From Ruminococcus bicirculans (ex Wegman et al. 2014) (GTDB lineage: Bacteria > Bacillota > Clostridia > Oscillospirales > Ruminococcaceae): a stretch of 64,000 bases of DNA. The notes beneath the pieces were generated by a model that saw only the letters and a list, made by a program, of their open reading frames with translations, made no database searches and was not told where the DNA came from. The translations under genes were made by a program, and so were the position numbers. Positions within the stretch are counted from its first letter, which is position 1. Each line of letters begins with the position of its first letter. This document shows, piece after piece, positions 1-64,000 of this stretch. The stretch covers positions 310,001 through 374,000 of the forward strand of contig NZ_HF545617.1 in the NCBI RefSeq assembly GCF_000723465.1, in the 5' to 3' direction.

Positions 1-1158
1 GGAGGATATTGTTTTCTCTCCCTTGATAAATGACGAGGTTATGGCGTCCTCAAGCTCGTAAAGTCCACATTCATGACAGCCACGAAGTGCGGCAAGTCCA
101 CTCATCATAGACTGCGCTGCGGAAGCGTCAGCCATTGACACTGGGATATCATGTTTATCACAGGCTCTCACTGTACCTATGAGCAGGTCAAGAACTGTGT
201 CGCTGTAAACACCTGCCGGGTCATCGCAGTGGATTAGCTTGTTCATCACGCAATCATAAAAATAAGGACGCTGGATACCAGAGGCATATCCACTGAGAGC
301 GTCTGCTGCTTCATAAGAATAAGCTACGGGGAAACAGCCCTCATCTTTTTGAGAGAGCTTGTGAAGCTTTTCTTTTTGGATATTATCACTTTTCAAAAGC
401 TCATAAAGTCCCAAACTGTGGAATCCGCCTGTTACAGCAAGGACTTTTTTGTTATCTTTAAGTGCTTCTTTGATACGCAGAGCCATATGGTTTTCTCTTG
501 CAAGAGTGCCGTCTGCCGCAAGATCATCTTCTGTTTCGTCATTTCGTGAGATAATGCAGTAGGTGTACATTTGCTGTACAAAATCTTGTACAGATAGTCT
601 GAGCCCCTCTATCTCAAAATACTTCTCCCAGAACTCTTCAAAGGTCCTTAGATCTGTTTTCTCGCAAAGCTTTTTGCAGAATTTGCTGTATATAAGTCTG
701 CTGTCATCAGTGTAGCTGTGCTTGTCCTTATTACTGCGAAGGCCTTTATTTTCTGCGGTGGTAATAAGTATCTCGCTGTAGGGAAGATCTATAAAGCGTG
801 CTTCTATACCCATGGCTGCGGCTGTTTTCAGAGCGTTATACTCAGGTGAAGTATAGATAAAAGGGTAGTAGCATTTATAGTCTTCGGCTTCATCACTGAT
901 AAACTTTTTTCTGTCCTTGTAGTAATAATAGAAAGCCGCAGGGAGTTTTGTTCTCTCGTCCGTCAACACACCTATCATATCATTGGCGTTTTCAGGACCC
1001 TCTATAAGTATGACATCGGGCTGATATTCTTTAATTGCTCTGATGAGCTGCCACGAGCAGACAGGGCTGTGGTGTCTTACAGGAAAAAGCAGAAATGGCT
1101 GAGAATAGTCGAAAGGTATTATTTCAGATACTTGGCTGTATCCAGATATTCTGTCCAT
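1..1158 (-). CDS. DUF5682-family protein, partial (MoxR-associated)
   Basis: An open frame of 386 codons runs leftward off the window, so the C-terminus is missing. The ATG at 1158 follows GGGAGG and lies inside the end of the MoxR gene, an overlap of about 40 bases that suggests translational coupling. Near the N-terminus are PVRHHSPVCSWQL and ILIEGPENA, and later AVTGGFHS. These resemble my recollection of DUF5682 proteins, encoded beside MoxR ATPases and vWA proteins, with possible relation to the TraB/EreA/ChaN fold. The function of the family is not established; MoxR-vWA modules are thought to act as chaperone-like assembly or metal-insertion factors. A vWA gene would be expected just to the left of the window. 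The family call is moderately secure; the function is not. Confidence 0.68.
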   Translation of the reverse strand, partial: MDRISGYSQVSEIIPFDYSQPFLLFPVRHHSPVCSWQLIRAIKEYQPDVILIEGPENANDMIGVLTDERTKLPAAFYYYYKDRKKFISDEAEDYKCYYPFIYTSPEYNALKTAAAMGIEARFIDLPYSEILITTAENKGLRSNKDKHSYTDDSRLIYSKFCKKLCEKTDLRTFEEFWEKYFEIEGLRLSVQDFVQQMYTYCIISRNDETEDDLAADGTLARENHMALRIKEALKDNKKVLAVTGGFHSLGLYELLKSDNIQKEKLHKLSQKDEGCFPVAYSYEAADALSGYASGIQRPYFYDCVMNKLIHCDDPAGVYSDTVLDLLIGTVRACDKHDIPVSMADASAAQSMMSGLAALRGCHECGLYELEDAITSSFIKGEKTISS

Positions 1159-2225
1159 ATGCCTCCCTCACTTGCACTTTTTTCCTTAACAGCGATCCTG
1201 AAATAGCTTTTGAGCTTTTCAAGATCGTCTTTGTTTTCCTTACAAACTGCTCCTAAAAGATTCTGCGTAAGCTCTTTGAGATCAGTTTTTCCGTCACCAT
1301 AATAATATGCACTGCTCATAGTTTGATAGAAAACGGACACAGCTTCGGCTGTACTCATAACGGCGTTTGGTTTTTCAAGCTTTGTTCCCTCTGAGGTAAC
1401 GCCCTCACGAAGCTCATGATATGTGACAGCAAGAAGTTCAGCAGCGTCAGTGTCTATAGGCTGGTCGATATGACCTGTTTTTGCAAGGTCTTGTGCTTCA
1501 CGGATAATGATCTCTTTTTCGAGCCTTACGTCACGAACAGGCTCGACAGTCTCAAAATTGAAACGTCTTTTCAAAGCACCTGACATTTCATTTACGCCCT
1601 TATCACGGGTGTTTGCAGTACCGATTATATTAAATCCTTGCTTGGCGAAAACAAGTCCTTCGTTTTCAAGCTCAGGGATATTGAGTATCTGGTCGCTCAT
1701 TACAGAAATAAGGCTATCTTGGATTTCTGCAGGGGTACGAGTTATTTCCTCAAATCGTGCGAAAATGCCTTGTTCCATGCCTATGAGCAGGGGAGCAGAC
1801 ACAAGGGCTTCACGGCACGGACCTTTTGAAAGAAGCATGGCATAGTTCCAGCTATATTTTATCATATCCTCGGTAGTTCCAGCCGTACCCTGAACTGTGT
1901 TCGTGCTTATGCCGCAGCAGGCAGCAGAGAGAAGCTCAGAGAGCATAGTTTTAGCAGTGCCTGGCTCACCCACCAGCATAAGTCCACGGTTTCCGGCGAG
2001 GGTGATTATACAGCGCTCAACAAGTGCGTCATTGCCATAGAATTTGCGCTTTATCTGCATTTTGCCATCGGCAGTTTTGATGATTCCGCCTAATATAAAT
2101 GTTCGCACTGCCTTTGGCGACAGCACCCAATTTTCAGGCTTTTTGCCAATATCAACACTTTTCAAGGCATCAAGTTCATTTTTGTAGCGTATCTCAACGG
2201 GCGGTTTTATGTATTCATTCGTCAT
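1119..2225 (-). CDS. MoxR-family AAA+ ATPase (YehL-like)
   Basis: This 368-residue AAA+ ATPase has Walker A GEPGTAKT at about residues 86-93. The Walker B region reads FARFEEITR near 155-163, where many MoxR proteins have DEINR. A sensor-1 segment GTANTRD lies near 201-207. MoxR ATPases work with vWA-domain partners to remodel or mature other proteins in the cytoplasm. The FEEITR form resembles the E. coli YehL branch. The next gene (DUF5682-like) starts within its 3' end, so the two are probably made together. A promoter lies 37-65 bases upstream of its start. The start is supported by GGAGAT eight bases before the ATG. The substrate is unknown. Confidence 0.85.
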   Translation of the reverse strand: MTNEYIKPPVEIRYKNELDALKSVDIGKKPENWVLSPKAVRTFILGGIIKTADGKMQIKRKFYGNDALVERCIITLAGNRGLMLVGEPGTAKTMLSELLSAACCGISTNTVQGTAGTTEDMIKYSWNYAMLLSKGPCREALVSAPLLIGMEQGIFARFEEITRTPAEIQDSLISVMSDQILNIPELENEGLVFAKQGFNIIGTANTRDKGVNEMSGALKRRFNFETVEPVRDVRLEKEIIIREAQDLAKTGHIDQPIDTDAAELLAVTYHELREGVTSEGTKLEKPNAVMSTAEAVSVFYQTMSSAYYYGDGKTDLKELTQNLLGAVCKENKDDLEKLKSYFRIAVKEKSASEGGIWTEYLDTAKYLK

Positions 2226-2261
2226 AGCAGTTATCTCCTAAAAGTTAATTTATCAGTAATA

Positions 2262-2290
2262 ATTATATCATATTTTGTTGTTATTTACAA
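2262..2290 (-). promoter_or_regulatory. Promoter of the MoxR operon
   Basis: On the minus strand TTGTAA (2285-2290) and a perfect TATAAT (2262-2267) are separated by 17 bases. This matches a vegetative sigma-70/SigA promoter placed for the MoxR gene. Confidence 0.7.
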
Positions 2291-2363
2291 TAAGCAGGGG
2301 GATATTCAGCTAAATTGACAACGAGCAGATGTTTTGGTTGTGCATTTTGACAGTTAGGATAGG

Positions 2364-2401
2364 GTATAAAAAAACCGCTTCGCATTTCTGCGAAACGGTT
2401 T
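2364..2401 (-). terminator. Terminator after rpsI
   Basis: A 13-bp stem (2372-2384 with 2389-2401, one G-T pair) with a TTTC-type loop is followed on the minus strand by a T run. It is a canonical intrinsic terminator for the rplM-rpsI operon. Confidence 0.9.
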
Positions 2402-2418
2402 GATAAATGAGAATGAAA

Positions 2419-2820
2419 TTATCTCTTTGAGAACTGTGGAGCACGTCTTGCGGCTTTGAGACCGTACTTCTTTCTTTCCTTCATTCTTGGGTCACGAGTG
2501 AGGAAGCCTTCCTTCTTAAGGAGAGGTCTGAACTCATCGCTAGCCTGAAGAAGAGCTCTTGAAAGACCGTGTCTGATTGCACCAGCCTGACCTGTTACTC
2601 CACCGCCTGTTACCGTGCAAACGATATCGTACTTATCCATTGTATCTGTTACAGCAAATGGCTGACGAACGATGAGCTTGAGTGTCTCAAGACCGAAGTA
2701 ATCGTCAATGTCTCTGCCGTTGATTGTGATCTTACCTGTACCCTCGTAAACACGAACACGGGCAACAGAATGTTTTCTTCTACCTGTGCCATAGAAATAT
2801 GGCTGCTTTGATTCGTACAT
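2419..2820 (-). CDS. rpsI: 30S ribosomal protein S9
   Basis: This 133-residue protein is full length for bacterial S9, which lies in the 30S head with its C-terminal tail near the P-site tRNA. The N-terminus [17 protein letters not shown] and the basic tail ending APQFSKR (the conserved S9 SKR end) identify it. It follows rplM by 16 bases in the usual rplM-rpsI order and ends just before a strong terminator. Confidence 0.97.
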
Positions 2821-2836
2821 CTAAATTGCTCCTTCC

Positions 2837-3265
2837 TTACAGTTCGTATTTAACAGGCTTCTGAGCAGCATTGTTATGCTCAGCACCCTTGTATACTCTG
2901 AGTCTCTTTGCAGCAGCTCTGCCAAGTGTGTTGTTAGGGAGCATACCCTCAACAGCAATTGTCATAGCTCTGTCTGACTGATTAGCCATCATATCTGAAT
3001 ACTTGATCTCCTTAAGACCACCGATCCAGCCTGTGTGCCACTTGTAAGACTTCTGATCAAGCTTCTTGCCTGTGAGAACAGCCTTATCTGTGTTGATGAT
3101 GATTACATGGTCGCCGCAGTCAGCGTGTGGTGCGTAAGTTGGCTTGTGCTTGCCACGAAGAATGTGAGCAGCCTTAGCAGCAACTCTACCGAGTGACTGA
3201 CCTTCAGCGTCGAGAATATACCATGTGCGAGTAATGTCGCCTGCTTTTGGCATATAAGTTGACAT
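2837..3265 (-). CDS. rplM: 50S ribosomal protein L13
   Basis: This 142-residue protein is an early-assembly component of the large subunit. The L13 hallmarks RTWYILDAEGQSLGRVA, LRGKHKPTYAPHADCGDHV and GMLPNNTLGR are present. The start chosen is the ATG at 3265, preceded by GGAGG, which gives the family-standard length. A longer reading beginning at 3370 overlaps the -35 box and would translate the leader, so it is rejected. It is co-transcribed with rpsI from the promoter at 3342-3370. Confidence 0.96.
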   Translation of the reverse strand: MSTYMPKAGDITRTWYILDAEGQSLGRVAAKAAHILRGKHKPTYAPHADCGDHVIIINTDKAVLTGKKLDQKSYKWHTGWIGGLKEIKYSDMMANQSDRAMTIAVEGMLPNNTLGRAAAKRLRVYKGAEHNNAAQKPVKYEL

Positions 3266-3298
3266 ATTATTTCCTCCATTCAGAATTTTAAAAAGTCT

Positions 3299-3327
3299 GT
3301 TCACAGCCGCATTTTTGCCCTGTGAAC
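3299..3327 (-). promoter_or_regulatory. Leader hairpin upstream of rplM
   Basis: The 5' UTR of rplM carries an inverted repeat, GTTCACAG (minus strand 3327-3320) with CTGTGAAC (3306-3299), about 35 bases before the start codon. Ribosomal-protein operons often have autoregulatory leader structures, and L13 leaders are known in Firmicutes. Whether this is homologous cannot be decided from sequence alone. Confidence 0.5.
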
Positions 3328-3341
3328 TCACAACGTTGTCT

Positions 3342-3370
3342 ATTATACAACAGCTTTTCACGATTGTCAA
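3342..3370 (-). promoter_or_regulatory. Consensus promoter of rplM-rpsI
   Basis: On the minus strand a perfect TTGACA (3365-3370) and a perfect TATAAT (3342-3347) are separated by 17 bases, as expected for a strongly expressed ribosomal-protein operon. Confidence 0.92.
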
Positions 3371-3657
3371 TAGTCAAAACGTCGAATTTTTAATTTATAT
3401 CCCTCATTCTCTTTAATTCTCTTCGTTTTGCTCCATTTCTCTCGATTTCTCACAATTCATTTCACTTTTGCCTTTTACACTAATATACATAGTAATATGG
3501 CATAAACTAAAGATAATCATAGTATAAGCAACGTATATTCAATATTTATCTGTCTACGCTAGAATATGTGCTTATATGTCTGTATTTGCATTTTCGGTAT
3601 ATGCTTTTCTTCTGCACCAAAATTCTGCAAACCGTCTGCTTTACTGTATTTTCAGCT
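3371..3657. other. Intergenic stretch without a recognised gene
   Basis: Between the rplM promoter and the end of the XRE gene the DNA is AT-rich. On the plus strand 3400-3470 is a pyrimidine-rich tract. I see no convincing ORF, RNA structure or terminator here. Confidence 0.5.
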
Positions 3658-3864
3658 TTATTCATCTTCAAATGAAAAAATATCCTCTACAGATACACCA
3701 AATACCTTTGCAATATCCATTGCAAGCTTTAGGGACGGATTGTATTGTCCTTTTTCAAGACGTATGATAGTTTCACGCCTGACGCCCACTTTTTCGGCAA
3801 GGTCACCCTGCTTCATGTCAAGCTTGGCACGATATTCCTTGAGTTTTGTTTTTAGCTCCGGCAT
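3658..3864 (-). CDS. XRE-family HTH transcriptional regulator
   Basis: This 68-residue protein is essentially one helix-turn-helix domain. [20 protein letters not shown] is the helix-turn-helix, followed by [20 protein letters not shown], typical of small YgzD/Xre-like regulators. It is the last gene of a three-gene minus-strand operon with two membrane proteins, and its ATG sits directly at the stop of the gene before it (one-base overlap). The three palindromes at the operon promoter are the obvious candidates for its autoregulatory binding sites, although that is inference. Confidence 0.9.
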
Positions 3865-4331
3865 TACTCGTCCTCCTCATCGGTGCTGAGCTTGCCCTCA
3901 TGGTGGAGGAAAAATCCGCTTTCAAGGGTCATGTAACTGAACCAGAATATAAACCATACTTGATATAGTCTGTCGCTGTTTATCTTTATGGTTATACTTC
4001 CTTCCCAGAACATTGATATAAAGATCGCTACTGCTAATATTATTAAAAACATTTTTGTGATACTTTGATGTGCCTTGAGCATATTTTCTTTTGCCATTTC
4101 GTCCTCTTTGTCAACTTTCTGACAGCTTGCATACAGCCATATTACTGCAAATAAAGCCGTCATAGCAGCCAACACAACGAATATCACCGTCGCCCATGTT
4201 GTATTATCAAGCTTGTAATGCTCCGCAGTGTTTTCAAATATCTCTGTGACAAGTATTGCAATTCCTGTTACCATACGCTTTTTGTGATATTCTCTCAGAG
4301 TTATCTTTTTCTTTTCTTTTTTCGCTTTCAT
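3864..4331 (-). CDS. Small membrane protein, function unknown
   Basis: This 155-residue protein has a lysine-rich N-terminus, then roughly four hydrophobic segments (around [45 protein letters not shown] and [17 protein letters not shown]) and an acidic tail. The start at 4331 is chosen because AGAGGG precedes it and it leaves a 10-base gap from the upstream gene; an earlier ATG at 4373 lacks a good site. It shares its layout with the preceding 160-residue protein, so the pair may be paralogous or form a complex. Membrane protein plus XRE regulator operons are common in Firmicutes, but no function can be named. Confidence 0.75.
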
Positions 4332-4341
4332 TTTTATCCCT

Positions 4342-4824
4342 CTAGTTCTCATCATCATCGAACTTACTTTCAAAATATAGACCTATAAAATTGTACACCG
4401 CATAGCAGAACCATATCAAGCCCGTTATAACATATTCGTTTAGTGTGACCTTAAATCTTCCTAAAATATCGGAAAACAAAGTCATAACTGAAATAAACAG
4501 GCAGGCAATCGTGAACAGGAACGTTATAAAAGTCTGATTGACCTTTGCTGTTGTCTGCTGAGTAAGCTCGTCATTTGTATCTCTTTTGCCGACCGTGGAT
4601 ATCATCTTTGTTATGCATATGGCGATCAGCGCAAGCGTTCCCAAAGATACGATAAGGTTTATCACATTGGTAAGTGTGTGCCCTTTCTTTATCGCAGGCA
4701 GCACCTTTTCCATAACCCAATAGAATATCCACATCGCTCCACCCAGCGTGCCCAAAATACCCATCTGTCTGTAATACTTTTTGTATGATATTTTGTCTGT
4801 TTTTATCTCCGTTTTGTCATTCAT
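4342..4824 (-). CDS. Small membrane protein, function unknown
   Basis: About 160 residues with a charged N-terminus and four predicted membrane segments (near ILGTLGGAMWIFYWV, TNVINLIVSLGTLALIAI, FITFLFTIACLFISVM and YVITGLIWFCYAVYNFIG). The start at 4824 is preferred over 4869 because a purine-rich AAAGAAGATG precedes it and the longer form begins within an operator palindrome region without a ribosome site. It is first in an operon with a second membrane protein and an XRE regulator, transcribed from the promoter at 4898-4926. Confidence 0.75.
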   Translation of the reverse strand: MNDKTEIKTDKISYKKYYRQMGILGTLGGAMWIFYWVMEKVLPAIKKGHTLTNVINLIVSLGTLALIAICITKMISTVGKRDTNDELTQQTTAKVNQTFITFLFTIACLFISVMTLFSDILGRFKVTLNEYVITGLIWFCYAVYNFIGLYFESKFDDDEN

Positions 4825-4870
4825 TTCTACATCTTCTTTCATTTGTGATTTAAACAGCTGCATATACAAG

Positions 4871-4949
4871 GTGATTTATTTATCACCTTATGTGACAATA
4901 ATATCACTTTTACCTTGCAAAGTCAATAGAAAAGTGACAAATTTATCAC
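4871..4949 (-). promoter_or_regulatory. Promoter with three phased operator palindromes
   Basis: The minus-strand promoter is TTGACT (4921-4926), 17 bases, TATTAT (4898-4903). Three 16-bp inverted repeats of the form GTGA-N8-TCAC lie at 4871-4886, 4892-4907 and 4934-4949. Their starts are 21 and 42 bases apart, that is two and four helical turns, so all face the same side of the DNA. One covers the -10 box, one lies just upstream of the -35 box and one downstream of the transcription start. This is a classic repressor arrangement; the XRE protein of the operon is the likely ligand (inference). Confidence 0.82.
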
Positions 4950-5009
4950 CTTTGTGCATATACACAAATCGTGCCATATCAGTTTGTACACATTTATGTA
5001 CACTGACAA

Positions 5010-5035
5010 CAAAAAGAGCGGAACAAAGTCCGCTC
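5010..5035 (-). terminator. Terminator after the 254-aa membrane protein
   Basis: The stem GAGCGGA (5016-5022) with TCCGCTC (5029-5035) is followed on the minus strand by TTTTTG. It ends the gene at 5042-5806. Confidence 0.85.
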
Positions 5036-5041
5036 ATGAAA

Positions 5042-5806
5042 TTATTCTGTTTGTGAATTTGAACTTTCTTCATTGCTACTGTCGGTGTCGCTTTTATCTT
5101 CTGTGAATATCTCTTTGCATACAGCACTAAATTCATCGTCACGGAGTGAAACTTTATTTTTTATCACGTCTGAAATGGTGAATTTTCTGTAAGTGAAGCC
5201 GTCATATACTATTAAAAAGGAAATAGTGTAGTTATCAGAGCCATGTTTGCCTTTTACTGTTACTGTGTAGTTGTGACCGTTCTTTGTGCAATCCCACTTT
5301 GCGTCCTCGCCTAGATAAGAAGCTATGCACTCACCGATTACCTTTGCTGAATTTCCCGAAAAGTTGTCAAGGCTTTGCACATAACTGTTCTGTGCGGATA
5401 CGAGCATATAGTCGTTGTCTATTTTTATGCTCTGCGTAAAACCATTCATAAACAGTGCAGCGATAATGAAAAATCCGCACATTATCGCTTTGTAAAGCTC
5501 TCTGCCGCAAAGCTTTTCACGCTTATAAACATAAAAAGGCGTTAGCCATACCCATTTGAAAAGGTGTGCGGCATCAATGCCATGCTTTATAAGCTGTTTG
5601 CAATCTGCAATGGAACAGCCTATCATGAACAGCGGCACAAGTATCCACAGGAACGCTCCTGCGGTGGCAGAGTTTGCATAGTTTTCAAGAAACAAGCCGA
5701 TAAGCGGAACAAAGCATATGAACCATATCAGCCCATTATTAAGAGCCATTGCTTTGGCAGAGTTTGAGTTGCTTTCGGTCTGCGGTGCATTTATCGTAAT
5801 ATCCAT
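5042..5806 (-). CDS. Membrane protein of unknown function
   Basis: This 254-residue protein begins with a short polar segment, followed by hydrophobic stretches (LIWFICFVPLIGLFLE, AGAFLWILVPLFMIGCSI, AIMCGFFIIAALFMNGF) in the first half. The second half is a soluble domain of about 130 residues with a serine/glutamate-rich tail (SSNEESSNSQTE). The layout suggests a membrane-anchored protein with a folded extracytoplasmic or cytoplasmic domain. The start has GGAGG seven bases upstream. It has its own promoter and terminator and is probably monocistronic. I do not recognise the family. Confidence 0.8.
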   Translation of the reverse strand: MDITINAPQTESNSNSAKAMALNNGLIWFICFVPLIGLFLENYANSATAGAFLWILVPLFMIGCSIADCKQLIKHGIDAAHLFKWVWLTPFYVYKREKLCGRELYKAIMCGFFIIAALFMNGFTQSIKIDNDYMLVSAQNSYVQSLDNFSGNSAKVIGECIASYLGEDAKWDCTKNGHNYTVTVKGKHGSDNYTISFLIVYDGFTYRKFTISDVIKNKVSLRDDEFSAVCKEIFTEDKSDTDSSNEESSNSQTE

Positions 5807-5835
5807 TTTGTCCTCCGATTTTTTAAGCTACCTAT

Positions 5836-5864
5836 ATTATATAATATTTTTTTCAAATAATCAA
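5836..5864 (-). promoter_or_regulatory. Promoter of the 254-aa membrane protein
   Basis: On the minus strand TTGATT (5859-5864) and TATAAT (5836-5841) have a 17-base spacer within very AT-rich DNA. Confidence 0.65.
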
Positions 5865-5936
5865 TAGCCTGTGTTTTTGTTTATTAGTAACAAAACAAAT
5901 GTTCGGCTTTGCTCTGAAAAATGTTTAATTAATGTA

Positions 5937-5966
5937 TTTACAAAATCGTTGACTTTGTGTTATAAT
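5937..5966 (+). promoter_or_regulatory. Promoter of the topoisomerase operon
   Basis: TTTACA (5937-5942), 18 bases, TATAAT (5961-5966), about 50 bases before the start codon. A TTGACT at 5949-5954 lies too close to the same -10 to be its partner. Confidence 0.6.
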
Positions 5967-6016
5967 ATAATTTGTATGTAAAAAATTCTTCAGATCCGTA
6001 AGAAAGGAAATGAGAA

Positions 6017-7999
6017 ATGGCAAATAAAAAGGAATATACAAATGAAGATATAGTATCTCTTAAGGGGGAGGACAGAGTAAGAAAGCGTCCTGCGGTAATA
6101 TTCGGCTCTGACGGACTTGAGGGCTGTAAACATTCTGTTTTTGAAATTCTTTCAAACTCTATAGACGAGGCTCGTGACGGTCATGGCGATAAGATAATCG
6201 TTACAAAGTACAATGACGATTCTATCGAGGTGGAAGACTTCGGACGTGGTTGTCCTGTTGACTATAACCAGCGTGAGAAAAAATATAACTGGGAGCTTGT
6301 TTACTGCGAGCTTTATGCAGGTGGCAAGTATAATAATAACAGCGGAGATAACTATGAATATTCGTTGGGCCTTAACGGACTGGGTGCTTGTGCGACGCAG
6401 TATTCATCTGAGTTTATGGACGTCGAGGTTTTCCGTGACGGATATAAGTATGACCTGCACTTTGAAAAGGGAAGAAACGTTGGTGGTCTTAAAAAGGAAG
6501 AAACAAAGCAGAAAAAGACAGGTACAAAGACACATTGGCGACCTGACCTTGAAGTTTTCACTGATATAAAAATTGAGAACGAATATTTTGAGGACGTTCT
6601 GAAAAAGCAGGCTGTAGTAAACCCTAATATCACATTTATCCTGCGTATACAGCGTGAGAACAATTCTTTTGAAGAAAAGACGTTCTATTATGAGAATGGT
6701 ATCGCCGATTATGTTGCAGAGATAGCAGGTGAAAAGCCTCTGACCTCGGTGCAGTTTTTCACAGGCGACCGCAAGGGTCGTGACCGTGAGGACAAGGACG
6801 ATTACAAGGTAAAGCTTTCTGTGGCATTCACTTTCTCTAATCAGGTAAAATGTCTTGAATATTATCACAATTCAAGTTTTCTGGAACATGGTGGCTCACC
6901 GGAGGACGCAGTAAAGAGTGCTTTCACATCTCAGATAAATGCTTATCTCAAAAGCAACAATAAGTATCTGAAAAACGAAAAGCCTATTACTTTTCAGGAT
7001 ATCGAGGATTGCTTGGTGCTTGTTTCAAGTTCTTTTTCTACACAGACTTCATATGCCAATCAGACAAAGAAAGCTATCACAAACAAGTTTATCAAGGAGT
7101 GCATGACAGAGTTCTTGAAGCACAATCTCGAGATATACTTTATTGAAAATCCTGACGAAGCGGTGAAGATAGCCGAGCAGGTTCTTGTAAACAAGAGAAG
7201 CCGTGAAAAGGCTGAGAAGTCAAGAATAGACCTGAAGAAAAAGCTTGCAGGCTCTATCGACCTTTCAAATCAGGTGCAGAAATTCGTTGACTGCCGTTCA
7301 AAAGACCTTTCTCAGCGTGAGCTTTATATCGTGGAGGGCGACTCGGCGCTCGGTTCTGTAAAAATGGCAAGAAATGCAGAGTTTCAGGCTGTTATCCCTG
7401 TAAGAGGAAAGATACTCAACTGTCTGAAAGCTGACTATGATAAGATTTTCAAGAATGAGATAATCACAGATCTTATAAAAGTCATAGGCTGCGGAGTTGA
7501 GGTCAAGACGGGCAAGAACAAGGAGATATCTATGTTCAATCTCGACAACCTTCGCTGGAACAAGATAGTTATTTGTACTGATGCCGATGTTGACGGCTTC
7601 CATATCAGAACGCTTATACTCACAATGCTTTACAGACTTGTGCCGACCCTTATTGAAAAAGGATATGTTTATATTGCGGAGTCACCGCTCTTTGAGATAA
7701 CGACTTCCGACAAGACTTACTTTGCATATGACGAGAACGAAAAGACAAAGATACTCAAAATGATAGGCAATAAAAAGTTTGATATCCAGCGTTCAAAAGG
7801 TCTTGGCGAGAACGAGGCGGAGATGATGAGCCTTACGACAATGGACCCTGCCACAAGACGTCTTATAAAGATAGAGCCTGACGATATCGAGCAGACACAA
7901 TGGATGTTCGATATGCTCTTGGGTGACGATCTGCAGGGAAGAAAAGATTTCATCACCAATAATGGTGTTGATTATCTTGATATGGCGGATATTTCATAA
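6017..7999 (+). CDS. parE: Type IIA topoisomerase ATPase/TOPRIM subunit (ParE/GyrB-like)
   Basis: This 660-residue subunit hydrolyses ATP to drive DNA strand passage. The GHKL ATPase shows EILSNSIDEA, the VEDFGRGCPVD loop and SLGLNGLGACAT. The TOPRIM domain shows YIVEGDSALGS and CTDADVDGFHI, and the C-terminal RSKGLGENEAEMM matches the family. It is clearly diverged from canonical GyrB (for example RPAVIFGSDGLEGCKHSV at the N-terminus), so it is more likely a topoisomerase IV or a second enzyme than the main gyrase. The partner subunit starts 42 bases downstream. The gene symbol is by role; gyrB cannot be fully excluded. Confidence 0.88.
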   Translation: MANKKEYTNEDIVSLKGEDRVRKRPAVIFGSDGLEGCKHSVFEILSNSIDEARDGHGDKIIVTKYNDDSIEVEDFGRGCPVDYNQREKKYNWELVYCELYAGGKYNNNSGDNYEYSLGLNGLGACATQYSSEFMDVEVFRDGYKYDLHFEKGRNVGGLKKEETKQKKTGTKTHWRPDLEVFTDIKIENEYFEDVLKKQAVVNPNITFILRIQRENNSFEEKTFYYENGIADYVAEIAGEKPLTSVQFFTGDRKGRDREDKDDYKVKLSVAFTFSNQVKCLEYYHNSSFLEHGGSPEDAVKSAFTSQINAYLKSNNKYLKNEKPITFQDIEDCLVLVSSSFSTQTSYANQTKKAITNKFIKECMTEFLKHNLEIYFIENPDEAVKIAEQVLVNKRSREKAEKSRIDLKKKLAGSIDLSNQVQKFVDCRSKDLSQRELYIVEGDSALGSVKMARNAEFQAVIPVRGKILNCLKADYDKIFKNEIITDLIKVIGCGVEVKTGKNKEISMFNLDNLRWNKIVICTDADVDGFHIRTLILTMLYRLVPTLIEKGYVYIAESPLFEITTSDKTYFAYDENEKTKILKMIGNKKFDIQRSKGLGENEAEMMSLTTMDPATRRLIKIEPDDIEQTQWMFDMLLGDDLQGRKDFITNNGVDYLDMADIS

Positions 8000-8041
8000 T
8001 TTGCATCTGAAAATATATTCGGCGCAGAAAGGATAGATTTT

Positions 8042-10279
8042 ATGGCAAGAAAAAAGGCAGAGCCTAAAAAGACTGCTAAACCAAATAACAACGCATATAT
8101 CGAGGGTGCAGGACTTGTTGCAGATGAAAAGATAACAATGTCTCTTGAAAAGAACTATATGCCATATGCCATGAGCGTTTTGGTATCAAGAGCGTTCCCT
8201 GAGATAGACGGCTTTAAGCCCTCACACAGAAAACTGCTTTATACCATGTATAAAATGGGACTTTTAAACGGAAAGCTCACAAAGTCTGCCAATATCGTTG
8301 GTGCGACCATGAGGCTCAATCCTCACGGCGACGGTGCTATATATGAAACCATGGTAAGACTTTCACAGGGCAATGAAGCACTTTTGCACCCATATGTAAT
8401 GAGTAAGGGAAACTTCGGTAAGGCATATTCAAGAGATATGGCGTATGCTGCCTCTCGATACACTGAGGCAAAGCTCATGCCTATCTGTCAGGAGCTTTTC
8501 GGAGATATAGATAAGGACACTGTGGATTTTGTTCCTAACTATGATAACACCACCACAGAGCCGACCTTGCTTCCTGCTACTTACCCGTCAATACTTGTTA
8601 ATGCAAACGTTGGTATAGGCGTTTCTATGGCTTCATCAGTTTGTCCGTTCAACCTTAGCGAGGTTTGTGAGACAACTATCGGACTTATGAAAAATCCTGA
8701 TTTCAACGCTCTTGAAACGCTGAAAGGACCTGACTTTCCGGGCGGTGCTTCACTTCTCTATGATGAGGAGGAGCTTGATAAGATATACCGCACAGGAAAA
8801 GGCTCTGTTAAGCTGAGAGCAAAATATCAGTATGACAAGGAGTCAAGGTGTCTTGAAATCGTTGAGATACCTGCCACTACCACAGTTGAAGCAATAATCG
8901 AGAAGATAATTGCTCTCGTTAAGGCAGGCAAGATAAGAGAGGTATCATATATCCGTGATGAAACGGACATTAACGGTCTGAAAATAGGTATAGATATCAA
9001 AAAGGGCGTAGACCCTGATAAGCTTATGCAAAAGCTTTATAAGCTGACGCCGCTTCAGGACTCATATTCATGCAATTTCTATATACTTGTTCACGGCTAT
9101 CCAAGAATAATGGGCGTTTATGATATAATTAAAGAATGGGTAGCGTTCAGAATGGACTGCGTTCGCCGTAGGACAAGCTTTGACCTTGCTAAAAAGAAAG
9201 ACAAGCTGCATCTGCTGAAAGGTCTTGGAAAAATACTTCTCGATATCGACAAGGCTATAAAGATAATCAGAGAAACGGAAGAAGAAACAGAGGTCGTTCC
9301 TAACCTTATGGTTGGATTCGGCATTGACGAGATACAGGCAGATTATGTTGCTGAAATAAAGCTCAGACACCTTAACCGTGAGTATATCCTCAAAAGAACT
9401 GCCGAAACTGAAGATCTTGAAAAAGCTATTGCAGAGCTTGAAGATATTCTTGGAAGCGACAGAAAAATAAAGAATATCATCATTTCCGAATTAAAGGAAG
9501 TTTCAAAGAAGTATGGTCAGCCAAGAAAAACTCAGTTCTATTATAAGACTGATATCGAGGAGATAGACATAGAGGACGATATTCTTGACTACGCCTGCAA
9601 GCTTTTCCTATCTCAAAGCGGTTATTTCAAGAAATGTACTCCGCAATCACTGAGAATGGCAAGCGAGCAGAAGTATAAAGAGGGCGACGGTCCGCTTCAG
9701 GAAATGGAAAGCACCAACAAAACGGAGCTTCTGTTCTTCTCAGACAAGGCGGCTGTGTATAAGACCAAGGTATCGCAGTTTGCCGACACAAAGGCAAGCT
9801 CTCTTGGTGACTATATTCCTGCAAAGCTTGGTTTTGATGACGGTGAGGGCGTTGTGTCCATGGTGAATACTGTAGATTATTCGGGCTATATGATATTCTG
9901 TTTTGAAAACGGAAAGGTGGCAAAAGTGCCGCTCAATGCCTATGAAACAAAGACCAACAGAAAGAAGCTTGCCAACGCTTATTCTGCAAAGGCTAAGCTT
10001 GTGGGAATGTTCTTTGTGCAGGATAACGCTGAGATAATGCTTCGCACAACTAACGGCAGAGCAATGATATTTGATACAGCGCTTCTTATGCCTAAGTCCA
10101 CGAGAGATACTATAGGCGTTCAGGTCATGACACTTAAAGCGAAGAATGCAGTTGTTGATAAGGCGTTTATCGTTGACGATGAGACAGCAGCAGGCCTTTC
10201 AAAATATCGCAGCAAAACGATACCTGTTGCAGGCTGTTTTGCAAAGGATATCGAAGACCCTGACCAGATGCACTTCTGA
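8042..10279 (+). CDS. parC: Type IIA topoisomerase cleavage subunit (ParC/GyrA-like)
   Basis: This 745-residue subunit carries the DNA-cleaving tyrosine in the segment AASRYTEAKLMP. The segment preceding it, SANIVGATMRLNPHGDGAIY, aligns with the helix that contains the quinolone-determining residues. There HGDGAIYET has glycine where E. coli GyrA has Ser83 and glutamate where it has Asp87. No GyrA-box motif (QRRGGKG) is visible in the C-terminal domain, which favours a decatenating topoisomerase IV role over negative supercoiling. It is in an operon with the ParE-like subunit, with AGAAAGGAT upstream of the ATG. Confidence 0.88.
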   Translation: MARKKAEPKKTAKPNNNAYIEGAGLVADEKITMSLEKNYMPYAMSVLVSRAFPEIDGFKPSHRKLLYTMYKMGLLNGKLTKSANIVGATMRLNPHGDGAIYETMVRLSQGNEALLHPYVMSKGNFGKAYSRDMAYAASRYTEAKLMPICQELFGDIDKDTVDFVPNYDNTTTEPTLLPATYPSILVNANVGIGVSMASSVCPFNLSEVCETTIGLMKNPDFNALETLKGPDFPGGASLLYDEEELDKIYRTGKGSVKLRAKYQYDKESRCLEIVEIPATTTVEAIIEKIIALVKAGKIREVSYIRDETDINGLKIGIDIKKGVDPDKLMQKLYKLTPLQDSYSCNFYILVHGYPRIMGVYDIIKEWVAFRMDCVRRRTSFDLAKKKDKLHLLKGLGKILLDIDKAIKIIRETEEETEVVPNLMVGFGIDEIQADYVAEIKLRHLNREYILKRTAETEDLEKAIAELEDILGSDRKIKNIIISELKEVSKKYGQPRKTQFYYKTDIEEIDIEDDILDYACKLFLSQSGYFKKCTPQSLRMASEQKYKEGDGPLQEMESTNKTELLFFSDKAAVYKTKVSQFADTKASSLGDYIPAKLGFDDGEGVVSMVNTVDYSGYMIFCFENGKVAKVPLNAYETKTNRKKLANAYSAKAKLVGMFFVQDNAEIMLRTTNGRAMIFDTALLMPKSTRDTIGVQVMTLKAKNAVVDKAFIVDDETAAGLSKYRSKTIPVAGCFAKDIEDPDQMHF

Positions 10280-10291
10280 TATATGTTTTTT

Positions 10292-10320
10292 ACAGCGGAT
10301 AGACTTCTGTCCGCTGTTTT
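10292..10320 (+). terminator. Terminator after parC
   Basis: The perfect stem ACAGCGGA (10292-10299) with TCCGCTGT (10310-10317) is followed by a short T run. Confidence 0.75.
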
Positions 10321-10327
10321 GCGTTTG

Positions 10328-10356
10328 TTGACTTTTTACAGAGATTATGGTATACT
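10328..10356 (+). promoter_or_regulatory. Promoter of the zinc-ribbon membrane protein
   Basis: TTGACT (10328-10333), 17 bases, TATACT (10351-10356). Its position rules out a start codon at 10283 for the following gene. Confidence 0.75.
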
Positions 10357-10408
10357 TGTTTTGAAAAAGTGTGCAAATGCACGGATGTTGCAAAAGGGAG
10401 TTGTTTTT

Positions 10409-11191
10409 ATGGAGTGTCCTAAATGCCACAAGTCAGTTGACGATGATGACATTTTCTGTCCTAACTGTGACACAAGATTAAGACCAGACAAAAATACATC
10501 TATCATGAAGCGTTTCAAAAAGCAGAATAAACCGCTAAATGTGGAAATAGTGGGCGAGAAAAAACATAAATTGTCTGAAAGCAAGCTCAAGCTTATTCTT
10601 ATAACAGTGGCGGTAGTGCTTCTTGTGGTGCTTGTCGTCCTTATCGTTGTGAATATTATAAGCGGAAAGGGTGAAAACACCGCTGAGAGCATTTCTGAAT
10701 ATATCGGCGTAGATGTTGCAAAGGCTCAGAAAAAGCTTGATATGCACTTTAAGGACGAATCGGCTTTTCAGGGAGTGAACAATGCACTGAATTTTGATTA
10801 TATCATTGAGTCTGATGACAGTGTTAATGTTGATGGCATAAATTATCCTGAATGGGCGGCACTTGTTACTGTTGATGATGAAGAACGTATACAAACTGTA
10901 AAATATTCAAATTTCAAGGTGCTTAAAAACAATGCAAACGGTGAAAAAAAGAGTAAAGCTATCAACCTTGATAAGTTTGAACAAGGAGCAAAGTGGAGTG
11001 GCTTGTCAGATGCCATAGACCTTGAATATTACGGCATCATATGGTCAAAAGACACTAAAAATTATATATACCGCTATTGGTATGAGAATGACGCAGGTGA
11101 TGATCAGCCTGTGGTGCTTAATGTAACGTTCGATACGGATAATAAGTATCTGTATTATTCTTCTACGCTTATTTATCCTGAGTATCTGTAA
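10409..11191 (+). CDS. Zinc-ribbon single-pass membrane protein
   Basis: This 260-residue protein opens with a zinc ribbon, MECPKCHKSV...FCPNCDTRL (CxxC-x12-CxxC). A basic linker and one membrane helix (LILITVAVVLLVVLVVLIVV) follow, then an extracellular domain of about 150 residues. The start at 10409 is chosen because AAGGGAG precedes it and the promoter and terminator lie upstream; longer readings are not plausible. Zinc-ribbon plus helix proteins of this layout are frequent in Clostridia and usually unassigned. It precedes a zinc-ribbon pseudokinase of similar topology, which suggests a functional link. Confidence 0.8.
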   Translation: MECPKCHKSVDDDDIFCPNCDTRLRPDKNTSIMKRFKKQNKPLNVEIVGEKKHKLSESKLKLILITVAVVLLVVLVVLIVVNIISGKGENTAESISEYIGVDVAKAQKKLDMHFKDESAFQGVNNALNFDYIIESDDSVNVDGINYPEWAALVTVDDEERIQTVKYSNFKVLKNNANGEKKSKAINLDKFEQGAKWSGLSDAIDLEYYGIIWSKDTKNYIYRYWYENDAGDDQPVVLNVTFDTDNKYLYYSSTLIYPEYL

Positions 11192-11257
11192 AAGGGTCAT
11201 AATGTTACAAAAGAAATACAAATTGTTGCGTAAATTCTACAATTTCACAAAAAAAAC

Positions 11258-11286
11258 TTGACTTATGCTCGGTTTGTTGCTAATAT
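11258..11286 (+). promoter_or_regulatory. Promoter of the pseudokinase gene
   Basis: TTGACT (11258-11263), 17 bases, TAATAT (11281-11286), about 34 bases before the start codon at 11320. Confidence 0.65.
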
Positions 11287-11319
11287 AAATTGATGAATAA
11301 CGTAAAAAGGAGGTTCGGT

Positions 11320-13146
11320 ATGGATCCTAGTACTAAATTATGTATGGGCTGTATGAACGAACTTGGTTCTGACGGTCGCTGTCATTATTGTAGCTATACC
11401 GACGATATCCCGCATTTACAGGCTTATCTTGCACCGAGAACAGTGCTTGACAACAGATATATAGTCGGAAAAATGCTTTCATATAATGGTGAGGGTGCGT
11501 CTTACATTTGCTACGATATGGTTGGCAAATGTAAGTGTGTGGCAAGAGAGTATATGCCTGACACTCTTTGCGAAAGAGACAGCGAAAGTCAGCGACTTGT
11601 GGTGAACCCAGATTGTCTGGCTAAGTATAAGACATTTATGTCTGAGTTTGCAGACGTGAACAAAGTTCTTTCACGCATGAGAAATCTTCAGCATATCGCC
11701 ACGGCAAAGGATATGTTTTGCGAGAATAATACGACCTATGTCATACTCGAATATGTGGAGGGCGTGACGCTAAAGAAATTTTTACAGTCAAATACAGGCT
11801 TTCTCACATGGGAACAGGTCAAAAAGCTTTTTGTGCCATTGTTTACAACATTGAGCATTATACATAATGCAGGTATCATACACAGGGGAATATCTCCTGA
11901 AAATATTATTGTTACAACTGATTGTGAGCTTAAACTTACAGGCTTTTGCATAAGTTCTATAAGAACATCTAATACAGGGCTTTCTCCTGAGTTCTATTCA
12001 GGATATACCGCTCCTGAGCAATATTCTTCGTTAGAATGGCAGGGCACATGGACTGACGTTTATGCACTTGCTGCAGTTCTTTATAGAATACTAACAGGCT
12101 GTATGCCCCTTGACGCTTATACACGTACAAAGAATGATACTATGGTCGAAGCTTGCAGAGTCAATCCGAGAATACCACAGCATATCTCACGAGTTCTTTC
12201 AAGAGCTATGAGAGTTCGTGGCGAAGAAAGAATACAGACAGTTTCAGAGCTTGTTACTGCACTTTTTGAGCAGCATACAACGCATATGGAACACCCTAAG
12301 GGTTCAACTCAGACTATTCCTATACAGCATGTTCCAAGACAAAGAACGCAGTCAAGGCAAATGCCACAGCAGACTCGTGAGGAAGAAAAGCCTAAGAATA
12401 AAACGGCTACGATAATAGGCTGGACTGTGCTTGTGATAGTGCTTTTGCTTTCAGTTTTTCTGCTATATGAGTTGTTTTCAGGTCCGTCGGACAGCAATAA
12501 TGATTCGTCTGAGGATAAGGTCATTTCTTCTGATGATGCAGATGGAGTTGACAGCGAGGTATTCGTTTACAGCACCACAGTTGCTACGCCTAAGGTGACT
12601 GATGCTGAAAGTCAGTCAGAATATGGCTATGGCGCTATAATGCCTAACGTTGTGGGTCTGGAATACAATACTGTTGTAAAACAGCTTGGTGAGGATTTTA
12701 CTATCAAGGCTGAATATTATTATTCTGATGTTGACGATAAGGACGTTGTTAAAGAGCAGAGCATACCAGAGGGTACTGATTTTGATCCGTCTTTGAAAAA
12801 TGAGCTTGTTCTTAAAGTATGTGCAGGTCCTGAAAATGTTTCTGTTCCTGATTTCTCTGGTCTGTCAAAGAAGGCTTACCTTGAGCTACTTGATTCTTAT
12901 AATATCAAGTATAAGGTCGTTACCGATTTCTCAAGCTCTGTTTCTGCAGGATATGTTATGGCGACGAGCGTTAATGTTGGAAACACTGTGAATGTTAAAA
13001 ATGGTGATGTGCTTACAGTTACAGTTTCCGCAGGTCTTGTGACTACTACGACCACTACAACAAAGGCAACAGAGCCTAAGCCTGATACGAACACAGGCAG
13101 CTCTTCTGAAACAACACCAGCTCCGGCTGTTGTGCCTGCTGAATAA
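11320..13146 (+). CDS. Zinc-ribbon/PASTA Ser/Thr kinase homologue, predicted pseudokinase
   Basis: This 608-residue protein has a zinc ribbon (C8, C11, C21, C24), a kinase fold at about 45-315, a membrane helix at about 361-385 and two PASTA domains at about 439-502 and 505-572. It ends in a Thr-rich tail. The usual VAIK lysine is arginine (VAREY, R76), the HRD aspartate is glycine (IIHRGISPEN, G190) and DFG reads GFC (208-210). APE (231-233) and the asparagine of the catalytic loop are kept. PASTA kinases sense muropeptides and control wall synthesis; this one should bind but not phosphorylate. The start is the ATG after AAGGAGG. Confidence 0.87.
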   Translation: MDPSTKLCMGCMNELGSDGRCHYCSYTDDIPHLQAYLAPRTVLDNRYIVGKMLSYNGEGASYICYDMVGKCKCVAREYMPDTLCERDSESQRLVVNPDCLAKYKTFMSEFADVNKVLSRMRNLQHIATAKDMFCENNTTYVILEYVEGVTLKKFLQSNTGFLTWEQVKKLFVPLFTTLSIIHNAGIIHRGISPENIIVTTDCELKLTGFCISSIRTSNTGLSPEFYSGYTAPEQYSSLEWQGTWTDVYALAAVLYRILTGCMPLDAYTRTKNDTMVEACRVNPRIPQHISRVLSRAMRVRGEERIQTVSELVTALFEQHTTHMEHPKGSTQTIPIQHVPRQRTQSRQMPQQTREEEKPKNKTATIIGWTVLVIVLLLSVFLLYELFSGPSDSNNDSSEDKVISSDDADGVDSEVFVYSTTVATPKVTDAESQSEYGYGAIMPNVVGLEYNTVVKQLGEDFTIKAEYYYSDVDDKDVVKEQSIPEGTDFDPSLKNELVLKVCAGPENVSVPDFSGLSKKAYLELLDSYNIKYKVVTDFSSSVSAGYVMATSVNVGNTVNVKNGDVLTVTVSAGLVTTTTTTTKATEPKPDTNTGSSSETTPAPAVVPAE

Positions 13147-13186
13147 CGAAAACGTTTAATAAAATGTTAAAAAATAAACAAAGCCC

Positions 13187-13215
13187 TTGACAATTCAGGG
13201 GCTTTGTGCTATGCT
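13187..13215 (+). promoter_or_regulatory. Promoter of pfkA
   Basis: TTGACA (13187-13192), 17 bases, TATGCT (13210-13215). The -35 lies in the loop of an inverted repeat AAAGCCC/GGGCTTT that may also act as a weak terminator for the upstream gene. Confidence 0.7.
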
Positions 13216-13275
13216 CATTATAGATTATTAGGAAAGTAACAGGATAAATTGTTTCCTGGTTTGGAGGTATTTTAC

Positions 13276-14238
13276 ATGGCTAAGAAAATTGGTGTACTTA
13301 CCAGCGGAGGAGATGCTCCGGGAATGAACGCTGCTGTCAGAGCAGTATGCAGAGCTGGTCTTGCAAAGGGTATGGAAGTCGTAGGTATCCTCAGAGGATA
13401 TAACGGTCTTCTTAATGGTGAAGTTATTGAGATGAATGCAAGAACTGTTTCTGGCATAATCCAGAGAGGCGGTACTTGTCTTTATACTGCAAGATGTCCT
13501 GAATTCAGAGATATCGAGGGCGTAAAGAAGGGCAGAGATAAGTGTCTTGAAATGGGCCTTGACGGTATCGTAGTTATCGGTGGTGACGGCTCATTCAGAG
13601 GTGCGGCTGATCTTTCAGCACAGGGTATCCCATGTATCGGTCTGCCTGGTACTATAGACAACGATATTTCATGCACAGAATATACTATCGGTTATGACAC
13701 AGCTATGAACACGGCTATGGAAATGATCGATAAGATCAGAGATACAGCACAGTCACATGACAGATGTTCAGTAGTTGAGGTAATGGGCAGAAACGCTGGT
13801 CACATTGCTATCAACGTTGCTGCTGCTGTAGGCGCTGAGGCTGTTATCACACCTGAGAAGCCTTATGACCTCAATGCTATTGCTCAGAAGATGGAGCAGA
13901 CAAAGAAGTCAGGCAAGACACATTTTATCATTGTAGTTGCTGAGGGTGTTGGCAAGACAGAGTATATCACAAGAACTCTTCAGGATATTACTGGTGTCGA
14001 GTCAAGAGCTACTATTCTCGGTCATGTTCAGAGAGGCGGCTCTCCTACAGTAAGAGATAGAGTTGTCGCAACTGAAATGGGCTATCACGCTGTTGAACTG
14101 CTCGAGCAGGGCATTGGCAACAGAGTTGTTGGTATGAAGGACAACAAGATATATGATGTAGATATTCAGGAGGCTCTTTCAATGAAGAAGCCTTTCGAGG
14201 AAGAGCTTTACAAGATCCTCAATGAAACTGCATTCTAA
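13276..14238 (+). CDS. pfkA: ATP-dependent 6-phosphofructokinase
   Basis: This enzyme phosphorylates fructose 6-phosphate to the 1,6-bisphosphate, the committed step of glycolysis. It has 320 residues, the normal bacterial length. Visible motifs are LTSGGDAPGMNA at the N-terminus, GGDGSFRGA (the G-D-G-S form of ATP-using enzymes rather than PPi-using ones) and the catalytic LPGTIDNDI. The start at 13276 is preceded by TTTGGAGG; an upstream in-frame ATG at 13249 lacks a site. It appears to be transcribed alone. Confidence 0.95.
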   Translation: MAKKIGVLTSGGDAPGMNAAVRAVCRAGLAKGMEVVGILRGYNGLLNGEVIEMNARTVSGIIQRGGTCLYTARCPEFRDIEGVKKGRDKCLEMGLDGIVVIGGDGSFRGAADLSAQGIPCIGLPGTIDNDISCTEYTIGYDTAMNTAMEMIDKIRDTAQSHDRCSVVEVMGRNAGHIAINVAAAVGAEAVITPEKPYDLNAIAQKMEQTKKSGKTHFIIVVAEGVGKTEYITRTLQDITGVESRATILGHVQRGGSPTVRDRVVATEMGYHAVELLEQGIGNRVVGMKDNKIYDVDIQEALSMKKPFEEELYKILNETAF

Positions 14239-14272
14239 TTTTTCATGAGGTCTGAGTCTTTAAGACTTTGAC

Positions 14273-14382
14273 ATATTACAGAGTAGAAAACTGAGCGTTA
14301 AGTGTCCGTCGGACGGGGAGTTGCCGTCGGAACGAAAAAGGCAGAATCTTTGCGGTTCGGTTTTCGCATCCCGCTGAATGTG
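14273..14382 (+). ncRNA. THF (tetrahydrofolate) riboswitch
   Basis: The leader of the folate transporter gene contains the conserved THF-riboswitch pieces in order: GAGTAGA (14281-14287), GCGTTAAGTGTC (14295-14306), a GTCGG...CCGTCGG hairpin, AACGAAAAA and GCATCCCGCTG (about 14366-14376). I recognise these from the known class found upstream of folT in Firmicutes. Ligand binding to reduced folate would favour the downstream terminator. Confidence 0.88.
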
Positions 14383-14401
14383 TAATTGAAGCTTTTTATA
14401 G

Positions 14402-14445
14402 CGGCTCTGCACATCCCGCATGGGTAGTGTGCAGAGCTGTTTTTA
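14402..14445 (+). terminator. Riboswitch-controlled attenuator of folT
   Basis: The perfect 10-bp stem GCTCTGCACA (14404-14413) with TGTGCAGAGC (14428-14437), followed by TGTTTTT, lies between the riboswitch and the folT ribosome site. It is the expected expression platform. Confidence 0.88.
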
Positions 14446-14495
14446 TGCTCCGTTATGCACAAAGCGACAAGCTCGCAGAATAAGGAGGTAAATTT

Positions 14496-15134
14496 ATGAA
14501 GAGCTTCGGAAGAATGTTCTATGACTCTTTCAAGTCACTGAAAGATCTTAGAACATTGACAACAGCAGGAATACTGATAGCGTTGGCGTTTGCTATCAGA
14601 TCATTTTCCATTGAGGTAACGCCTGACTTGAGGATTGGTTTCACTTTTCTTGCAACCTGTACTATAGGTATGCTTTACGGACCTGTGGTATGTGGAATGT
14701 CTACATTTGTGCTTGACTTTCTAGGATATATAGTGCAGAACAAATCTCCGAGAGCCTACAGTCCACAGCTTGCAATGGTAGTTATTATTTCAGGTATCAT
14801 CTACGGCTGTTTGTTGTATAAGTGCGATTTTAACAACAAAAAGCTTCAAAGCTACATAAGAATCGCAATTGCAAGAGGAAGTGTTATACTTTTCTGTAAT
14901 ATAGGACTTAATTCTTATTTCCTGTATACACTTTATGTAAACAAGACTTTTGGCATCACAAACCTCACCAAAGAAGGAATGAGCGGTTTTCTTACATACT
15001 GCACACCGAGAATAGCGAAAAATCTTATCCAGCTCCCTGTGGATCTGATCTTGCTCATGTTATTCCTGCCTGCTGTGAAGTTTGCTTATGAAAAAGTAAG
15101 AACACAGTTTGGACATAAAGCGACAAATACATGA
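14496..15134 (+). CDS. folT: ECF folate transporter S component
   Basis: This 212-residue integral membrane protein is the substrate-binding S component that captures folate and docks on the shared EcfAA'T module. Predicted helices include AGILIALAFAI, IGFTFLATCTIGMLYGPVVC and LAMVVIISGIIYGCLL. The assignment rests on similarity to FolT-type proteins (RTLTTAGILIALAFAIRSF near the start) and is strengthened by the THF riboswitch upstream. The ATG follows AAGGAGG. The energising ECF genes are not in this window. Confidence 0.9.
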   Translation: MKSFGRMFYDSFKSLKDLRTLTTAGILIALAFAIRSFSIEVTPDLRIGFTFLATCTIGMLYGPVVCGMSTFVLDFLGYIVQNKSPRAYSPQLAMVVIISGIIYGCLLYKCDFNNKKLQSYIRIAIARGSVILFCNIGLNSYFLYTLYVNKTFGITNLTKEGMSGFLTYCTPRIAKNLIQLPVDLILLMLFLPAVKFAYEKVRTQFGHKATNT

Positions 15135-15140
15135 TTTAAA

Positions 15141-15168
15141 GCAGCGGCAGAAATGTCGCTGTTTTTTG
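15141..15168 (+). terminator. Terminator after folT
   Basis: The stem CAGCGGC with GTCGCTG (15142-15161) is followed by six T residues. Confidence 0.82.
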
Positions 15169-15221
15169 CGTGAAAATATACAATAAAAATGGGGTACTAA
15201 TGTGAAATTTAGGTGAAACAC

Positions 15222-15250
15222 TTGAAATCCGTTGAGATTTAGTGTATAAT
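15222..15250 (+). promoter_or_regulatory. Promoter of proC
   Basis: TTGAAA (15222-15227), 17 bases, TATAAT (15245-15250). Confidence 0.75.
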
Positions 15251-15309
15251 TAAAATTAAGTTATTTTTAAGGCAGGCTTCTGCCTTTTATTCAGAAAGGT
15301 CTTGAGTGT

Positions 15310-16110
15310 ATGATAAATGTTGGTTTTATCGGTGCAGGAAATATGGGCTATGCTATCATGAAGGGCATTGCAGGCAGTAAAATGAGTAAGGATATTCAGC
15401 TTTACGCTTTTGATAAATATGCTCCGATACTTGATAGACTTGACGAGCTTGGAACAGTAAAATGTTCAGGCTGTGCAGAGGTAGTTGAAAAGTCAGAATA
15501 TGTTTTTCTTGCAATTAAGCCTCAGCAGCTTGACGAGGTGCTTGATGAGATAGCTCCTGCGGTAACGAAAGATACGGTCATAGTTTCTATCTGCGCAGGC
15601 ATTACAGATGATTATATCGCTTCAAAAACTGTGGCTGGCGCAAAGGTAGTGCTTGTTATGCCAAACACTCCTCTTCTTCTTGGGGAGGGCGCAACTGCTC
15701 TTTCACGCTCTGACAGCGTAACAGATGAGGAGTTTGAGCTTGTTTGCAATATCTTTGGCTCATGCGGTATGTATGCCGTCATATCAAAGGATAAAATGAA
15801 AGAGATAATAGCAATAAACGGTTCATCTCCTGCTTTTATCTATCTGTATGCTCAGGCATTCGTAGAGTATGCAAAGAGCGTTGATATCGATGAAACAGTT
15901 GCAAGAGATCTTTTTGCAAAGTCGCTTATCGGCTCTGCTAAAATGATAACTGACAGTGGCAAGTCACTTGATGAGCTTATTGAAATGGTATCATCAAAGG
16001 GTGGCACAACTATTGCTGGTCTTGAAAAGCTCCGTGAGGGCGGTCTGCCAAAGGCTGTTGAGAATTGCTGCAAGGCTTGCACTAAGAGAGCTTACGAGCT
16101 TTCAAAATAG
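15310..16110 (+). CDS. proC: Pyrroline-5-carboxylate reductase
   Basis: This 266-residue enzyme reduces 1-pyrroline-5-carboxylate to L-proline with NAD(P)H, the last step of proline synthesis. The N-terminal Rossmann motif is GFIGAGNMGYAI. The segment VVLVMPNTPLLLGEGATAL is characteristic, as is the C-terminal VSSKGGTTIAGLEKL signature. It stands alone with its own promoter; the next gene begins 50 bases later, so partial read-through is possible. Confidence 0.95.
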   Translation: MINVGFIGAGNMGYAIMKGIAGSKMSKDIQLYAFDKYAPILDRLDELGTVKCSGCAEVVEKSEYVFLAIKPQQLDEVLDEIAPAVTKDTVIVSICAGITDDYIASKTVAGAKVVLVMPNTPLLLGEGATALSRSDSVTDEEFELVCNIFGSCGMYAVISKDKMKEIIAINGSSPAFIYLYAQAFVEYAKSVDIDETVARDLFAKSLIGSAKMITDSGKSLDELIEMVSSKGGTTIAGLEKLREGGLPKAVENCCKACTKRAYELSK

Positions 16111-16160
16111 TTATTTTTTCTGCACCGTGGCATATACATTACTCAAAGGAGTGATGTATA

Positions 16161-16754
16161 ATGAACAGCGGGACAGGCATATACAAAAGCGGAGTTCTTG
16201 CATTTTTTGCAGGAGCTATCCTGATTGGTGCGCTTTTGGGTGCTGTTACTTTTTGCTTTATGGGCAGCGACGAGCTTTCAATGCTGTCGGTGTTTTCAAA
16301 CAGCTTCGTTGACGTGAGGTCGTCAGGTGATCTTGAAGAAATTCTTGTGAGGTCTTTTTTCAGTTCGACTGTTTTTTTAGCAGTTGTGTTTTTGTCAGGT
16401 TTTTCTTCACTGGGACAGCCTTTAGCTGTTGCAGTATTGCTGTTGCGTGGCATGGGCTGGGGTGTTGCAATGTCTCAGCTTTACAGCATTTACGGCGGAC
16501 ATGGTGCGTTACTTTCAGCGATGTTTGTACTTATTCCTGCGGTCATAACAGCTGCGGCACTTATTATAGCCGCAAGGGAAGCTGTCGCTATGTCAAATAT
16601 CCTGCTGTGCATTGTTTTTTCTGAAGGACAGCATAGCGGTCTGCGACAGACGGTGCGGCTTTATGCTGTTAAGTTTCTTGTGCTTGAAGCAGCGGCGGCT
16701 GTTGCGGCTGCGCTTGAATGTCTGCTGACGATTATTTTTGCAGGACGAATTTAG
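16161..16754 (+). CDS. Stage II sporulation protein M-like membrane protein
   Basis: This 197-residue membrane protein has about five hydrophobic segments (GVLAFFAGAILIGALLGAV, STVFLAVVFLSGFSSLG, LAVAVLLLRGMGWGVAM, VLIPAVITAAALIIAA and a final Ala-rich helix). The size, the acidic first loop and the GFSSLGQPLAVAVLLLRGMG pattern fit the SpoIIM/DUF95 family. In spore formers SpoIIM joins SpoIID and SpoIIP in peptidoglycan remodelling during engulfment. The call is by pattern and is not certain; Ruminococcus genomes keep several sporulation genes. Confidence 0.65.
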   Translation: MNSGTGIYKSGVLAFFAGAILIGALLGAVTFCFMGSDELSMLSVFSNSFVDVRSSGDLEEILVRSFFSSTVFLAVVFLSGFSSLGQPLAVAVLLLRGMGWGVAMSQLYSIYGGHGALLSAMFVLIPAVITAAALIIAAREAVAMSNILLCIVFSEGQHSGLRQTVRLYAVKFLVLEAAAAVAAALECLLTIIFAGRI

Positions 16755-16825
16755 TATACAGTATACAAAGAATGAAATAAAATTCGGGGCAATTTCGGGG
16801 ACTATTAATTTTAAGGAGCAGTGTA

Positions 16826-17710
16826 ATGTCTTTATTTGGTAATTACAATACCCCTGGCAGAGGTGTGCTTAAAGCACCTCAGGAGAAAAAGGGTATTTTT
16901 AAGTTTTTTGAAGTCTATGGCAGGCATATGTGGAAGCTTATGGAGCTTAATTTGCTGTATTTTGTTTTCTGCATACCGCTGACGCTTATGGTCATACTTA
17001 TGCTTATGACATCAAATCCAATATGGCTCTTACTGGCGATACCGTCAGTATTGGTAGGACCTGCAACGGCTGCAATGACAAAGGTTTGCCGAAATTATTC
17101 TCAGGAAAGAAATGCGTTTCTGCTACATGATTTCTGGGATTCTTTCAAGAAGAATTTCAAGCAGGGCACTATCATGGGTGCCATAGATATCATCTTCGCT
17201 ATAGGATTTATGGTCGGGATTCCAATGTATAAATATTGGGCAGAGCAGAACTCCATGATATACATTCCGTTTGTTATCTGCATAAGCTGTCTTATCGTAT
17301 TCTTCATGATGCACTTTTACATCTATCTTATGATAAGCTCCACTAACCTTAACATGAAGCAGATAATAAAGAACTCGTTTTATCTTGTGAGTCTTGGCAT
17401 AAAGCAGTCTCTTTGGTCACTTCTGGTATCGCTTATCGTTATTGTTATGATGTATCTTTTCCTGCCGTATTCTCTGTTCATATTGCCATTTTGGCCTCTT
17501 TCGTTCATATGCTTCGTGACTTGCTTCAATTGTTATCCTGTTATCAGAAAACACGTTATCCAGCCTTACTACGATCAGCGTGGTGAAAGCAATCCTGAGT
17601 TCGCATACAAGAATGCAGACCCTGACGAACAGCTCTTTGAGGATAGAGCGGCGGAAGAAACTCCTGTCAAGACCAAAGAGAGCAGAAAAAAAGGCAAAAC
17701 AATCTCATAA
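16826..17710 (+). CDS. DUF624 (YesL-like) membrane protein
   Basis: This 294-residue protein has about five membrane helices and a lysine-rich C-terminal tail. The N-terminus with KKGIFKFFEVYGRHMWKLME followed by LNLLYFVFCIPLTLMVIL, then the PATAAMTKVCRNYSQE segment, match the DUF624/YesL family. Members often sit beside carbohydrate ABC transporters and are of unknown role; no such transporter is adjacent here. The ATG follows AAGGAG. It converges on prfB with a shared terminator between. Confidence 0.8.
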   Translation: MSLFGNYNTPGRGVLKAPQEKKGIFKFFEVYGRHMWKLMELNLLYFVFCIPLTLMVILMLMTSNPIWLLLAIPSVLVGPATAAMTKVCRNYSQERNAFLLHDFWDSFKKNFKQGTIMGAIDIIFAIGFMVGIPMYKYWAEQNSMIYIPFVICISCLIVFFMMHFYIYLMISSTNLNMKQIIKNSFYLVSLGIKQSLWSLLVSLIVIVMMYLFLPYSLFILPFWPLSFICFVTCFNCYPVIRKHVIQPYYDQRGESNPEFAYKNADPDEQLFEDRAAEETPVKTKESRKKGKTIS

Positions 17711-17713
17711 AAA

Positions 17714-17748
17714 ACATAAGGACAGCTCGTTTGAACTGTCCTTTGTTT
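17714..17748. terminator. Bidirectional terminator between the DUF624 gene and prfB
   Basis: The perfect stem AAGGACAG (17718-17725) with CTGTCCTT (17736-17743) has a T-rich tract on the plus side and an A run on the other, so it can serve both convergent genes. Confidence 0.75.
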
Positions 17749-17755
17749 ATGCTAA

Positions 17756-18874
17756 TTATTTTTCGATTTCGCCAAGTGAAAGCGCTTTGAGATAAGCGTT
17801 TATGAAACCGTCAAGGTCGCCGTCCATAACAGCGTTTACATTGCTGTTTTCAAAACCCGTTCTGTGATCTTTTACAAGAGTGTATGGCATGAAAACATAG
17901 GAACGTATCTGGGCACCCCATGCGATCTCTTTCTGAACACCCTTGATATCCTCTATCTTCTCTAGATGTTCACGCTCTTTTATTTTGATAAGCTCTGCTT
18001 TGAGCATTTTCATTGCATAATCCCTGTTCTGGAACTGTGAACGCTGTGTCTGGCATGATGTAACGATGCCTGTTGGTATGTGGGTAAGTCTTACGGCTGA
18101 TGAGGTTTTGTTGATGTGCTGTCCGCCTGCACCGCTTGCACGATAAACGTCCATTTTAATGTCCTCAGGACGGATATCTACTTCGATTGTATCGTCTATT
18201 TCAGGCATAACGTCCACCGCTGAGAATGACGTGTGTCTGCTTCCTGAGCTGTCGAAAGGTGAGATACGCACTAGTCTGTGTATTCCTGCTTCACTTTTAA
18301 GATAGCCATAAGCGTTTTCACCCTCCACGATAACGGAGGCACTCTTCATGCCAGCCTCTGCACCCTCGAGATAATCAAGAGTAGTCATTTTGAAGCCGTG
18401 GCTTTCACACCATTTGTGATACATCCTGAAAAGCATTTCGCTCCAATCCTGCGCCTCAGTTCCGCCTGCTCCTGCATGAAAGTTGATGATAGCGTTGTTG
18501 TGATCATACTCGCCTGTGAGCAGAGTGTCAAGCTGTGCGGCGTCAAGACCCTCTTTTAGAGTTTTAAGGTCAGACTGTATTTCGTCGATCATGTCCTCGT
18601 CACCCTCATCGGCTGCCATTTCAATAAGCACTTCGATATCCTCAAATGACGACTTGAATTTATTGTATTTTTCCAGTTTGCCCTCAAGATTTCTTGTTTC
18701 CTGCAAAACCTTCTGCGATTTCTCCATGTCGTCCCAAAAATTAGGTTCTGCGGCTTTTTCGTGAAGCTCTGCGATCCTTTCCTGAGAACGCTCAATATCG
18801 TATACGTCATGCAGCTCGCTGATGATAGGTCTAAGAGCTTCAAGCTCTGACTTTAAGTTTTCTAAAAATACCAT
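17756..18874 (-). CDS. prfB: Peptide chain release factor 2
   Basis: This 372-residue factor recognises UAA and UGA and triggers peptide release. The stop-codon recognition motif SPF is at about 205-207 (RISPFDSSGSRHTSF) and the catalytic GGQ at about 250-252 (GAGGQHINK). Both confirm RF2 rather than RF1. Unlike many bacterial prfB genes it reads in one frame throughout: the region around residues 20-30 (HDVYDIERS) has no in-frame TGA or CTTTGAC slippery site, so the autoregulatory frameshift is absent. Confidence 0.95.
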   Translation of the reverse strand: MVFLENLKSELEALRPIISELHDVYDIERSQERIAELHEKAAEPNFWDDMEKSQKVLQETRNLEGKLEKYNKFKSSFEDIEVLIEMAADEGDEDMIDEIQSDLKTLKEGLDAAQLDTLLTGEYDHNNAIINFHAGAGGTEAQDWSEMLFRMYHKWCESHGFKMTTLDYLEGAEAGMKSASVIVEGENAYGYLKSEAGIHRLVRISPFDSSGSRHTSFSAVDVMPEIDDTIEVDIRPEDIKMDVYRASGAGGQHINKTSSAVRLTHIPTGIVTSCQTQRSQFQNRDYAMKMLKAELIKIKEREHLEKIEDIKGVQKEIAWGAQIRSYVFMPYTLVKDHRTGFENSNVNAVMDGDLDGFINAYLKALSLGEIEK

Positions 18875-19033
18875 ATCTTTTTCTCCTTATTTTATATCAT
18901 TATATATTATAAAACTTTTTTTGTGAAAAGTAAAGGAAAAATATAAAAAAACTATAGCATTTTCCTGAAAGTTGTGCTATAATGTTACTTAAGAGCTTTA
19001 AAAAGCCTGTTTCAGCAAGAAAGGAAACCCGAT

Positions 19034-19978
19034 ATGGCTAATTATACAGGAAAAAAATGCTTTTCCTGCGGAGAAGTATTCAAAGATGGTGACGATATAG
19101 TTGTATGTCCTGAGTGTGGCACACCTTATCATCGTGAGTGTTATCTTAAAGAAGGAAAGTGCATAAATGACGCTTTGCATGAAAGTGGTCAGAGCTGGGA
19201 GCAAACTCAGGAGAGTGTAGAAAGTGAGAATATACGCTGTATACGCTGCGGTTTTGAAAATCCGCCTGACAAGCTATTTTGTGAAAAGTGCGGAACACCG
19301 CTTACGAAAAATGATACTGAGGAACGTCCATTCAACGACATGGACACGCAAAATAACGCTCAGCAGACCGGCCCTGACGGACAGCCTTACGGTCCGTTTG
19401 GCAGACAGGTTGTATTTGATAAGGACTCAGATCTTGAAGGCATTAAACTAGATGACTATGCAAAATTTGTAAAGACAAATCCGCTCATATTTTTGTCTAA
19501 CTTTATACGTTTTGGTAAATTTGGTGGAAAGATTTCCATAAACTTTGCGGCTTTCCTTTTTCCACACCTGTATTTTCTGTTTAGAAAAATGAATATTGTG
19601 GGTATCATCATGCTTGTGGCTACGGCACTGCTCAATATACCTACTGCGATAGAATATCTTAGTGCAGGGACAATGGGTTTCTCGCTTGATATCGGCATCG
19701 ATGTGACCGGAAGGGTTTTTCAGGGCATTTCCGCTGCGACATGGTATGTTTCAATGGCACTTCAGTTTGTGGCAGGCTTTTTCGGCAATTATATGTATTA
19801 TAAGTTTGCACAAAAAAAGATCCGTGAGATAAGGTCGGAGGACGGCACTGAGCAGGAGATAGCCGAAAAGATAGTAGCAAAGGGCGGTACGTCATGGGGG
19901 GCTGTTATTCTTGGCTTTGCCGTTTATTCTGCGATAGTTGTGTTTGGCATTTTTGGTGTTACAAAGATATTTGCATGA
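19034..19978 (+). CDS. Prok-RING/zinc-ribbon membrane protein
   Basis: This 314-residue protein starts with a treble-clef/RING-like zinc finger (CFSCGEVF...CPECGTPYHRECY), then a zinc ribbon (IRCIRCGFENPPDKLFCEKCG), a polar linker and a membrane domain of about four helices from residue 155 on. The membrane part (GKISINFAAFLFPHLYFLFR) resembles DUF2628-type proteins. Prokaryotic RING-finger family proteins with this order are common in Clostridia; their role is unknown. It is transcribed alone, with TATAAT at 18977-18982 and a weak -35. Confidence 0.75.
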   Translation: MANYTGKKCFSCGEVFKDGDDIVVCPECGTPYHRECYLKEGKCINDALHESGQSWEQTQESVESENIRCIRCGFENPPDKLFCEKCGTPLTKNDTEERPFNDMDTQNNAQQTGPDGQPYGPFGRQVVFDKDSDLEGIKLDDYAKFVKTNPLIFLSNFIRFGKFGGKISINFAAFLFPHLYFLFRKMNIVGIIMLVATALLNIPTAIEYLSAGTMGFSLDIGIDVTGRVFQGISAATWYVSMALQFVAGFFGNYMYYKFAQKKIREIRSEDGTEQEIAEKIVAKGGTSWGAVILGFAVYSAIVVFGIFGVTKIFA

Positions 19979-20014
19979 TTTTACAAAAAGTTCATAAAAA
20001 AACGCAAGTGACAC

Positions 20015-20043
20015 TTGACAGATAATCGGTCTTGTGTTATAAT
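20015..20043 (+). promoter_or_regulatory. Consensus promoter of rpsF-ssb-rpsR
   Basis: A perfect TTGACA (20015-20020), 17 bases, and a perfect TATAAT (20038-20043). Confidence 0.92.
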
Positions 20044-20108
20044 AATTGAGTTATCCTTGCTTGTGCAAATTGCGGCACAGGCGAAATCCAAAAGGAGGTG
20101 CAAATGCA

Positions 20109-20399
20109 ATGGCAAAAATTAATGAGTCTTATGAGGCTATGGTAATTTTCAGCTCTAAGCTTGACGAGGAGGCTGTAAACACACTCACAGCTAAGTTCAA
20201 TGACTTGATCGAGGCAAACGCAAGCGACGTTACACTTAGTAATTGGGGCAAGCGTAAGCTGGCTTATGCTATCAATTATGAAACAGAAGGTACTTATGTA
20301 CTGTGGTCATTCACATCTACGCCTGAGTTTCCGGCTGAGCTTGAGAGAATTCTTGGTATCACAGACGGCGTGATCCGTTTCTTAGTAACGGTCAAGTAA
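20109..20399 (+). CDS. rpsF: 30S ribosomal protein S6
   Basis: This 96-residue protein binds S18 in the 30S platform. It shows the S6 pattern with YEAMVIFSSKLDEEAV at the start and GTYVLWSFTSTPEFPAELER later. The start at 20109 follows AAGGAGG and gives the family length; an upstream reading from 20046 is not supported. It is first in the conserved rpsF-ssb-rpsR operon. Confidence 0.96.
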   Translation: MAKINESYEAMVIFSSKLDEEAVNTLTAKFNDLIEANASDVTLSNWGKRKLAYAINYETEGTYVLWSFTSTPEFPAELERILGITDGVIRFLVTVK

Positions 20400-20421
20400 A
20401 ACTGCGAAAGAGGGAAAAGTT

Positions 20422-20946
20422 ATGCTTAACAGAGTTATTTTAATGGGTAGGATCACTCAGGATCTTGAAGTAAGACAGACTCCTAGTGGAAATGCAGTTT
20501 TGAGATTCAATGTTGCAGTTGACAGACCAGTTCGTCAGGGTGCTGAAAGGCAGACTGATTTTATTACTTGCACTGCTTGGGGACAGAGAGCTGAATTTAT
20601 CAACAGATACTTTTCAAAGGGCAGAATGATCGCTCTTGAAGGTCAGATAAGAACAGGTTCTTATGATGACAAGAATGGTGTAAAGCATTATACAACTGAG
20701 GTCAATGTTGACAGTGTGTCTTTCACGGGTGAACCAAAACAGCAGGGAGCAGGTAACTATTCCAATAACTACGGAAATGGTGGTTATCAGCAGAATAATT
20801 ACCAGCAGAACAATGGTGGATATTCACAGCCTGCAAACAATTCTAATCAGAATAACTATAACAATGCTCCATCAAATGACGCTTTGTCCATTGGTGACCT
20901 TGATGATTTTGAAGAAGTATTGACCGATGACGGAGTACCGTTCTAA
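20422..20946 (+). CDS. ssb: Single-stranded DNA-binding protein
   Basis: This 174-residue protein has an N-terminal OB fold of about 110 residues (MLNRVILMGRITQDLEVRQT, then FITCTAWGQRAEFI). A Gln/Asn/Gly-rich flexible linker follows, ending in the acidic tip DDGVPF, the usual partner-binding tail. It coats single-stranded DNA in replication and repair. Its place between rpsF and rpsR is the standard Firmicute arrangement. Confidence 0.97.
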   Translation: MLNRVILMGRITQDLEVRQTPSGNAVLRFNVAVDRPVRQGAERQTDFITCTAWGQRAEFINRYFSKGRMIALEGQIRTGSYDDKNGVKHYTTEVNVDSVSFTGEPKQQGAGNYSNNYGNGGYQQNNYQQNNGGYSQPANNSNQNNYNNAPSNDALSIGDLDDFEEVLTDDGVPF

Positions 20947-20992
20947 GCAGAGGAGTTTTGAAAAAATATTTCTCTAAGGAGGGAAATTTACC

Positions 20993-21238
20993 ATGGAAAA
21001 GGAAAGAAATACAAGCAGACCTATGAAGAGAGGTCGTAAGAAGGTTTGTATGTTCTGTGCAGACAGAGCTGAAAAGATCGACTATAAGGATATCGCAAAG
21101 CTTAGAAAGTGCATGACAGAGAGAGCTAAGATCCTCCCTAGACGTGTAACTGGCACTTGTGCTTATCATCAGAGAGAACTTACAACAGCTATCAAGAGAG
21201 CACGTCATGTGGCACTTCTTCCATATGTAGCTGACTAA
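20993..21238 (+). CDS. rpsR: 30S ribosomal protein S18
   Basis: This 81-residue protein is the S6 partner in the small subunit. It contains [20 protein letters not shown] and [20 protein letters not shown], typical of S18. C15 and C18 in VCMFCADR give a zinc-binding-type (C+) form. The ATG follows AAGGAGG, and a terminator ends the operon immediately after. Confidence 0.96.
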
Positions 21239-21254
21239 TAGTGTTTTCTATTTT

Positions 21255-21282
21255 GAGGTACCTTTATAGGTGCCTCTTTTTG
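21255..21282 (+). terminator. Terminator of the rpsF operon
   Basis: The stem GAGGTACCT (21255-21263) with AGGTGCCTC (21268-21276) is followed by TTTTTG. Confidence 0.88.
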
Positions 21283-21307
21283 TTAAGGGGAAGTTTCTGA
21301 GTGGGGC

Positions 21308-21336
21308 TTGCAAATGTATCATAAATGTGATATTAT
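21308..21336 (+). promoter_or_regulatory. Promoter of lon
   Basis: TTGCAA (21308-21313), 17 bases, TATTAT (21331-21336). No CIRCE or CtsR-type heat-shock operator is visible nearby. Confidence 0.65.
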
Positions 21337-21398
21337 ATACTAAAGCTGTATAACAAAGCATTACAGTATTTGTAGAGCTGTAAGGAAATGGAGCAACT

Positions 21399-23810
21399 AT
21401 GAAAGATAAAACTGATGTTAAAATAAATAATATTATGCCGTGTGTTCCAACGAGAGATCTGGTAGTTTTTCCTGGAATGTCTATGCATTTTGATGTTGGC
21501 AGACCAAGAACTATAAAGAGCATGAAAAATGCCATGGACGGCGATCAACTTGTTTTTCTTTGTGCGCAAAAAGACGTTTATCTTGAAATGCCTGAAAAAA
21601 AGGATATGTTCAAGGTGGGTACTGTAGCAAAGGTAAGACAGATCGTTAAAGCGCCTGATGGAATATACAGATGCTATGTGGAAGGTCTGCGTAAAGCGAG
21701 ACTTGCTGAGTTTTATCAGTATGATGATTGCTATGAAGCTGATGTAAGACTTGTACCAAATTATTCAAAGGATAGGCTTGACGATGACGAACAACTTGCT
21801 GTTTTTCGTTCGGTCTTAGATGAGTTTGAAGAGTATGTTCAGGTGGTTCCTAAAATGCCTGAAGAACTTTATGCCCAGATACTTGGTTCTAAAACGCCTG
21901 TTCAACTTTTTGAAAGTTTGGCATTTAATATTCCATTAGCTTTTACTGACAGACAGTCGCTTCTTGAAGCCCCATCTGTTTCAGATAAGCTAATTCTTAT
22001 GGTCACTATACTTTCACGAGAGACCAATGTTTTATCTCTTGAAAGAAGGATACATAGTCAGGTCCATTCGCAGATAGAAGAAAGTCAGCGCGAATACTAT
22101 ATTCGTGAGCAGATCAAGGCGTTACAGAATGAGTTGGGTGAAAATGAAGACGGCTCAGATGTAAATGAGATCGATGAGTACACACATAGGATAGATTCAC
22201 TTGTATTGTCCGAAGAAGTTCGTGATAAGCTTATGGGCGAGGTCAGGAAGCTTTCCAAGATGGGTATGATGTCACAGGAGGGTGTTGTGCTGAGAAATTA
22301 TCTCGACACAGTGCTTGCATTGCCGTGGAATGCTGTCACAAAGGATAGGACAGACGTTAAAAAGGCAAAGCAGATACTTGACAAGGATCACTATGGCATG
22401 GCAAAGGTCAAGGATAGAATACTTGAAAATCTTGCAGTAAGAGCGCTTACTCCTGATGTCAAGGGGCAGATCCTCTGTCTTGTTGGTCCTCCAGGCGTTG
22501 GCAAAACTTCAGTGGCAAAGTCTGTCGCTAGAGCACTTAATCGAAACTTTGTAAGGGTCTCATTGGGCGGTGTTAAGGACGAAAGTGATATCAGAGGTCA
22601 CAGAAAGACGTATGTTGGTGCAATGCCAGGAAGAATAATGAATGCCATGAAGCTTGCAGGAAGTAAAAATCCTGTCGTTCTTCTTGATGAGATAGACAAG
22701 ATGAGCAATGATTTCAGGGGCGATCCATCGTCTGCTATGCTTGAGGTTCTTGACAGCGAGCAGAACAATGCTTTCAGAGATCATTATATTGAAGTGCCAT
22801 TTGATCTAAGTGATGTGCTGTTTATTACAACTGCAAATACTCTCGATACTGTTCAAGCACCTCTTCTCGACCGTATGGAGGTCATAGAGTTGTCTAGCTA
22901 TACTAGGGAGGAGAAGTTCCATATTGCAAAGGAACATCTTATTAAAAAGCAGGAAGGTAAGAATGGTCTTAAAGCATCTCAGATACGCATCTGCAATGAT
23001 GCTATCTATAAGCTTATAGACAGCTACACAAGAGAGGCTGGCGTGAGAAATCTTGAAAGACAGTTAGGCTCGCTTTGCCGAAAGGCTGCTAAGGAAATAG
23101 TTGAAGACGGCGTTAAGAAAGTTACTTTCAAGGCGGATAATCTTGAAAAATATCTTGGTCATGAGAAATATCTCCCTGATGTTGTATCAGACAAAGATGC
23201 TGTTGGCTCTGTAAATGGTCTGGCATGGACGTCAGTGGGCGGAGTTGTCATGCCTTTGGAAGTCCTTGTACTTGACGGAAAGGGCAGAATAGAGCTTACA
23301 GGCTCACTTGGCGACGTTATGAAGGAGTCTGCAAAGATTGCCGTAAGCTATTGCAGAAGCGTTGCTGACAAATATGGCATCGATAAAGACTTTTACGAGA
23401 AAAAAGATTTGCATATACACGCTCCCGAGGGTGCTGTGCCTAAGGACGGTCCATCTGCAGGTGTTACCATGATAACGGGCATCATCTCTGCATTGGGTAA
23501 TATAAAAGTACGCAGTGACGTTGCTATGACAGGCGAGATAACTCTTAGCGGCAAGGTGTTGCCTATAGGCGGTCTCCGTGAAAAGACTATGGCTGCATAC
23601 AAGGCGGGGGTAAAGACTATTATTGTGCCTTTTGCTAATAAGGGCGATCTTGATGACGTTGACGATACAGTAAAGCTTTGTTGCGAGTTCGTGTTCGCAA
23701 AGACTATTCAGGATGTGCTTGACGTTGCACTTGTTCCAAACAGCAAAAATAATGTTCCGCTTGAACTCCTAAGCAAGAACGAGCCGGAGCGAAAAAAATT
23801 AACGGTATAG
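21399..23810 (+). CDS. lon: ATP-dependent Lon protease
   Basis: This 803-residue protease degrades misfolded and regulatory proteins. It has the N-terminal substrate domain, a central AAA+ module with Walker A GPPGVGKT at about 363-370, and a C-terminal peptidase domain. The catalytic dyad is Ser686 (KDGPSAGVTM) and Lys729 (GLREKTMAAYKAG), spaced 43 residues as in E. coli. It is followed after 11 bases by engB, the common lon-engB pairing. Confidence 0.97.
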   Translation: MKDKTDVKINNIMPCVPTRDLVVFPGMSMHFDVGRPRTIKSMKNAMDGDQLVFLCAQKDVYLEMPEKKDMFKVGTVAKVRQIVKAPDGIYRCYVEGLRKARLAEFYQYDDCYEADVRLVPNYSKDRLDDDEQLAVFRSVLDEFEEYVQVVPKMPEELYAQILGSKTPVQLFESLAFNIPLAFTDRQSLLEAPSVSDKLILMVTILSRETNVLSLERRIHSQVHSQIEESQREYYIREQIKALQNELGENEDGSDVNEIDEYTHRIDSLVLSEEVRDKLMGEVRKLSKMGMMSQEGVVLRNYLDTVLALPWNAVTKDRTDVKKAKQILDKDHYGMAKVKDRILENLAVRALTPDVKGQILCLVGPPGVGKTSVAKSVARALNRNFVRVSLGGVKDESDIRGHRKTYVGAMPGRIMNAMKLAGSKNPVVLLDEIDKMSNDFRGDPSSAMLEVLDSEQNNAFRDHYIEVPFDLSDVLFITTANTLDTVQAPLLDRMEVIELSSYTREEKFHIAKEHLIKKQEGKNGLKASQIRICNDAIYKLIDSYTREAGVRNLERQLGSLCRKAAKEIVEDGVKKVTFKADNLEKYLGHEKYLPDVVSDKDAVGSVNGLAWTSVGGVVMPLEVLVLDGKGRIELTGSLGDVMKESAKIAVSYCRSVADKYGIDKDFYEKKDLHIHAPEGAVPKDGPSAGVTMITGIISALGNIKVRSDVAMTGEITLSGKVLPIGGLREKTMAAYKAGVKTIIVPFANKGDLDDVDDTVKLCCEFVFAKTIQDVLDVALVPNSKNNVPLELLSKNEPERKKLTV

Positions 23811-23821
23811 AAAGGGCGCCT

Positions 23822-24544
23822 ATGAATTATAACAAAGCAGAATTTTATACATCCTTTGGAAAATTCTCGCAGATACCCAAGTCTGACAGACTTGAATTTG
23901 CCTTTTCTGGCAGGTCGAATGTGGGAAAGTCGTCGCTGATAAACAAGCTTCTTAACAGAAAAAACTTGGCGAGAGTAAGCTCTATGCCGGGTAAAACTGT
24001 TACAATAAACTTCTTTTCTGTGGAGAATATCTATATCGTTGATCTGCCTGGATATGGCTATGCCAGCGTATCAAAGTCCGAGAAAAGGCAGTGGGGCAGT
24101 CTTATAGGAGGCTATCTTGACGACGGCAGCAGACAGCTTGCACTTGTTTTTCAGCTTGTGGATATGCGTCATCCGCCGAGCAAAGACGATCTGATGATGA
24201 TAAATTATCTTATTGACGCTGAGATACCATTTATAATCGTGTTCACCAAGGCGGATAAGCTCAAGCCTAACGCCAGAAAAGCACGTATGGAAGCTTTCAA
24301 GACAGAGATACCATGCTTTGAGGACATCACCTGTGTGGAGTTCTCTGCTATCACAGGAGAGGGCGTAGATGAACTGAGGGCAATAATAGACGATATATCC
24401 GAGGGGGCTGAGATAACGCCACCAGAGAAACTAGAAAGCGATACAGAGGACGAAGAAGAGGAATACTACGATGATAAAGAGGATATTTCTGATGAGCCGA
24501 AGTCATTCGGCGGTTTTCTAACGCCTAATAGAAGAAAAAATTAA
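23822..24544 (+). CDS. engB: Ribosome biogenesis GTPase EngB/YsxC
   Basis: This 240-residue GTPase takes part in late 50S assembly. G1 is GRSNVGKSSL, the switch region has SSMPGKTVTINFF, G3 is VDLPGYGYA and G4 is TKAD. The protein exceeds the usual 195-200 residues because of an acidic C-terminal tail (SDTEDEEEEYYDDKED) of unknown meaning. It is in an operon with lon. Confidence 0.94.
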   Translation: MNYNKAEFYTSFGKFSQIPKSDRLEFAFSGRSNVGKSSLINKLLNRKNLARVSSMPGKTVTINFFSVENIYIVDLPGYGYASVSKSEKRQWGSLIGGYLDDGSRQLALVFQLVDMRHPPSKDDLMMINYLIDAEIPFIIVFTKADKLKPNARKARMEAFKTEIPCFEDITCVEFSAITGEGVDELRAIIDDISEGAEITPPEKLESDTEDEEEEYYDDKEDISDEPKSFGGFLTPNRRKN

Positions 24545-24575
24545 GAGTAAGTAAATAAAAAATTCATAATTCTCC

Positions 24576-24632
24576 TTTACATTTTTCATGACTTGTGTTA
24601 AAATATATTTATGGTTTAACACTTTACACCAT
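24576..24632 (+). promoter_or_regulatory. Promoter and candidate operator of the yerC-like gene
   Basis: TTTACA (24576-24581), 17 bases, TAAAAT (24599-24604). A 22-bp imperfect palindrome at 24611-24632, with arms ATGGT-N-TAA and TTA-N-ACCAT, falls at or just after the transcription start. A repressor bound there would block transcription. The TrpR-like product of the gene is the obvious candidate (inference). Confidence 0.6.
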
Positions 24633-24655
24633 GAAACGTAAAGGAGATTTTTTTC

Positions 24656-24958
24656 ATGAAAGAGAAACTTGAGATCAAAAATTTAGACGATCTTTATGAA
24701 GCAGTGCTTTGTCTTGAAACTGTCGAGGAATGCAGGCTGTTTTTTAAAGATCTTTGCACTATACCTGAGCTGAAAGCACTTTCGCAGCGTTTTCAGGTTG
24801 CAAAAATGCTCACAAAGGATCATGTTTACAGCGATATAGTAAACGAAACAGGTGCTTCAACGGCAACTATAAGCCGTGTGAACCGCTCACTTTCTTATGA
24901 CGGCTCAGGCGGATATAATATCGTTTTTGACAGATTGGATAAGAAGGAAGATAAGTAA
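24656..24958 (+). CDS. YerC/YecD-type TrpR-related DNA-binding protein
   Basis: This 100-residue helical protein has a TrpR-like fold. CTIPELKALSQRFQVAKML is followed by DIVNETGASTATISRVNRSL, the helix-turn-helix portion, as in the YerC/YecD family. The family's regulon is largely unknown. The gene overlaps the following methyltransferase by one base (TAATG). The palindrome at its own promoter suggests autoregulation. Confidence 0.9.
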   Translation: MKEKLEIKNLDDLYEAVLCLETVEECRLFFKDLCTIPELKALSQRFQVAKMLTKDHVYSDIVNETGASTATISRVNRSLSYDGSGGYNIVFDRLDKKEDK

Positions 24959-25710
24959 TGAGCGGATACGGCAGATTTGCCTGTTACTATGATAAGCTTA
25001 CAGAGAATGTCGATTACGGAAAAATTGCAGCACGGTGTCATGAGCTTATAAAACGATACAGTTCAGAGCATGAGGTAGTTTTGGACCTTGCCTGCGGCAC
25101 AGGTTCGCTCAGTGAAGCACTTGCACGTCTTGATTATGATGTGGTAGGCGTTGATCTGTCGGATCAAATGCTGGAAGAAGCCATGGATAAGCGCTATGAA
25201 AGTGGTCTGAACATACAGTATCTTATGCAGGATATGACTGAGCTTGATCTGTATGGCGCAGTTGATGCTGTTGTTTGTGTTCTTGACAGCATAAATCACC
25301 TTGAAAATGAGGAAGCTGTCAGAAAGACTTTTGAGTGTGTATCAAAATTCACCTGCGATGGTGGACTTTTCATATTTGATGTAAATACTGTGTACAAGCA
25401 CCGAGTGATCCTTGCAGACAATGCGTTCTGCTATGATCTTGATGGGCTTTTCTGTGCATGGCAGAATGAGCTCAATGATGATGACAGCGTGAGCATATAT
25501 CTTGACTTCTTTGAGGAGCAGGAGGACGGCTCTTATTGTCGTTTTAGTGAGGATTTCACAGAGAAGATATACACGGACGAGTTTTTGAGCGAGCTTGTAA
25601 AGTCAAATGATTTTGAGCTTATAGGAAAGTATGACGGATTTGAGGACTCGCCAGTTAATGATAAAACGCAGAGAGTTCTTTATGTGTGCAGGAGAATAAA
25701 CAGAGGGTGA
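24958..25710 (+). CDS. Class I SAM-dependent methyltransferase
   Basis: This 250-residue protein carries motif I VLDLACGTGSLSEALA at about residue 41 onward, the acidic VVGVDLSDQML of motif II, and MQDMTELDL plus AVVCVLDSINHL of later motifs. The substrate cannot be read from the sequence; small-molecule and tRNA methylases share the same core. It is translationally coupled to the YerC-like regulator and is followed four bases later by hslO. Confidence 0.88.
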   Translation: MSGYGRFACYYDKLTENVDYGKIAARCHELIKRYSSEHEVVLDLACGTGSLSEALARLDYDVVGVDLSDQMLEEAMDKRYESGLNIQYLMQDMTELDLYGAVDAVVCVLDSINHLENEEAVRKTFECVSKFTCDGGLFIFDVNTVYKHRVILADNAFCYDLDGLFCAWQNELNDDDSVSIYLDFFEEQEDGSYCRFSEDFTEKIYTDEFLSELVKSNDFELIGKYDGFEDSPVNDKTQRVLYVCRRINRG

Positions 25711-25714
25711 TTTT

Positions 25715-26584
25715 ATGGGTAGAATAGTTAGAGTTATAAGTAAAGACGCTTCCGTTGTGTGCAGCGCTATCGACGGAAAGGATATTGTTTCACGCATTGA
25801 AGAGATACATAAAACTTCCGCTGTGGTCACGGCGGCACTTGGCAGACTTGCTATGGGTACTTCGCTCATGGGATTTGGACTTAAAGGCAAAGATGATTCT
25901 ATAACTGTAAAAATGGACGGTGACGGTCCTACAGGTGCGCTTATATGCGTATCTGACAGCATGGGAAATGTTAAGGCGTATGTACAAAATCCAGTGGTGG
26001 AACTGCCGCTTAACGATAAAGGCAAGCTTGATGTCAGAGGGGCTGTAGGCTCTAATGGTACGCTTAGTGTGGTCAAGGACATGGGACTTAAAGAGCCGTA
26101 CTGCGGACAAGTGCCTATTGTTTCAGGCGAAATAGCAGAGGACATAACTAACTATCTTGCTGTCAGTGAGCAGGTGCCAAGCGTCTGCGCTCTTGGCGTA
26201 CTTGTAAATCCAGATCTGACAGTGAATTGTGCAGGTGGATTTCTTATTCAGCTTTTGCCGTTTGCACCTGAGTCAGCTATAGATCAGATAGAGAAGAATA
26301 TAAACGGAATGGAGTCTGTAACAAAGCTTATATGTGGTGGTATGACCACAGAAGCTATTGCAATGAAAGCCTTGGAGGGTCTTGAACCGAACGTTCTTGA
26401 TGATTTTGAGGTTAATTATCGTTGCAATTGTTCAAGGGAAAGAGTAGAGAATGCTCTTATTTCTTTGGGCAGGGCAGAACTTGAAGATCTTTCTAAAGAT
26501 GGTGGTACTGACGTTGAGTGTCACTTCTGTGATAAGAAATATCACTTTACTCCTGAGGAGATTTTAGGGTTAATAAAAGAATAA
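25715..26584 (+). CDS. hslO: Redox-regulated chaperone Hsp33
   Basis: This 289-residue protein is a holdase chaperone activated by oxidation. The zinc-thiol switch is in place: CNCSRERVENAL (CxC) and CHFCDKKYHF (CxxC) in the last 60 residues. The N-terminal region includes SAVVTAALGRLAMGTSLMG. It is the third gene of the yerC-like/methyltransferase operon, with its ATG four bases after the preceding stop. Confidence 0.95.
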   Translation: MGRIVRVISKDASVVCSAIDGKDIVSRIEEIHKTSAVVTAALGRLAMGTSLMGFGLKGKDDSITVKMDGDGPTGALICVSDSMGNVKAYVQNPVVELPLNDKGKLDVRGAVGSNGTLSVVKDMGLKEPYCGQVPIVSGEIAEDITNYLAVSEQVPSVCALGVLVNPDLTVNCAGGFLIQLLPFAPESAIDQIEKNINGMESVTKLICGGMTTEAIAMKALEGLEPNVLDDFEVNYRCNCSRERVENALISLGRAELEDLSKDGGTDVECHFCDKKYHFTPEEILGLIKE

Positions 26585-26648
26585 TATTTAATGAATATTT
26601 TATGTACATTATTCAAATGCCCGATAATAAAGCGTTTGCGGACTTAAA

Positions 26649-26704
26649 CTTTTTTGAAAAATTTCAAAAAAGCTCTTGACAAATGGCTTTGAATAGTGTA
26701 TAAT
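26649..26704 (+). promoter_or_regulatory. Promoter of the Val-Asp-Gly-Cys tRNA cluster
   Basis: A perfect TTGACA (26676-26681), 17 bases, and a perfect TATAAT (26699-26704). Just upstream is a T/A inverted repeat, TTTTTTGAAA with TTTCAAAAAA (26651-26673), that may end hslO transcription; a related A/T block precedes the third rRNA promoter. Confidence 0.85.
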
Positions 26705-26746
26705 AAATATCGTCGCTGAGAGATACAACTCAAGACGACAGCTAAC

Positions 26747-26822
26747 GGGAGCATAGCTCAGCTGGGAGAGCATCTGCCTTACAAGCAGAGGGTCACAGGT
26801 TCGAGCCCTGTTGTTCCCACCA
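26747..26822 (+). tRNA. tRNA-Val (TAC)
   Basis: A 76-base cloverleaf with acceptor GGGAGCA/TGTTCCC, anticodon TAC in the loop CTTACAA, GGTTCGAGCC T arm and encoded CCA. It is first of four tRNAs in a row. Confidence 0.97.
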
Positions 26823-26848
26823 AGCGGACTTGTAAAGTCCGCTCATAT

Positions 26849-26925
26849 GGCCGGGTAGTTCAGCTGGTTAGAACGCTAGCCTGTCACGCTAGAGGTCGTG
26901 GGTTCGAGCCCCATTCCGGTCGCCA
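26849..26925 (+). tRNA. tRNA-Asp (GTC)
   Basis: A 77-base cloverleaf with acceptor GGCCGGG/TCCGGTC, anticodon GTC in CTGTCAC and encoded CCA. Confidence 0.97.
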
Positions 26926-26986
26926 ATACATTCTTTATGTATCAGGTTTTGGTATCTTGCATATAATATTGTAGATACCATTAAAT

Positions 26987-27062
26987 GCGGATTTAGCTCA
27001 TCTGGTAGAGCGCCACCTTGCCAAGGTGGAGGTAGCGAGTTCGAGCCTCGTAATCCGCTCCA
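26987..27062 (+). tRNA. tRNA-Gly (GCC)
   Basis: A 76-base cloverleaf with acceptor GCGGATT/AATCCGC, anticodon GCC in TTGCCAA and encoded CCA. Confidence 0.97.
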
Positions 27063-27066
27063 ATAT

Positions 27067-27140
27067 GGCGCTATAGCCAAGTGGTAAGGCATAGGTCTGC
27101 AACACCTTGATCCCCAGTTCAAATCTGGGTGGCGCCTCCA
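27067..27140 (+). tRNA. tRNA-Cys (GCA)
   Basis: A 74-base cloverleaf with acceptor GGCGCTA and matching 3' strand, anticodon GCA in TCTGCAACA and encoded CCA. It is the last tRNA before the terminator. Confidence 0.96.
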
Positions 27141-27143
27141 ATG

Positions 27144-27186
27144 ACTCACAGAGCTTCTGTTCTGTGAGTTTATTTTTTTTTTTTTC
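27144..27186 (+). terminator. Terminator of the first tRNA cluster
   Basis: ACTCACAGA (27144-27152) pairs with TCTGTGAGT (27161-27169) and is followed by more than ten T residues. Confidence 0.9.
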
Positions 27187-27205
27187 TAAATATAATAAAC
27201 AATCC

Positions 27206-27243
27206 AAAGTGACAGCTGAGCGACGCTCAGTTGTCACTTTTTG
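27206..27243 (+). terminator. Second strong hairpin with T tract
   Basis: A stem of about 16 bp centred on CTGAGC/GCTCAG, with AAAGTGACA and TGTCACTTT at its ends, is followed by TTTTTG. It lies about 20 bases after the previous terminator and may be a back-up terminator or a small repeat. Confidence 0.7.
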
Positions 27244-27335
27244 TATCAAAGGAACAAAGGAGCAAAGCAAAATGGACAAAAAGAGATAAGAAAAGGGAAA
27301 TAAAGTGTAAAAAAAGCAGAAAGCGAAAAAAGGGG

Positions 27336-27656
27336 TTGACAAAATGGCATAAAAGTGATAAAATAAACAAGTCGCCTCGAGAGAGAGCGATAAAGGAAGA
27401 AGCGAAACGAAGGTAAAAGGTTCGGGAGAACAGCAGAGACCGAAGGAGTAGCTCAAAAAGAACTCAACAAAAGAGTTCGAACGAATTCATAAAGAATTCA
27501 CAAAGAAAAGTCTTGACAAAGCTTAGCTGATATGATATAATAGATAAGCTGATTTAAGACGGCACATTAGAAAACACGAAAAGATCGAAAGTCAAAAAAC
27601 TTTTTTGAAAAAACTTCAGAAAAGGGGTTGACAAAAGATAAAAAGTGTGATATAAT
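27336..27656 (+). promoter_or_regulatory. Three tandem rRNA promoters
   Basis: P1 is TTGACA (27336-27341) with TAAAAT (27359-27364). P2 is TTGACA (27513-27518) with TATAAT (27536-27541). P3 is TTGACA (27628-27633) with TATAAT (27651-27656). All three have a 17-base spacer. The surrounding DNA is purine-rich and codes for nothing I can support. Confidence 0.92.
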
Positions 27657-27691
27657 GTAAAAGTTGCACGACACAAAAGAGTGTAACGAAA

Positions 27692-27717
27692 CAGCATCTT
27701 GAAAATTGAACAAAGAC
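27692..27717 (+). other. 16S rRNA processing stem, 5' strand
   Basis: This 26-base segment is complementary to 29438-29463 beyond the 3' end of 16S, apart from a few mismatches. The two should pair in the primary transcript to make the long stem cut by RNase III. Confidence 0.85.
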
Positions 27718-27852
27718 GAATAGTACGAAACCCTTGAGAGATTCTTTTGAGAAAAAGAATTAAAGGTCTAACATAAAGACGTAAAAGAAATGTACGTTCA
27801 GTGAAGTGAACTGAAACAGGATAACAAGAGCAGAGATGCTTTTGATATACAA

Positions 27853-29369
<1,517 letters not shown>

Positions 29370-29437
29370 TGGAGAACGGAGAAGTAAAAAAACTTCTCAT
29401 AAACAAATTCTCCGGTCAGCAAAGGTTTAAGAAAGTA

Positions 29438-29463
29438 GTTTTTGTTCAATTTTGAGGATGCTG
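29438..29463 (+). other. 16S rRNA processing stem, 3' strand
   Basis: Pairs with 27692-27717 to close the 16S precursor loop. Confidence 0.85.
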
Positions 29464-29512
29464 GAAACAGTATCTTTAAAACAGCACAATGGAGTACCTA
29501 GTCCCTGCATAT

Positions 29513-29588
29513 GGGGGTGTAGCTCAGCTGGGAGAGCACCTGCTTTGCAAGCAGGGGGTCAGGAGTTCGATTCTCCTCATCTCCACCA
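29513..29588 (+). tRNA. tRNA-Ala (TGC)
   Basis: A 76-base cloverleaf with acceptor GGGGGTG/CATCTCC, anticodon TGC in TTTGCAA and encoded CCA. It lies in the 16S-23S spacer, as is usual. Confidence 0.97.
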
Positions 29589-29637
29589 AGGGACGAAGGA
29601 AGACGAACAGCTTGAGTGCCGTTATGTAAAGCATAAT

Positions 29638-29714
<77 letters not shown>

Positions 29715-29733
29715 GCAAGAGAGATCTTGCAAG

Positions 29734-29765
29734 GAACGAAACTTGAAAATTGAATAATGAAAAGC
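29734..29765 (+). other. 23S rRNA processing stem, 5' strand
   Basis: This stretch is complementary to 32741-32773 beyond the 3' end of 23S. Both stems share the core CTTGAAAATTGAA pairing with TTCAATTTTGAGG, also used at 16S. Confidence 0.85.
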
Positions 29766-29873
29766 AAAAGTAATGCAAATGAGGAAAAATGAACGACAAT
29801 AACGAAAGTTAAAGTCGGGTAAAAAACCTGCAATTAGCATAAAAATTAAGAGGATTAGACATAATTCAAAAAT

Positions 29874-32710
<2,837 letters not shown>

Positions 32711-32740
32711 ATTGGTTATGACTACTCCTTTTAACCAACA

Positions 32741-32773
32741 GCTTTTTCATTATTCAATTTTGAGGATTCGTTC
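32741..32773 (+). other. 23S rRNA processing stem, 3' strand
   Basis: Pairs with 29734-29765 to close the 23S precursor loop. Confidence 0.85.
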
Positions 32774-32784
32774 CTCTTCACTTA

Positions 32785-32900
32785 GTCGGTGGCGTTTGAG
32801 TTGAGGTCACACCTGTTCCCATGCCGAACACAGTAGTTAAGCTCTTCTTCGCCGAAAATACTTGGATGGTAACGTCCCGGTAAGATAGGGTGCTGCCGAC
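32785..32900 (+). rRNA. 5S ribosomal RNA
   Basis: About 116 bases with terminal stem GTCGGTGGC/GCTGCCGAC and the conserved TTCCCATGCCGAACACAG segment. It is third in the 16S-23S-5S order. Confidence 0.95.
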
Positions 32901-32906
32901 ACCTAT

Positions 32907-32982
32907 GCACCATTAGCTCAGATGGTAGAGCAACTGACTCTTAATCAGTGGGTCCTGGGTTCGAGTCCCCGATGGTGCACCA
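32907..32982 (+). tRNA. tRNA-Lys (CTT)
   Basis: A 76-base cloverleaf with acceptor GCACCAT/ATGGTGC, anticodon CTT in CTCTTAA and encoded CCA. It begins six bases after 5S. Confidence 0.96.
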
Positions 32983-33055
32983 AATTTCCCGTAACGGGCA
33001 GATATATTTTTGCTCGCTGCGGTTTTTCTTTATATGCTGCAGGTCAGCATTATAT

Positions 33056-33130
33056 GGCCCGTTGGTCAAGCGGTTAAGACTCCGGCCTCTCACGCCGGCA
33101 TCGGGAGTTCGATTCTCCCACGGGTCACCA
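33056..33130 (+). tRNA. tRNA-Glu (CTC)
   Basis: A 75-base cloverleaf with acceptor GGCCCGT/ACGGGTC, anticodon CTC in CTCTCAC and encoded CCA. Confidence 0.96.
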
Positions 33131-33201
33131 ATATTTCCTCTCGCTTGCGTGAGGTCGTTATGCAAGCTTCTCAAAAAGCTTGCTATTTTTTTGCTCTATG
33201 T

Positions 33202-33278
33202 GGACCATTAGCTCAGTTGGTTAGAGCAACCGGCTCATAACCGGTGGGTCCGGGGTTCGAGTCCCTGATGGTCCACCA
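33202..33278 (+). tRNA. tRNA-Met (CAT), elongator type
   Basis: A 77-base cloverleaf with acceptor GGACCAT/ATGGTCC, anticodon CAT in CTCATAA and encoded CCA. The fully paired acceptor first base pair and the anticodon stem (ACCGG/CCGGT, no GGG/CCC run) fit the elongator rather than the initiator. Confidence 0.94.
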
Positions 33279-33291
33279 CATTTTTTTATCT

Positions 33292-33367
33292 AGGGGTATA
33301 GCTCAGTTGGTAGAGCAGCGGTCTCCAAAACCGCGTGCCGAGGGTTCGAATCCTTCTGCCCCTGCCA
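33292..33367 (+). tRNA. tRNA-Trp (CCA)
   Basis: A 76-base cloverleaf with acceptor AGGGGTA/TGCCCCT, discriminator G, anticodon CCA in CTCCAAA and encoded CCA end. Confidence 0.97.
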
Positions 33368-33378
33368 GAGTGTTTTCT

Positions 33379-33411
33379 AAGTCGTAGACGTTTTGTCTGC
33401 GGCTTTTTTTG
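33379..33411 (+). terminator. Terminator of the rRNA-tRNA operon
   Basis: AAGTCGTAGAC (33379-33389) pairs with GTCTGCGGCTT (33395-33405), followed by a run of T. Confidence 0.88.
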
Positions 33412-33667
33412 TTTATCTGCTACAAATTTTGCAGTATCAATTTGCATAAAGATACAAATTATTGGCGATTTATAAATAAAACTATTTACAAAATTATGAT
33501 GTTGATTTAAGATATGAGTGTAGTTGCACCTCGCCAAACTCATGAGCGAATATTTTCTCCTTTGCGACAAAGAAAAATAGTCTTATTTACCTCAAATGGG
33601 AACATAATAGAATATAATAAAAGCAGTACCGAAATGCTTGGCACTGCTTCTAAGAAAGGAAATCCAT
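33412..33667. other. Intergenic stretch, only a weak promoter seen
   Basis: AT-rich DNA without an ORF I can support. A weak promoter, TTTACC (33586-33591) with TAGAAT (33608-33613) at 16 bases, may serve the next gene. Confidence 0.45.
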
Positions 33668-34363
33668 ATGATATACAAAATAACCTTGTTTGACGCCAAC
33701 TTTCCCTCATGCACAAGCGGTACAGCTTCGTTTTTTACTGAGGATATCGACGAATTTGAACACAATTATTTTTCTGATGAAAATGTGGAATCGAACCATC
33801 TTGAAGCGCAGAAACAACGCTATTTCCGCAGTAAGGCAGGGGAAATTGTCACCGACTATTACTCCGATGCCCCTGAGCTGAATATTTTTCAGTATGCAGA
33901 ATATGGCACTATCGAAAAGCGAAAGACTTTTCATTACAAGGACAAGATCTTTGAGCTTCACAACGGATATTTAATTCCTTGCCCTATATACGCCGCAGAA
34001 GCTATTGTCGAGCTGGCGCAGATAGCGTTTAAAAAGAACCCTGATGAGGAGGGTGAAAAGTATCTTGTGGCAAGATACTCATTGAGGGGAGTGTGCTGTA
34101 AAGACACTTTTGGGAGCAATAAGGATAAGTTCGAGGACTGCACCCCTTATGGAAATCCTATTATCAAGACCTGCTATCCTGAAGATCTGCCGTACAAAGG
34201 TGAAAAAGAAATCTATTCTGATTGCAAACTGTCAACATTTGCATGGGTGGAGCTGTATCAAAACTGTTTCAAGGGCGACCATGTCAACGGCTATGAGATA
34301 GAAGAGCCTACAGAAGAACAGCTTGCGTGGATAATGCGTGATATTCCAGGGGAGGCAGGCTAG
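33668..34363 (+). CDS. Hypothetical cytoplasmic protein
   Basis: A 231-residue acidic soluble protein without signal peptide or membrane helix. It is rich in aromatic and acidic residues, and no family motif is recognised. The start at 33668 follows AGAAAGGAAATCC; a longer reading from 33638 lacks a ribosome site. Its last codon overlaps by four bases (CTAG) the stop of the small convergent gene on the other strand. It sits directly after the rRNA operon in what looks like an accessory pocket. Confidence 0.72.
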   Translation: MIYKITLFDANFPSCTSGTASFFTEDIDEFEHNYFSDENVESNHLEAQKQRYFRSKAGEIVTDYYSDAPELNIFQYAEYGTIEKRKTFHYKDKIFELHNGYLIPCPIYAAEAIVELAQIAFKKNPDEEGEKYLVARYSLRGVCCKDTFGSNKDKFEDCTPYGNPIIKTCYPEDLPYKGEKEIYSDCKLSTFAWVELYQNCFKGDHVNGYEIEEPTEEQLAWIMRDIPGEAG

Positions 34364-34545
34364 TCTGCAGTGATGACACTGCCTATATCAATGTCGTTTT
34401 CTCTGAGATATCGGTCAGCTATTTTCAACCATTTTTGTGTGCCGTCAGAGCTTTCGATCAAAACACTGCACATGAGTTCGCTGTTCTCCGGTATACCCTC
34501 GCAGCCGTAATCCTCTTCACTTATGTCTATAACTTTGTATTTCAT
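34360..34545 (-). CDS. Small hypothetical protein (61 aa)
   Basis: A 61-residue acidic protein (MKYKVIDISEEDYGCEG...). It has its own good promoter and a ribosome site (GGAAAGG) upstream of the ATG, which argues for a real gene despite its size. It converges on the preceding gene with tail-to-tail stop overlap. Function unknown. Confidence 0.6.
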   Translation of the reverse strand: MKYKVIDISEEDYGCEGIPENSELMCSVLIESSDGTQKWLKIADRYLRENDIDIGSVITAD

Positions 34546-34585
34546 GCTTTCAAGACCTTTCCGGTGTGATATTGGTGATACTATA

Positions 34586-34613
34586 ATTATAGCACAGCAT
34601 TAATTTTTTTCAA
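34586..34613 (-). promoter_or_regulatory. Promoter of the 61-aa protein gene
   Basis: On the minus strand TTGAAA (34608-34613), 16 bases, TATAAT (34586-34591). Confidence 0.65.
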
Positions 34614-34626
34614 GAGAAATATACTA

Positions 34627-34653
34627 AGCACGGCACATGACCGTGCTTTTTTG
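34627..34653 (+). terminator. Intrinsic terminator hairpin
   Basis: The perfect stem AGCACGG (34627-34633) with CCGTGCT (34641-34647) is followed by TTTTTTG on the plus strand. The nearest plus-strand gene ends 264 bases upstream, so it may end that transcript after a long 3' UTR. Confidence 0.72.
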
Positions 34654-34779
34654 TTAGGTCGATTGTTAATAAAATGTAAAATATCTCTACAACCTGTTGA
34701 CTTAGAGCTAACTCTAGGTGGTACAATATAAGTAAGCTAAAGCTAAGAAAAATTATAAGTAAAACAGGAGGAAATGAAA

Positions 34780-36531
34780 ATGTATCTTGAAAAAATAGAC
34801 TCACCTGCTGACGTTAAAAAGCTCACTGTTGATGAAATGACAGCGCTGGCTGAGGAAATGAGAAAGGCTCTGCTTTTCAGGCTCAGCAAGCATGGTGGAC
34901 ATTTTGGCCCTAACTTCGGCATGGTGGAAGCCACTATCGCAATGCACTATGTTTTTGAGTCCCCTAAGGATAAGATAGTTTTTGACGTTTCACATCAAAG
35001 CTATCCACATAAAATGCTCACAGGCAGAAAGGAGTCCTACCTTGACGCTGACAAGTTCGATGATATCTCAGGCTACACAAACCCAGAGGAGAGCGAGCAT
35101 GACTTTTTTACGGTTGGCCATACTTCTACTTCTGTGAGCCTTGCAAGCGGTCTTGCAAAGGCTAGAGATCTCAAGGGCGAGGAGGGCAATGTTATCGCTG
35201 TTATCGGCGACGGCTCTCTCAGCGGTGGCGAAGCTCTGGAGGGTATCGACTTTGCAGGGGAAATGGATACAAACTTCATAATCGTTGTGAACGATAACGA
35301 TATGTCTATCGCAGAAAACCACGGCGGTATGTACAGAAATCTCAAGCTTCTTCGTGATACCGAGGGCAAGGCTGAATGTAACCTTTTCAAGGCAATGGGT
35401 CTTGACTATGTTTTCGTTAAGGACGGCAACGATATCCCTTCGCTCATCAAGGCTTTTGAGGGCGTAAAGGACAGCAAAAAGCCTGTTGTCGTTCACATTG
35501 TAACACAAAAGGGCAAGGGCTATGCTCCTGCGGAAAAGGATAAGGAAACATGGCACTGGCATATGCCGTTCGACCCTGAAACAGGCAAGTCCCTTTACGA
35601 TGCTGAGGGCGAGGATTACGGAACTGTTACCTGCAATTATCTTCTTGAGAAAATGCAGGCTGACAAGTCCGTGTGTGCTATAACCTCCGCTACTCCAACG
35701 GTTTTCGGCTTCACTCCTGATGTCAGAAAGAAAGCAGGCAAGCAGTTTATGGACGTGGGCATTGCAGAGGAACACGCAATGGCACTTGCCTCAGGTATAG
35801 CAAAGAACGGTGGGAAGCCTTTCTACGGCGTTTACAGCTCGTTCTTACAGCGTACCTACGACCAGCTTTCTCAGGACGTTTGCATAAATAAAAGTCCTGT
35901 TACAATAGCTGTTTTTGCGGCTTCGGTTTACGGCATGAGTGACGTTACTCACCTTGGAATTTACGATATACCGATGATATCAAATATCCCTGAGCTTGTT
36001 TATCTTGCACCTGTAACAAAGGAAGAATATCTTGCAATGCTGGATTGGTCCCTTGAACAGAACGAACACCCTGTTGCAATAAGAGTTCCTGCAAGCCTTG
36101 TTTCAGACGGCAAGCCTTTCACAAAGGATCTTTCAAAGCTCAACAAGTATGAGATGACACAGAAGGGAAGTCAGGTGGCTGTTATTGCACTTGGCTCGTT
36201 CTACGGCTTGGGCGTTGAGGCCGCAAAGCTTATCGAGGAAAAAACAGGTGTCAAGGCTACTGTAATAAACCCTTACTACATCACAGGCATTGACAAGGAA
36301 ATGCTTGAAAGCCTTAAGGCTGACCACAAGACCATTATCACTCTTGAGGACGGCGTTCTTGAGGGCGGCTTTGGCGAGAAGATAGCAAGATTTTACGGCG
36401 ACAGTGATGTAAAGACCCTTTGCTTTGGTCTTGAAAAGAAGTTCTATGACCGCTATGACCCTGCCGAGGTGCTGAAAGAAAATCATCTTACCCCTGAGCA
36501 GATAGCTGAGGACGTTATAAAAACACTTTGA
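34780..36531 (+). CDS. DXS-like thiamine diphosphate enzyme (divergent)
   Basis: This 583-residue protein resembles 1-deoxy-D-xylulose-5-phosphate synthase, which joins pyruvate and glyceraldehyde 3-phosphate for isoprenoid, thiamine and pyridoxal synthesis. The TPP motif is GDGSLSGGEALEG...NDND, and DVGIAEEHAMALASGIA and SSFLQRTYDQLSQDV match DXS. It is shorter than standard DXS (about 620), and the N-terminus reads HGGHFGPNFGMVEATIAMHY where DXS has a GHLGSNLG-type motif. It may be a paralogue with altered substrate. The second ATG (34780) is chosen because AGGAGG is eight bases before it. An FMN reductase gene follows after 16 bases. Confidence 0.82.
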   Translation: MYLEKIDSPADVKKLTVDEMTALAEEMRKALLFRLSKHGGHFGPNFGMVEATIAMHYVFESPKDKIVFDVSHQSYPHKMLTGRKESYLDADKFDDISGYTNPEESEHDFFTVGHTSTSVSLASGLAKARDLKGEEGNVIAVIGDGSLSGGEALEGIDFAGEMDTNFIIVVNDNDMSIAENHGGMYRNLKLLRDTEGKAECNLFKAMGLDYVFVKDGNDIPSLIKAFEGVKDSKKPVVVHIVTQKGKGYAPAEKDKETWHWHMPFDPETGKSLYDAEGEDYGTVTCNYLLEKMQADKSVCAITSATPTVFGFTPDVRKKAGKQFMDVGIAEEHAMALASGIAKNGGKPFYGVYSSFLQRTYDQLSQDVCINKSPVTIAVFAASVYGMSDVTHLGIYDIPMISNIPELVYLAPVTKEEYLAMLDWSLEQNEHPVAIRVPASLVSDGKPFTKDLSKLNKYEMTQKGSQVAVIALGSFYGLGVEAAKLIEEKTGVKATVINPYYITGIDKEMLESLKADHKTIITLEDGVLEGGFGEKIARFYGDSDVKTLCFGLEKKFYDRYDPAEVLKENHLTPEQIAEDVIKTL

Positions 36532-36547
36532 TCTTTGAGGTGACAAT

Positions 36548-37084
36548 ATGAAAAATATACTTGTTATATCCGCAAGCCCTAGAAAGGGCGGAAATTCCGA
36601 CGTGCTTTGCGATGAGTTCATAAAGGGTGCACAGCAGGCAGGACACAAGGTGGAAAAAATATTTCTCAGGAACTTTAAGGTGAACTACTGCACAGGCTGC
36701 GGCGTTTGCAACAGCACTCACAAGTGCGTGCAGAAAGACGATATGGCGGAGATAATGGACAAAATGGTGAACGCTGACGTTATCGTTTTTGCAACGCCTG
36801 TTTATTTCTACACCATGGACGCTCAGCTCAAGACACTCATTGACAGAACAGTGCCGAGATACACTGAAATGGTAAACAAAGAGGTGTATTATATACTCAC
36901 CGCGGCTGATACCAATGCCGCTAACCTTGAAAAGACAGTTGAGAGCATAAGGGGATTTACTCTTGACTGTCTTGACGGGGCGGTTGAAAAGGGTATCCTT
37001 TACGGCACAGGCGTGTGGGACAAGGGCGAAGTGCAGAGCAGTGCACACATGAAAACCGCTTACGAAATGGGACTTCATTCATAA
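36548..37084 (+). CDS. NADPH-dependent FMN reductase/flavodoxin-fold protein
   Basis: This 178-residue protein has the flavin-binding loop SASPRKGGNSD near residue 8, the cysteine cluster YCTGCGVCN...KCVQKDDM and the TPVYFYTMDAQLKTLIDR segment, typical of iron-sulfur-flavoprotein-like FMN reductases. It is likely a redox carrier or quinone/nitro reductase in the cytoplasm. It starts 16 bases after the DXS-like gene with GAGGTGA before the ATG, so the two are probably co-transcribed, and a terminator follows. Confidence 0.9.
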   Translation: MKNILVISASPRKGGNSDVLCDEFIKGAQQAGHKVEKIFLRNFKVNYCTGCGVCNSTHKCVQKDDMAEIMDKMVNADVIVFATPVYFYTMDAQLKTLIDRTVPRYTEMVNKEVYYILTAADTNAANLEKTVESIRGFTLDCLDGAVEKGILYGTGVWDKGEVQSSAHMKTAYEMGLHS

Positions 37085-37098
37085 AATCCATTTGGAAG

Positions 37099-37126
37099 AG
37101 AGCTTGCTTTGGCAGGCTCTTTTTTC
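37099..37126 (+). terminator. Terminator after the FMN reductase
   Basis: AGAGCTTGC (37099-37107) pairs with GCAGGCTCT (37112-37120), then TTTTTC. Confidence 0.85.
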
Positions 37127-37155
37127 TTGATTAAAAATGCAAATCGTGATATACT
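37127..37155 (+). promoter_or_regulatory. Promoter of the DUF2461 gene
   Basis: TTGATT (37127-37132), 17 bases, TATACT (37150-37155), directly after the terminator. Confidence 0.65.
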
Positions 37156-37190
37156 ATAATAAGTTTAGAAACATCAAGGAGAGAGAAAAA

Positions 37191-37877
37191 ATGCTATTTA
37201 GTGAAGAGGCTATCGGCTTTTTGTTTGAAAATCATACGAGAGATAGTAAGGAATGGTTCAAGGAGCATAAGGCGGATTATCACAGGCTCATAGAAGAGCC
37301 TTTTGCGGAGCTTATCACTGCGCTAACGCCCATAATGAACGATATTGACAGCAGGATAGTATGCAACCCGAAAAAGATTTCAAGGCTTTACAAAGACGCA
37401 CGTTACAACAAGGGCGGACCGATATTCAGAGAGAGCGTGTGGTGTTCTTTGAAATGCCAGCATGACAAAAGCGAATATCACCCCATGCCTGAGTTTTATT
37501 TCTATATCTCTACCCATGGTTTCGGCTATGGTTGTGGATATTACAAAACCGACAGAGAAAGCATGGACGAAATGAGGGCGATGATACTTGCAGGGGCGCA
37601 GGAATATAAAAAGGCTCACAAGGCGCTGAAAGACAACAGCAAGTTCGTTTTGTTCGGTGACGAGTATAAGCGTGACCATTTTCCCAATGCCAGCCGTGAG
37701 GACGCTTTGTGGCTCAATAAAAAGGATATCGGTGTAAGCTTTGACAGTGAAGACCCTAAGCTGCTTTTCAACGTGAACTTGCTGGACACAGTATGCAGTG
37801 ACCTTGCTTCTCTTGGAGATGTATACAGATTTTTTATGAGGGCGGAGGATAATATTTTACAGAAAAAAGTAAAATAG
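37191..37877 (+). CDS. DUF2461 (TIGR02453-like) protein
   Basis: This 228-residue soluble protein has the family's opening pattern, FLFENHTRDSKEWFKEHKADY, then RLYKDARYNKGGPIFRE and the glycine-rich FYFYISTHGFGYGCGYY. DUF2461 proteins are widespread and of unknown function. The start at 37191 follows AAGGAGAG; a longer reading from 37137 would begin inside the promoter. Confidence 0.87.
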   Translation: MLFSEEAIGFLFENHTRDSKEWFKEHKADYHRLIEEPFAELITALTPIMNDIDSRIVCNPKKISRLYKDARYNKGGPIFRESVWCSLKCQHDKSEYHPMPEFYFYISTHGFGYGCGYYKTDRESMDEMRAMILAGAQEYKKAHKALKDNSKFVLFGDEYKRDHFPNASREDALWLNKKDIGVSFDSEDPKLLFNVNLLDTVCSDLASLGDVYRFFMRAEDNILQKKVK

Positions 37878-37993
37878 CGGAGAAATTGTGTCTTGTTTGA
37901 GAATGCTTTCTGACAATTTTGTGTAAAACGCTATAAATTTTCTGGTTGTTTTATTGAAATATACAATTTATATGCTATTTGTTCAAAGAAATA

Positions 37994-38022
37994 TTGACAG
38001 TGAATTGATTATATGTTATACT
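37994..38022 (+). promoter_or_regulatory. Orphan promoter of the candidate ncRNA
   Basis: A perfect TTGACA (37994-37999), 17 bases, TATACT (38017-38022), with no ORF of size downstream on this strand. Confidence 0.75.
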
Positions 38023-38028
38023 TTTATT

Positions 38029-38281
38029 ATCCGAGGCACCGATGAAGTAAGGTGTATACTATGGGTGGATAAAAAATTATAAAGGCAAGACGTTTGAAAT
38101 CTCTTTAAACGGTGTTGTCATGAAGGGGATCAGTGTGTGCGGCAGGCTTTTTATAGAATTACCTGCGGTGCAGCAAAAAGAGTGATAAAAAAATGCTCTC
38201 CGAGGTTTTCGGAAAGCATTGCAGAGCGTAGCTTATTTATCTTTTCACAGCCTGTGCAGCGAAATGCTGACAGGTCTTTTT
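38029..38281 (+). ncRNA. Candidate structured non-coding RNA
   Basis: About 250 bases run from a near-consensus promoter to a strong terminator (38251-38281). Inside are several stems: CACC/GGTG (38037-38055), CGTTT/AAACG (38091-38112), GCAGG/CCTGC (38142-38165) and a hairpin at 38192-38220 with AATGCT, CCGA, TCGG and AGCATT. The only coding option is a 21-codon ORF from the ATG at 38120. It does not match tmRNA, RNase P or SRP landmarks I know. Its 3' end converges on the AEC transporter gene. Confidence 0.55.
38251..38281 (+). terminator. Terminator of the candidate ncRNA
   Basis: CCTGT-G-CAGC (38251-38260) pairs with GCTG-ACAGG (38266-38274), one bulge, followed by TCTTTTTG. Confidence 0.8.
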
Positions 38282-38312
38282 GTTTATATGGATATGTTTG
38301 CTTAGGCTGACT

Positions 38313-39242
38313 TTAAATATGATATGTAAGTCTGTCGGCAAAGATAGTTATAAGCGGCAGAGTTACAGCACTGAGGATAGTGGTGACTGTAAAGATCTCT
38401 GAGGCTGTTTTAGGGTCTTTGTCAAGGTTTACAGCGAACATTGTACACATGGTCGCTGCAGGGCAGGCGGCGGCTATGGTAACTGTCATAAGAACTATCG
38501 GAGGAGGATCAAGTATCCACATTGCAAAGAAGCCTGCCACAGGGAGTATTATGAGCTTGCACAGTGAAACGTAGTAGATACGGCGGTTTTGAAGGGCTTT
38601 CAAAACGTTGGTCTGTGCGGCTGTTGCACCTGCTATCACCATGGCGATAGGCGTGTTCATATCTGCTATGTACTGCAAAGCTGTTGCAGGAACTTTCGGC
38701 AGTCTGACATTTGTAAGATAGCAAATAAGACCGACCACAACGGCTATAACTGACGGTGAGATAAGGGCTTTCACAAGAGAAGAAAAGTCACGCTCGCCTT
38801 TCATTGTCATAAGTCCATGCGTCCAGATAAGGACGTTGAAGAACGTAAGATACGCTGTAAGATACAAAACGCCCTCTGAGCCGTAAATGCCGTTTATAAG
38901 GGGTATGCACATGAATGCACAGTTTGAATATATTGACGAAACACGCTCCACCGCAAGGTCGGGAGTCTTTTTTCTTATAAGAACATAGGTGAGCAAGATA
39001 GTCACTGCATAGGATATCGCTGACAACAGAAAAGACCACAGCAATCCATGCACAAGGGTCTTGTCATATTTTGACTGATAGGACATGAATATAAGCACAG
39101 GATTGATTATATTCAGTGCGAATGAGGACAACTGTTTTGTACCGTCCTTTGTGATTATCCCTTTTAAATAGCAAAATGCGCCTATAATAAGGATAATGAA
39201 CATTATTATTATTTGGTTTCCGATTATCAGACCTGCTTCCAT
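38313..39242 (-). CDS. AEC-family (auxin efflux carrier-like) transporter
   Basis: This membrane protein of about 309 residues has ten hydrophobic segments. It begins with GNQIIIMFIILIIGAFCYLKG and has the typical FALNIINPVLIFMSYQ and NCAFMCIPLINGIYG segments, plus the C-terminal AAACPAATMCTMFA. AEC permeases export or import small organic acids; the substrate is unknown. The start at 39242 follows GAGGAAG; an in-frame ATG 18 bases earlier lacks a site. Confidence 0.9.
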   Translation of the reverse strand: MEAGLIIGNQIIIMFIILIIGAFCYLKGIITKDGTKQLSSFALNIINPVLIFMSYQSKYDKTLVHGLLWSFLLSAISYAVTILLTYVLIRKKTPDLAVERVSSIYSNCAFMCIPLINGIYGSEGVLYLTAYLTFFNVLIWTHGLMTMKGERDFSSLVKALISPSVIAVVVGLICYLTNVRLPKVPATALQYIADMNTPIAMVIAGATAAQTNVLKALQNRRIYYVSLCKLIILPVAGFFAMWILDPPPIVLMTVTIAAACPAATMCTMFAVNLDKDPKTASEIFTVTTILSAVTLPLITIFADRLTYHI

Positions 39243-39436
39243 TTTTACTTCCTCTTTCACATATATTTTTCTTCTTTAGGTGTTCTTTCGTCATAATACC
39301 CAAATATTATATCAGACTTTTGTGAAAAAAGCATGAACTCACAGTATACATTGATAGGTGATTTTTGTGATTTTTATGTGCGTAAATAAGGTAAAATAGC
39401 AAATAATTCACCGATCTTTACGCTCTGCCTTATCTC

Positions 39437-39465
39437 TTGACATAAAAGTTTAAGGGGTGTATAAT
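39437..39465 (+). promoter_or_regulatory. Consensus promoter of the lipoprotein gene
   Basis: TTGACA (39437-39442), 17 bases, TATAAT (39460-39465), both perfect. Confidence 0.88.
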
Positions 39466-39526
39466 GTTAACAGCAGTATTGTCTTGAAAAAGAAATATAG
39501 TACATGGTCTGAAAGGATATTTACAT

Positions 39527-40435
39527 ATGGATATAAAGAAAATATGTGCGGCTCTCTGCGCTTGCGTGGTATGCTTGTGTGCAGCGGGCTGTTCAAAGGA
39601 TAGTAAGGACAGCTCTTCTGCCACAGAGAGCAAGGCGAACGTTTCAACAGCCGACAATGCCGACAGCGCAAAGTCTGAGGACAGCAAGGGTGACGAGAGT
39701 GATACAGATAGTAAGGTATTGAACGAGCAGGGTGAGCTTATTAAAAAAACTGCTGCGATCTTTGACGGCGACTACACTCTGAAAACGACCTGCACAGAGG
39801 CCGACGGCTCAAAGCAGGAGGTAGTAAGAGCCAAAAAGGGCGGAAACATCTATCTGAAAGTCACATCGGATATAGGCACCAGCGGATTTATCTATGTTGA
39901 CGGAGTAGGATATGATTACGATAACGTGACCGGTGTTTATCACAAGTCAGACGTGACGGAGCTTGACGGCGTTCTTGAAAGCATAGTCAAGCAAAACCTG
40001 CCGAGAACCTATGGTCATATAAACAGTGATGAGGCTGATGATTTCGATATCGAGGAGTACACTTATACGGGCGACACATACATTACTGCTATCGACCTGT
40101 ATTTTGATAAATCTGACGGAAGCTTAAAAAAATACACGCAGACCTTTACCATTGAAGGCTCAGATGATACAGTTTCAGAATACACTGTTGACGAGCTTTC
40201 GGGGGAAGCTGACGACAGCCTGTTTGACGTATCTCAGGCGACAAGTCTTGTGGACTTTGACAGTATGTCAGAGGATCAGAGGCTTGGCTATTGTCAGGGT
40301 ATCTTCAACAAAGCAGGCGTTACAACAGACGATCTCAGTGCAGGGGGATATCAGACGGACGATCTTAAGACCATATCCTATGACAGCTTTGTGAGCCTTG
40401 TTTACACATACGGCTACAAGTCTGCACAGCAGTAA
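39527..40435 (+). CDS. Predicted lipoprotein of unknown function
   Basis: This 302-residue protein has a signal peptide and lipobox LCAAGC with Cys22 as the lipidated residue. A Ser/Asp/Lys-rich linker of about 45 residues follows, then a folded domain of about 200. It is probably anchored to the outer face of the membrane. The domain has alternating beta-like segments (GDYTLKTTCTEADGSKQEV) reminiscent of LppX/LolA-like folds, but this is only an impression. The promoter is strong, so it may be abundant. Confidence 0.82.
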   Translation: MDIKKICAALCACVVCLCAAGCSKDSKDSSSATESKANVSTADNADSAKSEDSKGDESDTDSKVLNEQGELIKKTAAIFDGDYTLKTTCTEADGSKQEVVRAKKGGNIYLKVTSDIGTSGFIYVDGVGYDYDNVTGVYHKSDVTELDGVLESIVKQNLPRTYGHINSDEADDFDIEEYTYTGDTYITAIDLYFDKSDGSLKKYTQTFTIEGSDDTVSEYTVDELSGEADDSLFDVSQATSLVDFDSMSEDQRLGYCQGIFNKAGVTTDDLSAGGYQTDDLKTISYDSFVSLVYTYGYKSAQQ

Positions 40436-40502
40436 GTCAAAATGCACAATTTCAGCGTGGAGATTTGTTGAAAACGCAGGGCGGAAAATGCCCTCTCTAT
40501 GC

Positions 40503-40553
40503 TTTACTTGTATGCGTTTTTTTGGTATAATTATAGGTGCGGTCGTTACCGCA
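40503..40553 (+). promoter_or_regulatory. Promoter and leader hairpin of the CBS gene
   Basis: TTTACT (40503-40508), 17 bases, TATAAT (40526-40531). A perfect 6-bp hairpin TGCGGT/ACCGCA (40538-40553) lies at the start of the transcript. Confidence 0.65.
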
Positions 40554-40588
40554 TAAAAACGTATGCTTACAAGAGGATATATATATAA

Positions 40589-41044
40589 ATGAATATACTA
40601 AAGTTTTTGAAGCCGAAGGCTTGCGTGGATTTTGTCTATGATGACAACACAGCAAGGCAGGCTCTTGAGAAAATGAAAAATCACAGCTTTACCGCTGTGC
40701 CTGTTATCGACCGTGAGGGCAGATATGTAAAGACCCTTGCAGAGGGCGACTTTCTGTGGTTCATGCTCAATAATGGCATTCAGGATATGCGTGAGCTGGA
40801 GAAATATAGGATAAGTGAGATAACAAGACGTGTTAGAATGAAACCCGTCTATGTTTATTCTACTATCGAGGATCTGATACTTCTTTCAATGGATCAGAAC
40901 TTTGTGCCTGTTATTGATGACAGGGAAGTTTTTATAGGTATTGTGACGAGAAGAGATATACTTAAATATTGTCACGATACTCTTAACGAGTATGAAGCGA
41001 AATATGGTCATAAGGAAGAAAAAGAGGAGATAGGTGCAGTATAA
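40589..41044 (+). CDS. Two-CBS-domain protein
   Basis: This 151-residue protein consists of two CBS motifs (about residues 10-65 and 80-140), with AVPVIDREGRYVKTL and VPVIDDREVFIGIVTRRD. Such stand-alone CBS proteins bind adenine nucleotides; one group in Firmicutes (CbpB/YkuL type) binds cyclic di-AMP and regulates the stringent response. The match to that group is by size and layout only. A carboxypeptidase gene follows after 26 bases, so it may be in one operon with cell-wall metabolism. Confidence 0.82.
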   Translation: MNILKFLKPKACVDFVYDDNTARQALEKMKNHSFTAVPVIDREGRYVKTLAEGDFLWFMLNNGIQDMRELEKYRISEITRRVRMKPVYVYSTIEDLILLSMDQNFVPVIDDREVFIGIVTRRDILKYCHDTLNEYEAKYGHKEEKEEIGAV

Positions 41045-41070
41045 GCACTAGGAAAGGAATTGTTGTAAAA

Positions 41071-42204
41071 ATGAAGAGGACAAACAAAAAGGGCGGTGCA
41101 GCTATAGTTGCTGTGCTTATAGTTATAATGCTTGTGGCTGTTGGTTCAGCGGCATTGGTGGTAACAGGAAGATATACCATTCAGGCAAGCAAGGTGGCAG
41201 ACGCAGTTGTTAAGGTGAACAGCAAACCTGAGGAAAGCTCTTCTGAGGAGGTTTCAGAGGTTGACGACCTTTCATCAGTTGTGGAAGAGCCTGTGAGCAA
41301 TTATCCTGTGAAGTCTGCAAATTATCAGGATATAAATATAAAGGGTATGACAGCAAACTCAGCTATACTTGTTGACGCTGACACAAACGAGATAGTTGCA
41401 GGTTATAATTACGAGAAAAAGGTATATCCTGCTTCTCTTACAAAGATGCTTACGCTTCTTGTAGCCGCAGAGAATATTCAGGATATGGACGCTACATATA
41501 AGTTCACAAGCGATGATATCGACCCTCTTATCGAGGACAACGCATCAAGAGCAGGCTTTGAAGCCGGGGAAACTGTTACAATGAAAGATCTGCTTTATTC
41601 AGCTATCCTTGTGAGCGGTGCTGATGGCACAACAGGTCTTGCAAACGCAGTTGCAGGCTCAGAGGAGAAGTTCGTTGAGCTTATGAACGCTAAGATCCAG
41701 GAGCTTGGTCTTACCGGCACAAAGTTTGTGAATGCAAGCGGTCTGCACAACAAAAATCATTATTCCACAGCGCAGGATATCGCAGTTATCACAAAGGCGG
41801 CTATGGATAACGAAACTTGCCGTGAAGTGCTTACAGCAACAAAGTACACAACTTCAAAGACAAAACAGCACAAGGACGGTATCGAGCTTACAAGCATTGT
41901 TGCACAGAGAATTGAGGGCTACTATGTGGATTGTGACGGTGACGGCGAGGCTGACGACGGCATAAGCATCGAGGGCGGAAAGACAGGCTTTACCGACGAA
42001 GCAAAGTACACCCTTTCAACTATACTTGATGATAACGGACACACATATATTTGTGTTACAACAAAGTCTAAGGACGAGCTGAAGTCTGTTGAGGATCAGA
42101 TAGCTATTTATGAAAAGTATCTGGGCGGCAAGGCTTCTGATAATAAAGACAAGGACAGCAAGACGGACACTGACACGTCTTCTGTTTCTGAGGTCGAGGA
42201 TTAA
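41071..42204 (+). CDS. D-alanyl-D-alanine carboxypeptidase (DacA/PBP5 family)
   Basis: This 377-residue protein has an N-terminal membrane anchor (about residues 10-32), a Ser/Glu-rich linker and a serine peptidase domain that trims the terminal D-Ala of peptidoglycan stems. Motif SxxK is ASLTK (S122, K125) and the third motif is GGKTGFT. The second motif reads SGA (VSGADGTTGLA, 182-184) where SxN is usual, a variation worth noting. The tail is rich in Lys/Asp/Ser without the usual amphipathic membrane helix. Confidence 0.9.
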   Translation: MKRTNKKGGAAIVAVLIVIMLVAVGSAALVVTGRYTIQASKVADAVVKVNSKPEESSSEEVSEVDDLSSVVEEPVSNYPVKSANYQDINIKGMTANSAILVDADTNEIVAGYNYEKKVYPASLTKMLTLLVAAENIQDMDATYKFTSDDIDPLIEDNASRAGFEAGETVTMKDLLYSAILVSGADGTTGLANAVAGSEEKFVELMNAKIQELGLTGTKFVNASGLHNKNHYSTAQDIAVITKAAMDNETCREVLTATKYTTSKTKQHKDGIELTSIVAQRIEGYYVDCDGDGEADDGISIEGGKTGFTDEAKYTLSTILDDNGHTYICVTTKSKDELKSVEDQIAIYEKYLGGKASDNKDKDSKTDTDTSSVSEVED

Positions 42205-42222
42205 TTAGATAGGATAAAAAAT

Positions 42223-42256
42223 AAATGCGGATATCGTGGAGGTATCCGCATTTTTG
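42223..42256 (+). terminator. Terminator after the carboxypeptidase
   Basis: AAATGCGGATA (42223-42233) pairs perfectly with TATCCGCATTT (42243-42253), followed by T residues. Confidence 0.9.
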
Positions 42257-42285
42257 TATTTTATTTTGCAAATCAGTGTAGTCAG

Positions 42286-42431
42286 TGTAGGGGCGAACAG
42301 CGTTCGCCCGTCGAAGTGATAAAGCTATCGGTTTTACTATCCCTATGTAGCGTTTGTGTCAATTCGTGTAACATTGTATCAATTTTTATAGGGTTTTTAC
42401 AAAAAGCGGGCGAACAATGTTCGCCCCTACA
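42286..42431. mobile_element. MITE-like element with 25-bp terminal inverted repeats
   Basis: A 146-bp non-coding unit bounded by 42286-42310 and 42407-42431. The two ends are inverted copies with two differences, and each is internally palindromic (GGGCGAACA...TGTTCGCCC type). The interior is AT-rich and codes for nothing. Related pieces occur at 50375-50395 and 53902-53921. No clear target duplication is seen. Confidence 0.8.
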
Positions 42432-42447
42432 TGAATTGGCAGAATAT

Positions 42448-43104
42448 TCATCTTAAAAGCTTTTGTATCACGCCTATGACCTTGGAAAGGTCATCACAGC
42501 AGGCATACAGAAGCTTTTTTGTTTCCTCGTCAGGCTGTGAAAGGTCGGGTATCATAACAGGTTTGCAGCCTGCGGCGTGGGCGGAGCGTATGCCGTTTGG
42601 TGAGTCCTCGAGGGCAATGCACTCGCTAGGGTCAAGCCCCAGCTCCTTTGCGGCGGCGAGATAAATATCAGGGGCAGGCTTGCCGTTTTCTATCATGTTT
42701 CCGCAGATAAGCTTGTCAAATCTGTCAATGATATTTATAGAGCTGAGATACAGCGTGGTGCGCTGTAGGTCGGTGGCAGTGGCAACGGCTTTTTTCAGCC
42801 CTGTGCTGTCAAGATAGTCAAGAAGCTCATCAAGCCCCTTTTTCTTTTCTATGCCGTTTTGCCTGATAAACTCGTTCATAAGCTCGATACGCTTTCCACG
42901 AACTTTGTAGTAATCAAAATCCTCTCCGAAAATGCCTTTCAGATGTGGGATAGCATACTTCGCTGCAAGAGAGCGTATGCCCAGAACGTGTTCCTTTGTC
43001 ATTGGATAGCCGTAATGATTCGCCGCCTCACACCAAAACCTTGTGAGCAGCTTTTCCGTATCTATCATTAGTCCGTCCATATCAAATATAACGCCTTTGA
43101 GCAT
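42448..43104 (-). CDS. HAD-superfamily phosphatase/phosphoglucomutase-like
   Basis: This 218-residue hydrolase has motif I GVIFDMDGLMIDTE near the N-terminus, motif II VATATD, the conserved lysine in CGNMIENGKPAPDIYL and motif IV ALEDSPNGIRSA. This is the beta-phosphoglucomutase/GPH subclass with an alpha-helical cap. The substrate is probably a sugar phosphate. The start is the ATG at 43104 with GGAAAGG 10 bases upstream; the GTG at 43113 is too near that site. Confidence 0.9.
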   Translation of the reverse strand: MLKGVIFDMDGLMIDTEKLLTRFWCEAANHYGYPMTKEHVLGIRSLAAKYAIPHLKGIFGEDFDYYKVRGKRIELMNEFIRQNGIEKKKGLDELLDYLDSTGLKKAVATATDLQRTTLYLSSINIIDRFDKLICGNMIENGKPAPDIYLAAAKELGLDPSECIALEDSPNGIRSAHAAGCKPVMIPDLSQPDEETKKLLYACCDDLSKVIGVIQKLLR

Positions 43105-43246
43105 TTTTATCACGCCTTTCCAACTTGGTATCTGCTATTATATCATACTTTTGACGAGTTTTCAATAAAACTGCACAAATTAGAGGCGCAGAACATACAT
43201 TCTATTGTGCATCTATATAATTCGTAATTAAAATTATATAATCCTA

Positions 43247-43274
43247 TTGACAAATTATTAGAATGTGGTATAAT
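43247..43274 (+). promoter_or_regulatory. Promoter of the RHH protein gene
   Basis: TTGACA (43247-43252), 16 bases, TATAAT (43269-43274). Confidence 0.78.
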
Positions 43275-43335
43275 AAGTACAGTGATAAAAGGCGACGCCA
43301 TATGGGAACGCCTTAAAGAAAGGAATGAGAGCAAA

Positions 43336-43992
43336 GTGAACAAGAGCGTGTATAGTCTGGTGCTTGCAGACGATGTGGTGGAGGCTATCGACAGAATGGC
43401 ATATTCCATGAACACCAGCCGTTCAAATCTGATAAATCAGATTTTGGCAGAGCGTGTCCAGCTTCTCACCCCTGAAAAAAGAATGCGTGAAATATTCTCT
43501 AAAATAGAACAGCTTATGGACAGCAGGTTTCAGACCCTTAATCAGCCCTCTGACGCTATGATGTCTATAAAAAGTCCTTTGAGATATAAATATAAGCCGA
43601 CCATACGATACAGCATAGAGCTGAGCCGTGATTTTCACGGAAAGGTGGGGAGGCTGAAAGTATCTTTCAGAACTCAGAGCACACAGCTCATTTCAATGCT
43701 TGACAGCTTTTTTAAGCTGTGGGCAAGGCTCGAGGAAAAATATCTTTCGTATCTTTTCACTACTGGCGTGCCTTATGAAACAGCCGAGGGCAGATTTACA
43801 AGAGATTTTTACGCACCGCCTCAGTCGGAGCTGACCGACGAGGATATAGCGAACGCTATCGGTGATTATATAAGCTGTATGGACAGCTGTATTCAGCTTT
43901 ACTTTGACAACGCTGCAGAACCTGAAACGGCGGCAAGAAAGGTATCTGAAATGTATGAAAGATATCTGAAAAAAGGCGTTGTCGTTCTTTAA
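43336..43992 (+). CDS. Ribbon-helix-helix domain protein
   Basis: This 218-residue protein has a short N-terminal ribbon-helix-helix segment (YSLVLADDVVEAIDRMAYSM followed by NTSRSNLINQILAERV), a CopG/Arc-type DNA-binding fold. A domain of about 170 residues of unknown type follows. The start GTG at 43336 follows AAAGGAATGAG; a GTG at 43282 would fall on the transcription start and is rejected. It lies 66 bases upstream of clpB. It could be a regulator, but its target is unknown. Confidence 0.72.
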   Translation: MNKSVYSLVLADDVVEAIDRMAYSMNTSRSNLINQILAERVQLLTPEKRMREIFSKIEQLMDSRFQTLNQPSDAMMSIKSPLRYKYKPTIRYSIELSRDFHGKVGRLKVSFRTQSTQLISMLDSFFKLWARLEEKYLSYLFTTGVPYETAEGRFTRDFYAPPQSELTDEDIANAIGDYISCMDSCIQLYFDNAAEPETAARKVSEMYERYLKKGVVVL

Positions 43993-44058
43993 ACGGTGGG
44001 CGGAGCATTCCGCCTGCTGTGAGCATATATCTTTTTAGGTGATAAGGGAGGTAATTTT

Positions 44059-46680
44059 ATGAACGCTCAGAAATTGACACAGAAATCATTGGAAGCTTTG
44101 CAGGAAGCGCAGAGCATTGCCTCAAGAAACTCAAATCAGGCTGTTGACCAGCAGCACCTTATGCTGGCTTTGCTTTCACAGGAAAACGGTCTTGTGCCGC
44201 AGCTTTTTGTAAAAATGGATATCGCCCCTGAAAATATAGAGGCGGCTCTTACAAGAGCAGTTGACGATATACCTAAGGTGCAGGTAGGCGGACGTGCACA
44301 GGACTCTGTATACATTTCAAGCGACCTTGACAAGGCTTTTGCGGAAGCCGAGTCGGAAGCTTCGAGAATGAAGGACGAATACGTTTCAGTTGAACATCTT
44401 GTTATGGGTATCATGGACAGCCCAAACAGTGCTTTGAAGGAAATATTCAAGACCTTTGGTGTAACAAAAACAAAGTTTCTGAAAGTTCTTCAAGCTGTAA
44501 GAGGAAACGCTCAGGTAACGAGCCAGAACCCTGAGGAAACCTATGACGTGCTGAAAAAGTACGGTCAGGATCTCGTTGAGCTTGCAAGACAGAACAAGCT
44601 TGACCCTGTTATCGGCAGAGACAGTGAGATAAGAAACGTTATAAGGATACTGTCAAGAAAAACAAAGAACAACCCTTGTCTTATTGGTGAGCCTGGCGTT
44701 GGTAAGACCGCCATTGCAGAGGGCCTTGCTCAGCGTATCGTCAGCGGAGATGTTCCTGACAGTCTGAAAGACAGACAGGTTTTCTCACTTGATATGGGTG
44801 CGCTTATCGCAGGCGCAAAATACAGAGGCGAGTTTGAGGAGAGATTTAAGGCTGTCGTTGAGGAGATAAAGAAGTCTGAGGGCAGGATTATACTCTTTAT
44901 AGATGAGCTTCACAATATCGTTGGCGCAGGCAAGTCAGACGGCGCAATGGACGCAGGCAACCTGCTGAAACCTATGCTTGCAAGGGGCGAACTCCATTGT
45001 ATTGGTGCAACGACTCTTAACGAGTACCGTCAGTATATCGAAAAGGACGCCGCTCTTGAAAGACGTTTCCAGCCTGTTATGGTTGACGAGCCGACAGTTG
45101 AGGACACTATCTCTATACTCCGTGGTCTGAAAGAAAGATACGAAGTATTCCACGGCGTAAAAATTCAGGATCAGGCGCTTATTGCGGCGGCTGTTCTTTC
45201 AAACAGATATATCACAGACAGATTTCTCCCTGATAAGGCTATCGACCTTGTGGACGAAGCCTGCGCACTCATCAGAACGGAAATGGACTCAATGCCTACA
45301 GAGCTTGATGAGATAAGACGTAAGATACTCCAGCACGAGATAGAGGAAACTGTCCTTAAAAAGGAAACTGATAAGCTTGCAGTTGAACATCTCCATGAGG
45401 TGCAGAAAGAGCTTTCAGAAATGCGTGAGCAGTTCAATGAAATGAAAGCTAAATGGGAGAATGAGAAGTCTGCTATCTCTAAGGTGCAGAAGCTCCGTGA
45501 GGATATCGAGCAATGCTCAAAGGATATCGAGAGAGCAGAGCGTGAATATGACCTTAACAAGCTTGCAGAGCTGAAATACGGCAGAATGGCTGACTTGCAG
45601 AAGCAGCTTGCCGAGGAAGAAGAAAAGGCAGAGAAGTCAAAGACAAAGAACACTCTGCTAAGAGATAAGGTAACAGAGGAAGAGATCGCAAGGATAATCT
45701 GCCGCTGGACAGGTATCCCTGTTGCAAAGCTTATGGAGGGCGAGCGTGAGAAGCTTCTCCACCTGCCTGATATCCTCCATGAGAGAGTTATCGGTCAGGA
45801 CGAAGCCGTTGAGCGTGTGTCTGAGGCTATCATGAGATCTCGTGCCGGTATCGCAAATCCAAATCAGCCGATAGGTTCGTTCCTGTTCCTCGGTCCTACA
45901 GGCGTTGGTAAAACAGAGCTTGCAAAAACTCTTGCACAGGCTTTGTTTGACGACGAGAACAATATCGTTCGTATAGATATGTCGGAGTACATGGAGAAAT
46001 TCAGCGTAAGCCGTCTTATCGGAGCGCCTCCGGGATATGTAGGCTATGAGGAGGGCGGTCAGCTCACCGAGGCTGTAAGAAGAAAGCCTTATTCAGTAGT
46101 TCTTCTTGACGAGATTGAAAAGGCTCACCCTGACGTTTTCAATATCCTTTTGCAGGTGCTTGACGACGGACGTATCACAGACTCACAGGGCAGAACGGTT
46201 GACTTCAAGAACACTATCATAATCCTTACTTCAAACCTTGGTTCTCCTTATATCCTTGAGGGCATTACACCTGAGGGCGAGATATCTCAGGAGGCAAGGG
46301 ACAAGGTGGACGCTCTGCTGAAACAGCAGTTCAGACCTGAGTTTCTTAACAGACTTGACGATATAATCTACTACAAGCCGCTTATGAAGACGGAGATATA
46401 CAAGATCGTTGATCTTATGCTTGCAGAGCTTGGCAAGCGTCTTGAAGACAAGAGGCTAAGCATAGAGGTAACAGACGCCGCTAAGGAAGCTATCGTAAAT
46501 CAGGGCTACGACCAGAACTTCGGTGCAAGACCTCTCAAGAGGTTTATCCAAAGACGTATCGAAACTCTTATCGCAAAGAAGATCATTGCAGACGAGCTTG
46601 AGCCTGATTCTATCTTGCAGGTAGATTATGACAAGGACTTCGTTGTGAACGTTATTTATAATACTGTTACAGAAGAGTGA
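44059..46680 (+). CDS. clpB: ATP-dependent chaperone ClpB
   Basis: This 873-residue disaggregase works with DnaK to rescue aggregated proteins. It has an N-terminal Clp repeat domain, a first AAA+ module with GEPGVGKT at about 210-217, a coiled-coil middle domain at about 405-525 and a second AAA+ module with GPTGVGKT at about 612-619. Length and the M-domain distinguish it from ClpC. The ATG follows GGGAGG. No CIRCE or CtsR box is visible in the 66 bases before it, only a GGCGG/CCGCC hairpin (43999-44014). Confidence 0.97.
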
Positions 46681-46692
46681 TAGTATTATGCC

Positions 46693-46726
46693 AAAGGGCA
46701 GCTCCGAGAGGGGCTGCCCTTTTTTG
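46693..46726 (+). terminator. Terminator after clpB
   Basis: AAAGGGCAGC pairs with GCTGCCCTTT (46693-46722), with an inner CC/GG extension, then T residues. Confidence 0.9.
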
Positions 46727-46856
46727 TGGAAAAAGAAGGTTTTAATTTATTTTAGGTTAATAATAAAAGAATTATCTTGTTAATGTTTTGGTAAGATATA
46801 CTGTTTGTAAACAAAAAAGAACAGTTTATTTTGTGAATTATTCTAGGTTATTTTGC

Positions 46857-46885
46857 TTGCAAATGAGGTACATATATGCTAGAAT
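46857..46885 (+). promoter_or_regulatory. Promoter of the TSP3/vWA gene
   Basis: TTGCAA (46857-46862), 17 bases, TAGAAT (46880-46885). Confidence 0.6.
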
Positions 46886-46930
46886 ATTAATATCGTGAAA
46901 TATGTGATCTGATAAGGGGAATTAATATTT

Positions 46931-49273
46931 ATGAAAGCAAATTTTTCTGATACGAATGATTTTGTTCAGAGCATGAACAGAGGAAAGCGCAAAAAGAAGA
47001 TAGCGTTGCTGGTGCTGTGTATAGTGCTTGCGTTCCTTGTGGCTGCCTGTGTTATCGTGGGTCTGAAAATAAGGGAAAATAACCGTATCGCCATGGCGAA
47101 ATCGGTCATAACAAAGCTTGATATAAGCACTACCTTCAAGGAGTCGGAGTTTTCTGACGATCAGGACTGGGACGGCGACGGCATAAAGAATGCCGATGAA
47201 ACACGCCACGGCACTAACCTTCAAAGCGAGGATACTGACAATGACGGAATAAGCGACGGCGATGAGATAAAGCTAGGCACGAACCCTATTGAAGCCGATA
47301 CTGACGGCGATGGTCTTCTTGACGGCTATGAGCTTATGGCAGGCACAAATCCGAGAGAGTCAAAGTCTGACGGAAAGACCAATGACGCTGAAAGAGAGCT
47401 TACAGTGGAAAAAAATGCAGGGGACTGCCGCCTTGAAATAAAGGGCGACGCAAACGCTGCCAGTGCGACCCTCGTTGAGCTTGACCTCTTTGGTATCTCT
47501 TCAAATGCAAGTATCGTAACAAAGGCTTATGACGCTTATTCTGACTATAAGTTCAACTCGGCAAAGATAACTTTTGATATCGACTCTGCAAAGCTGAGTA
47601 AAATGGGATATTCATTTGATGACCTTACAGTGCTGAGATTTGATTCACGCTCGACCCTTTACACAAAGGTGGATTCAAAGGCAGACAAGAGCAAAAAGAC
47701 AGTTTCTGCTTCTCTTACAGAGCTTGGCACTTATGTGGTAGGCGTTGAGAAAACTGTAAACGATGAAGCCACAACAAGGATCTGCTTCCTCGTTGATAAC
47801 TCCGGCTCTATGTATCCAAAGGAGCAGTGTGTAACTTCTTCTGAGAATGATGTTGACTTCAAGCGTCTTGAATTTGCAAAGAATCTTATCGACAAGTTTG
47901 AGAGCCACTATCAGGTCGGCATTTGCAAGTTCACAGGAAGCTACAAAAAGATGGTAGACTTCACTGATGATAAGACGAAGCTTACGGAAGCTCTCGATAA
48001 GATAAAGTCGGAGGAAGAGATATTTAACGGCACTCACAGCCAGACGGCTCTTAAAAAGTGCATGGACGAGTTCAAGGCAACTTCCGGTGGAAAATACAGA
48101 AATATCATCGTGATGCTCACAGACGGCGAGTCTGACGAGTTTAATCCTGCAAGCGTTTCAAGCCTTGCAAATACTGCAAAGGATAAGGACATAATCGTTC
48201 TCACAGTTGGTCTTGGCAGAGATGTTGACAGAGATTGGCTTCAGGAGCTTGCTTATTCCACAGGCGGAAAGTATTACTCCGCTTCCGACGCAAACGCCCT
48301 TAATGACGTTTACAAGCAGATAGTTACTACACTGAACTATGATATCGTTACATACACGAACGCTGACGATAACGTAAGAGGTTATTCACTCTACAACACA
48401 GGCTTTGACCCAAAGGTGAACGGCTTCTCATTCAAGAATTTCAGAACAACAACTACCGCAAGCGTTGACTTCGGCATGGCTGTTATGGCAAGAGATTGGT
48501 ATCTCGGAAATGTAAAAACTTCTCTTGGAGATATCACTCCGTCAGATAAGAGCGACATAAAGGTGAATGCCGCAGGCTATGACATAAGCGGAACAGACTT
48601 TGGTAAACAGTATGACGAAAGAGTGCCGCTTAGCAAGATAACCTCAGACCTTTTTGCGGGCACATATTCAGACGTTACAAAGTATCTCGACTATTCCTGC
48701 ACAGGGGATATTCTCACCCTTAATGATGACTATAAGTATGACAGCAAGAACAAGGGCTGGGTAAAGAACGTTACGAAAATATCAGGCGGCAATCTCCGCT
48801 GGAAAAAGGTAGAACTGCTTGATATGGATATAGCAAACGGCATTGGCAAAATAAAGGGTGGCTATTCCTCAAATGACGCAGAGTTCGCAAAGGCACTCTA
48901 CAGACTTAACACCCTCCAGTGGGACGATTCTTCGTCAGAGTATAACCTTAACAACGACAGTAAGGGCTTTGAAAAGCTTGAAGACCAGCTCAGCCTTGGC
49001 ATACCAGTTGTTACAACTATAGACGATACTCATACAGTGAACGCTATCGGACTTATTCAGGATTCTGATTGCCACAGAAAATATATCCTTCAGATATATG
49101 ACAACAACTATCCTGGGGAAACAAAACAGCTTTATATCCAGAAGCTTCCGAAGTGCAAGCTCAAGATAGACAGCAATGGCAAGGCGACAGTTGTTGGCAC
49201 AACGTTTGAGTATTCCGCAACATATGAGGGCAAGCAGGTCGGCATAGAATTTTCTGACGTGACAGCTCATTAA
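46931..49273 (+). CDS. Membrane-anchored TSP3-repeat/vWA-domain protein
   Basis: A 780-residue surface protein. It has one membrane helix (about 23-45). Three calcium-binding thrombospondin type 3-like repeats (DWDGDGIKNADE, DTDNDGISDGDE, DTDGDGLLDGYE; about 79-140) follow. The vWA domain (about 281-465) has an intact MIDAS start DNSGS at 289-293 and LTDGES later. The remaining 300 residues are unassigned. vWA domains bind protein ligands in a metal-dependent way, so this is likely an adhesion or surface-interaction protein. The ATG follows AAGGGGA. It is flanked by its own promoter and terminator. Confidence 0.88.
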   Translation: MKANFSDTNDFVQSMNRGKRKKKIALLVLCIVLAFLVAACVIVGLKIRENNRIAMAKSVITKLDISTTFKESEFSDDQDWDGDGIKNADETRHGTNLQSEDTDNDGISDGDEIKLGTNPIEADTDGDGLLDGYELMAGTNPRESKSDGKTNDAERELTVEKNAGDCRLEIKGDANAASATLVELDLFGISSNASIVTKAYDAYSDYKFNSAKITFDIDSAKLSKMGYSFDDLTVLRFDSRSTLYTKVDSKADKSKKTVSASLTELGTYVVGVEKTVNDEATTRICFLVDNSGSMYPKEQCVTSSENDVDFKRLEFAKNLIDKFESHYQVGICKFTGSYKKMVDFTDDKTKLTEALDKIKSEEEIFNGTHSQTALKKCMDEFKATSGGKYRNIIVMLTDGESDEFNPASVSSLANTAKDKDIIVLTVGLGRDVDRDWLQELAYSTGGKYYSASDANALNDVYKQIVTTLNYDIVTYTNADDNVRGYSLYNTGFDPKVNGFSFKNFRTTTTASVDFGMAVMARDWYLGNVKTSLGDITPSDKSDIKVNAAGYDISGTDFGKQYDERVPLSKITSDLFAGTYSDVTKYLDYSCTGDILTLNDDYKYDSKNKGWVKNVTKISGGNLRWKKVELLDMDIANGIGKIKGGYSSNDAEFAKALYRLNTLQWDDSSSEYNLNNDSKGFEKLEDQLSLGIPVVTTIDDTHTVNAIGLIQDSDCHRKYILQIYDNNYPGETKQLYIQKLPKCKLKIDSNGKATVVGTTFEYSATYEGKQVGIEFSDVTAH

Positions 49274-49276
49274 TAA

Positions 49277-49313
49277 GAAAAAAAACGGAACGGTTTTGAC
49301 CGCTCCGTTTTTT
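49277..49313. terminator. Bidirectional terminator
   Basis: A 12-bp stem, AAACGGAACGGT (49283-49294) with ACCGCTCCGTTT (49299-49310), has T on the plus side and A on the other. It separates the vWA gene from the convergent nitroreductase gene. Confidence 0.9.
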
Positions 49314-49332
49314 GTTAGATAGTTTGTCAGGA

Positions 49333-49860
49333 TTATTTGATATAGTATACCCAATTGTCTTTTCTCTCGTGACCCTCGGGATATTCACCCTCAGTGTAGC
49401 CGAGTGCGCAGTGACCGATGCCCTCGTATTCGCCCTCGATGCCAAGGCTGCGGAGGATCTCCTTGCCTTCTTCAGACTCAAATTCTTCCTTTGCACGATG
49501 TATCCAGCAGCTTCCAACGCCCTCGTTGTGAGCGGCAAGCATAAGATTTCCCATAACAAGACTTCCGTCATAAATATAAGTCGGGCAGGATTTGTCAGCT
49601 AGTACAATAAGAATAACAGGCGCACCATAGAACGGGTCGAAGCCCTCAGCCCAGCCGCCTATCTTTCTGTTCATCTCAGAAATTTTGTCACGCATTTCCT
49701 TGTTGGTGACAGCAATGATAATAGGTGACTGCAAGTTTCTTCCTGTGGCGGAATAAGTTCCTGCTATTATGATGCGGTTGAGAACGTCCTGAGGTATCAT
49801 GTCAGGCTTGTATTTTCGTACACTTCTTCTGGTTTTCATAAGTTCGAGCAGATCTTTCAT
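49333..49860 (-). CDS. Nitroreductase-family flavoprotein
   Basis: This 175-residue protein has the FMN-phosphate-binding start ELMKTRRSVRKYKPD and the segment GTYSATGRNLQSPIII. The C-terminal part, HNEGVGSCWIHRA and LGYTEGEYPEGHERK, also fits. Family members reduce nitro compounds, quinones or flavins with NAD(P)H. The substrate is not determinable. The ATG follows AAAGGAGG on the minus strand. Its upstream side carries the repeat cluster. Confidence 0.92.
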   Translation of the reverse strand: MKDLLELMKTRRSVRKYKPDMIPQDVLNRIIIAGTYSATGRNLQSPIIIAVTNKEMRDKISEMNRKIGGWAEGFDPFYGAPVILIVLADKSCPTYIYDGSLVMGNLMLAAHNEGVGSCWIHRAKEEFESEEGKEILRSLGIEGEYEGIGHCALGYTEGEYPEGHERKDNWVYYIK

Positions 49861-49942
49861 AAAACAGCCTCCTTTGTAGGTTTGATAGTTGATTGCTTAT
49901 AATTTGATTTTAGCATAGTTTGTGGAGAATGTCAACGGCTGT

Positions 49943-50452
49943 TTAAGTGAGAAACGAAGTTAAGTGAGGAGCGGTTTAAGTGAGGAGTGAGGAATGACAT
50001 AGCCGCACAGAGTGGGGTAGCCAACACCGAGCGAAGCGAGCAAAAGGTCCAGGGGCACGCCCCTGGTCAGGGTCAAGGGGTGAAACCCATTGCAGGGTCT
50101 AGGGACAGAGTCCCTAGCGGAGTTTGAGGCAGAGCCTCATTCGGCGCAAGCCGATTAAGCGGTGCAGAGGTGAAAAGAAGAAATACAAACTAAATCACTA
50201 AACAAATAAGTATCGAAGAATAAGACCTGCACCGCTTTTGTTGTTTCCTGCACAACGTAAAATCCGCAAAGAGCGAAGCGATTTTGCGGCACGGCAAAGT
50301 AGCGTCCCCTACATGGTTTGTGAAAACATAAATAATGTGTGGATATCGCAGGAATGTATGGGCAAACAAGAAGCAGGCGAACAGCGTTCGTCCCTATCAA
50401 AAAATTTATCGCCGACAGGCGATACCATAATTCCTCATTCCTCACTCCTCAT
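49943..50452. repeat. Mosaic intergenic repeat with five successive hairpins
   Basis: Non-coding DNA of about 500 bases between divergent genes. It contains three TTAAGTGAG copies (49943, 49960, 49976) and inverted outer arms of 15 bp (49981-49995 with 50437-50451). Five adjacent hairpins lie at 50049-50066, 50074-50092, 50099-50117, 50125-50139 and 50141-50154. A 70-bp unit has inverted ends AAGCGGTGCAG (50158-50168, with partner 50226-50236), and a MITE-like palindrome lies at 50375-50395. It is a patchwork of repeat families rather than one element. Confidence 0.75.
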
Positions 50453-50485
50453 TCTACAAACGCCGCTTTCTTCATAAAAAATCTC

Positions 50486-50514
50486 TTGCAATTTAAGCGA
50501 TACTGTGTTATACT
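50486..50514 (+). promoter_or_regulatory. Promoter of prfC
   Basis: TTGCAA (50486-50491), 17 bases, TATACT (50509-50514). The start of transcription near 50521 excludes the ATG at 50523 as the start codon. Confidence 0.7.
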
Positions 50515-50558
50515 AACAAGGTATGTTTAAAAATGCAATGAAATATGGAGGAATAATT

Positions 50559-52154
50559 TTGGGTAAGCTTGAAGATGAGATCAAACGCCGCCGTACTTTT
50601 GCGATAATTTCCCACCCTGACGCAGGTAAAACAACTCTTACGGAAAAATTTCTGCTCTATGGTGGTGCGATAGCTCAGGCAGGTGCTGTAAAAGGTAAAA
50701 AGAACTCCCGCCATGCTGTTTCAGACTGGATGGAAATAGAAAAACAAAGAGGTATCTCTGTTACTTCTTCTGTTATGCAGTTTCAGTATAAAAATTATTG
50801 TATAAATATCCTGGATACTCCTGGACATCAGGACTTCTCTGAGGATACCTACCGTACTCTTATGGCTGCAGACTCAGCCGTAATGGTAATAGACGCTTCA
50901 AAGGGTGTGGAAAATCAGACCAGAAAGCTTTTCAAGGTCTGCGTTATGCGCCATATCCCTATATTTACTTTCGTAAATAAAATGGATCGTGAGTCCAGAA
51001 ATCCTTTCGATCTTATGGAGCAGATAGAGTCTGAGCTTGGTATCCAGACCTATCCTGTGAACTGGCCTATCGGCTCAGGCAAAGAGTTTAAGGGTGTTTA
51101 TGACAGAGATAAAAAGCATATAATCTCTTTTGAGGCAAGCGGTGGACAGCATCAGGTGGCAGCTACAGAAGTCGACCTCTCCGACCCGTCACTTGACAGC
51201 CTTATCGGCGAGGATCTCCACTCAACTCTCTGCGATGATATCGAGCTTCTCGATGGCGCAAGCTATGAGTTCGATATCGAAAAGGTGAGAAAGGGTGAGC
51301 TTTCGCCTGTGTTCTTTGGCTCTGCTCTTACAAACTTCGGCGTCGAGCCGTTTTTGGAAAACTTCCTCGAAATGACAACTTCTCCTACTCCGAGAAATTC
51401 TTCTGCCGGTATCATAGATCCGTTCGACCCTGAGTTCTCGGCTTTCGTATTCAAGATACAAGCTAATATGAACAAGGCTCACCGTGACCGTATCACTTTC
51501 CTGCGTATCTGCTCAGGCAAGTTCGATAAGGATATGGAAGTTCTCCATGTTCAGGGCAATAAAAAGCTCAGACTTTCTCAGCCTCAGCAGATAATGGCTC
51601 AGGAAAGAGAGATAATCGACGAAGCCTATGCAGGAGATATAATCGGTGTGTTTGACCCGGGTATCTTCGCTATCGGTGATACGATTTGCTCGCCAAAGAA
51701 AAAGTTCGAGTTCGAGTCTATCCCGACCTTTGCACCTGAGCATTTTATGAGAGTCCGTCAGAAGGATACCCTCAAAAGAAAGCAGTTCGTAAAGGGTACA
51801 ACACAGATCGCACAAGAGGGTGCAATACAGATATTCCATGAGCCTGACAGCGGTATGGAAGAAGTTATCGTGGGCGTTGTGGGCGTTCTTCAGCTTGAAG
51901 TTTTTGAATACAGAATGAAAAATGAGTACAACGTTGACCTCTTCAAAGAGGGCCTGCCTTATTCTTATATCCGCTGGATAGATAACAAGGATATCGACCC
52001 TAAGACATTGAAGCTTTCAAGTGACACAAAGCTTGTCAAGGACTTCCGTGACAACTATCTGCTTCTTTTCACAAGCGAGTGGAATATCCGCTGGGCGCTT
52101 GAAAGAAACGAGGGTCTTGAGCTTTCAGAATTTAACAGAGGCGACCTGCAATAA
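50559..52154 (+). CDS. prfC: Peptide chain release factor 3
   Basis: This GTPase of about 531 residues recycles RF1/RF2 after termination. G1 is SHPDAGKTTLTEK, G3 is LDTPGHQDFSED and G4 is VNKMDRE; the C-terminal EF-G-like domains follow. The start chosen is TTG at 50559, seven bases after GGAGG, giving GKLEDEIKRRRTF as the next residues and the family length. ATGs at 50523 and 50538 would add residues not seen in the family and lie at or just past the transcription start. Confidence 0.94.
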   Translation: MGKLEDEIKRRRTFAIISHPDAGKTTLTEKFLLYGGAIAQAGAVKGKKNSRHAVSDWMEIEKQRGISVTSSVMQFQYKNYCINILDTPGHQDFSEDTYRTLMAADSAVMVIDASKGVENQTRKLFKVCVMRHIPIFTFVNKMDRESRNPFDLMEQIESELGIQTYPVNWPIGSGKEFKGVYDRDKKHIISFEASGGQHQVAATEVDLSDPSLDSLIGEDLHSTLCDDIELLDGASYEFDIEKVRKGELSPVFFGSALTNFGVEPFLENFLEMTTSPTPRNSSAGIIDPFDPEFSAFVFKIQANMNKAHRDRITFLRICSGKFDKDMEVLHVQGNKKLRLSQPQQIMAQEREIIDEAYAGDIIGVFDPGIFAIGDTICSPKKKFEFESIPTFAPEHFMRVRQKDTLKRKQFVKGTTQIAQEGAIQIFHEPDSGMEEVIVGVVGVLQLEVFEYRMKNEYNVDLFKEGLPYSYIRWIDNKDIDPKTLKLSSDTKLVKDFRDNYLLLFTSEWNIRWALERNEGLELSEFNRGDLQ

Positions 52155-52193
52155 TACAATATTGCTAAATACCCTTTCCTAAAAAGTGATAAA

Positions 52194-52227
52194 CTGACCA
52201 AAGTGTGTGCTTTGGTCAGTTTTTTTC
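52194..52227 (+). terminator. Terminator after prfC
   Basis: The perfect 10-bp stem CTGACCAAAG (52194-52203) with CTTTGGTCAG (52210-52219) is followed by seven T residues. Confidence 0.92.
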
Positions 52228-52301
52228 TTGACTTTTTATTTGATATATGTTATATATTAAGTAGGTATATGTATGAAATATTAAGTAGGTATATGTATGA
52301 A
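52228..52301 (+). promoter_or_regulatory. Promoter with 24-bp tandem duplication
   Basis: TTGACT (52228-52233), 17 bases, TATATA (52251-52256). Two perfect 24-bp head-to-tail copies occupy 52254-52277 and 52278-52301, so the second lies in the leader. The duplication looks recent. Confidence 0.65.
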
Positions 52302-52324
52302 AACTATTTTATGGGGTGATATGT

Positions 52325-53878
52325 ATGATAAAAAAGATAAGTGCGGCGGCAATTGCGGTCATTATGTCAGCGAGCATGATGTTCACTACAGCTTCGGCAG
52401 ACGCTTCCTATGTTCTTGATAAGGACGCAGGAGAAGACTTCGTCAATTTCATAGACGGCAAGCTGCCTGATATTTTAAAGAGTATGGACAGTGTTGCAGA
52501 CGGCGATAAGACCTATTTCGACTATGGCTCATGGTTCATGGATCTGGATTATGACGGTGTGCCTGAGTTTATAATAGGTGGCGAAATGGCTGACGGCGAC
52601 AGACATTATTCTATTCTTACCAAGGACGGCAAGGAGATAAAGATAGATGACACTGTTGCAAACGGACAGTATTTTCCGGGATTTATGGGCTTTGATTATA
52701 TGCCTTACAGAGATCTTTATACAGGGAAGGTATCATATTTTTCAAGTAACGATAAGATAAAAACTATGACCTTTGACCCTGAAAAAGGCGTTACTGAAAA
52801 GGAGCTTTGCTCGGAAGAATACGATTTGGAAACTGACAGCACTGTTTACAAAACAGACGGCAAAGAGGTCAGCGAGAGCGAGTATTATAACTATAAATCC
52901 ACCCTCAGCAGATTTATCCCTCTTGAAGTGGAAAATACAGAGCTGACATCAGATGAAACTGCAAAGGCTGACGCTGATAAGCTTCTGGAAATGTATAACG
53001 AGTATAACTGCGTTGTCATGACGGCGGAGAACAAAAAGGACGATATGACAAGCGTAATAGTCGAGATGAACGATCTTCTTAAAGAGATGATGGTTGACGT
53101 TCCTTCTGAAATTGCTGATGATGTTGATTGGAGCTATAACAGTTGGTTTGAGGATTTAAACTTTGACGGCGTTCCTGACTTTGTTATCGGCGGTATTGCA
53201 GACCTCTTAGATGAAGGTACTGCTTTAAGGCTTTATGACGTTATCGGTATGGGCAATGCTGGCTTTTTGGCGGATACCAATGTGTCGAACGACCATGGCG
53301 ACGGTGAGAACGGCTTCGGCTTCAAGCCTTATGTAAACAAGCAGACTGGCGAAAAAACATACCTCTCAGAGGATAGATATGCAGAGGACGGCAAGGAGCA
53401 TTACGCAGTGAGAAAGCTTTTTGGCTGTCTTGGTGAATGTCTCACCGCTGATATCTGCACCGCAGAATATGACAGCAAAAAAGGCGTGACTTCATACACC
53501 ATCGAGGGAAAGAAAGCCACATCAGAGGAGTTTCAGGCGTATCTTGCAAAGCTTAACAGCGACTATGATGAGCTTTCTGTAACAATAAGCACCATGGGCG
53601 AAAACAAAGTCCCTAATAATGAAGGCACCCTTGCAGAGTCATATGACGATTATAAGCTTGGTGACGTTGTGGGCGGAGCAAGCTTTACATATGTAGAAAA
53701 GAAGAACACTTCAAATGATATTTCTAACCCTGACAAAACAGCAGGCTCTCAGGCTTCAAAGAATTATAATACCGATTCGTCAACAAATCCGTCAACAGGT
53801 GCGGCGGCAGGCGTTACAGCCGCAATAATAGCCGCTGGAGCAGGTTTGGCGATATGTGCAAAGCGTAAAAAGAAATAG
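52325..53878 (+). CDS. Secreted surface protein with NPSTG-type C-terminal anchor
   Basis: A 517-residue protein with a signal peptide (MIKKISAAAIAVIMSASMMF...ASADA) and two related halves, each with a WF-DL-DGVP-F-IGG motif (near residues 70 and 274). The C-terminus is a Ser/Thr/Asn linker, NPSTG, an Ala/Gly hydrophobic stretch and KRKKK. This matches a sortase-type sorting signal with NPxTG in place of LPxTG. The duplicated Asp-rich motif could bind calcium. Function unknown. The start at 52325 gives a clean signal peptide; ATG at 52316 is possible. Confidence 0.83.
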   Translation: MIKKISAAAIAVIMSASMMFTTASADASYVLDKDAGEDFVNFIDGKLPDILKSMDSVADGDKTYFDYGSWFMDLDYDGVPEFIIGGEMADGDRHYSILTKDGKEIKIDDTVANGQYFPGFMGFDYMPYRDLYTGKVSYFSSNDKIKTMTFDPEKGVTEKELCSEEYDLETDSTVYKTDGKEVSESEYYNYKSTLSRFIPLEVENTELTSDETAKADADKLLEMYNEYNCVVMTAENKKDDMTSVIVEMNDLLKEMMVDVPSEIADDVDWSYNSWFEDLNFDGVPDFVIGGIADLLDEGTALRLYDVIGMGNAGFLADTNVSNDHGDGENGFGFKPYVNKQTGEKTYLSEDRYAEDGKEHYAVRKLFGCLGECLTADICTAEYDSKKGVTSYTIEGKKATSEEFQAYLAKLNSDYDELSVTISTMGENKVPNNEGTLAESYDDYKLGDVVGGASFTYVEKKNTSNDISNPDKTAGSQASKNYNTDSSTNPSTGAAAGVTAAIIAAGAGLAICAKRKKK

Positions 53879-53901
53879 TCTTTTCAGCCTAACATATGCA
53901 G

Positions 53902-53921
53902 AGGTGAACAGCGTTCACCCG
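53902..53921. repeat. Short palindrome related to the MITE ends
   Basis: AGGTGAACAGCGTTCACCCG is a variant of the palindrome at the ends of the 42286-42431 element (G and A swapped with compensation). It is probably a solitary copy of that repeat. Confidence 0.6.
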
Positions 53922-53955
53922 TATATTGGCATATTATCTGCGTGCTGAATATTTT

Positions 53956-53991
53956 ATCACCGTACCCTCTCGTGGTGCGGTGATTTTTTTG
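53956..53991 (+). terminator. Terminator after the surface protein gene
   Basis: ATCACCG (53956-53962) pairs with CGGTGAT (53978-53984), followed by TTTTTTTG. Confidence 0.82.
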
Positions 53992-53999
53992 CATAAGCC

Positions 54000-54030
54000 G
54001 TCCTTTGTCCGCATAACTTGTACAAAGGAC
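54000..54030. promoter_or_regulatory. Inverted repeat upstream of the amidase gene
   Basis: GTCCTTTGT (54000-54008) and ACAAAGGAC (54022-54030) form a perfect 9-bp dyad with a 13-base centre, 21 bases before the start codon. It may be an operator or leader hairpin. No strong promoter is visible. Confidence 0.5.
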
Positions 54031-54051
54031 AAAAACTAGGAGGGCGGATAT

Positions 54052-54771
54052 ATGTTCAGAAGATTGCAGAATATTTTGTGCTGTGTGGTGATAGCAGGCT
54101 TTGCGGCAGTGTGCTGGTATGGCAAAAACAACGGTGAAGCCGTCATGACAGGTGGGGCGGTGAAAACGACCATGGATAAGCCTGTGGTGGTCATCGACCC
54201 AGGTCACGGTGGTGTGGACGGAGGCTGTGTATCCGTTGACGGCACACCTGAAAAGGGGATAAACCTTGCGGTGGCGGAAAGCCTCCGTGACGGTCTGAAG
54301 CTTCTCGGCTATGATGTTGTTTGCACCCGTGAAAGCGATATCTCTATCTATGACAAAGGCACAGAGGGGCTTGGGGAGCAGAAAAAGTCCGATATGAAAA
54401 ACCGCCTTGCCATATTCTCGAAATATTCCGAGGGCATATCAGTTTCCATACACCAAAATCAGTTTACCGACAGCCGCTACAGCGGTGCGCAGATGTTCTA
54501 TTCTAAAGACAATGCCGAGGGTGAAAAGCTTGCGGGAGTGATGCAAAAGCAGTTCGTTTCCCTTTTACAGCCTGACAATACCAGAGAAACTAAGCCGGTA
54601 GGCGACGAGCTTTATCTACTTAATAATACCAAAAATCCTGCGGTTATGATAGAGTGCGGTTTTCTTTCAAACCCTGAGGAGGCTCAGAAATTGGAGAATG
54701 AGGACTATCAGCGTCAGGTGGCGTTTACAGTGCTGACAGGTATCAGCGAATACAGGCTAATGCAGAAATAG
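54052..54771 (+). CDS. N-acetylmuramoyl-L-alanine amidase (CwlD-like)
   Basis: This 239-residue enzyme of the Amidase_3 family cleaves the bond between muramic acid and the stem peptide. It has an N-terminal membrane or signal segment (about 5-22). Zinc ligands and catalytic residues lie in VIDPGHGGVDGGCVS, EKGINLAVAESL, ISVSIHQNQF and VMIECGFLSNPEEA. SIHQNQFTDSRYSGAQMFYS resembles CwlD, which makes muramic-delta-lactam in spore cortex, so a sporulation role is possible. The ATG follows GGAGGG. Confidence 0.9.
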   Translation: MFRRLQNILCCVVIAGFAAVCWYGKNNGEAVMTGGAVKTTMDKPVVVIDPGHGGVDGGCVSVDGTPEKGINLAVAESLRDGLKLLGYDVVCTRESDISIYDKGTEGLGEQKKSDMKNRLAIFSKYSEGISVSIHQNQFTDSRYSGAQMFYSKDNAEGEKLAGVMQKQFVSLLQPDNTRETKPVGDELYLLNNTKNPAVMIECGFLSNPEEAQKLENEDYQRQVAFTVLTGISEYRLMQK

Positions 54772-54783
54772 TCCATTGGTGCG

Positions 54784-54816
54784 GCGGCAGTGAGAAAACA
54801 CTGTCCGTCGTTTTTT
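54784..54816 (+). terminator. Terminator after the amidase gene
   Basis: CGGCAGTG pairs with CACTGTCCG, with a bulge (54784-54808), then a T run. It overlaps the left end of the direct repeat flanking the IS. Confidence 0.65.
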
Positions 54817-54837
54817 GTTTGTAAAACGTCACATAAA
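54812..54837. repeat. 26-bp direct repeat, left flank of the IS
   Basis: Identical to 55897-55922. Together they look like a long target-site duplication made by the insertion. Confidence 0.85.
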
Positions 54838-55896
54838 TGTAGGTTTGTCAATCATATTGGACACTATTATTAAGAAATTCGATAGGCGAAAACCATTTGA
54901 GGGGACGCATAGGACGGTTGTTTGTTCGACTTAAACGTGCAGCTAGCTGCACGTTTAAGTCGTCGCAGGAATAAAACCTATGGCACGAATAGAATTTGTT
55001 GTGATCTTCTCGGTGACTGCGCTCTACTTTGCCATTGTGCCTGGGCGTATATGGACGAATGAGTTTGTGTTCAATGCCAAGTTGTGAGAGCGTATTCTCA
55101 AACAGCGTTTTCTTGTCTCTTTTGCTTGGCGAAAAGCGGTTAGTAAATTCAAATCCATTGTCGGTCTGAATACATTTCACCGTTATTCCTCTGCGTTTGT
55201 ACCATTTCACCAGCCTTTTTACAAAGTCTGCTGAAGAATAGGTGCTTTGCTCCTCATATCCGTATAAAAATCTTATCCTGGTATACTCATCGATCGCCGT
55301 GTATTGGTACAGCTTCATCTCTGGGTCAGCTATACACTTTCTCGGAACTACCTTTACGTCCACCTGAACACGTTCTCCGGGATATGTCATCTGCTCGTAT
55401 GGCTTTGGTTTATACGTCGCTTTCTTCGGCTTTTTCGGAAGCATTCCTAGTTTTTTCATAACCCTGTAAAGACTTTCAAGACAGCGTGTATACCCTTGTT
55501 TTCTGAGACGATGCCATAGTTCGGGAAGCTCAAGCGTTGGGTTTCGTTTGTGATACCTTTTGATAAGATCTATTTCTTCCTTGGTATGCTCGTTGGGATG
55601 ATGATGCGGTCGGCGTGATTTAACTGCGAGGGACTCCACACTTCCGTCCCAGCGTTTCAGCCAGAAATATATATATGAACGTGATTTATTGTATTTTCTG
55701 CTCGCTCGGCTCACTCCATATTTCTTTGCGTAATTCATTAAGGATTGACGAAACTTCATATCTTGTGTTATACTATTCATGAGAGATAGGCTTCCTTTCT
55801 GATTTGTATTTGTGTGGTAACTTTATTTTATCAGATTTTTGCCTATCTCTCTTTTCTTTTTTCTTAATTTTGTCCAATATCTATTGTAGCACTACA
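54838..55896 (-). mobile_element. Insertion sequence, IS1202/IS481-like, 1059 bp
   Basis: The element is bounded by related inverted ends: TGTAG, 11 variable bases, then ATATTGGACA (left, 54838-54863; right, inverted, 55871-55896). It holds one transposase gene on the minus strand. The flanking 26-bp direct repeats are unusually long. Members of the IS1202 group are known for duplications of about 24-29 bp, which is the basis of the suggested affiliation. It lies between the amidase terminator and the secA promoter and leaves both intact. Confidence 0.85.
54848..55780 (-). CDS. DDE transposase
   Basis: This 310-residue integrase-type transposase has an N-terminal helix-turn-helix region (YGVSRASRKYNKSRSYIYFW) and an rve-like DDE core. 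Candidate acidic residues are in VQVDVKVV, CIQTDNGFEF and GKVERSHREDH. The frame is intact, so the element may still be active. The C-terminus includes RPMRPLKWFSPIEFL, as in IS481-type transposases. The promoter lies within the right end of the element. Confidence 0.93.
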   Translation of the reverse strand: MNSITQDMKFRQSLMNYAKKYGVSRASRKYNKSRSYIYFWLKRWDGSVESLAVKSRRPHHHPNEHTKEEIDLIKRYHKRNPTLELPELWHRLRKQGYTRCLESLYRVMKKLGMLPKKPKKATYKPKPYEQMTYPGERVQVDVKVVPRKCIADPEMKLYQYTAIDEYTRIRFLYGYEEQSTYSSADFVKRLVKWYKRRGITVKCIQTDNGFEFTNRFSPSKRDKKTLFENTLSQLGIEHKLIRPYTPRHNGKVERSHREDHNKFYSCHRFYSCDDLNVQLAARLSRTNNRPMRPLKWFSPIEFLNNSVQYD

Positions 55897-55922
55897 TTTT
55901 TGTTTGTAAAACGTCACATAAA
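55897..55922. repeat. 26-bp direct repeat, right flank of the IS
   Basis: Second copy of the sequence at 54812-54837. Confidence 0.85.
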
Positions 55923-55926
55923 TTGC

Positions 55927-55955
55927 TTGACTTTTAAAAGGGGATATTGTATAAT
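55927..55955 (+). promoter_or_regulatory. Promoter of secA
   Basis: TTGACT (55927-55932), 17 bases, TATAAT (55950-55955). It starts five bases right of the direct repeat, so the IS inserted just outside it. Confidence 0.8.
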
Positions 55956-56042
55956 ATAATAGTGTATTTATAGCATAGTATATTTTTTAACTTTTTCCTG
56001 CCATAAATTCTGGCAGGAGAATAAATAAAGGTGGATTGAAAC

Positions 56043-58817
56043 ATGGGATTATTTGATAAAATATTCGGCAACTATTCTAAAAAAGAGCTTGCCAAGATCG
56101 AGCCTATAAAGAATAAGGTACTCGAGCTTGAAAGTAAGTATGCCGATATGTCTGACGAGGAGCTGGGCGGACAGACTGCCATTCTGAGGGGCAAGCTGGA
56201 CGAGCTTTCAACTCTTGATGACGTTCTTCCTGACGCTCTTGCGGTTTGCCGTGAAGCTGCGTTCAGAGTGCTTGGCAAAAAGCCTTACCCTGTTCAGATA
56301 ATCGGTGCTATCGTTCTTCATCAGGGACGTATCGCCGAAATGAAAACAGGTGAAGGTAAAACTCTCGTTGCCTGTCTGGCGGCTTATGCTAACTCCCTTA
56401 CAGGAAATGGCGTTCACGTTGTAACTGTAAATGACTATCTTGCTAAGTTCCAGTCTGAGGAAATGGGCAAGGTGTTCCACTTCCTGAACACTTCTATCGG
56501 CGTTGTGCTTACTGGCATGAACAAGGAGCAGAAGAGGGAAGCTTATAACGCTGATATTACATATGGTACAAATAACGAGTTCGGATTTGATTACCTCCGT
56601 GACAACATGGTTATCTATAAGAAAGATAAGGTTCAGAGAGAGCACGCTTTCGCTATCGTGGACGAGGTGGACTCTATCCTCATAGACGAAGCAAGAACTC
56701 CGCTTATCATTTCAGGTCAGGGCGACAAGTCAACAAAGCTTTATTCACTTGCCGACAGATTTGCAAAAACACTGAAACCTGTTACAGTTGTTGAAATGGA
56801 CGATAAGGCAGATAACGACCTTCTGGACGGCGACTATATCATCGACGAAAAGGCTAAGACCGCAACTCTTACAAAGAGCGGTGTTAAGAAAGCAGAAAAG
56901 GCGTTCAACGTTATAAACCTTATGGACGCTGACAATATGACCCTTGCCCACCACATCAATCAGGCTATCAAGGCAAACGGCGTTATGAAAAAGGATATCG
57001 ACTACGTTGTTAAGGACGGAGAAGTTCTTATCGTAGACGAGTTCACAGGCCGTATCATGCAGGGCAGACGTTTCAATGACGGTCTGCATCAGGCTATCGA
57101 AGCAAAAGAGGGCGTTGAGATAGCAAGAGAGTCAAAGACTATCGCTACTATAACATATCAGAACTACTTCCGTCTTTATGGCAAGCTGTCAGGTATGACA
57201 GGTACTGCCCTTACGGAGGAGGACGAGTTCAGAGAGATCTATAAGCTCGACGTTATCGAGATACCGACAAATAAGCCTGTTATCAGAGTTGACCACCCAG
57301 ACGTTGTTTTCAAAACGGAAAAGGGCAAGTTCAATGCCGTTATCGAGCAGGTAATAGAGTGCCATAAAAAGGGACAGCCTGTCCTCGTTGGTACTGTTTC
57401 CGTTGAGAAGTCAGAGTATCTTTCAAGACTGCTGAAAAATAAGGGCATCAAGCATGAAGTGCTTAACGCCAAGCACCATGACCGTGAGGCTATGATAGTT
57501 GCACAGGCAGGTAAATACGGTGCGGTTACTATCGCTACCAACATGGCAGGACGTGGTACTGATATCATGCTTGGCGGTAACGCTGAGTATAAATCACTTG
57601 CAGACCTTCAGAAAATGGGCTATTCTGAGGAAGTGGCTGTCGAGGCAGCAGGTTTCTCAAATACTCAGGACGAGGAAGTTCTGGCTGCAAGAGCAGAATA
57701 TAAGAAGCTCTATGCAAAGTATTCAGAAGAGGTAAAGGAGCTTGCAGAAAAGGTTAGAGAAGCAGGCGGACTTTATATCATCGGTACAGAAAGACACGAG
57801 TCAAGACGTATCGACAATCAGCTTAGAGGACGTTCAGGCCGTCAGGGCGACCCGGGCGAAAGCACATTCTTCCTCTCACTTGAAGACGACCTTATGAGAA
57901 TTTTCGGCGGCGAGAGAATAACAGCTATGATGGATACTTTCAAGGTTGACGAGAATACCCCAATACAGTCAAAAATGCTCACAAGTGTTATCGAGTCCTC
58001 ACAGAAGAAGATAGAGGGCAGAAACTTCAACATCAGAAAGAACGTCCTTAACTACGACGACGTTATGAACACACAGCGTGAGATAATCTATAAGCAAAGA
58101 CAGCAGGTGCTTGACGGAGAAGATCTCCATGAAAATATCCTCGGCATGATAAAGGAGTTTGTTGAGGATTCTGTAAATATGTATATCACTGACGAGGACG
58201 TTCAGGATAACTGGAACCTGCAGGGTCTTAAGGACAGACTTATGGGCATAATCACAGTTGAGGACGACTTCAACTATACCCCACAGGAGCTTGACGAGAT
58301 AACAAAGAAGGATATAATCGACCTCCTTGAAGACAGAGCTTTGAAGATATACGCAAAGCGTGAGGAAGACCTTGGTCAGGAACTTCTCCATGAGATAGAA
58401 AGAGTTGTTTTGCTTAAAGTTGTCGATACAAAGTGGATGGCACATATCGACGATATGGACGAGCTGAAAAAGGGTATCGGTCTGCGTTCATACGGTCAGA
58501 AGAACCCAGTAGTCGAGTATCGTATGGAAGGTATGGATATGTTCGACGATATGGTAGCTTCTATCCGTGAGGACACTGTAAGAATGTTGTTCACCATTCA
58601 GGTAAGGAAGAACAGCGCCGCTCCAAAGAGAGAGGACGTTCTCAAGCCGGGCGAGCATCATAACATGACCGTAAGAAAGGCTAAGAAGCCGGGCAGGAAC
58701 GATCTTTGCCCATGCGGAAGCGGCAAGAAGTATAAGAACTGCTGTGGTGCTGGAAACGGTGTACAGGCTGACGAAGCCGAGCAGGCAGAGAATAGCTCTG
58801 ACAGCTCTGAGAAATAA
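56043..58817 (+). CDS. secA: Preprotein translocase ATPase SecA
   Basis: This 924-residue motor drives secretory proteins through SecYEG. Walker A is [11 protein letters not shown] at about 100-110, and a [16 protein letters not shown] segment contains the Walker B region. [14 protein letters not shown] and [15 protein letters not shown] belong to the second helicase domain. The C-terminus has the zinc-binding SEC-C motif with C889, C891, C900 and C901, used for SecB or ribosome contact. The ATG follows AAAGGTGG. The length is normal. Confidence 0.98.
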
Positions 58818-58827
58818 AAACAATATG

Positions 58828-58856
58828 CAGGACGGTGAAAACAGCCGTCCTGTTTT
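58828..58856 (+). terminator. Terminator after secA
   Basis: The perfect stem CAGGACGG (58828-58835) with CCGTCCTG (58845-58852) is followed by TTTT. Confidence 0.82.
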
Positions 58857-58885
58857 GGATATAAGAATAATAGGAGTGTAGTGAA

Positions 58886-60148
58886 ATGTCAACAGCATTT
58901 AAAAGCGCAGATATACTTCTGCCTAAGAACGCCGATATGTCAAAATGGGCAGTGGTTGCCTGCGACCAGTATACCTCTGAGCCTGAGTATTGGGCTGACG
59001 TGGAAAAGATAACAGAGGGTGCAAAAAGCGCACTGAACCTTATCCTGCCTGAGGTCTATCTGGAGGACGATAACGTTGATGAAAGAATAGCCGACATACA
59101 TAAGAATATGGACAGCTATATCAGCGAGGGCGTTTTTGAAGAGTATAAGGACGCTATGATATACGTTGAAAGAACACAGTCTGACGGAAAGGTCAGAGCG
59201 GGCATTGTTGGCGCTATCGACCTTGAAGAGTATGACTACCGCAAAGGCTCGAAGTCTGCCGTAAGAGCAACAGAAGCCACAGTTGTGGAGAGAATACCGC
59301 CTAGAATAAAGGTAAGACGTGGCGCACCTGTTGAGCTGCCGCATATCATGATACTCGTTGACGATACAGAAAAAAGCGTTGTCGAGCCGCTGGAGGCTCA
59401 CAAGGCAGAGATGAAAAAGCTCTATGACTTTGACCTTATGAAAAAGGGTGGTCATATCGCAGGCTATCTTATTGAAAAGCCTATGCAGGAAAAGATAATA
59501 GCCGCACTTGAAAAGCTTGGTGATATCGACGCTTTCAATACAAAGTATGGTCTTAAGGAAACTTCACCGCTTGTCTACGCAATGGGTGACGGCAACCATT
59601 CTCTTGCTACTGCAAAGGAGTTTTACGAGGAGCAGAAGAGAGAGAACCCTGATAAGGACATGAGCAATGCTCTTTGCAGATATGCCCTTGTGGAGATAGT
59701 GAATCTCCATTCGCCTGCACTTGAATTTGAAGCTATCCATAGGATAGTTACAGACGTTGACACAAAGGCTCTTATGAGCGAAATGACAGCGGCTCTTGAG
59801 CTTTCTGAGGAAAAGGCAGAGCAGGCAATAGTTGTCTGCGACAATGGCGAGGAAAAGACGCTCTATATACATAAGCCGACTTCAAAGCTTACTGTCGGCT
59901 CATTGCAGAATTTCCTTGACAGCTATATCAAGGAAAAGGGCGGCAAGGTGGATTATATCCACGGTGCAGAGGTCATAAGAGAGCTTTCCACAAAGGAAAA
60001 TTCCATAGGCTTTATGCTCCCTGACATGGGCAAGGAAGAGCTTTTCCCTACAGTTATCGTTGACGGCGCACTGCCAAGAAAAACGTTCTCCATGGGTCAT
60101 GCCGAGGATAAGAGATTTTATGTTGAGGCAAGGAAAATATTGAAATAG
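58886..60148 (+). CDS. DUF1015 family protein
   Basis: This 420-residue soluble protein has the family marks AVVACDQYTSEPEYW near residue 25, YRKGSKSAVRATEATVVERI in the middle and AMGDGNHSLATAKEFYE. DUF1015 (SerK-like) proteins include a free serine kinase in archaea, but the bacterial members are mostly uncharacterised. The C-terminal GFMLPDMGKEELFPTVI also fits. The epimerase gene follows after 64 bases that include two copies of TTGAAATAGAAAAAT (60140-60154 and 60165-60179). Confidence 0.88.
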   Translation: MSTAFKSADILLPKNADMSKWAVVACDQYTSEPEYWADVEKITEGAKSALNLILPEVYLEDDNVDERIADIHKNMDSYISEGVFEEYKDAMIYVERTQSDGKVRAGIVGAIDLEEYDYRKGSKSAVRATEATVVERIPPRIKVRRGAPVELPHIMILVDDTEKSVVEPLEAHKAEMKKLYDFDLMKKGGHIAGYLIEKPMQEKIIAALEKLGDIDAFNTKYGLKETSPLVYAMGDGNHSLATAKEFYEEQKRENPDKDMSNALCRYALVEIVNLHSPALEFEAIHRIVTDVDTKALMSEMTAALELSEEKAEQAIVVCDNGEEKTLYIHKPTSKLTVGSLQNFLDSYIKEKGGKVDYIHGAEVIRELSTKENSIGFMLPDMGKEELFPTVIVDGALPRKTFSMGHAEDKRFYVEARKILK

Positions 60149-60212
60149 AAAAATTAAAGAAATGTTGAAATAGAAAAATCGTAGACAATATATTTTAAAA
60201 GGAGTTTTTACG

Positions 60213-61382
60213 ATGATAATTGAAGAAGTCAAAAAGGAACTTACAGGACATATCATTCCCTTCTGGAACAAGCTGAGAGATGATGAGAACGGTGGATTTT
60301 ACGGCTTTATGAGCTATGACCTCAAGCTGGATAAGCAGGCTGATAAGGGCGTTATCCTCCACGCAAGAATACTTTGGTTCTATTCAAAAGCGTATATCAC
60401 TCTGGGCGATAAGACACTTCTTGACAACGCACGCCACGCTTACGAGTTTATCAAAAACCACTGTATCGACTATGAGTACGGCGGAGTTTATTGGATGATG
60501 AACTATAAGGGTGAGCCTGCCGACACTATGAAGCATACATACAACATCGCATTTGCTATCTATGCACTGTCATGCTACTATAACGCAAGCGGAGATAAGG
60601 AAGCTCTGGAGCTTGCATATAAGCTTTTCCACGATATCGAGAACAACACTCTCGACGAGTATGGCTACAGAGAAGCTTTTGACAGACAGTGGAACCTGGT
60701 ATCAAATGACGCTCTTTCTGAGAATGGCTTGCATGCTGATAAGACAATGAACGCTATCCTCCACCTTATCGAAGCTTATACCGAGCTTTATAAGGCAGAC
60801 CACAACGAGGAAGTTGCTAAAAGGCTTAAATTCCAGCTTGGTCAGATGAGAGATATTGTTTATACTCCTGAAACAAACGCTCTGAAAGTTTTCTTTGACA
60901 CAAAGTTTGACCTTGTGGGAGATATCCATTCATTTGGTCACGATATCGAAGCAACATGGCTTATGGACCTTGCCTGCGATACTTTGGGTGACGAGGAGCT
61001 TAAAAAGCAGTTTGCTGAAATGGATCTTAAGATCTCTCATAATATTCAGAACATCGCCCTTGATAACGGCGCACTGAACAACGAGCGTGAGAACGATAAG
61101 ATAGACAAGAAGCGTGTATGGTGGGTAGAAGCCGAGTCTGTTGTTGGCTTCATCAACGCTTATCAGCACAGCGGAGAAAAGAAGTTCCTTGAAAGTGCAA
61201 GAAGCGTGTGGGAATATATCAAGGCTGAGATAATCGACAAGAGAGAAGGCTCAGAGTGGTATGCCGAGGTTTCCTATGACCATAAGCCGCATGATTGGAA
61301 AGAGATAGTAGGTCCATGGAAATGCCCTTATCATAACGGCAGAATGTGCATGGAGGTCATCAACAGAGGCGTGGACTTCTGA
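60213..61382 (+). CDS. ce: Cellobiose 2-epimerase
   Basis: This 389-residue enzyme converts cellobiose to glucosyl-mannose, feeding the mannosylglucose phosphorylase route for cellulose-derived sugars. It belongs to the AGE/CE (alpha/alpha)6-barrel family. The catalytic histidines are in FGHDIEATW (H243) and CPYHNGRMCMEV (H374), matching the numbering I recall for the R. albus enzyme. Long stretches (for example ADTMKHTYNIAFAIYAL) also look nearly identical to it. The ATG follows AAGGAG. Its stop overlaps the next start codon. Confidence 0.96.
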   Translation: MIIEEVKKELTGHIIPFWNKLRDDENGGFYGFMSYDLKLDKQADKGVILHARILWFYSKAYITLGDKTLLDNARHAYEFIKNHCIDYEYGGVYWMMNYKGEPADTMKHTYNIAFAIYALSCYYNASGDKEALELAYKLFHDIENNTLDEYGYREAFDRQWNLVSNDALSENGLHADKTMNAILHLIEAYTELYKADHNEEVAKRLKFQLGQMRDIVYTPETNALKVFFDTKFDLVGDIHSFGHDIEATWLMDLACDTLGDEELKKQFAEMDLKISHNIQNIALDNGALNNERENDKIDKKRVWWVEAESVVGFINAYQHSGEKKFLESARSVWEYIKAEIIDKREGSEWYAEVSYDHKPHDWKEIVGPWKCPYHNGRMCMEVINRGVDF

Positions 61383-62080
61383 TGTTCAGGTATGAAACAC
61401 ACCTGCATACCGCCGAGGGAAGCGGCTGTGCCTCTGCAAGCGGAGCAGAGCAGGCAAGGCGTTATAAAGCCCTAGGCTATGACGGGATCATCGTCACCGA
61501 TCACTTTTTCAACGGCAACTGTGCTGTCACCAACTTTGACAGTTGGGAGGACAGAGTGAACAAGTTCTGCAAGGGCTATGAGAATGCCAAAGAAGTGGGT
61601 GACAAGATAGGTCTGAAAGTCTTTTTCGGTCTGGAGTATTCTTACTTTGGCGCAGACCTTTTGACCTATGGTATCGACAAGGACTTTCTTCTTGCCAATG
61701 ATAACATCAGTGATATAAGCTTTTATCAGTTTGCCGACAGAGTGCATAAAGCAGGTGGCGTGTTAGTCCATGCCCACCCTTTTCGTGAAGCGGATTGGTA
61801 TATCCATGAAATAAAGCTCCTGCCGAAGTGGATAGACGGCGTTGAGGTCTATAACAGCGGCAACGGCAAAGAGGTCTATAATCAGCGTGCAAAGTGGTAT
61901 GCCGAACAGTTCGGCTTCAAGCAAACAGGCGGTACGGACAATCACCACCTGTGGGTGGAGGACAGCCGTATCAGCGGTGTTGCAACTGACGAGCCTATCA
62001 ATTCCATAGAAGATTACATAGAATTTCTCTGTGACGGAAAGCTTACCCCGATAATTCCGGAAAAGCCGGCTGAAACATAA
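61382..62080 (+). CDS. PHP-domain metal-dependent phosphoesterase
   Basis: This 232-residue protein has the PHP motif ETHLHTAEGSGCASA at the N-terminus, IIVTDHFFNGN, LVHAHPFREADW and GGTDNHHL, which supply the metal-binding His/Asp set. PHP proteins hydrolyse phosphoesters such as histidinol phosphate or nucleotides; the substrate is not known. The ATG at 61382 overlaps the epimerase stop by one base (TGATG), so the genes are coupled and may act in the same sugar-phosphate pathway. Confidence 0.9.
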   Translation: MFRYETHLHTAEGSGCASASGAEQARRYKALGYDGIIVTDHFFNGNCAVTNFDSWEDRVNKFCKGYENAKEVGDKIGLKVFFGLEYSYFGADLLTYGIDKDFLLANDNISDISFYQFADRVHKAGGVLVHAHPFREADWYIHEIKLLPKWIDGVEVYNSGNGKEVYNQRAKWYAEQFGFKQTGGTDNHHLWVEDSRISGVATDEPINSIEDYIEFLCDGKLTPIIPEKPAET

Positions 62081-62091
62081 AACATAAATAA

Positions 62092-62132
62092 AAACTTCAA
62101 TGACGTTTTTTCGCCATTGAAGTTTTTTTTAC
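62092..62132. terminator. Bidirectional terminator
   Basis: A long stem, AAACTTCAATG (62092-62102) with CATTGAAGTTT (62115-62125), is followed by T residues. The opposite strand ends in an A-rich tract. It serves the PHP gene and the convergent gene. Confidence 0.9.
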
Positions 62133-62701
62133 TATGAAATTTTGCTTTCATTTACCGAAACATCGTCGGAATAAGATTCCGATTCAGCGGCAGAATCGTC
62201 GGGAACACGAATGTAAGTATCAACGGCGACGAATGTGTTTTCATCAACATAATTAAATGCTAAAGCGAAAGCATTTTCATGTTTTCCATAGTCAAATTCA
62301 ATTAGTATCTGATCTCTTGCTTCGTGATAGGTTTTAATAGTATATGTTCTGGTTTCAGACCACATTTTTATCGTATCCTGCTTTGCGGTCTCGTCATAAA
62401 ACGTAAACAGCTTATTGCAAAGATATTCCGAATCTCCGCTGTATTTCAGAGTGTTGTTTTCTCCTATTATAAAATAATCTTTGCTTGTATCTCCGTTTGG
62501 ATAATATTTTCCCATATTCAGCGTTGGTTCCTGATAGGTATCGTCATGGGGACAGCTGTAGTTAAAGGTATTTATCCCGCTTTCATCATCTTCAGGTTCA
62601 TCAGAAGAAACTATGTTCTTTATGCCAAAATACCAAAAACAAAATATAAAAGAGGCAGCAACGATTATCCATATTATTATGCCAACGTGTTTAGCTTTCA
62701 T
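62132..62701 (-). CDS. Membrane-anchored hypothetical protein
   Basis: This 189-residue protein has one N-terminal membrane helix (VGIIIWIIVAASFIFCFWYF) and a soluble domain of about 160 residues, ending in a Ser/Glu-rich tail. No family is recognised. It is probably extracytoplasmic with the N-terminus inside. The ATG follows a G run (GGGGGGG) on the minus strand. Its promoter is at 62750-62778. Confidence 0.78.
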   Translation of the reverse strand: MKAKHVGIIIWIIVAASFIFCFWYFGIKNIVSSDEPEDDESGINTFNYSCPHDDTYQEPTLNMGKYYPNGDTSKDYFIIGENNTLKYSGDSEYLCNKLFTFYDETAKQDTIKMWSETRTYTIKTYHEARDQILIEFDYGKHENAFALAFNYVDENTFVAVDTYIRVPDDSAAESESYSDDVSVNESKIS

Positions 62702-62749
62702 AGTTGTACCCCCCCCATATAATTTTCAAATTAAATACTCTATGTTTAA

Positions 62750-62778
62750 ATTATACAGTTTATGATTATAATTGTCAA
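62750..62778 (-). promoter_or_regulatory. Promoter of the 189-aa membrane protein
   Basis: On the minus strand a perfect TTGACA (62773-62778), 17 bases, and a perfect TATAAT (62750-62755). Confidence 0.88.
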
Positions 62779-62877
62779 TGGGCAAAATGAATAACAAAAA
62801 ACAAATTTTGTATATATAGTCACATTTCAACAGAACTTTGTGCGTTTATCTAATTTTATTATTCCTATTGACAAATC

Positions 62878-62906
62878 CACATTAATGAGCTAAAATATAA
62901 ATGTTA
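62878..62906 (+). promoter_or_regulatory. Promoter of the GH5 lipoprotein gene
   Basis: A perfect TTGACA (62878-62883), 17 bases, TAAAAT (62901-62906). Confidence 0.8.
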
Positions 62907-62939
62907 TTATTTTATATGGTGAGAAAGGAAAACCAAAAT

Positions 62940-64000
62940 ATGAAAATCAAAAGACTACTTGCAGCAGTGCTTTCCCTTGCAATGGGCGTATCAATGATGA
63001 CAGCCTGTGGCAGTTCGGACAACTCCTCAAAGGCTGAGAAAGATTCCTCAGCTACAGAAAATACTCAGAAGCATACCAATGACCCTATGACAGTGACCAC
63101 TGCAAAAGACCTTGTGGCTCAGATGAAAGTGGGCTGGAGTCTTGGCAATACCATGGATTCCACAGGCGGCTCAGGCGTTGACGCTGAAACCTCATGGGGA
63201 AATGTGGAAACCACAAAATTGATGATAGACCAGGTCAAGGACGCAGGCTTCAACGTGTTCAGACTTCCTGTTTCATGGGGTACTCACATGGACGAGAACT
63301 ATACAGTTGACGAAGCATGGATGAACAGAGTTCAGGAAATTGTCGATTACGGTATCGACAACGGAATGTTCGTTATCCTCAACACCCACCACGAGGAGTG
63401 GTATATGCCTAAGAAAGACCGTGCCGATAAGGATATAGAGCAGCTCAAAGCCCTCTGGAAGCAGATATGCGACAGATTTCAGGGCTATGACGAACACCTC
63501 ATTTTCGAGGGCGTGAACGAGCCTAGACTTAGAGGCGAGGGCAACGAGTGGATAGGCGACGCTGAGTCAAGAGAGGTCGTAAATCAGTATGCAAAGGCGT
63601 TCGTCGAAACAGTCCGTGCTTCTGGCGGAAACAACCCTAACAGATGTATAATGGTAACACCATATGCCGCATCATCATCAAGACAGAACATGGAAGCCCT
63701 CGAAGTTCCGCAGGGCGACGATAAGATAATAGTTTCTATCCACGCTTATCTGCCATATTCATTTGCACTTGATACCGCAGGCACAGACCAGTATACAAGT
63801 ATCGACTCTTCTATCACAACACTCTTTACCGATATCAATGAAGTGTTCCTCAGCAAGGGAATACCTGTAATAATCGGTGAGTTCGGCTCTGTAAATAAGG
63901 CTAATACAGAAGCAAGAGTTCAGTGTGTAAAGGATTATCTCAGCACCGCAAAGCAGTATGGCGTACCATGCTGTTGGTGGGATAACGGCACAAGAATAGG
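62940..64000 (+). CDS. GH5-family glycoside hydrolase lipoprotein, partial
   Basis: The frame is open to the right edge (353 codons seen). It has a signal peptide with lipobox SMMTAC and Cys23, a Ser/Asn/Lys-rich linker, and a GH5 catalytic domain starting with LVAQMKVGWSLGNTMDS. The acid/base glutamate is E194 (GVNEPR) and the nucleophile E314 (GEFGS); NTHHEEW supplies a conserved histidine pair. The likely activity is an endo-beta-1,4-glucanase or related mannanase/xyloglucanase. The ATG at 62940 follows GAAAGGAA. As a membrane lipoprotein it would attack glucans near the cell surface. It is close to the epimerase, which acts on its possible product. Confidence 0.94.
   Translation, partial: MKIKRLLAAVLSLAMGVSMMTACGSSDNSSKAEKDSSATENTQKHTNDPMTVTTAKDLVAQMKVGWSLGNTMDSTGGSGVDAETSWGNVETTKLMIDQVKDAGFNVFRLPVSWGTHMDENYTVDEAWMNRVQEIVDYGIDNGMFVILNTHHEEWYMPKKDRADKDIEQLKALWKQICDRFQGYDEHLIFEGVNEPRLRGEGNEWIGDAESREVVNQYAKAFVETVRASGGNNPNRCIMVTPYAASSSRQNMEALEVPQGDDKIIVSIHAYLPYSFALDTAGTDQYTSIDSSITTLFTDINEVFLSKGIPVIIGEFGSVNKANTEARVQCVKDYLSTAKQYGVPCCWWDNGTRI

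Follow-up and report, generated by a model that had tools for sequence, protein, structure and literature searches.

The question raised by this locus is what role may be left for a membrane-anchored protein of the kinase fold once its catalytic signatures have gone. The window, i.e., the whole stretch of 64,000 nucleotides of the Ruminococcus bicirculans contig NZ_HF545617.1 analysed here (positions 310,001 to 374,000), encodes such a protein of 608 amino acids, in which a zinc ribbon, a kinase-like domain, a membrane helix and a pair of PASTA domains follow one another (Table 1). The original prediction, made from the letters and the reading frames, had assigned to it a binding-only role, perhaps as an allosteric partner of an active PASTA kinase.

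Table 1. Features of the pseudokinase locus (positions in the window).
Feature	Position	Strand	Basis
Zinc ribbon-TM-extracytoplasmic protein, possible functional neighbour, upstream of the pseudokinase	10409..11191	+	
Promoter-like TTGACT-17-TAATAT, just 5' of the pseudokinase gene	11258..11286	+	Consensus match only
Shine-Dalgarno AAGGAGG (perfect), 5' of the ATG at 11320	11307..11313	+	Read in sequence
Zinc ribbon-pseudokinase-TM-PASTA protein, 608 aa	11320..13146	+	Open frame, Pfam, AlphaFold model
Zinc ribbon Cys8-x2-Cys11 ... Cys21-x2-Cys24	11341..11391	+	Cys conservation among relatives
Kinase-like domain, about residues 43-318	11446..12273	+	Pfam, AlphaFold, Foldseek
Degraded Gly-rich loop SYNGEGASY, residues 54-62	11479..11505	+	Alignment with relatives
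VAIK Lys to Arg76	11545..11547	+	Alignment with intact siblings
AlphaC Glu to Val113	11656..11658	+	Alignment with intact siblings
HRD Asp to Gly190	11887..11889	+	Alignment with intact siblings
DFG to Gly208-Phe209-Cys210	11941..11949	+	Alignment with intact siblings
Membrane helix, residues 361-386	12400..12477	+	AlphaFold model
Two PASTA domains, about residues 438-570	12631..13029	+	Pfam, AlphaFold model
Promoter-like site of pfkA	13187-13215	+	Consensus match
pfkA frame, next gene 3' of the pseudokinase	13249..14238	+	Locus comparison, Pfam

Domain plan and catalytic positions

Kinase similarity of the protein is clear from Pfam (85.1 bits for Pkinase against a cut-off of 31.7), which also calls two PASTA stretches; the general scan of the 608 residues matched four families with no EssB/YukC name among them and did not call the zinc ribbon. 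The AlphaFold model, based on 63 aligned proteins, contains the kinase-like domain, the helix and both PASTA domains (mean pLDDT 83, with 419 of 608 residues at 90 or above), and together with Pfam confirms the proposal that fold, membrane helix and PASTA pair have been kept. Foldseek returned at least 2000 chains for the kinase fold at E <= 0.001, with PpkA as the best match followed by PknB-type kinases. PADLOC matches to defence kinases were read as generic kinase similarity.

Relatives were collected by a profile search over the order, in which 107 of 394 genomes matched at E <= 1e-40, and by a pattern scan of named genomes, from which at least 583 confirmed stretches were obtained and the best 80 kept as loci. 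Motifs were read in 110 of the profile matches listed (30 plus 80 loci), to which the 80 loci from named genomes and earlier loci were added; lower-ranked, unlisted or unfetched matches, G193 with E of 1.7e-50 among them, were left out and second copies of places already included were skipped. The pattern used for part of this sampling was H[RG]G, so that Gly at the HRD position is favoured in that part. The resulting domain set of 248 rows was reduced to 225 by removal of 8 rows with fewer than 240 of the 316 columns and merging of 15 identical ones, and, with a different kinase-like protein (L044_m_3299) left out, it comprises 178 pseudokinase relatives and 46 active siblings. Since these two classes were assigned by the HRD Asp alone, its count is true by definition, and the weight lies on the other positions dividing the rows in the same way and on the coincidence of this division with a single branch of the tree.

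Alignment with the intact siblings bears out the three substitutions initially noticed, i.e., R76 for the Lys of VAIK, G190 for the Asp of HRD, and G208-F209-C210 for DFG, and adds two further losses, those of the alphaC Glu (V113) and of the Gly-rich loop, which reads SYNGEGASY with an acidic tip versus GxGGFGxTY in active siblings. All 46 siblings possessing the HRD Asp also have Lys, Glu, Asn, DFG and all three Gly of the loop. Among the 178 relatives without this Asp, its position is taken by Gly in 144 and by Ala in 32, the alphaC Glu is found in none, the DFG Asp is gone in 157 and kept in 21, and the beta3 residue is Arg in 124 and Lys in 46 (basic in 170). The residue at loop position 58 is acidic in all but three of them (175) and Phe in each of the 46 active siblings, the activation-segment Arg R215 is conserved at 94%, and 78 relatives retain the Asn of the catalytic loop. 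By sequence criteria, therefore, the window protein is a pseudokinase, combining the kinase fold with the loss of the VAIK Lys, the HRD Asp and the DFG Asp.

The residues that persist leave some room for nucleotides: in view of the Lys, Asn and DFG Asp kept by part of the relatives, some members of the family may bind them weakly. A stronger version of this idea, that the domain is an enzyme of another kind using nucleotide non-canonically in the manner of SelO or SidJ, could draw on the retained fold, the basic residue of beta3 in 170 relatives and the catalytic-loop Asn of 78 relatives, but it has to face the complete loss of the alphaC Glu, the absence of the DFG Asp from 157 of 178 members and the acidic tip of the Gly-rich loop in 175, and we consider it improbable.

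Exactly one transmembrane segment was predicted by hydropathy in each of the 175 complete family members, and PASTA domains were found in 62 of 63 family proteins scanned, the window protein included (41 of 42 in a second scan). The ribbon cysteines C8, C11, C21 and C24 are present in all 176 pseudokinase relatives covering the region (2 of the 178 do not cover it). The same four cysteines occur in 46 of 46 active siblings, so the ribbon is ancestral and not, as had been supposed, a replacement of a free N-terminus.

Selection, age and descent of the catalytic loss

If the gene were a decaying paralogue, relaxed constraint would be expected in the domain that lost its catalytic motifs, the one feature speaking for such an explanation. 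For same-genus pairs, omega of the kinase-like domain falls between 0.006 and 0.032 (10 of 12 pairs computable), that of the PrkC kinase domain from the same genomes between 0.000 and 0.021 (12 of 12 pairs), and that of the linker 388-436 between 0.048 and 0.365 (9 of 12 pairs). Among the 10 matched pairs, 7 show a higher value for the dead domain than for PrkC, 1 the same value and 2 a lower one, the 12 pairs having been picked by hand and being not independent, with dS saturated in 2 and high in most. Judged against both PrkC and the linker, purifying selection on the dead domain is nearly as strong as on the active PrkC kinase domain. Decay is ruled out by these omega values, and the frame is moreover open in 26 of 28 other genomes of the genus, as well as in family relatives, and belongs to one old clade; this explanation can hardly be entertained.

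The catalytic loss is likewise no recent accident. HRG and a lost DFG were found in 26 of 26 other same-genus orthologues and Arg at beta3 in all 25 that cover it; orthologues with intact residues, which might have pointed to a late inactivation, were looked for among these 26 and none was seen, so that recent inactivation is ruled out and the loss is, as far as the motifs tell, old. The initially suggested selection for a role other than phosphotransfer is upheld by low omega, by the single clade and by the altered motifs of all 26 orthologues. Carriers in the sample belong to 46 genera from three families of one order (23, 22 and 1 genera in f1, f24 and f23, respectively), Ruminococcus flavefaciens ATCC 19208 (L261) being one of those named. 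From a class-wide search over 391 genomes, 16 loci outside the order were read, each from a different high-scoring genome; Lys, the alphaC Glu and the Asp residues of the catalytic loop and of DFG are retained in all 16, one of them reading HKD and DLG. The pseudokinase is missing from G009 and G011, along with the zinc-ribbon TM gene and the corresponding copy of pfkA, but at 90% and 70% completeness of these genomes a loss there would be hard to tell from incompleteness.

Phylogenetic reconstruction separated pseudokinases and active siblings (98 and 46 rows) by one branch with SH-aLRT of 100, and no member of the pseudokinase clade has the HRD Asp; the 98 rows were drawn from the 178 by thinning same-genus sequences and omitting loci found with the H[RG]G pattern. 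Support remained at 99 after removal of 48 motif columns. Rooting with PrkC, for which 43 of the 98 pseudokinase rows were used, nested the pseudokinases inside active zinc-ribbon kinases, 12 of which form the adjoining group (support 92). For the careful tree 65 rows were used, including 18 of these pseudokinase rows and omitting 5 of the 46 active ones; it recovered the pseudokinase clade at 100/100 and PrkC rows as a separate group at 100/100, and 6% of its bootstrap trees united the active kinases in a single clade. The pseudokinases stand there as sister to the 11 remaining rows of the group of 12 at 76/51, i.e., weakly. PASTA domains were found in all 9 scanned members of this nearest group (two to five copies; the other 3 have frames truncated at the edge of the locus), and these are the only nine among the 37 of 46 active siblings covered by the Pfam scan, where, with several frames cut by the edge, PASTA domains further along would be missed.

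Given the position of the clade inside active zinc-ribbon kinases and the PASTA domains of the nearest of them, a neighbourhood that is itself weakly supported, catalysis was probably lost once, in a zinc-ribbon kinase that already possessed PASTA domains, and the receptor plan was kept; this would also be the simplest history. The window protein thus belongs to what we name here the zinc-ribbon Ser/Thr kinase family of Clostridia, sharing with it both the N-terminal CxxC..CxxC and the clade. The PrkC/PknB-type origin implied at the outset did not survive the comparison: the closest relatives are zinc-ribbon kinases that are still active, PrkC forms a separate lineage, and the pseudokinase clade, judging by the trees, is not derived from PrkC/PknB.

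This descent also bears on the role first proposed for the protein, a dominant-negative or allosteric partner that pairs with PrkC via the kinase-like or PASTA domains and sets its activity. PASTA domains are indeed common to both proteins, each of the 21 genomes fetched for PrkC (chosen among matches of the pseudokinase search) contains it intact, and the pseudokinase domain of MviN pairs back to back in a way likened to canonical bacterial kinases in the section of a recent review devoted to it (PMC12599244). Against such a partnership stands the descent from zinc-ribbon kinases and not from PrkC, and the co-occurrence is weak evidence, since both genes are near-core in the genus. We rate regulation of PrkC as rather unlikely.

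Gene neighbourhood and proposed role

No adjacent gene is kept family-wide in the loci compared. Within the genus, all 11 loci compared have pfkA directly 3' of the pseudokinase, as against 0 of 9 loci from outside it; a common operon is unlikely, because pfkA has its own promoter-like site and the link is limited to Ruminococcus and near kin. On the other side, the zinc ribbon-TM gene at 10409-11191 encodes a protein present in its own genome and in 25 of 28 other genomes of the genus; in 12 of these 25 the two genes are far apart or on separate contigs. Its homologues were found in 18 of the 80 named loci; where the distance was counted (17 loci), the homologue lies one gene upstream of the pseudokinase in 12 and two genes upstream in 5. 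Distant Oscillospiraceae account for five of the 18, with other neighbours and with copies which, as read, have no ribbon Cys, and among 32 genomes outside the genus the match was clear only in G030 and very weak in G037. The outer domain, modelled at pLDDT of 84.7, weakly resembles BLIP (E of 0.006), with no structure match at E <= 0.001. As a candidate partner of the pseudokinase this protein is a lead, no more.

Several other genes deserve mention in their own right. The two genes preceding the zinc ribbon-TM gene (6017-10279 of the window) are GyrB/ParE-like and GyrA/ParC-like according to Pfam. Neighbouring active zinc-ribbon kinases are seen in relatives (L041, L042, L044, L048, and L049), bearing as a group PASTA, leucine-rich or other repeats; none of this kind is among the four Pkinase matches of the own genome. 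A further zinc-ribbon kinase-like protein, distinct from the present one but also without the motifs, is encoded on the minus strand of L044 (G005:C29:5711-6499), placed in a tandem array between two intact zinc-ribbon kinases. In L004 (1228-3141; G000:C2:492708-493166), a divergent kinase-like protein with GDLNPNN and VDTDS, which looks like a different family, is encoded behind a gene resembling a phosphatase.

In PknB-type kinases, the PASTA domains bind precursors of the cell wall. Taking the domain plan, selection and descent together, we favour as probable the reading of the window protein as a wall-sensing single-pass receptor pseudokinase which would signal by protein binding, without phosphotransfer. 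The extracytoplasmic PASTA pair would read a cell-wall ligand; ligand binding or pairing of receptors would alter the cytoplasmic kinase-like domain, and the latter would act on a cytoplasmic partner as a scaffold, either docking or allosteric, with no phosphate moved. A salt bridge might take the place of ATP and close the nucleotide pocket, with the acidic E58, the basic R76 and the Arg R215 as participants, which is our guess from their conservation. A broader generalization is put forward tentatively, as the less likely outcome: an ancient class of receptor pseudokinases, produced by one catalytic loss, with the pocket closed by an internal acidic residue, might act as nucleotide-free receptors across several families of Clostridia, possibly together with the neighbouring BLIP-like membrane protein in some of them. 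The pseudokinase is old and forms a single clade, its conservation in Ruminococcus and relatives is strong, and active siblings of the same plan survive; it thereby provides a clean natural experiment for studying how receptor kinases keep signalling once phosphotransfer is gone, and it is possibly a second wall-sensing branch beside PrkC.

Relation to known kinases and pseudokinases

Among solved structures the best match is PpkA (5hnv), with TM-score of 0.79 by target length and 24% identity; its HRD is intact in the alignment, unlike that of the window protein. PpkA is a kinase of type VI secretion. With the PASTA kinases PrkC, PknB and StkP the protein shares the cytoplasmic kinase fold, one transmembrane segment and extracytoplasmic PASTA domains, but it is devoid of catalytic residues, has the zinc ribbon and represents a separate lineage; its score of 155.9 bits with the model of Stk1 family PASTA kinases (NF033483) is below the cut-off of 450, which places it outside PrkC/PknB. 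Nearest in the PrkC-rooted trees are active PASTA zinc-ribbon Ser/Thr kinases of the same order (L041, L044 and L165, for example), having in common with it the ribbon, the kinase fold and the PASTA domains and differing by intact catalytic residues, further repeats, two to five PASTA copies and the length of 762-1098 aa as read, several of their frames running past the locus edge.

Bacterial pseudokinases have hardly been studied, according to a 2025 review which, in its family sections, lists seven families plus single cases (PMC12599244). No title or abstract start among the literature matches listed (open-licence papers) describes a family combining zinc ribbon, pseudokinase and PASTA. The main text of the review does not use the word "zinc" (0 occurrences) and has "PASTA" a single time, in a reference, and the family descriptions consulted there include neither a zinc ribbon-pseudokinase-TM-PASTA protein nor any PASTA receptor. 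Several of the families (ActPs1-3, GLW, CP1, DYD, and DLHK) are membrane-bound, and by these descriptions they differ from the window protein in group, motifs and domains (PMC12599244). ActPs2 shares with it the replacement of the beta3 Lys by Arg, but is described as having the HRD Asp changed to Asn, a DFG deletion in most members and an activation-loop extension of ~250 aa in ~90% of them, in contrast to HRG, GFC and the short activation segment found here. DYD pseudokinases, as characterized in the same account, combine Lys to Arg with the loss of the alphaC Glu, as the window protein does, but retain canonical HRD and/or DFG, both of which it has lost. NTP-dependent conflict systems also contain kinase domains whose catalytic residues are disrupted, described as akin to actinobacterial kinases with PASTA or beta-propeller fusions (PMC7159879); compared by description, these are parts of such systems, and the relevant passages contain no zinc ribbon-pseudokinase-TM-PASTA protein. 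Set apart by the descriptions available in the review, the window protein lies outside the bacterial pseudokinase families recognized there (PMC12599244). Also comparable is the pseudokinase domain of MviN from Mycobacterium, portrayed in the same source as a kinase-fold scaffold tied to the control of peptidoglycan, which resides within another membrane protein and for which the section concerned names neither zinc ribbon nor PASTA (PMC12599244).
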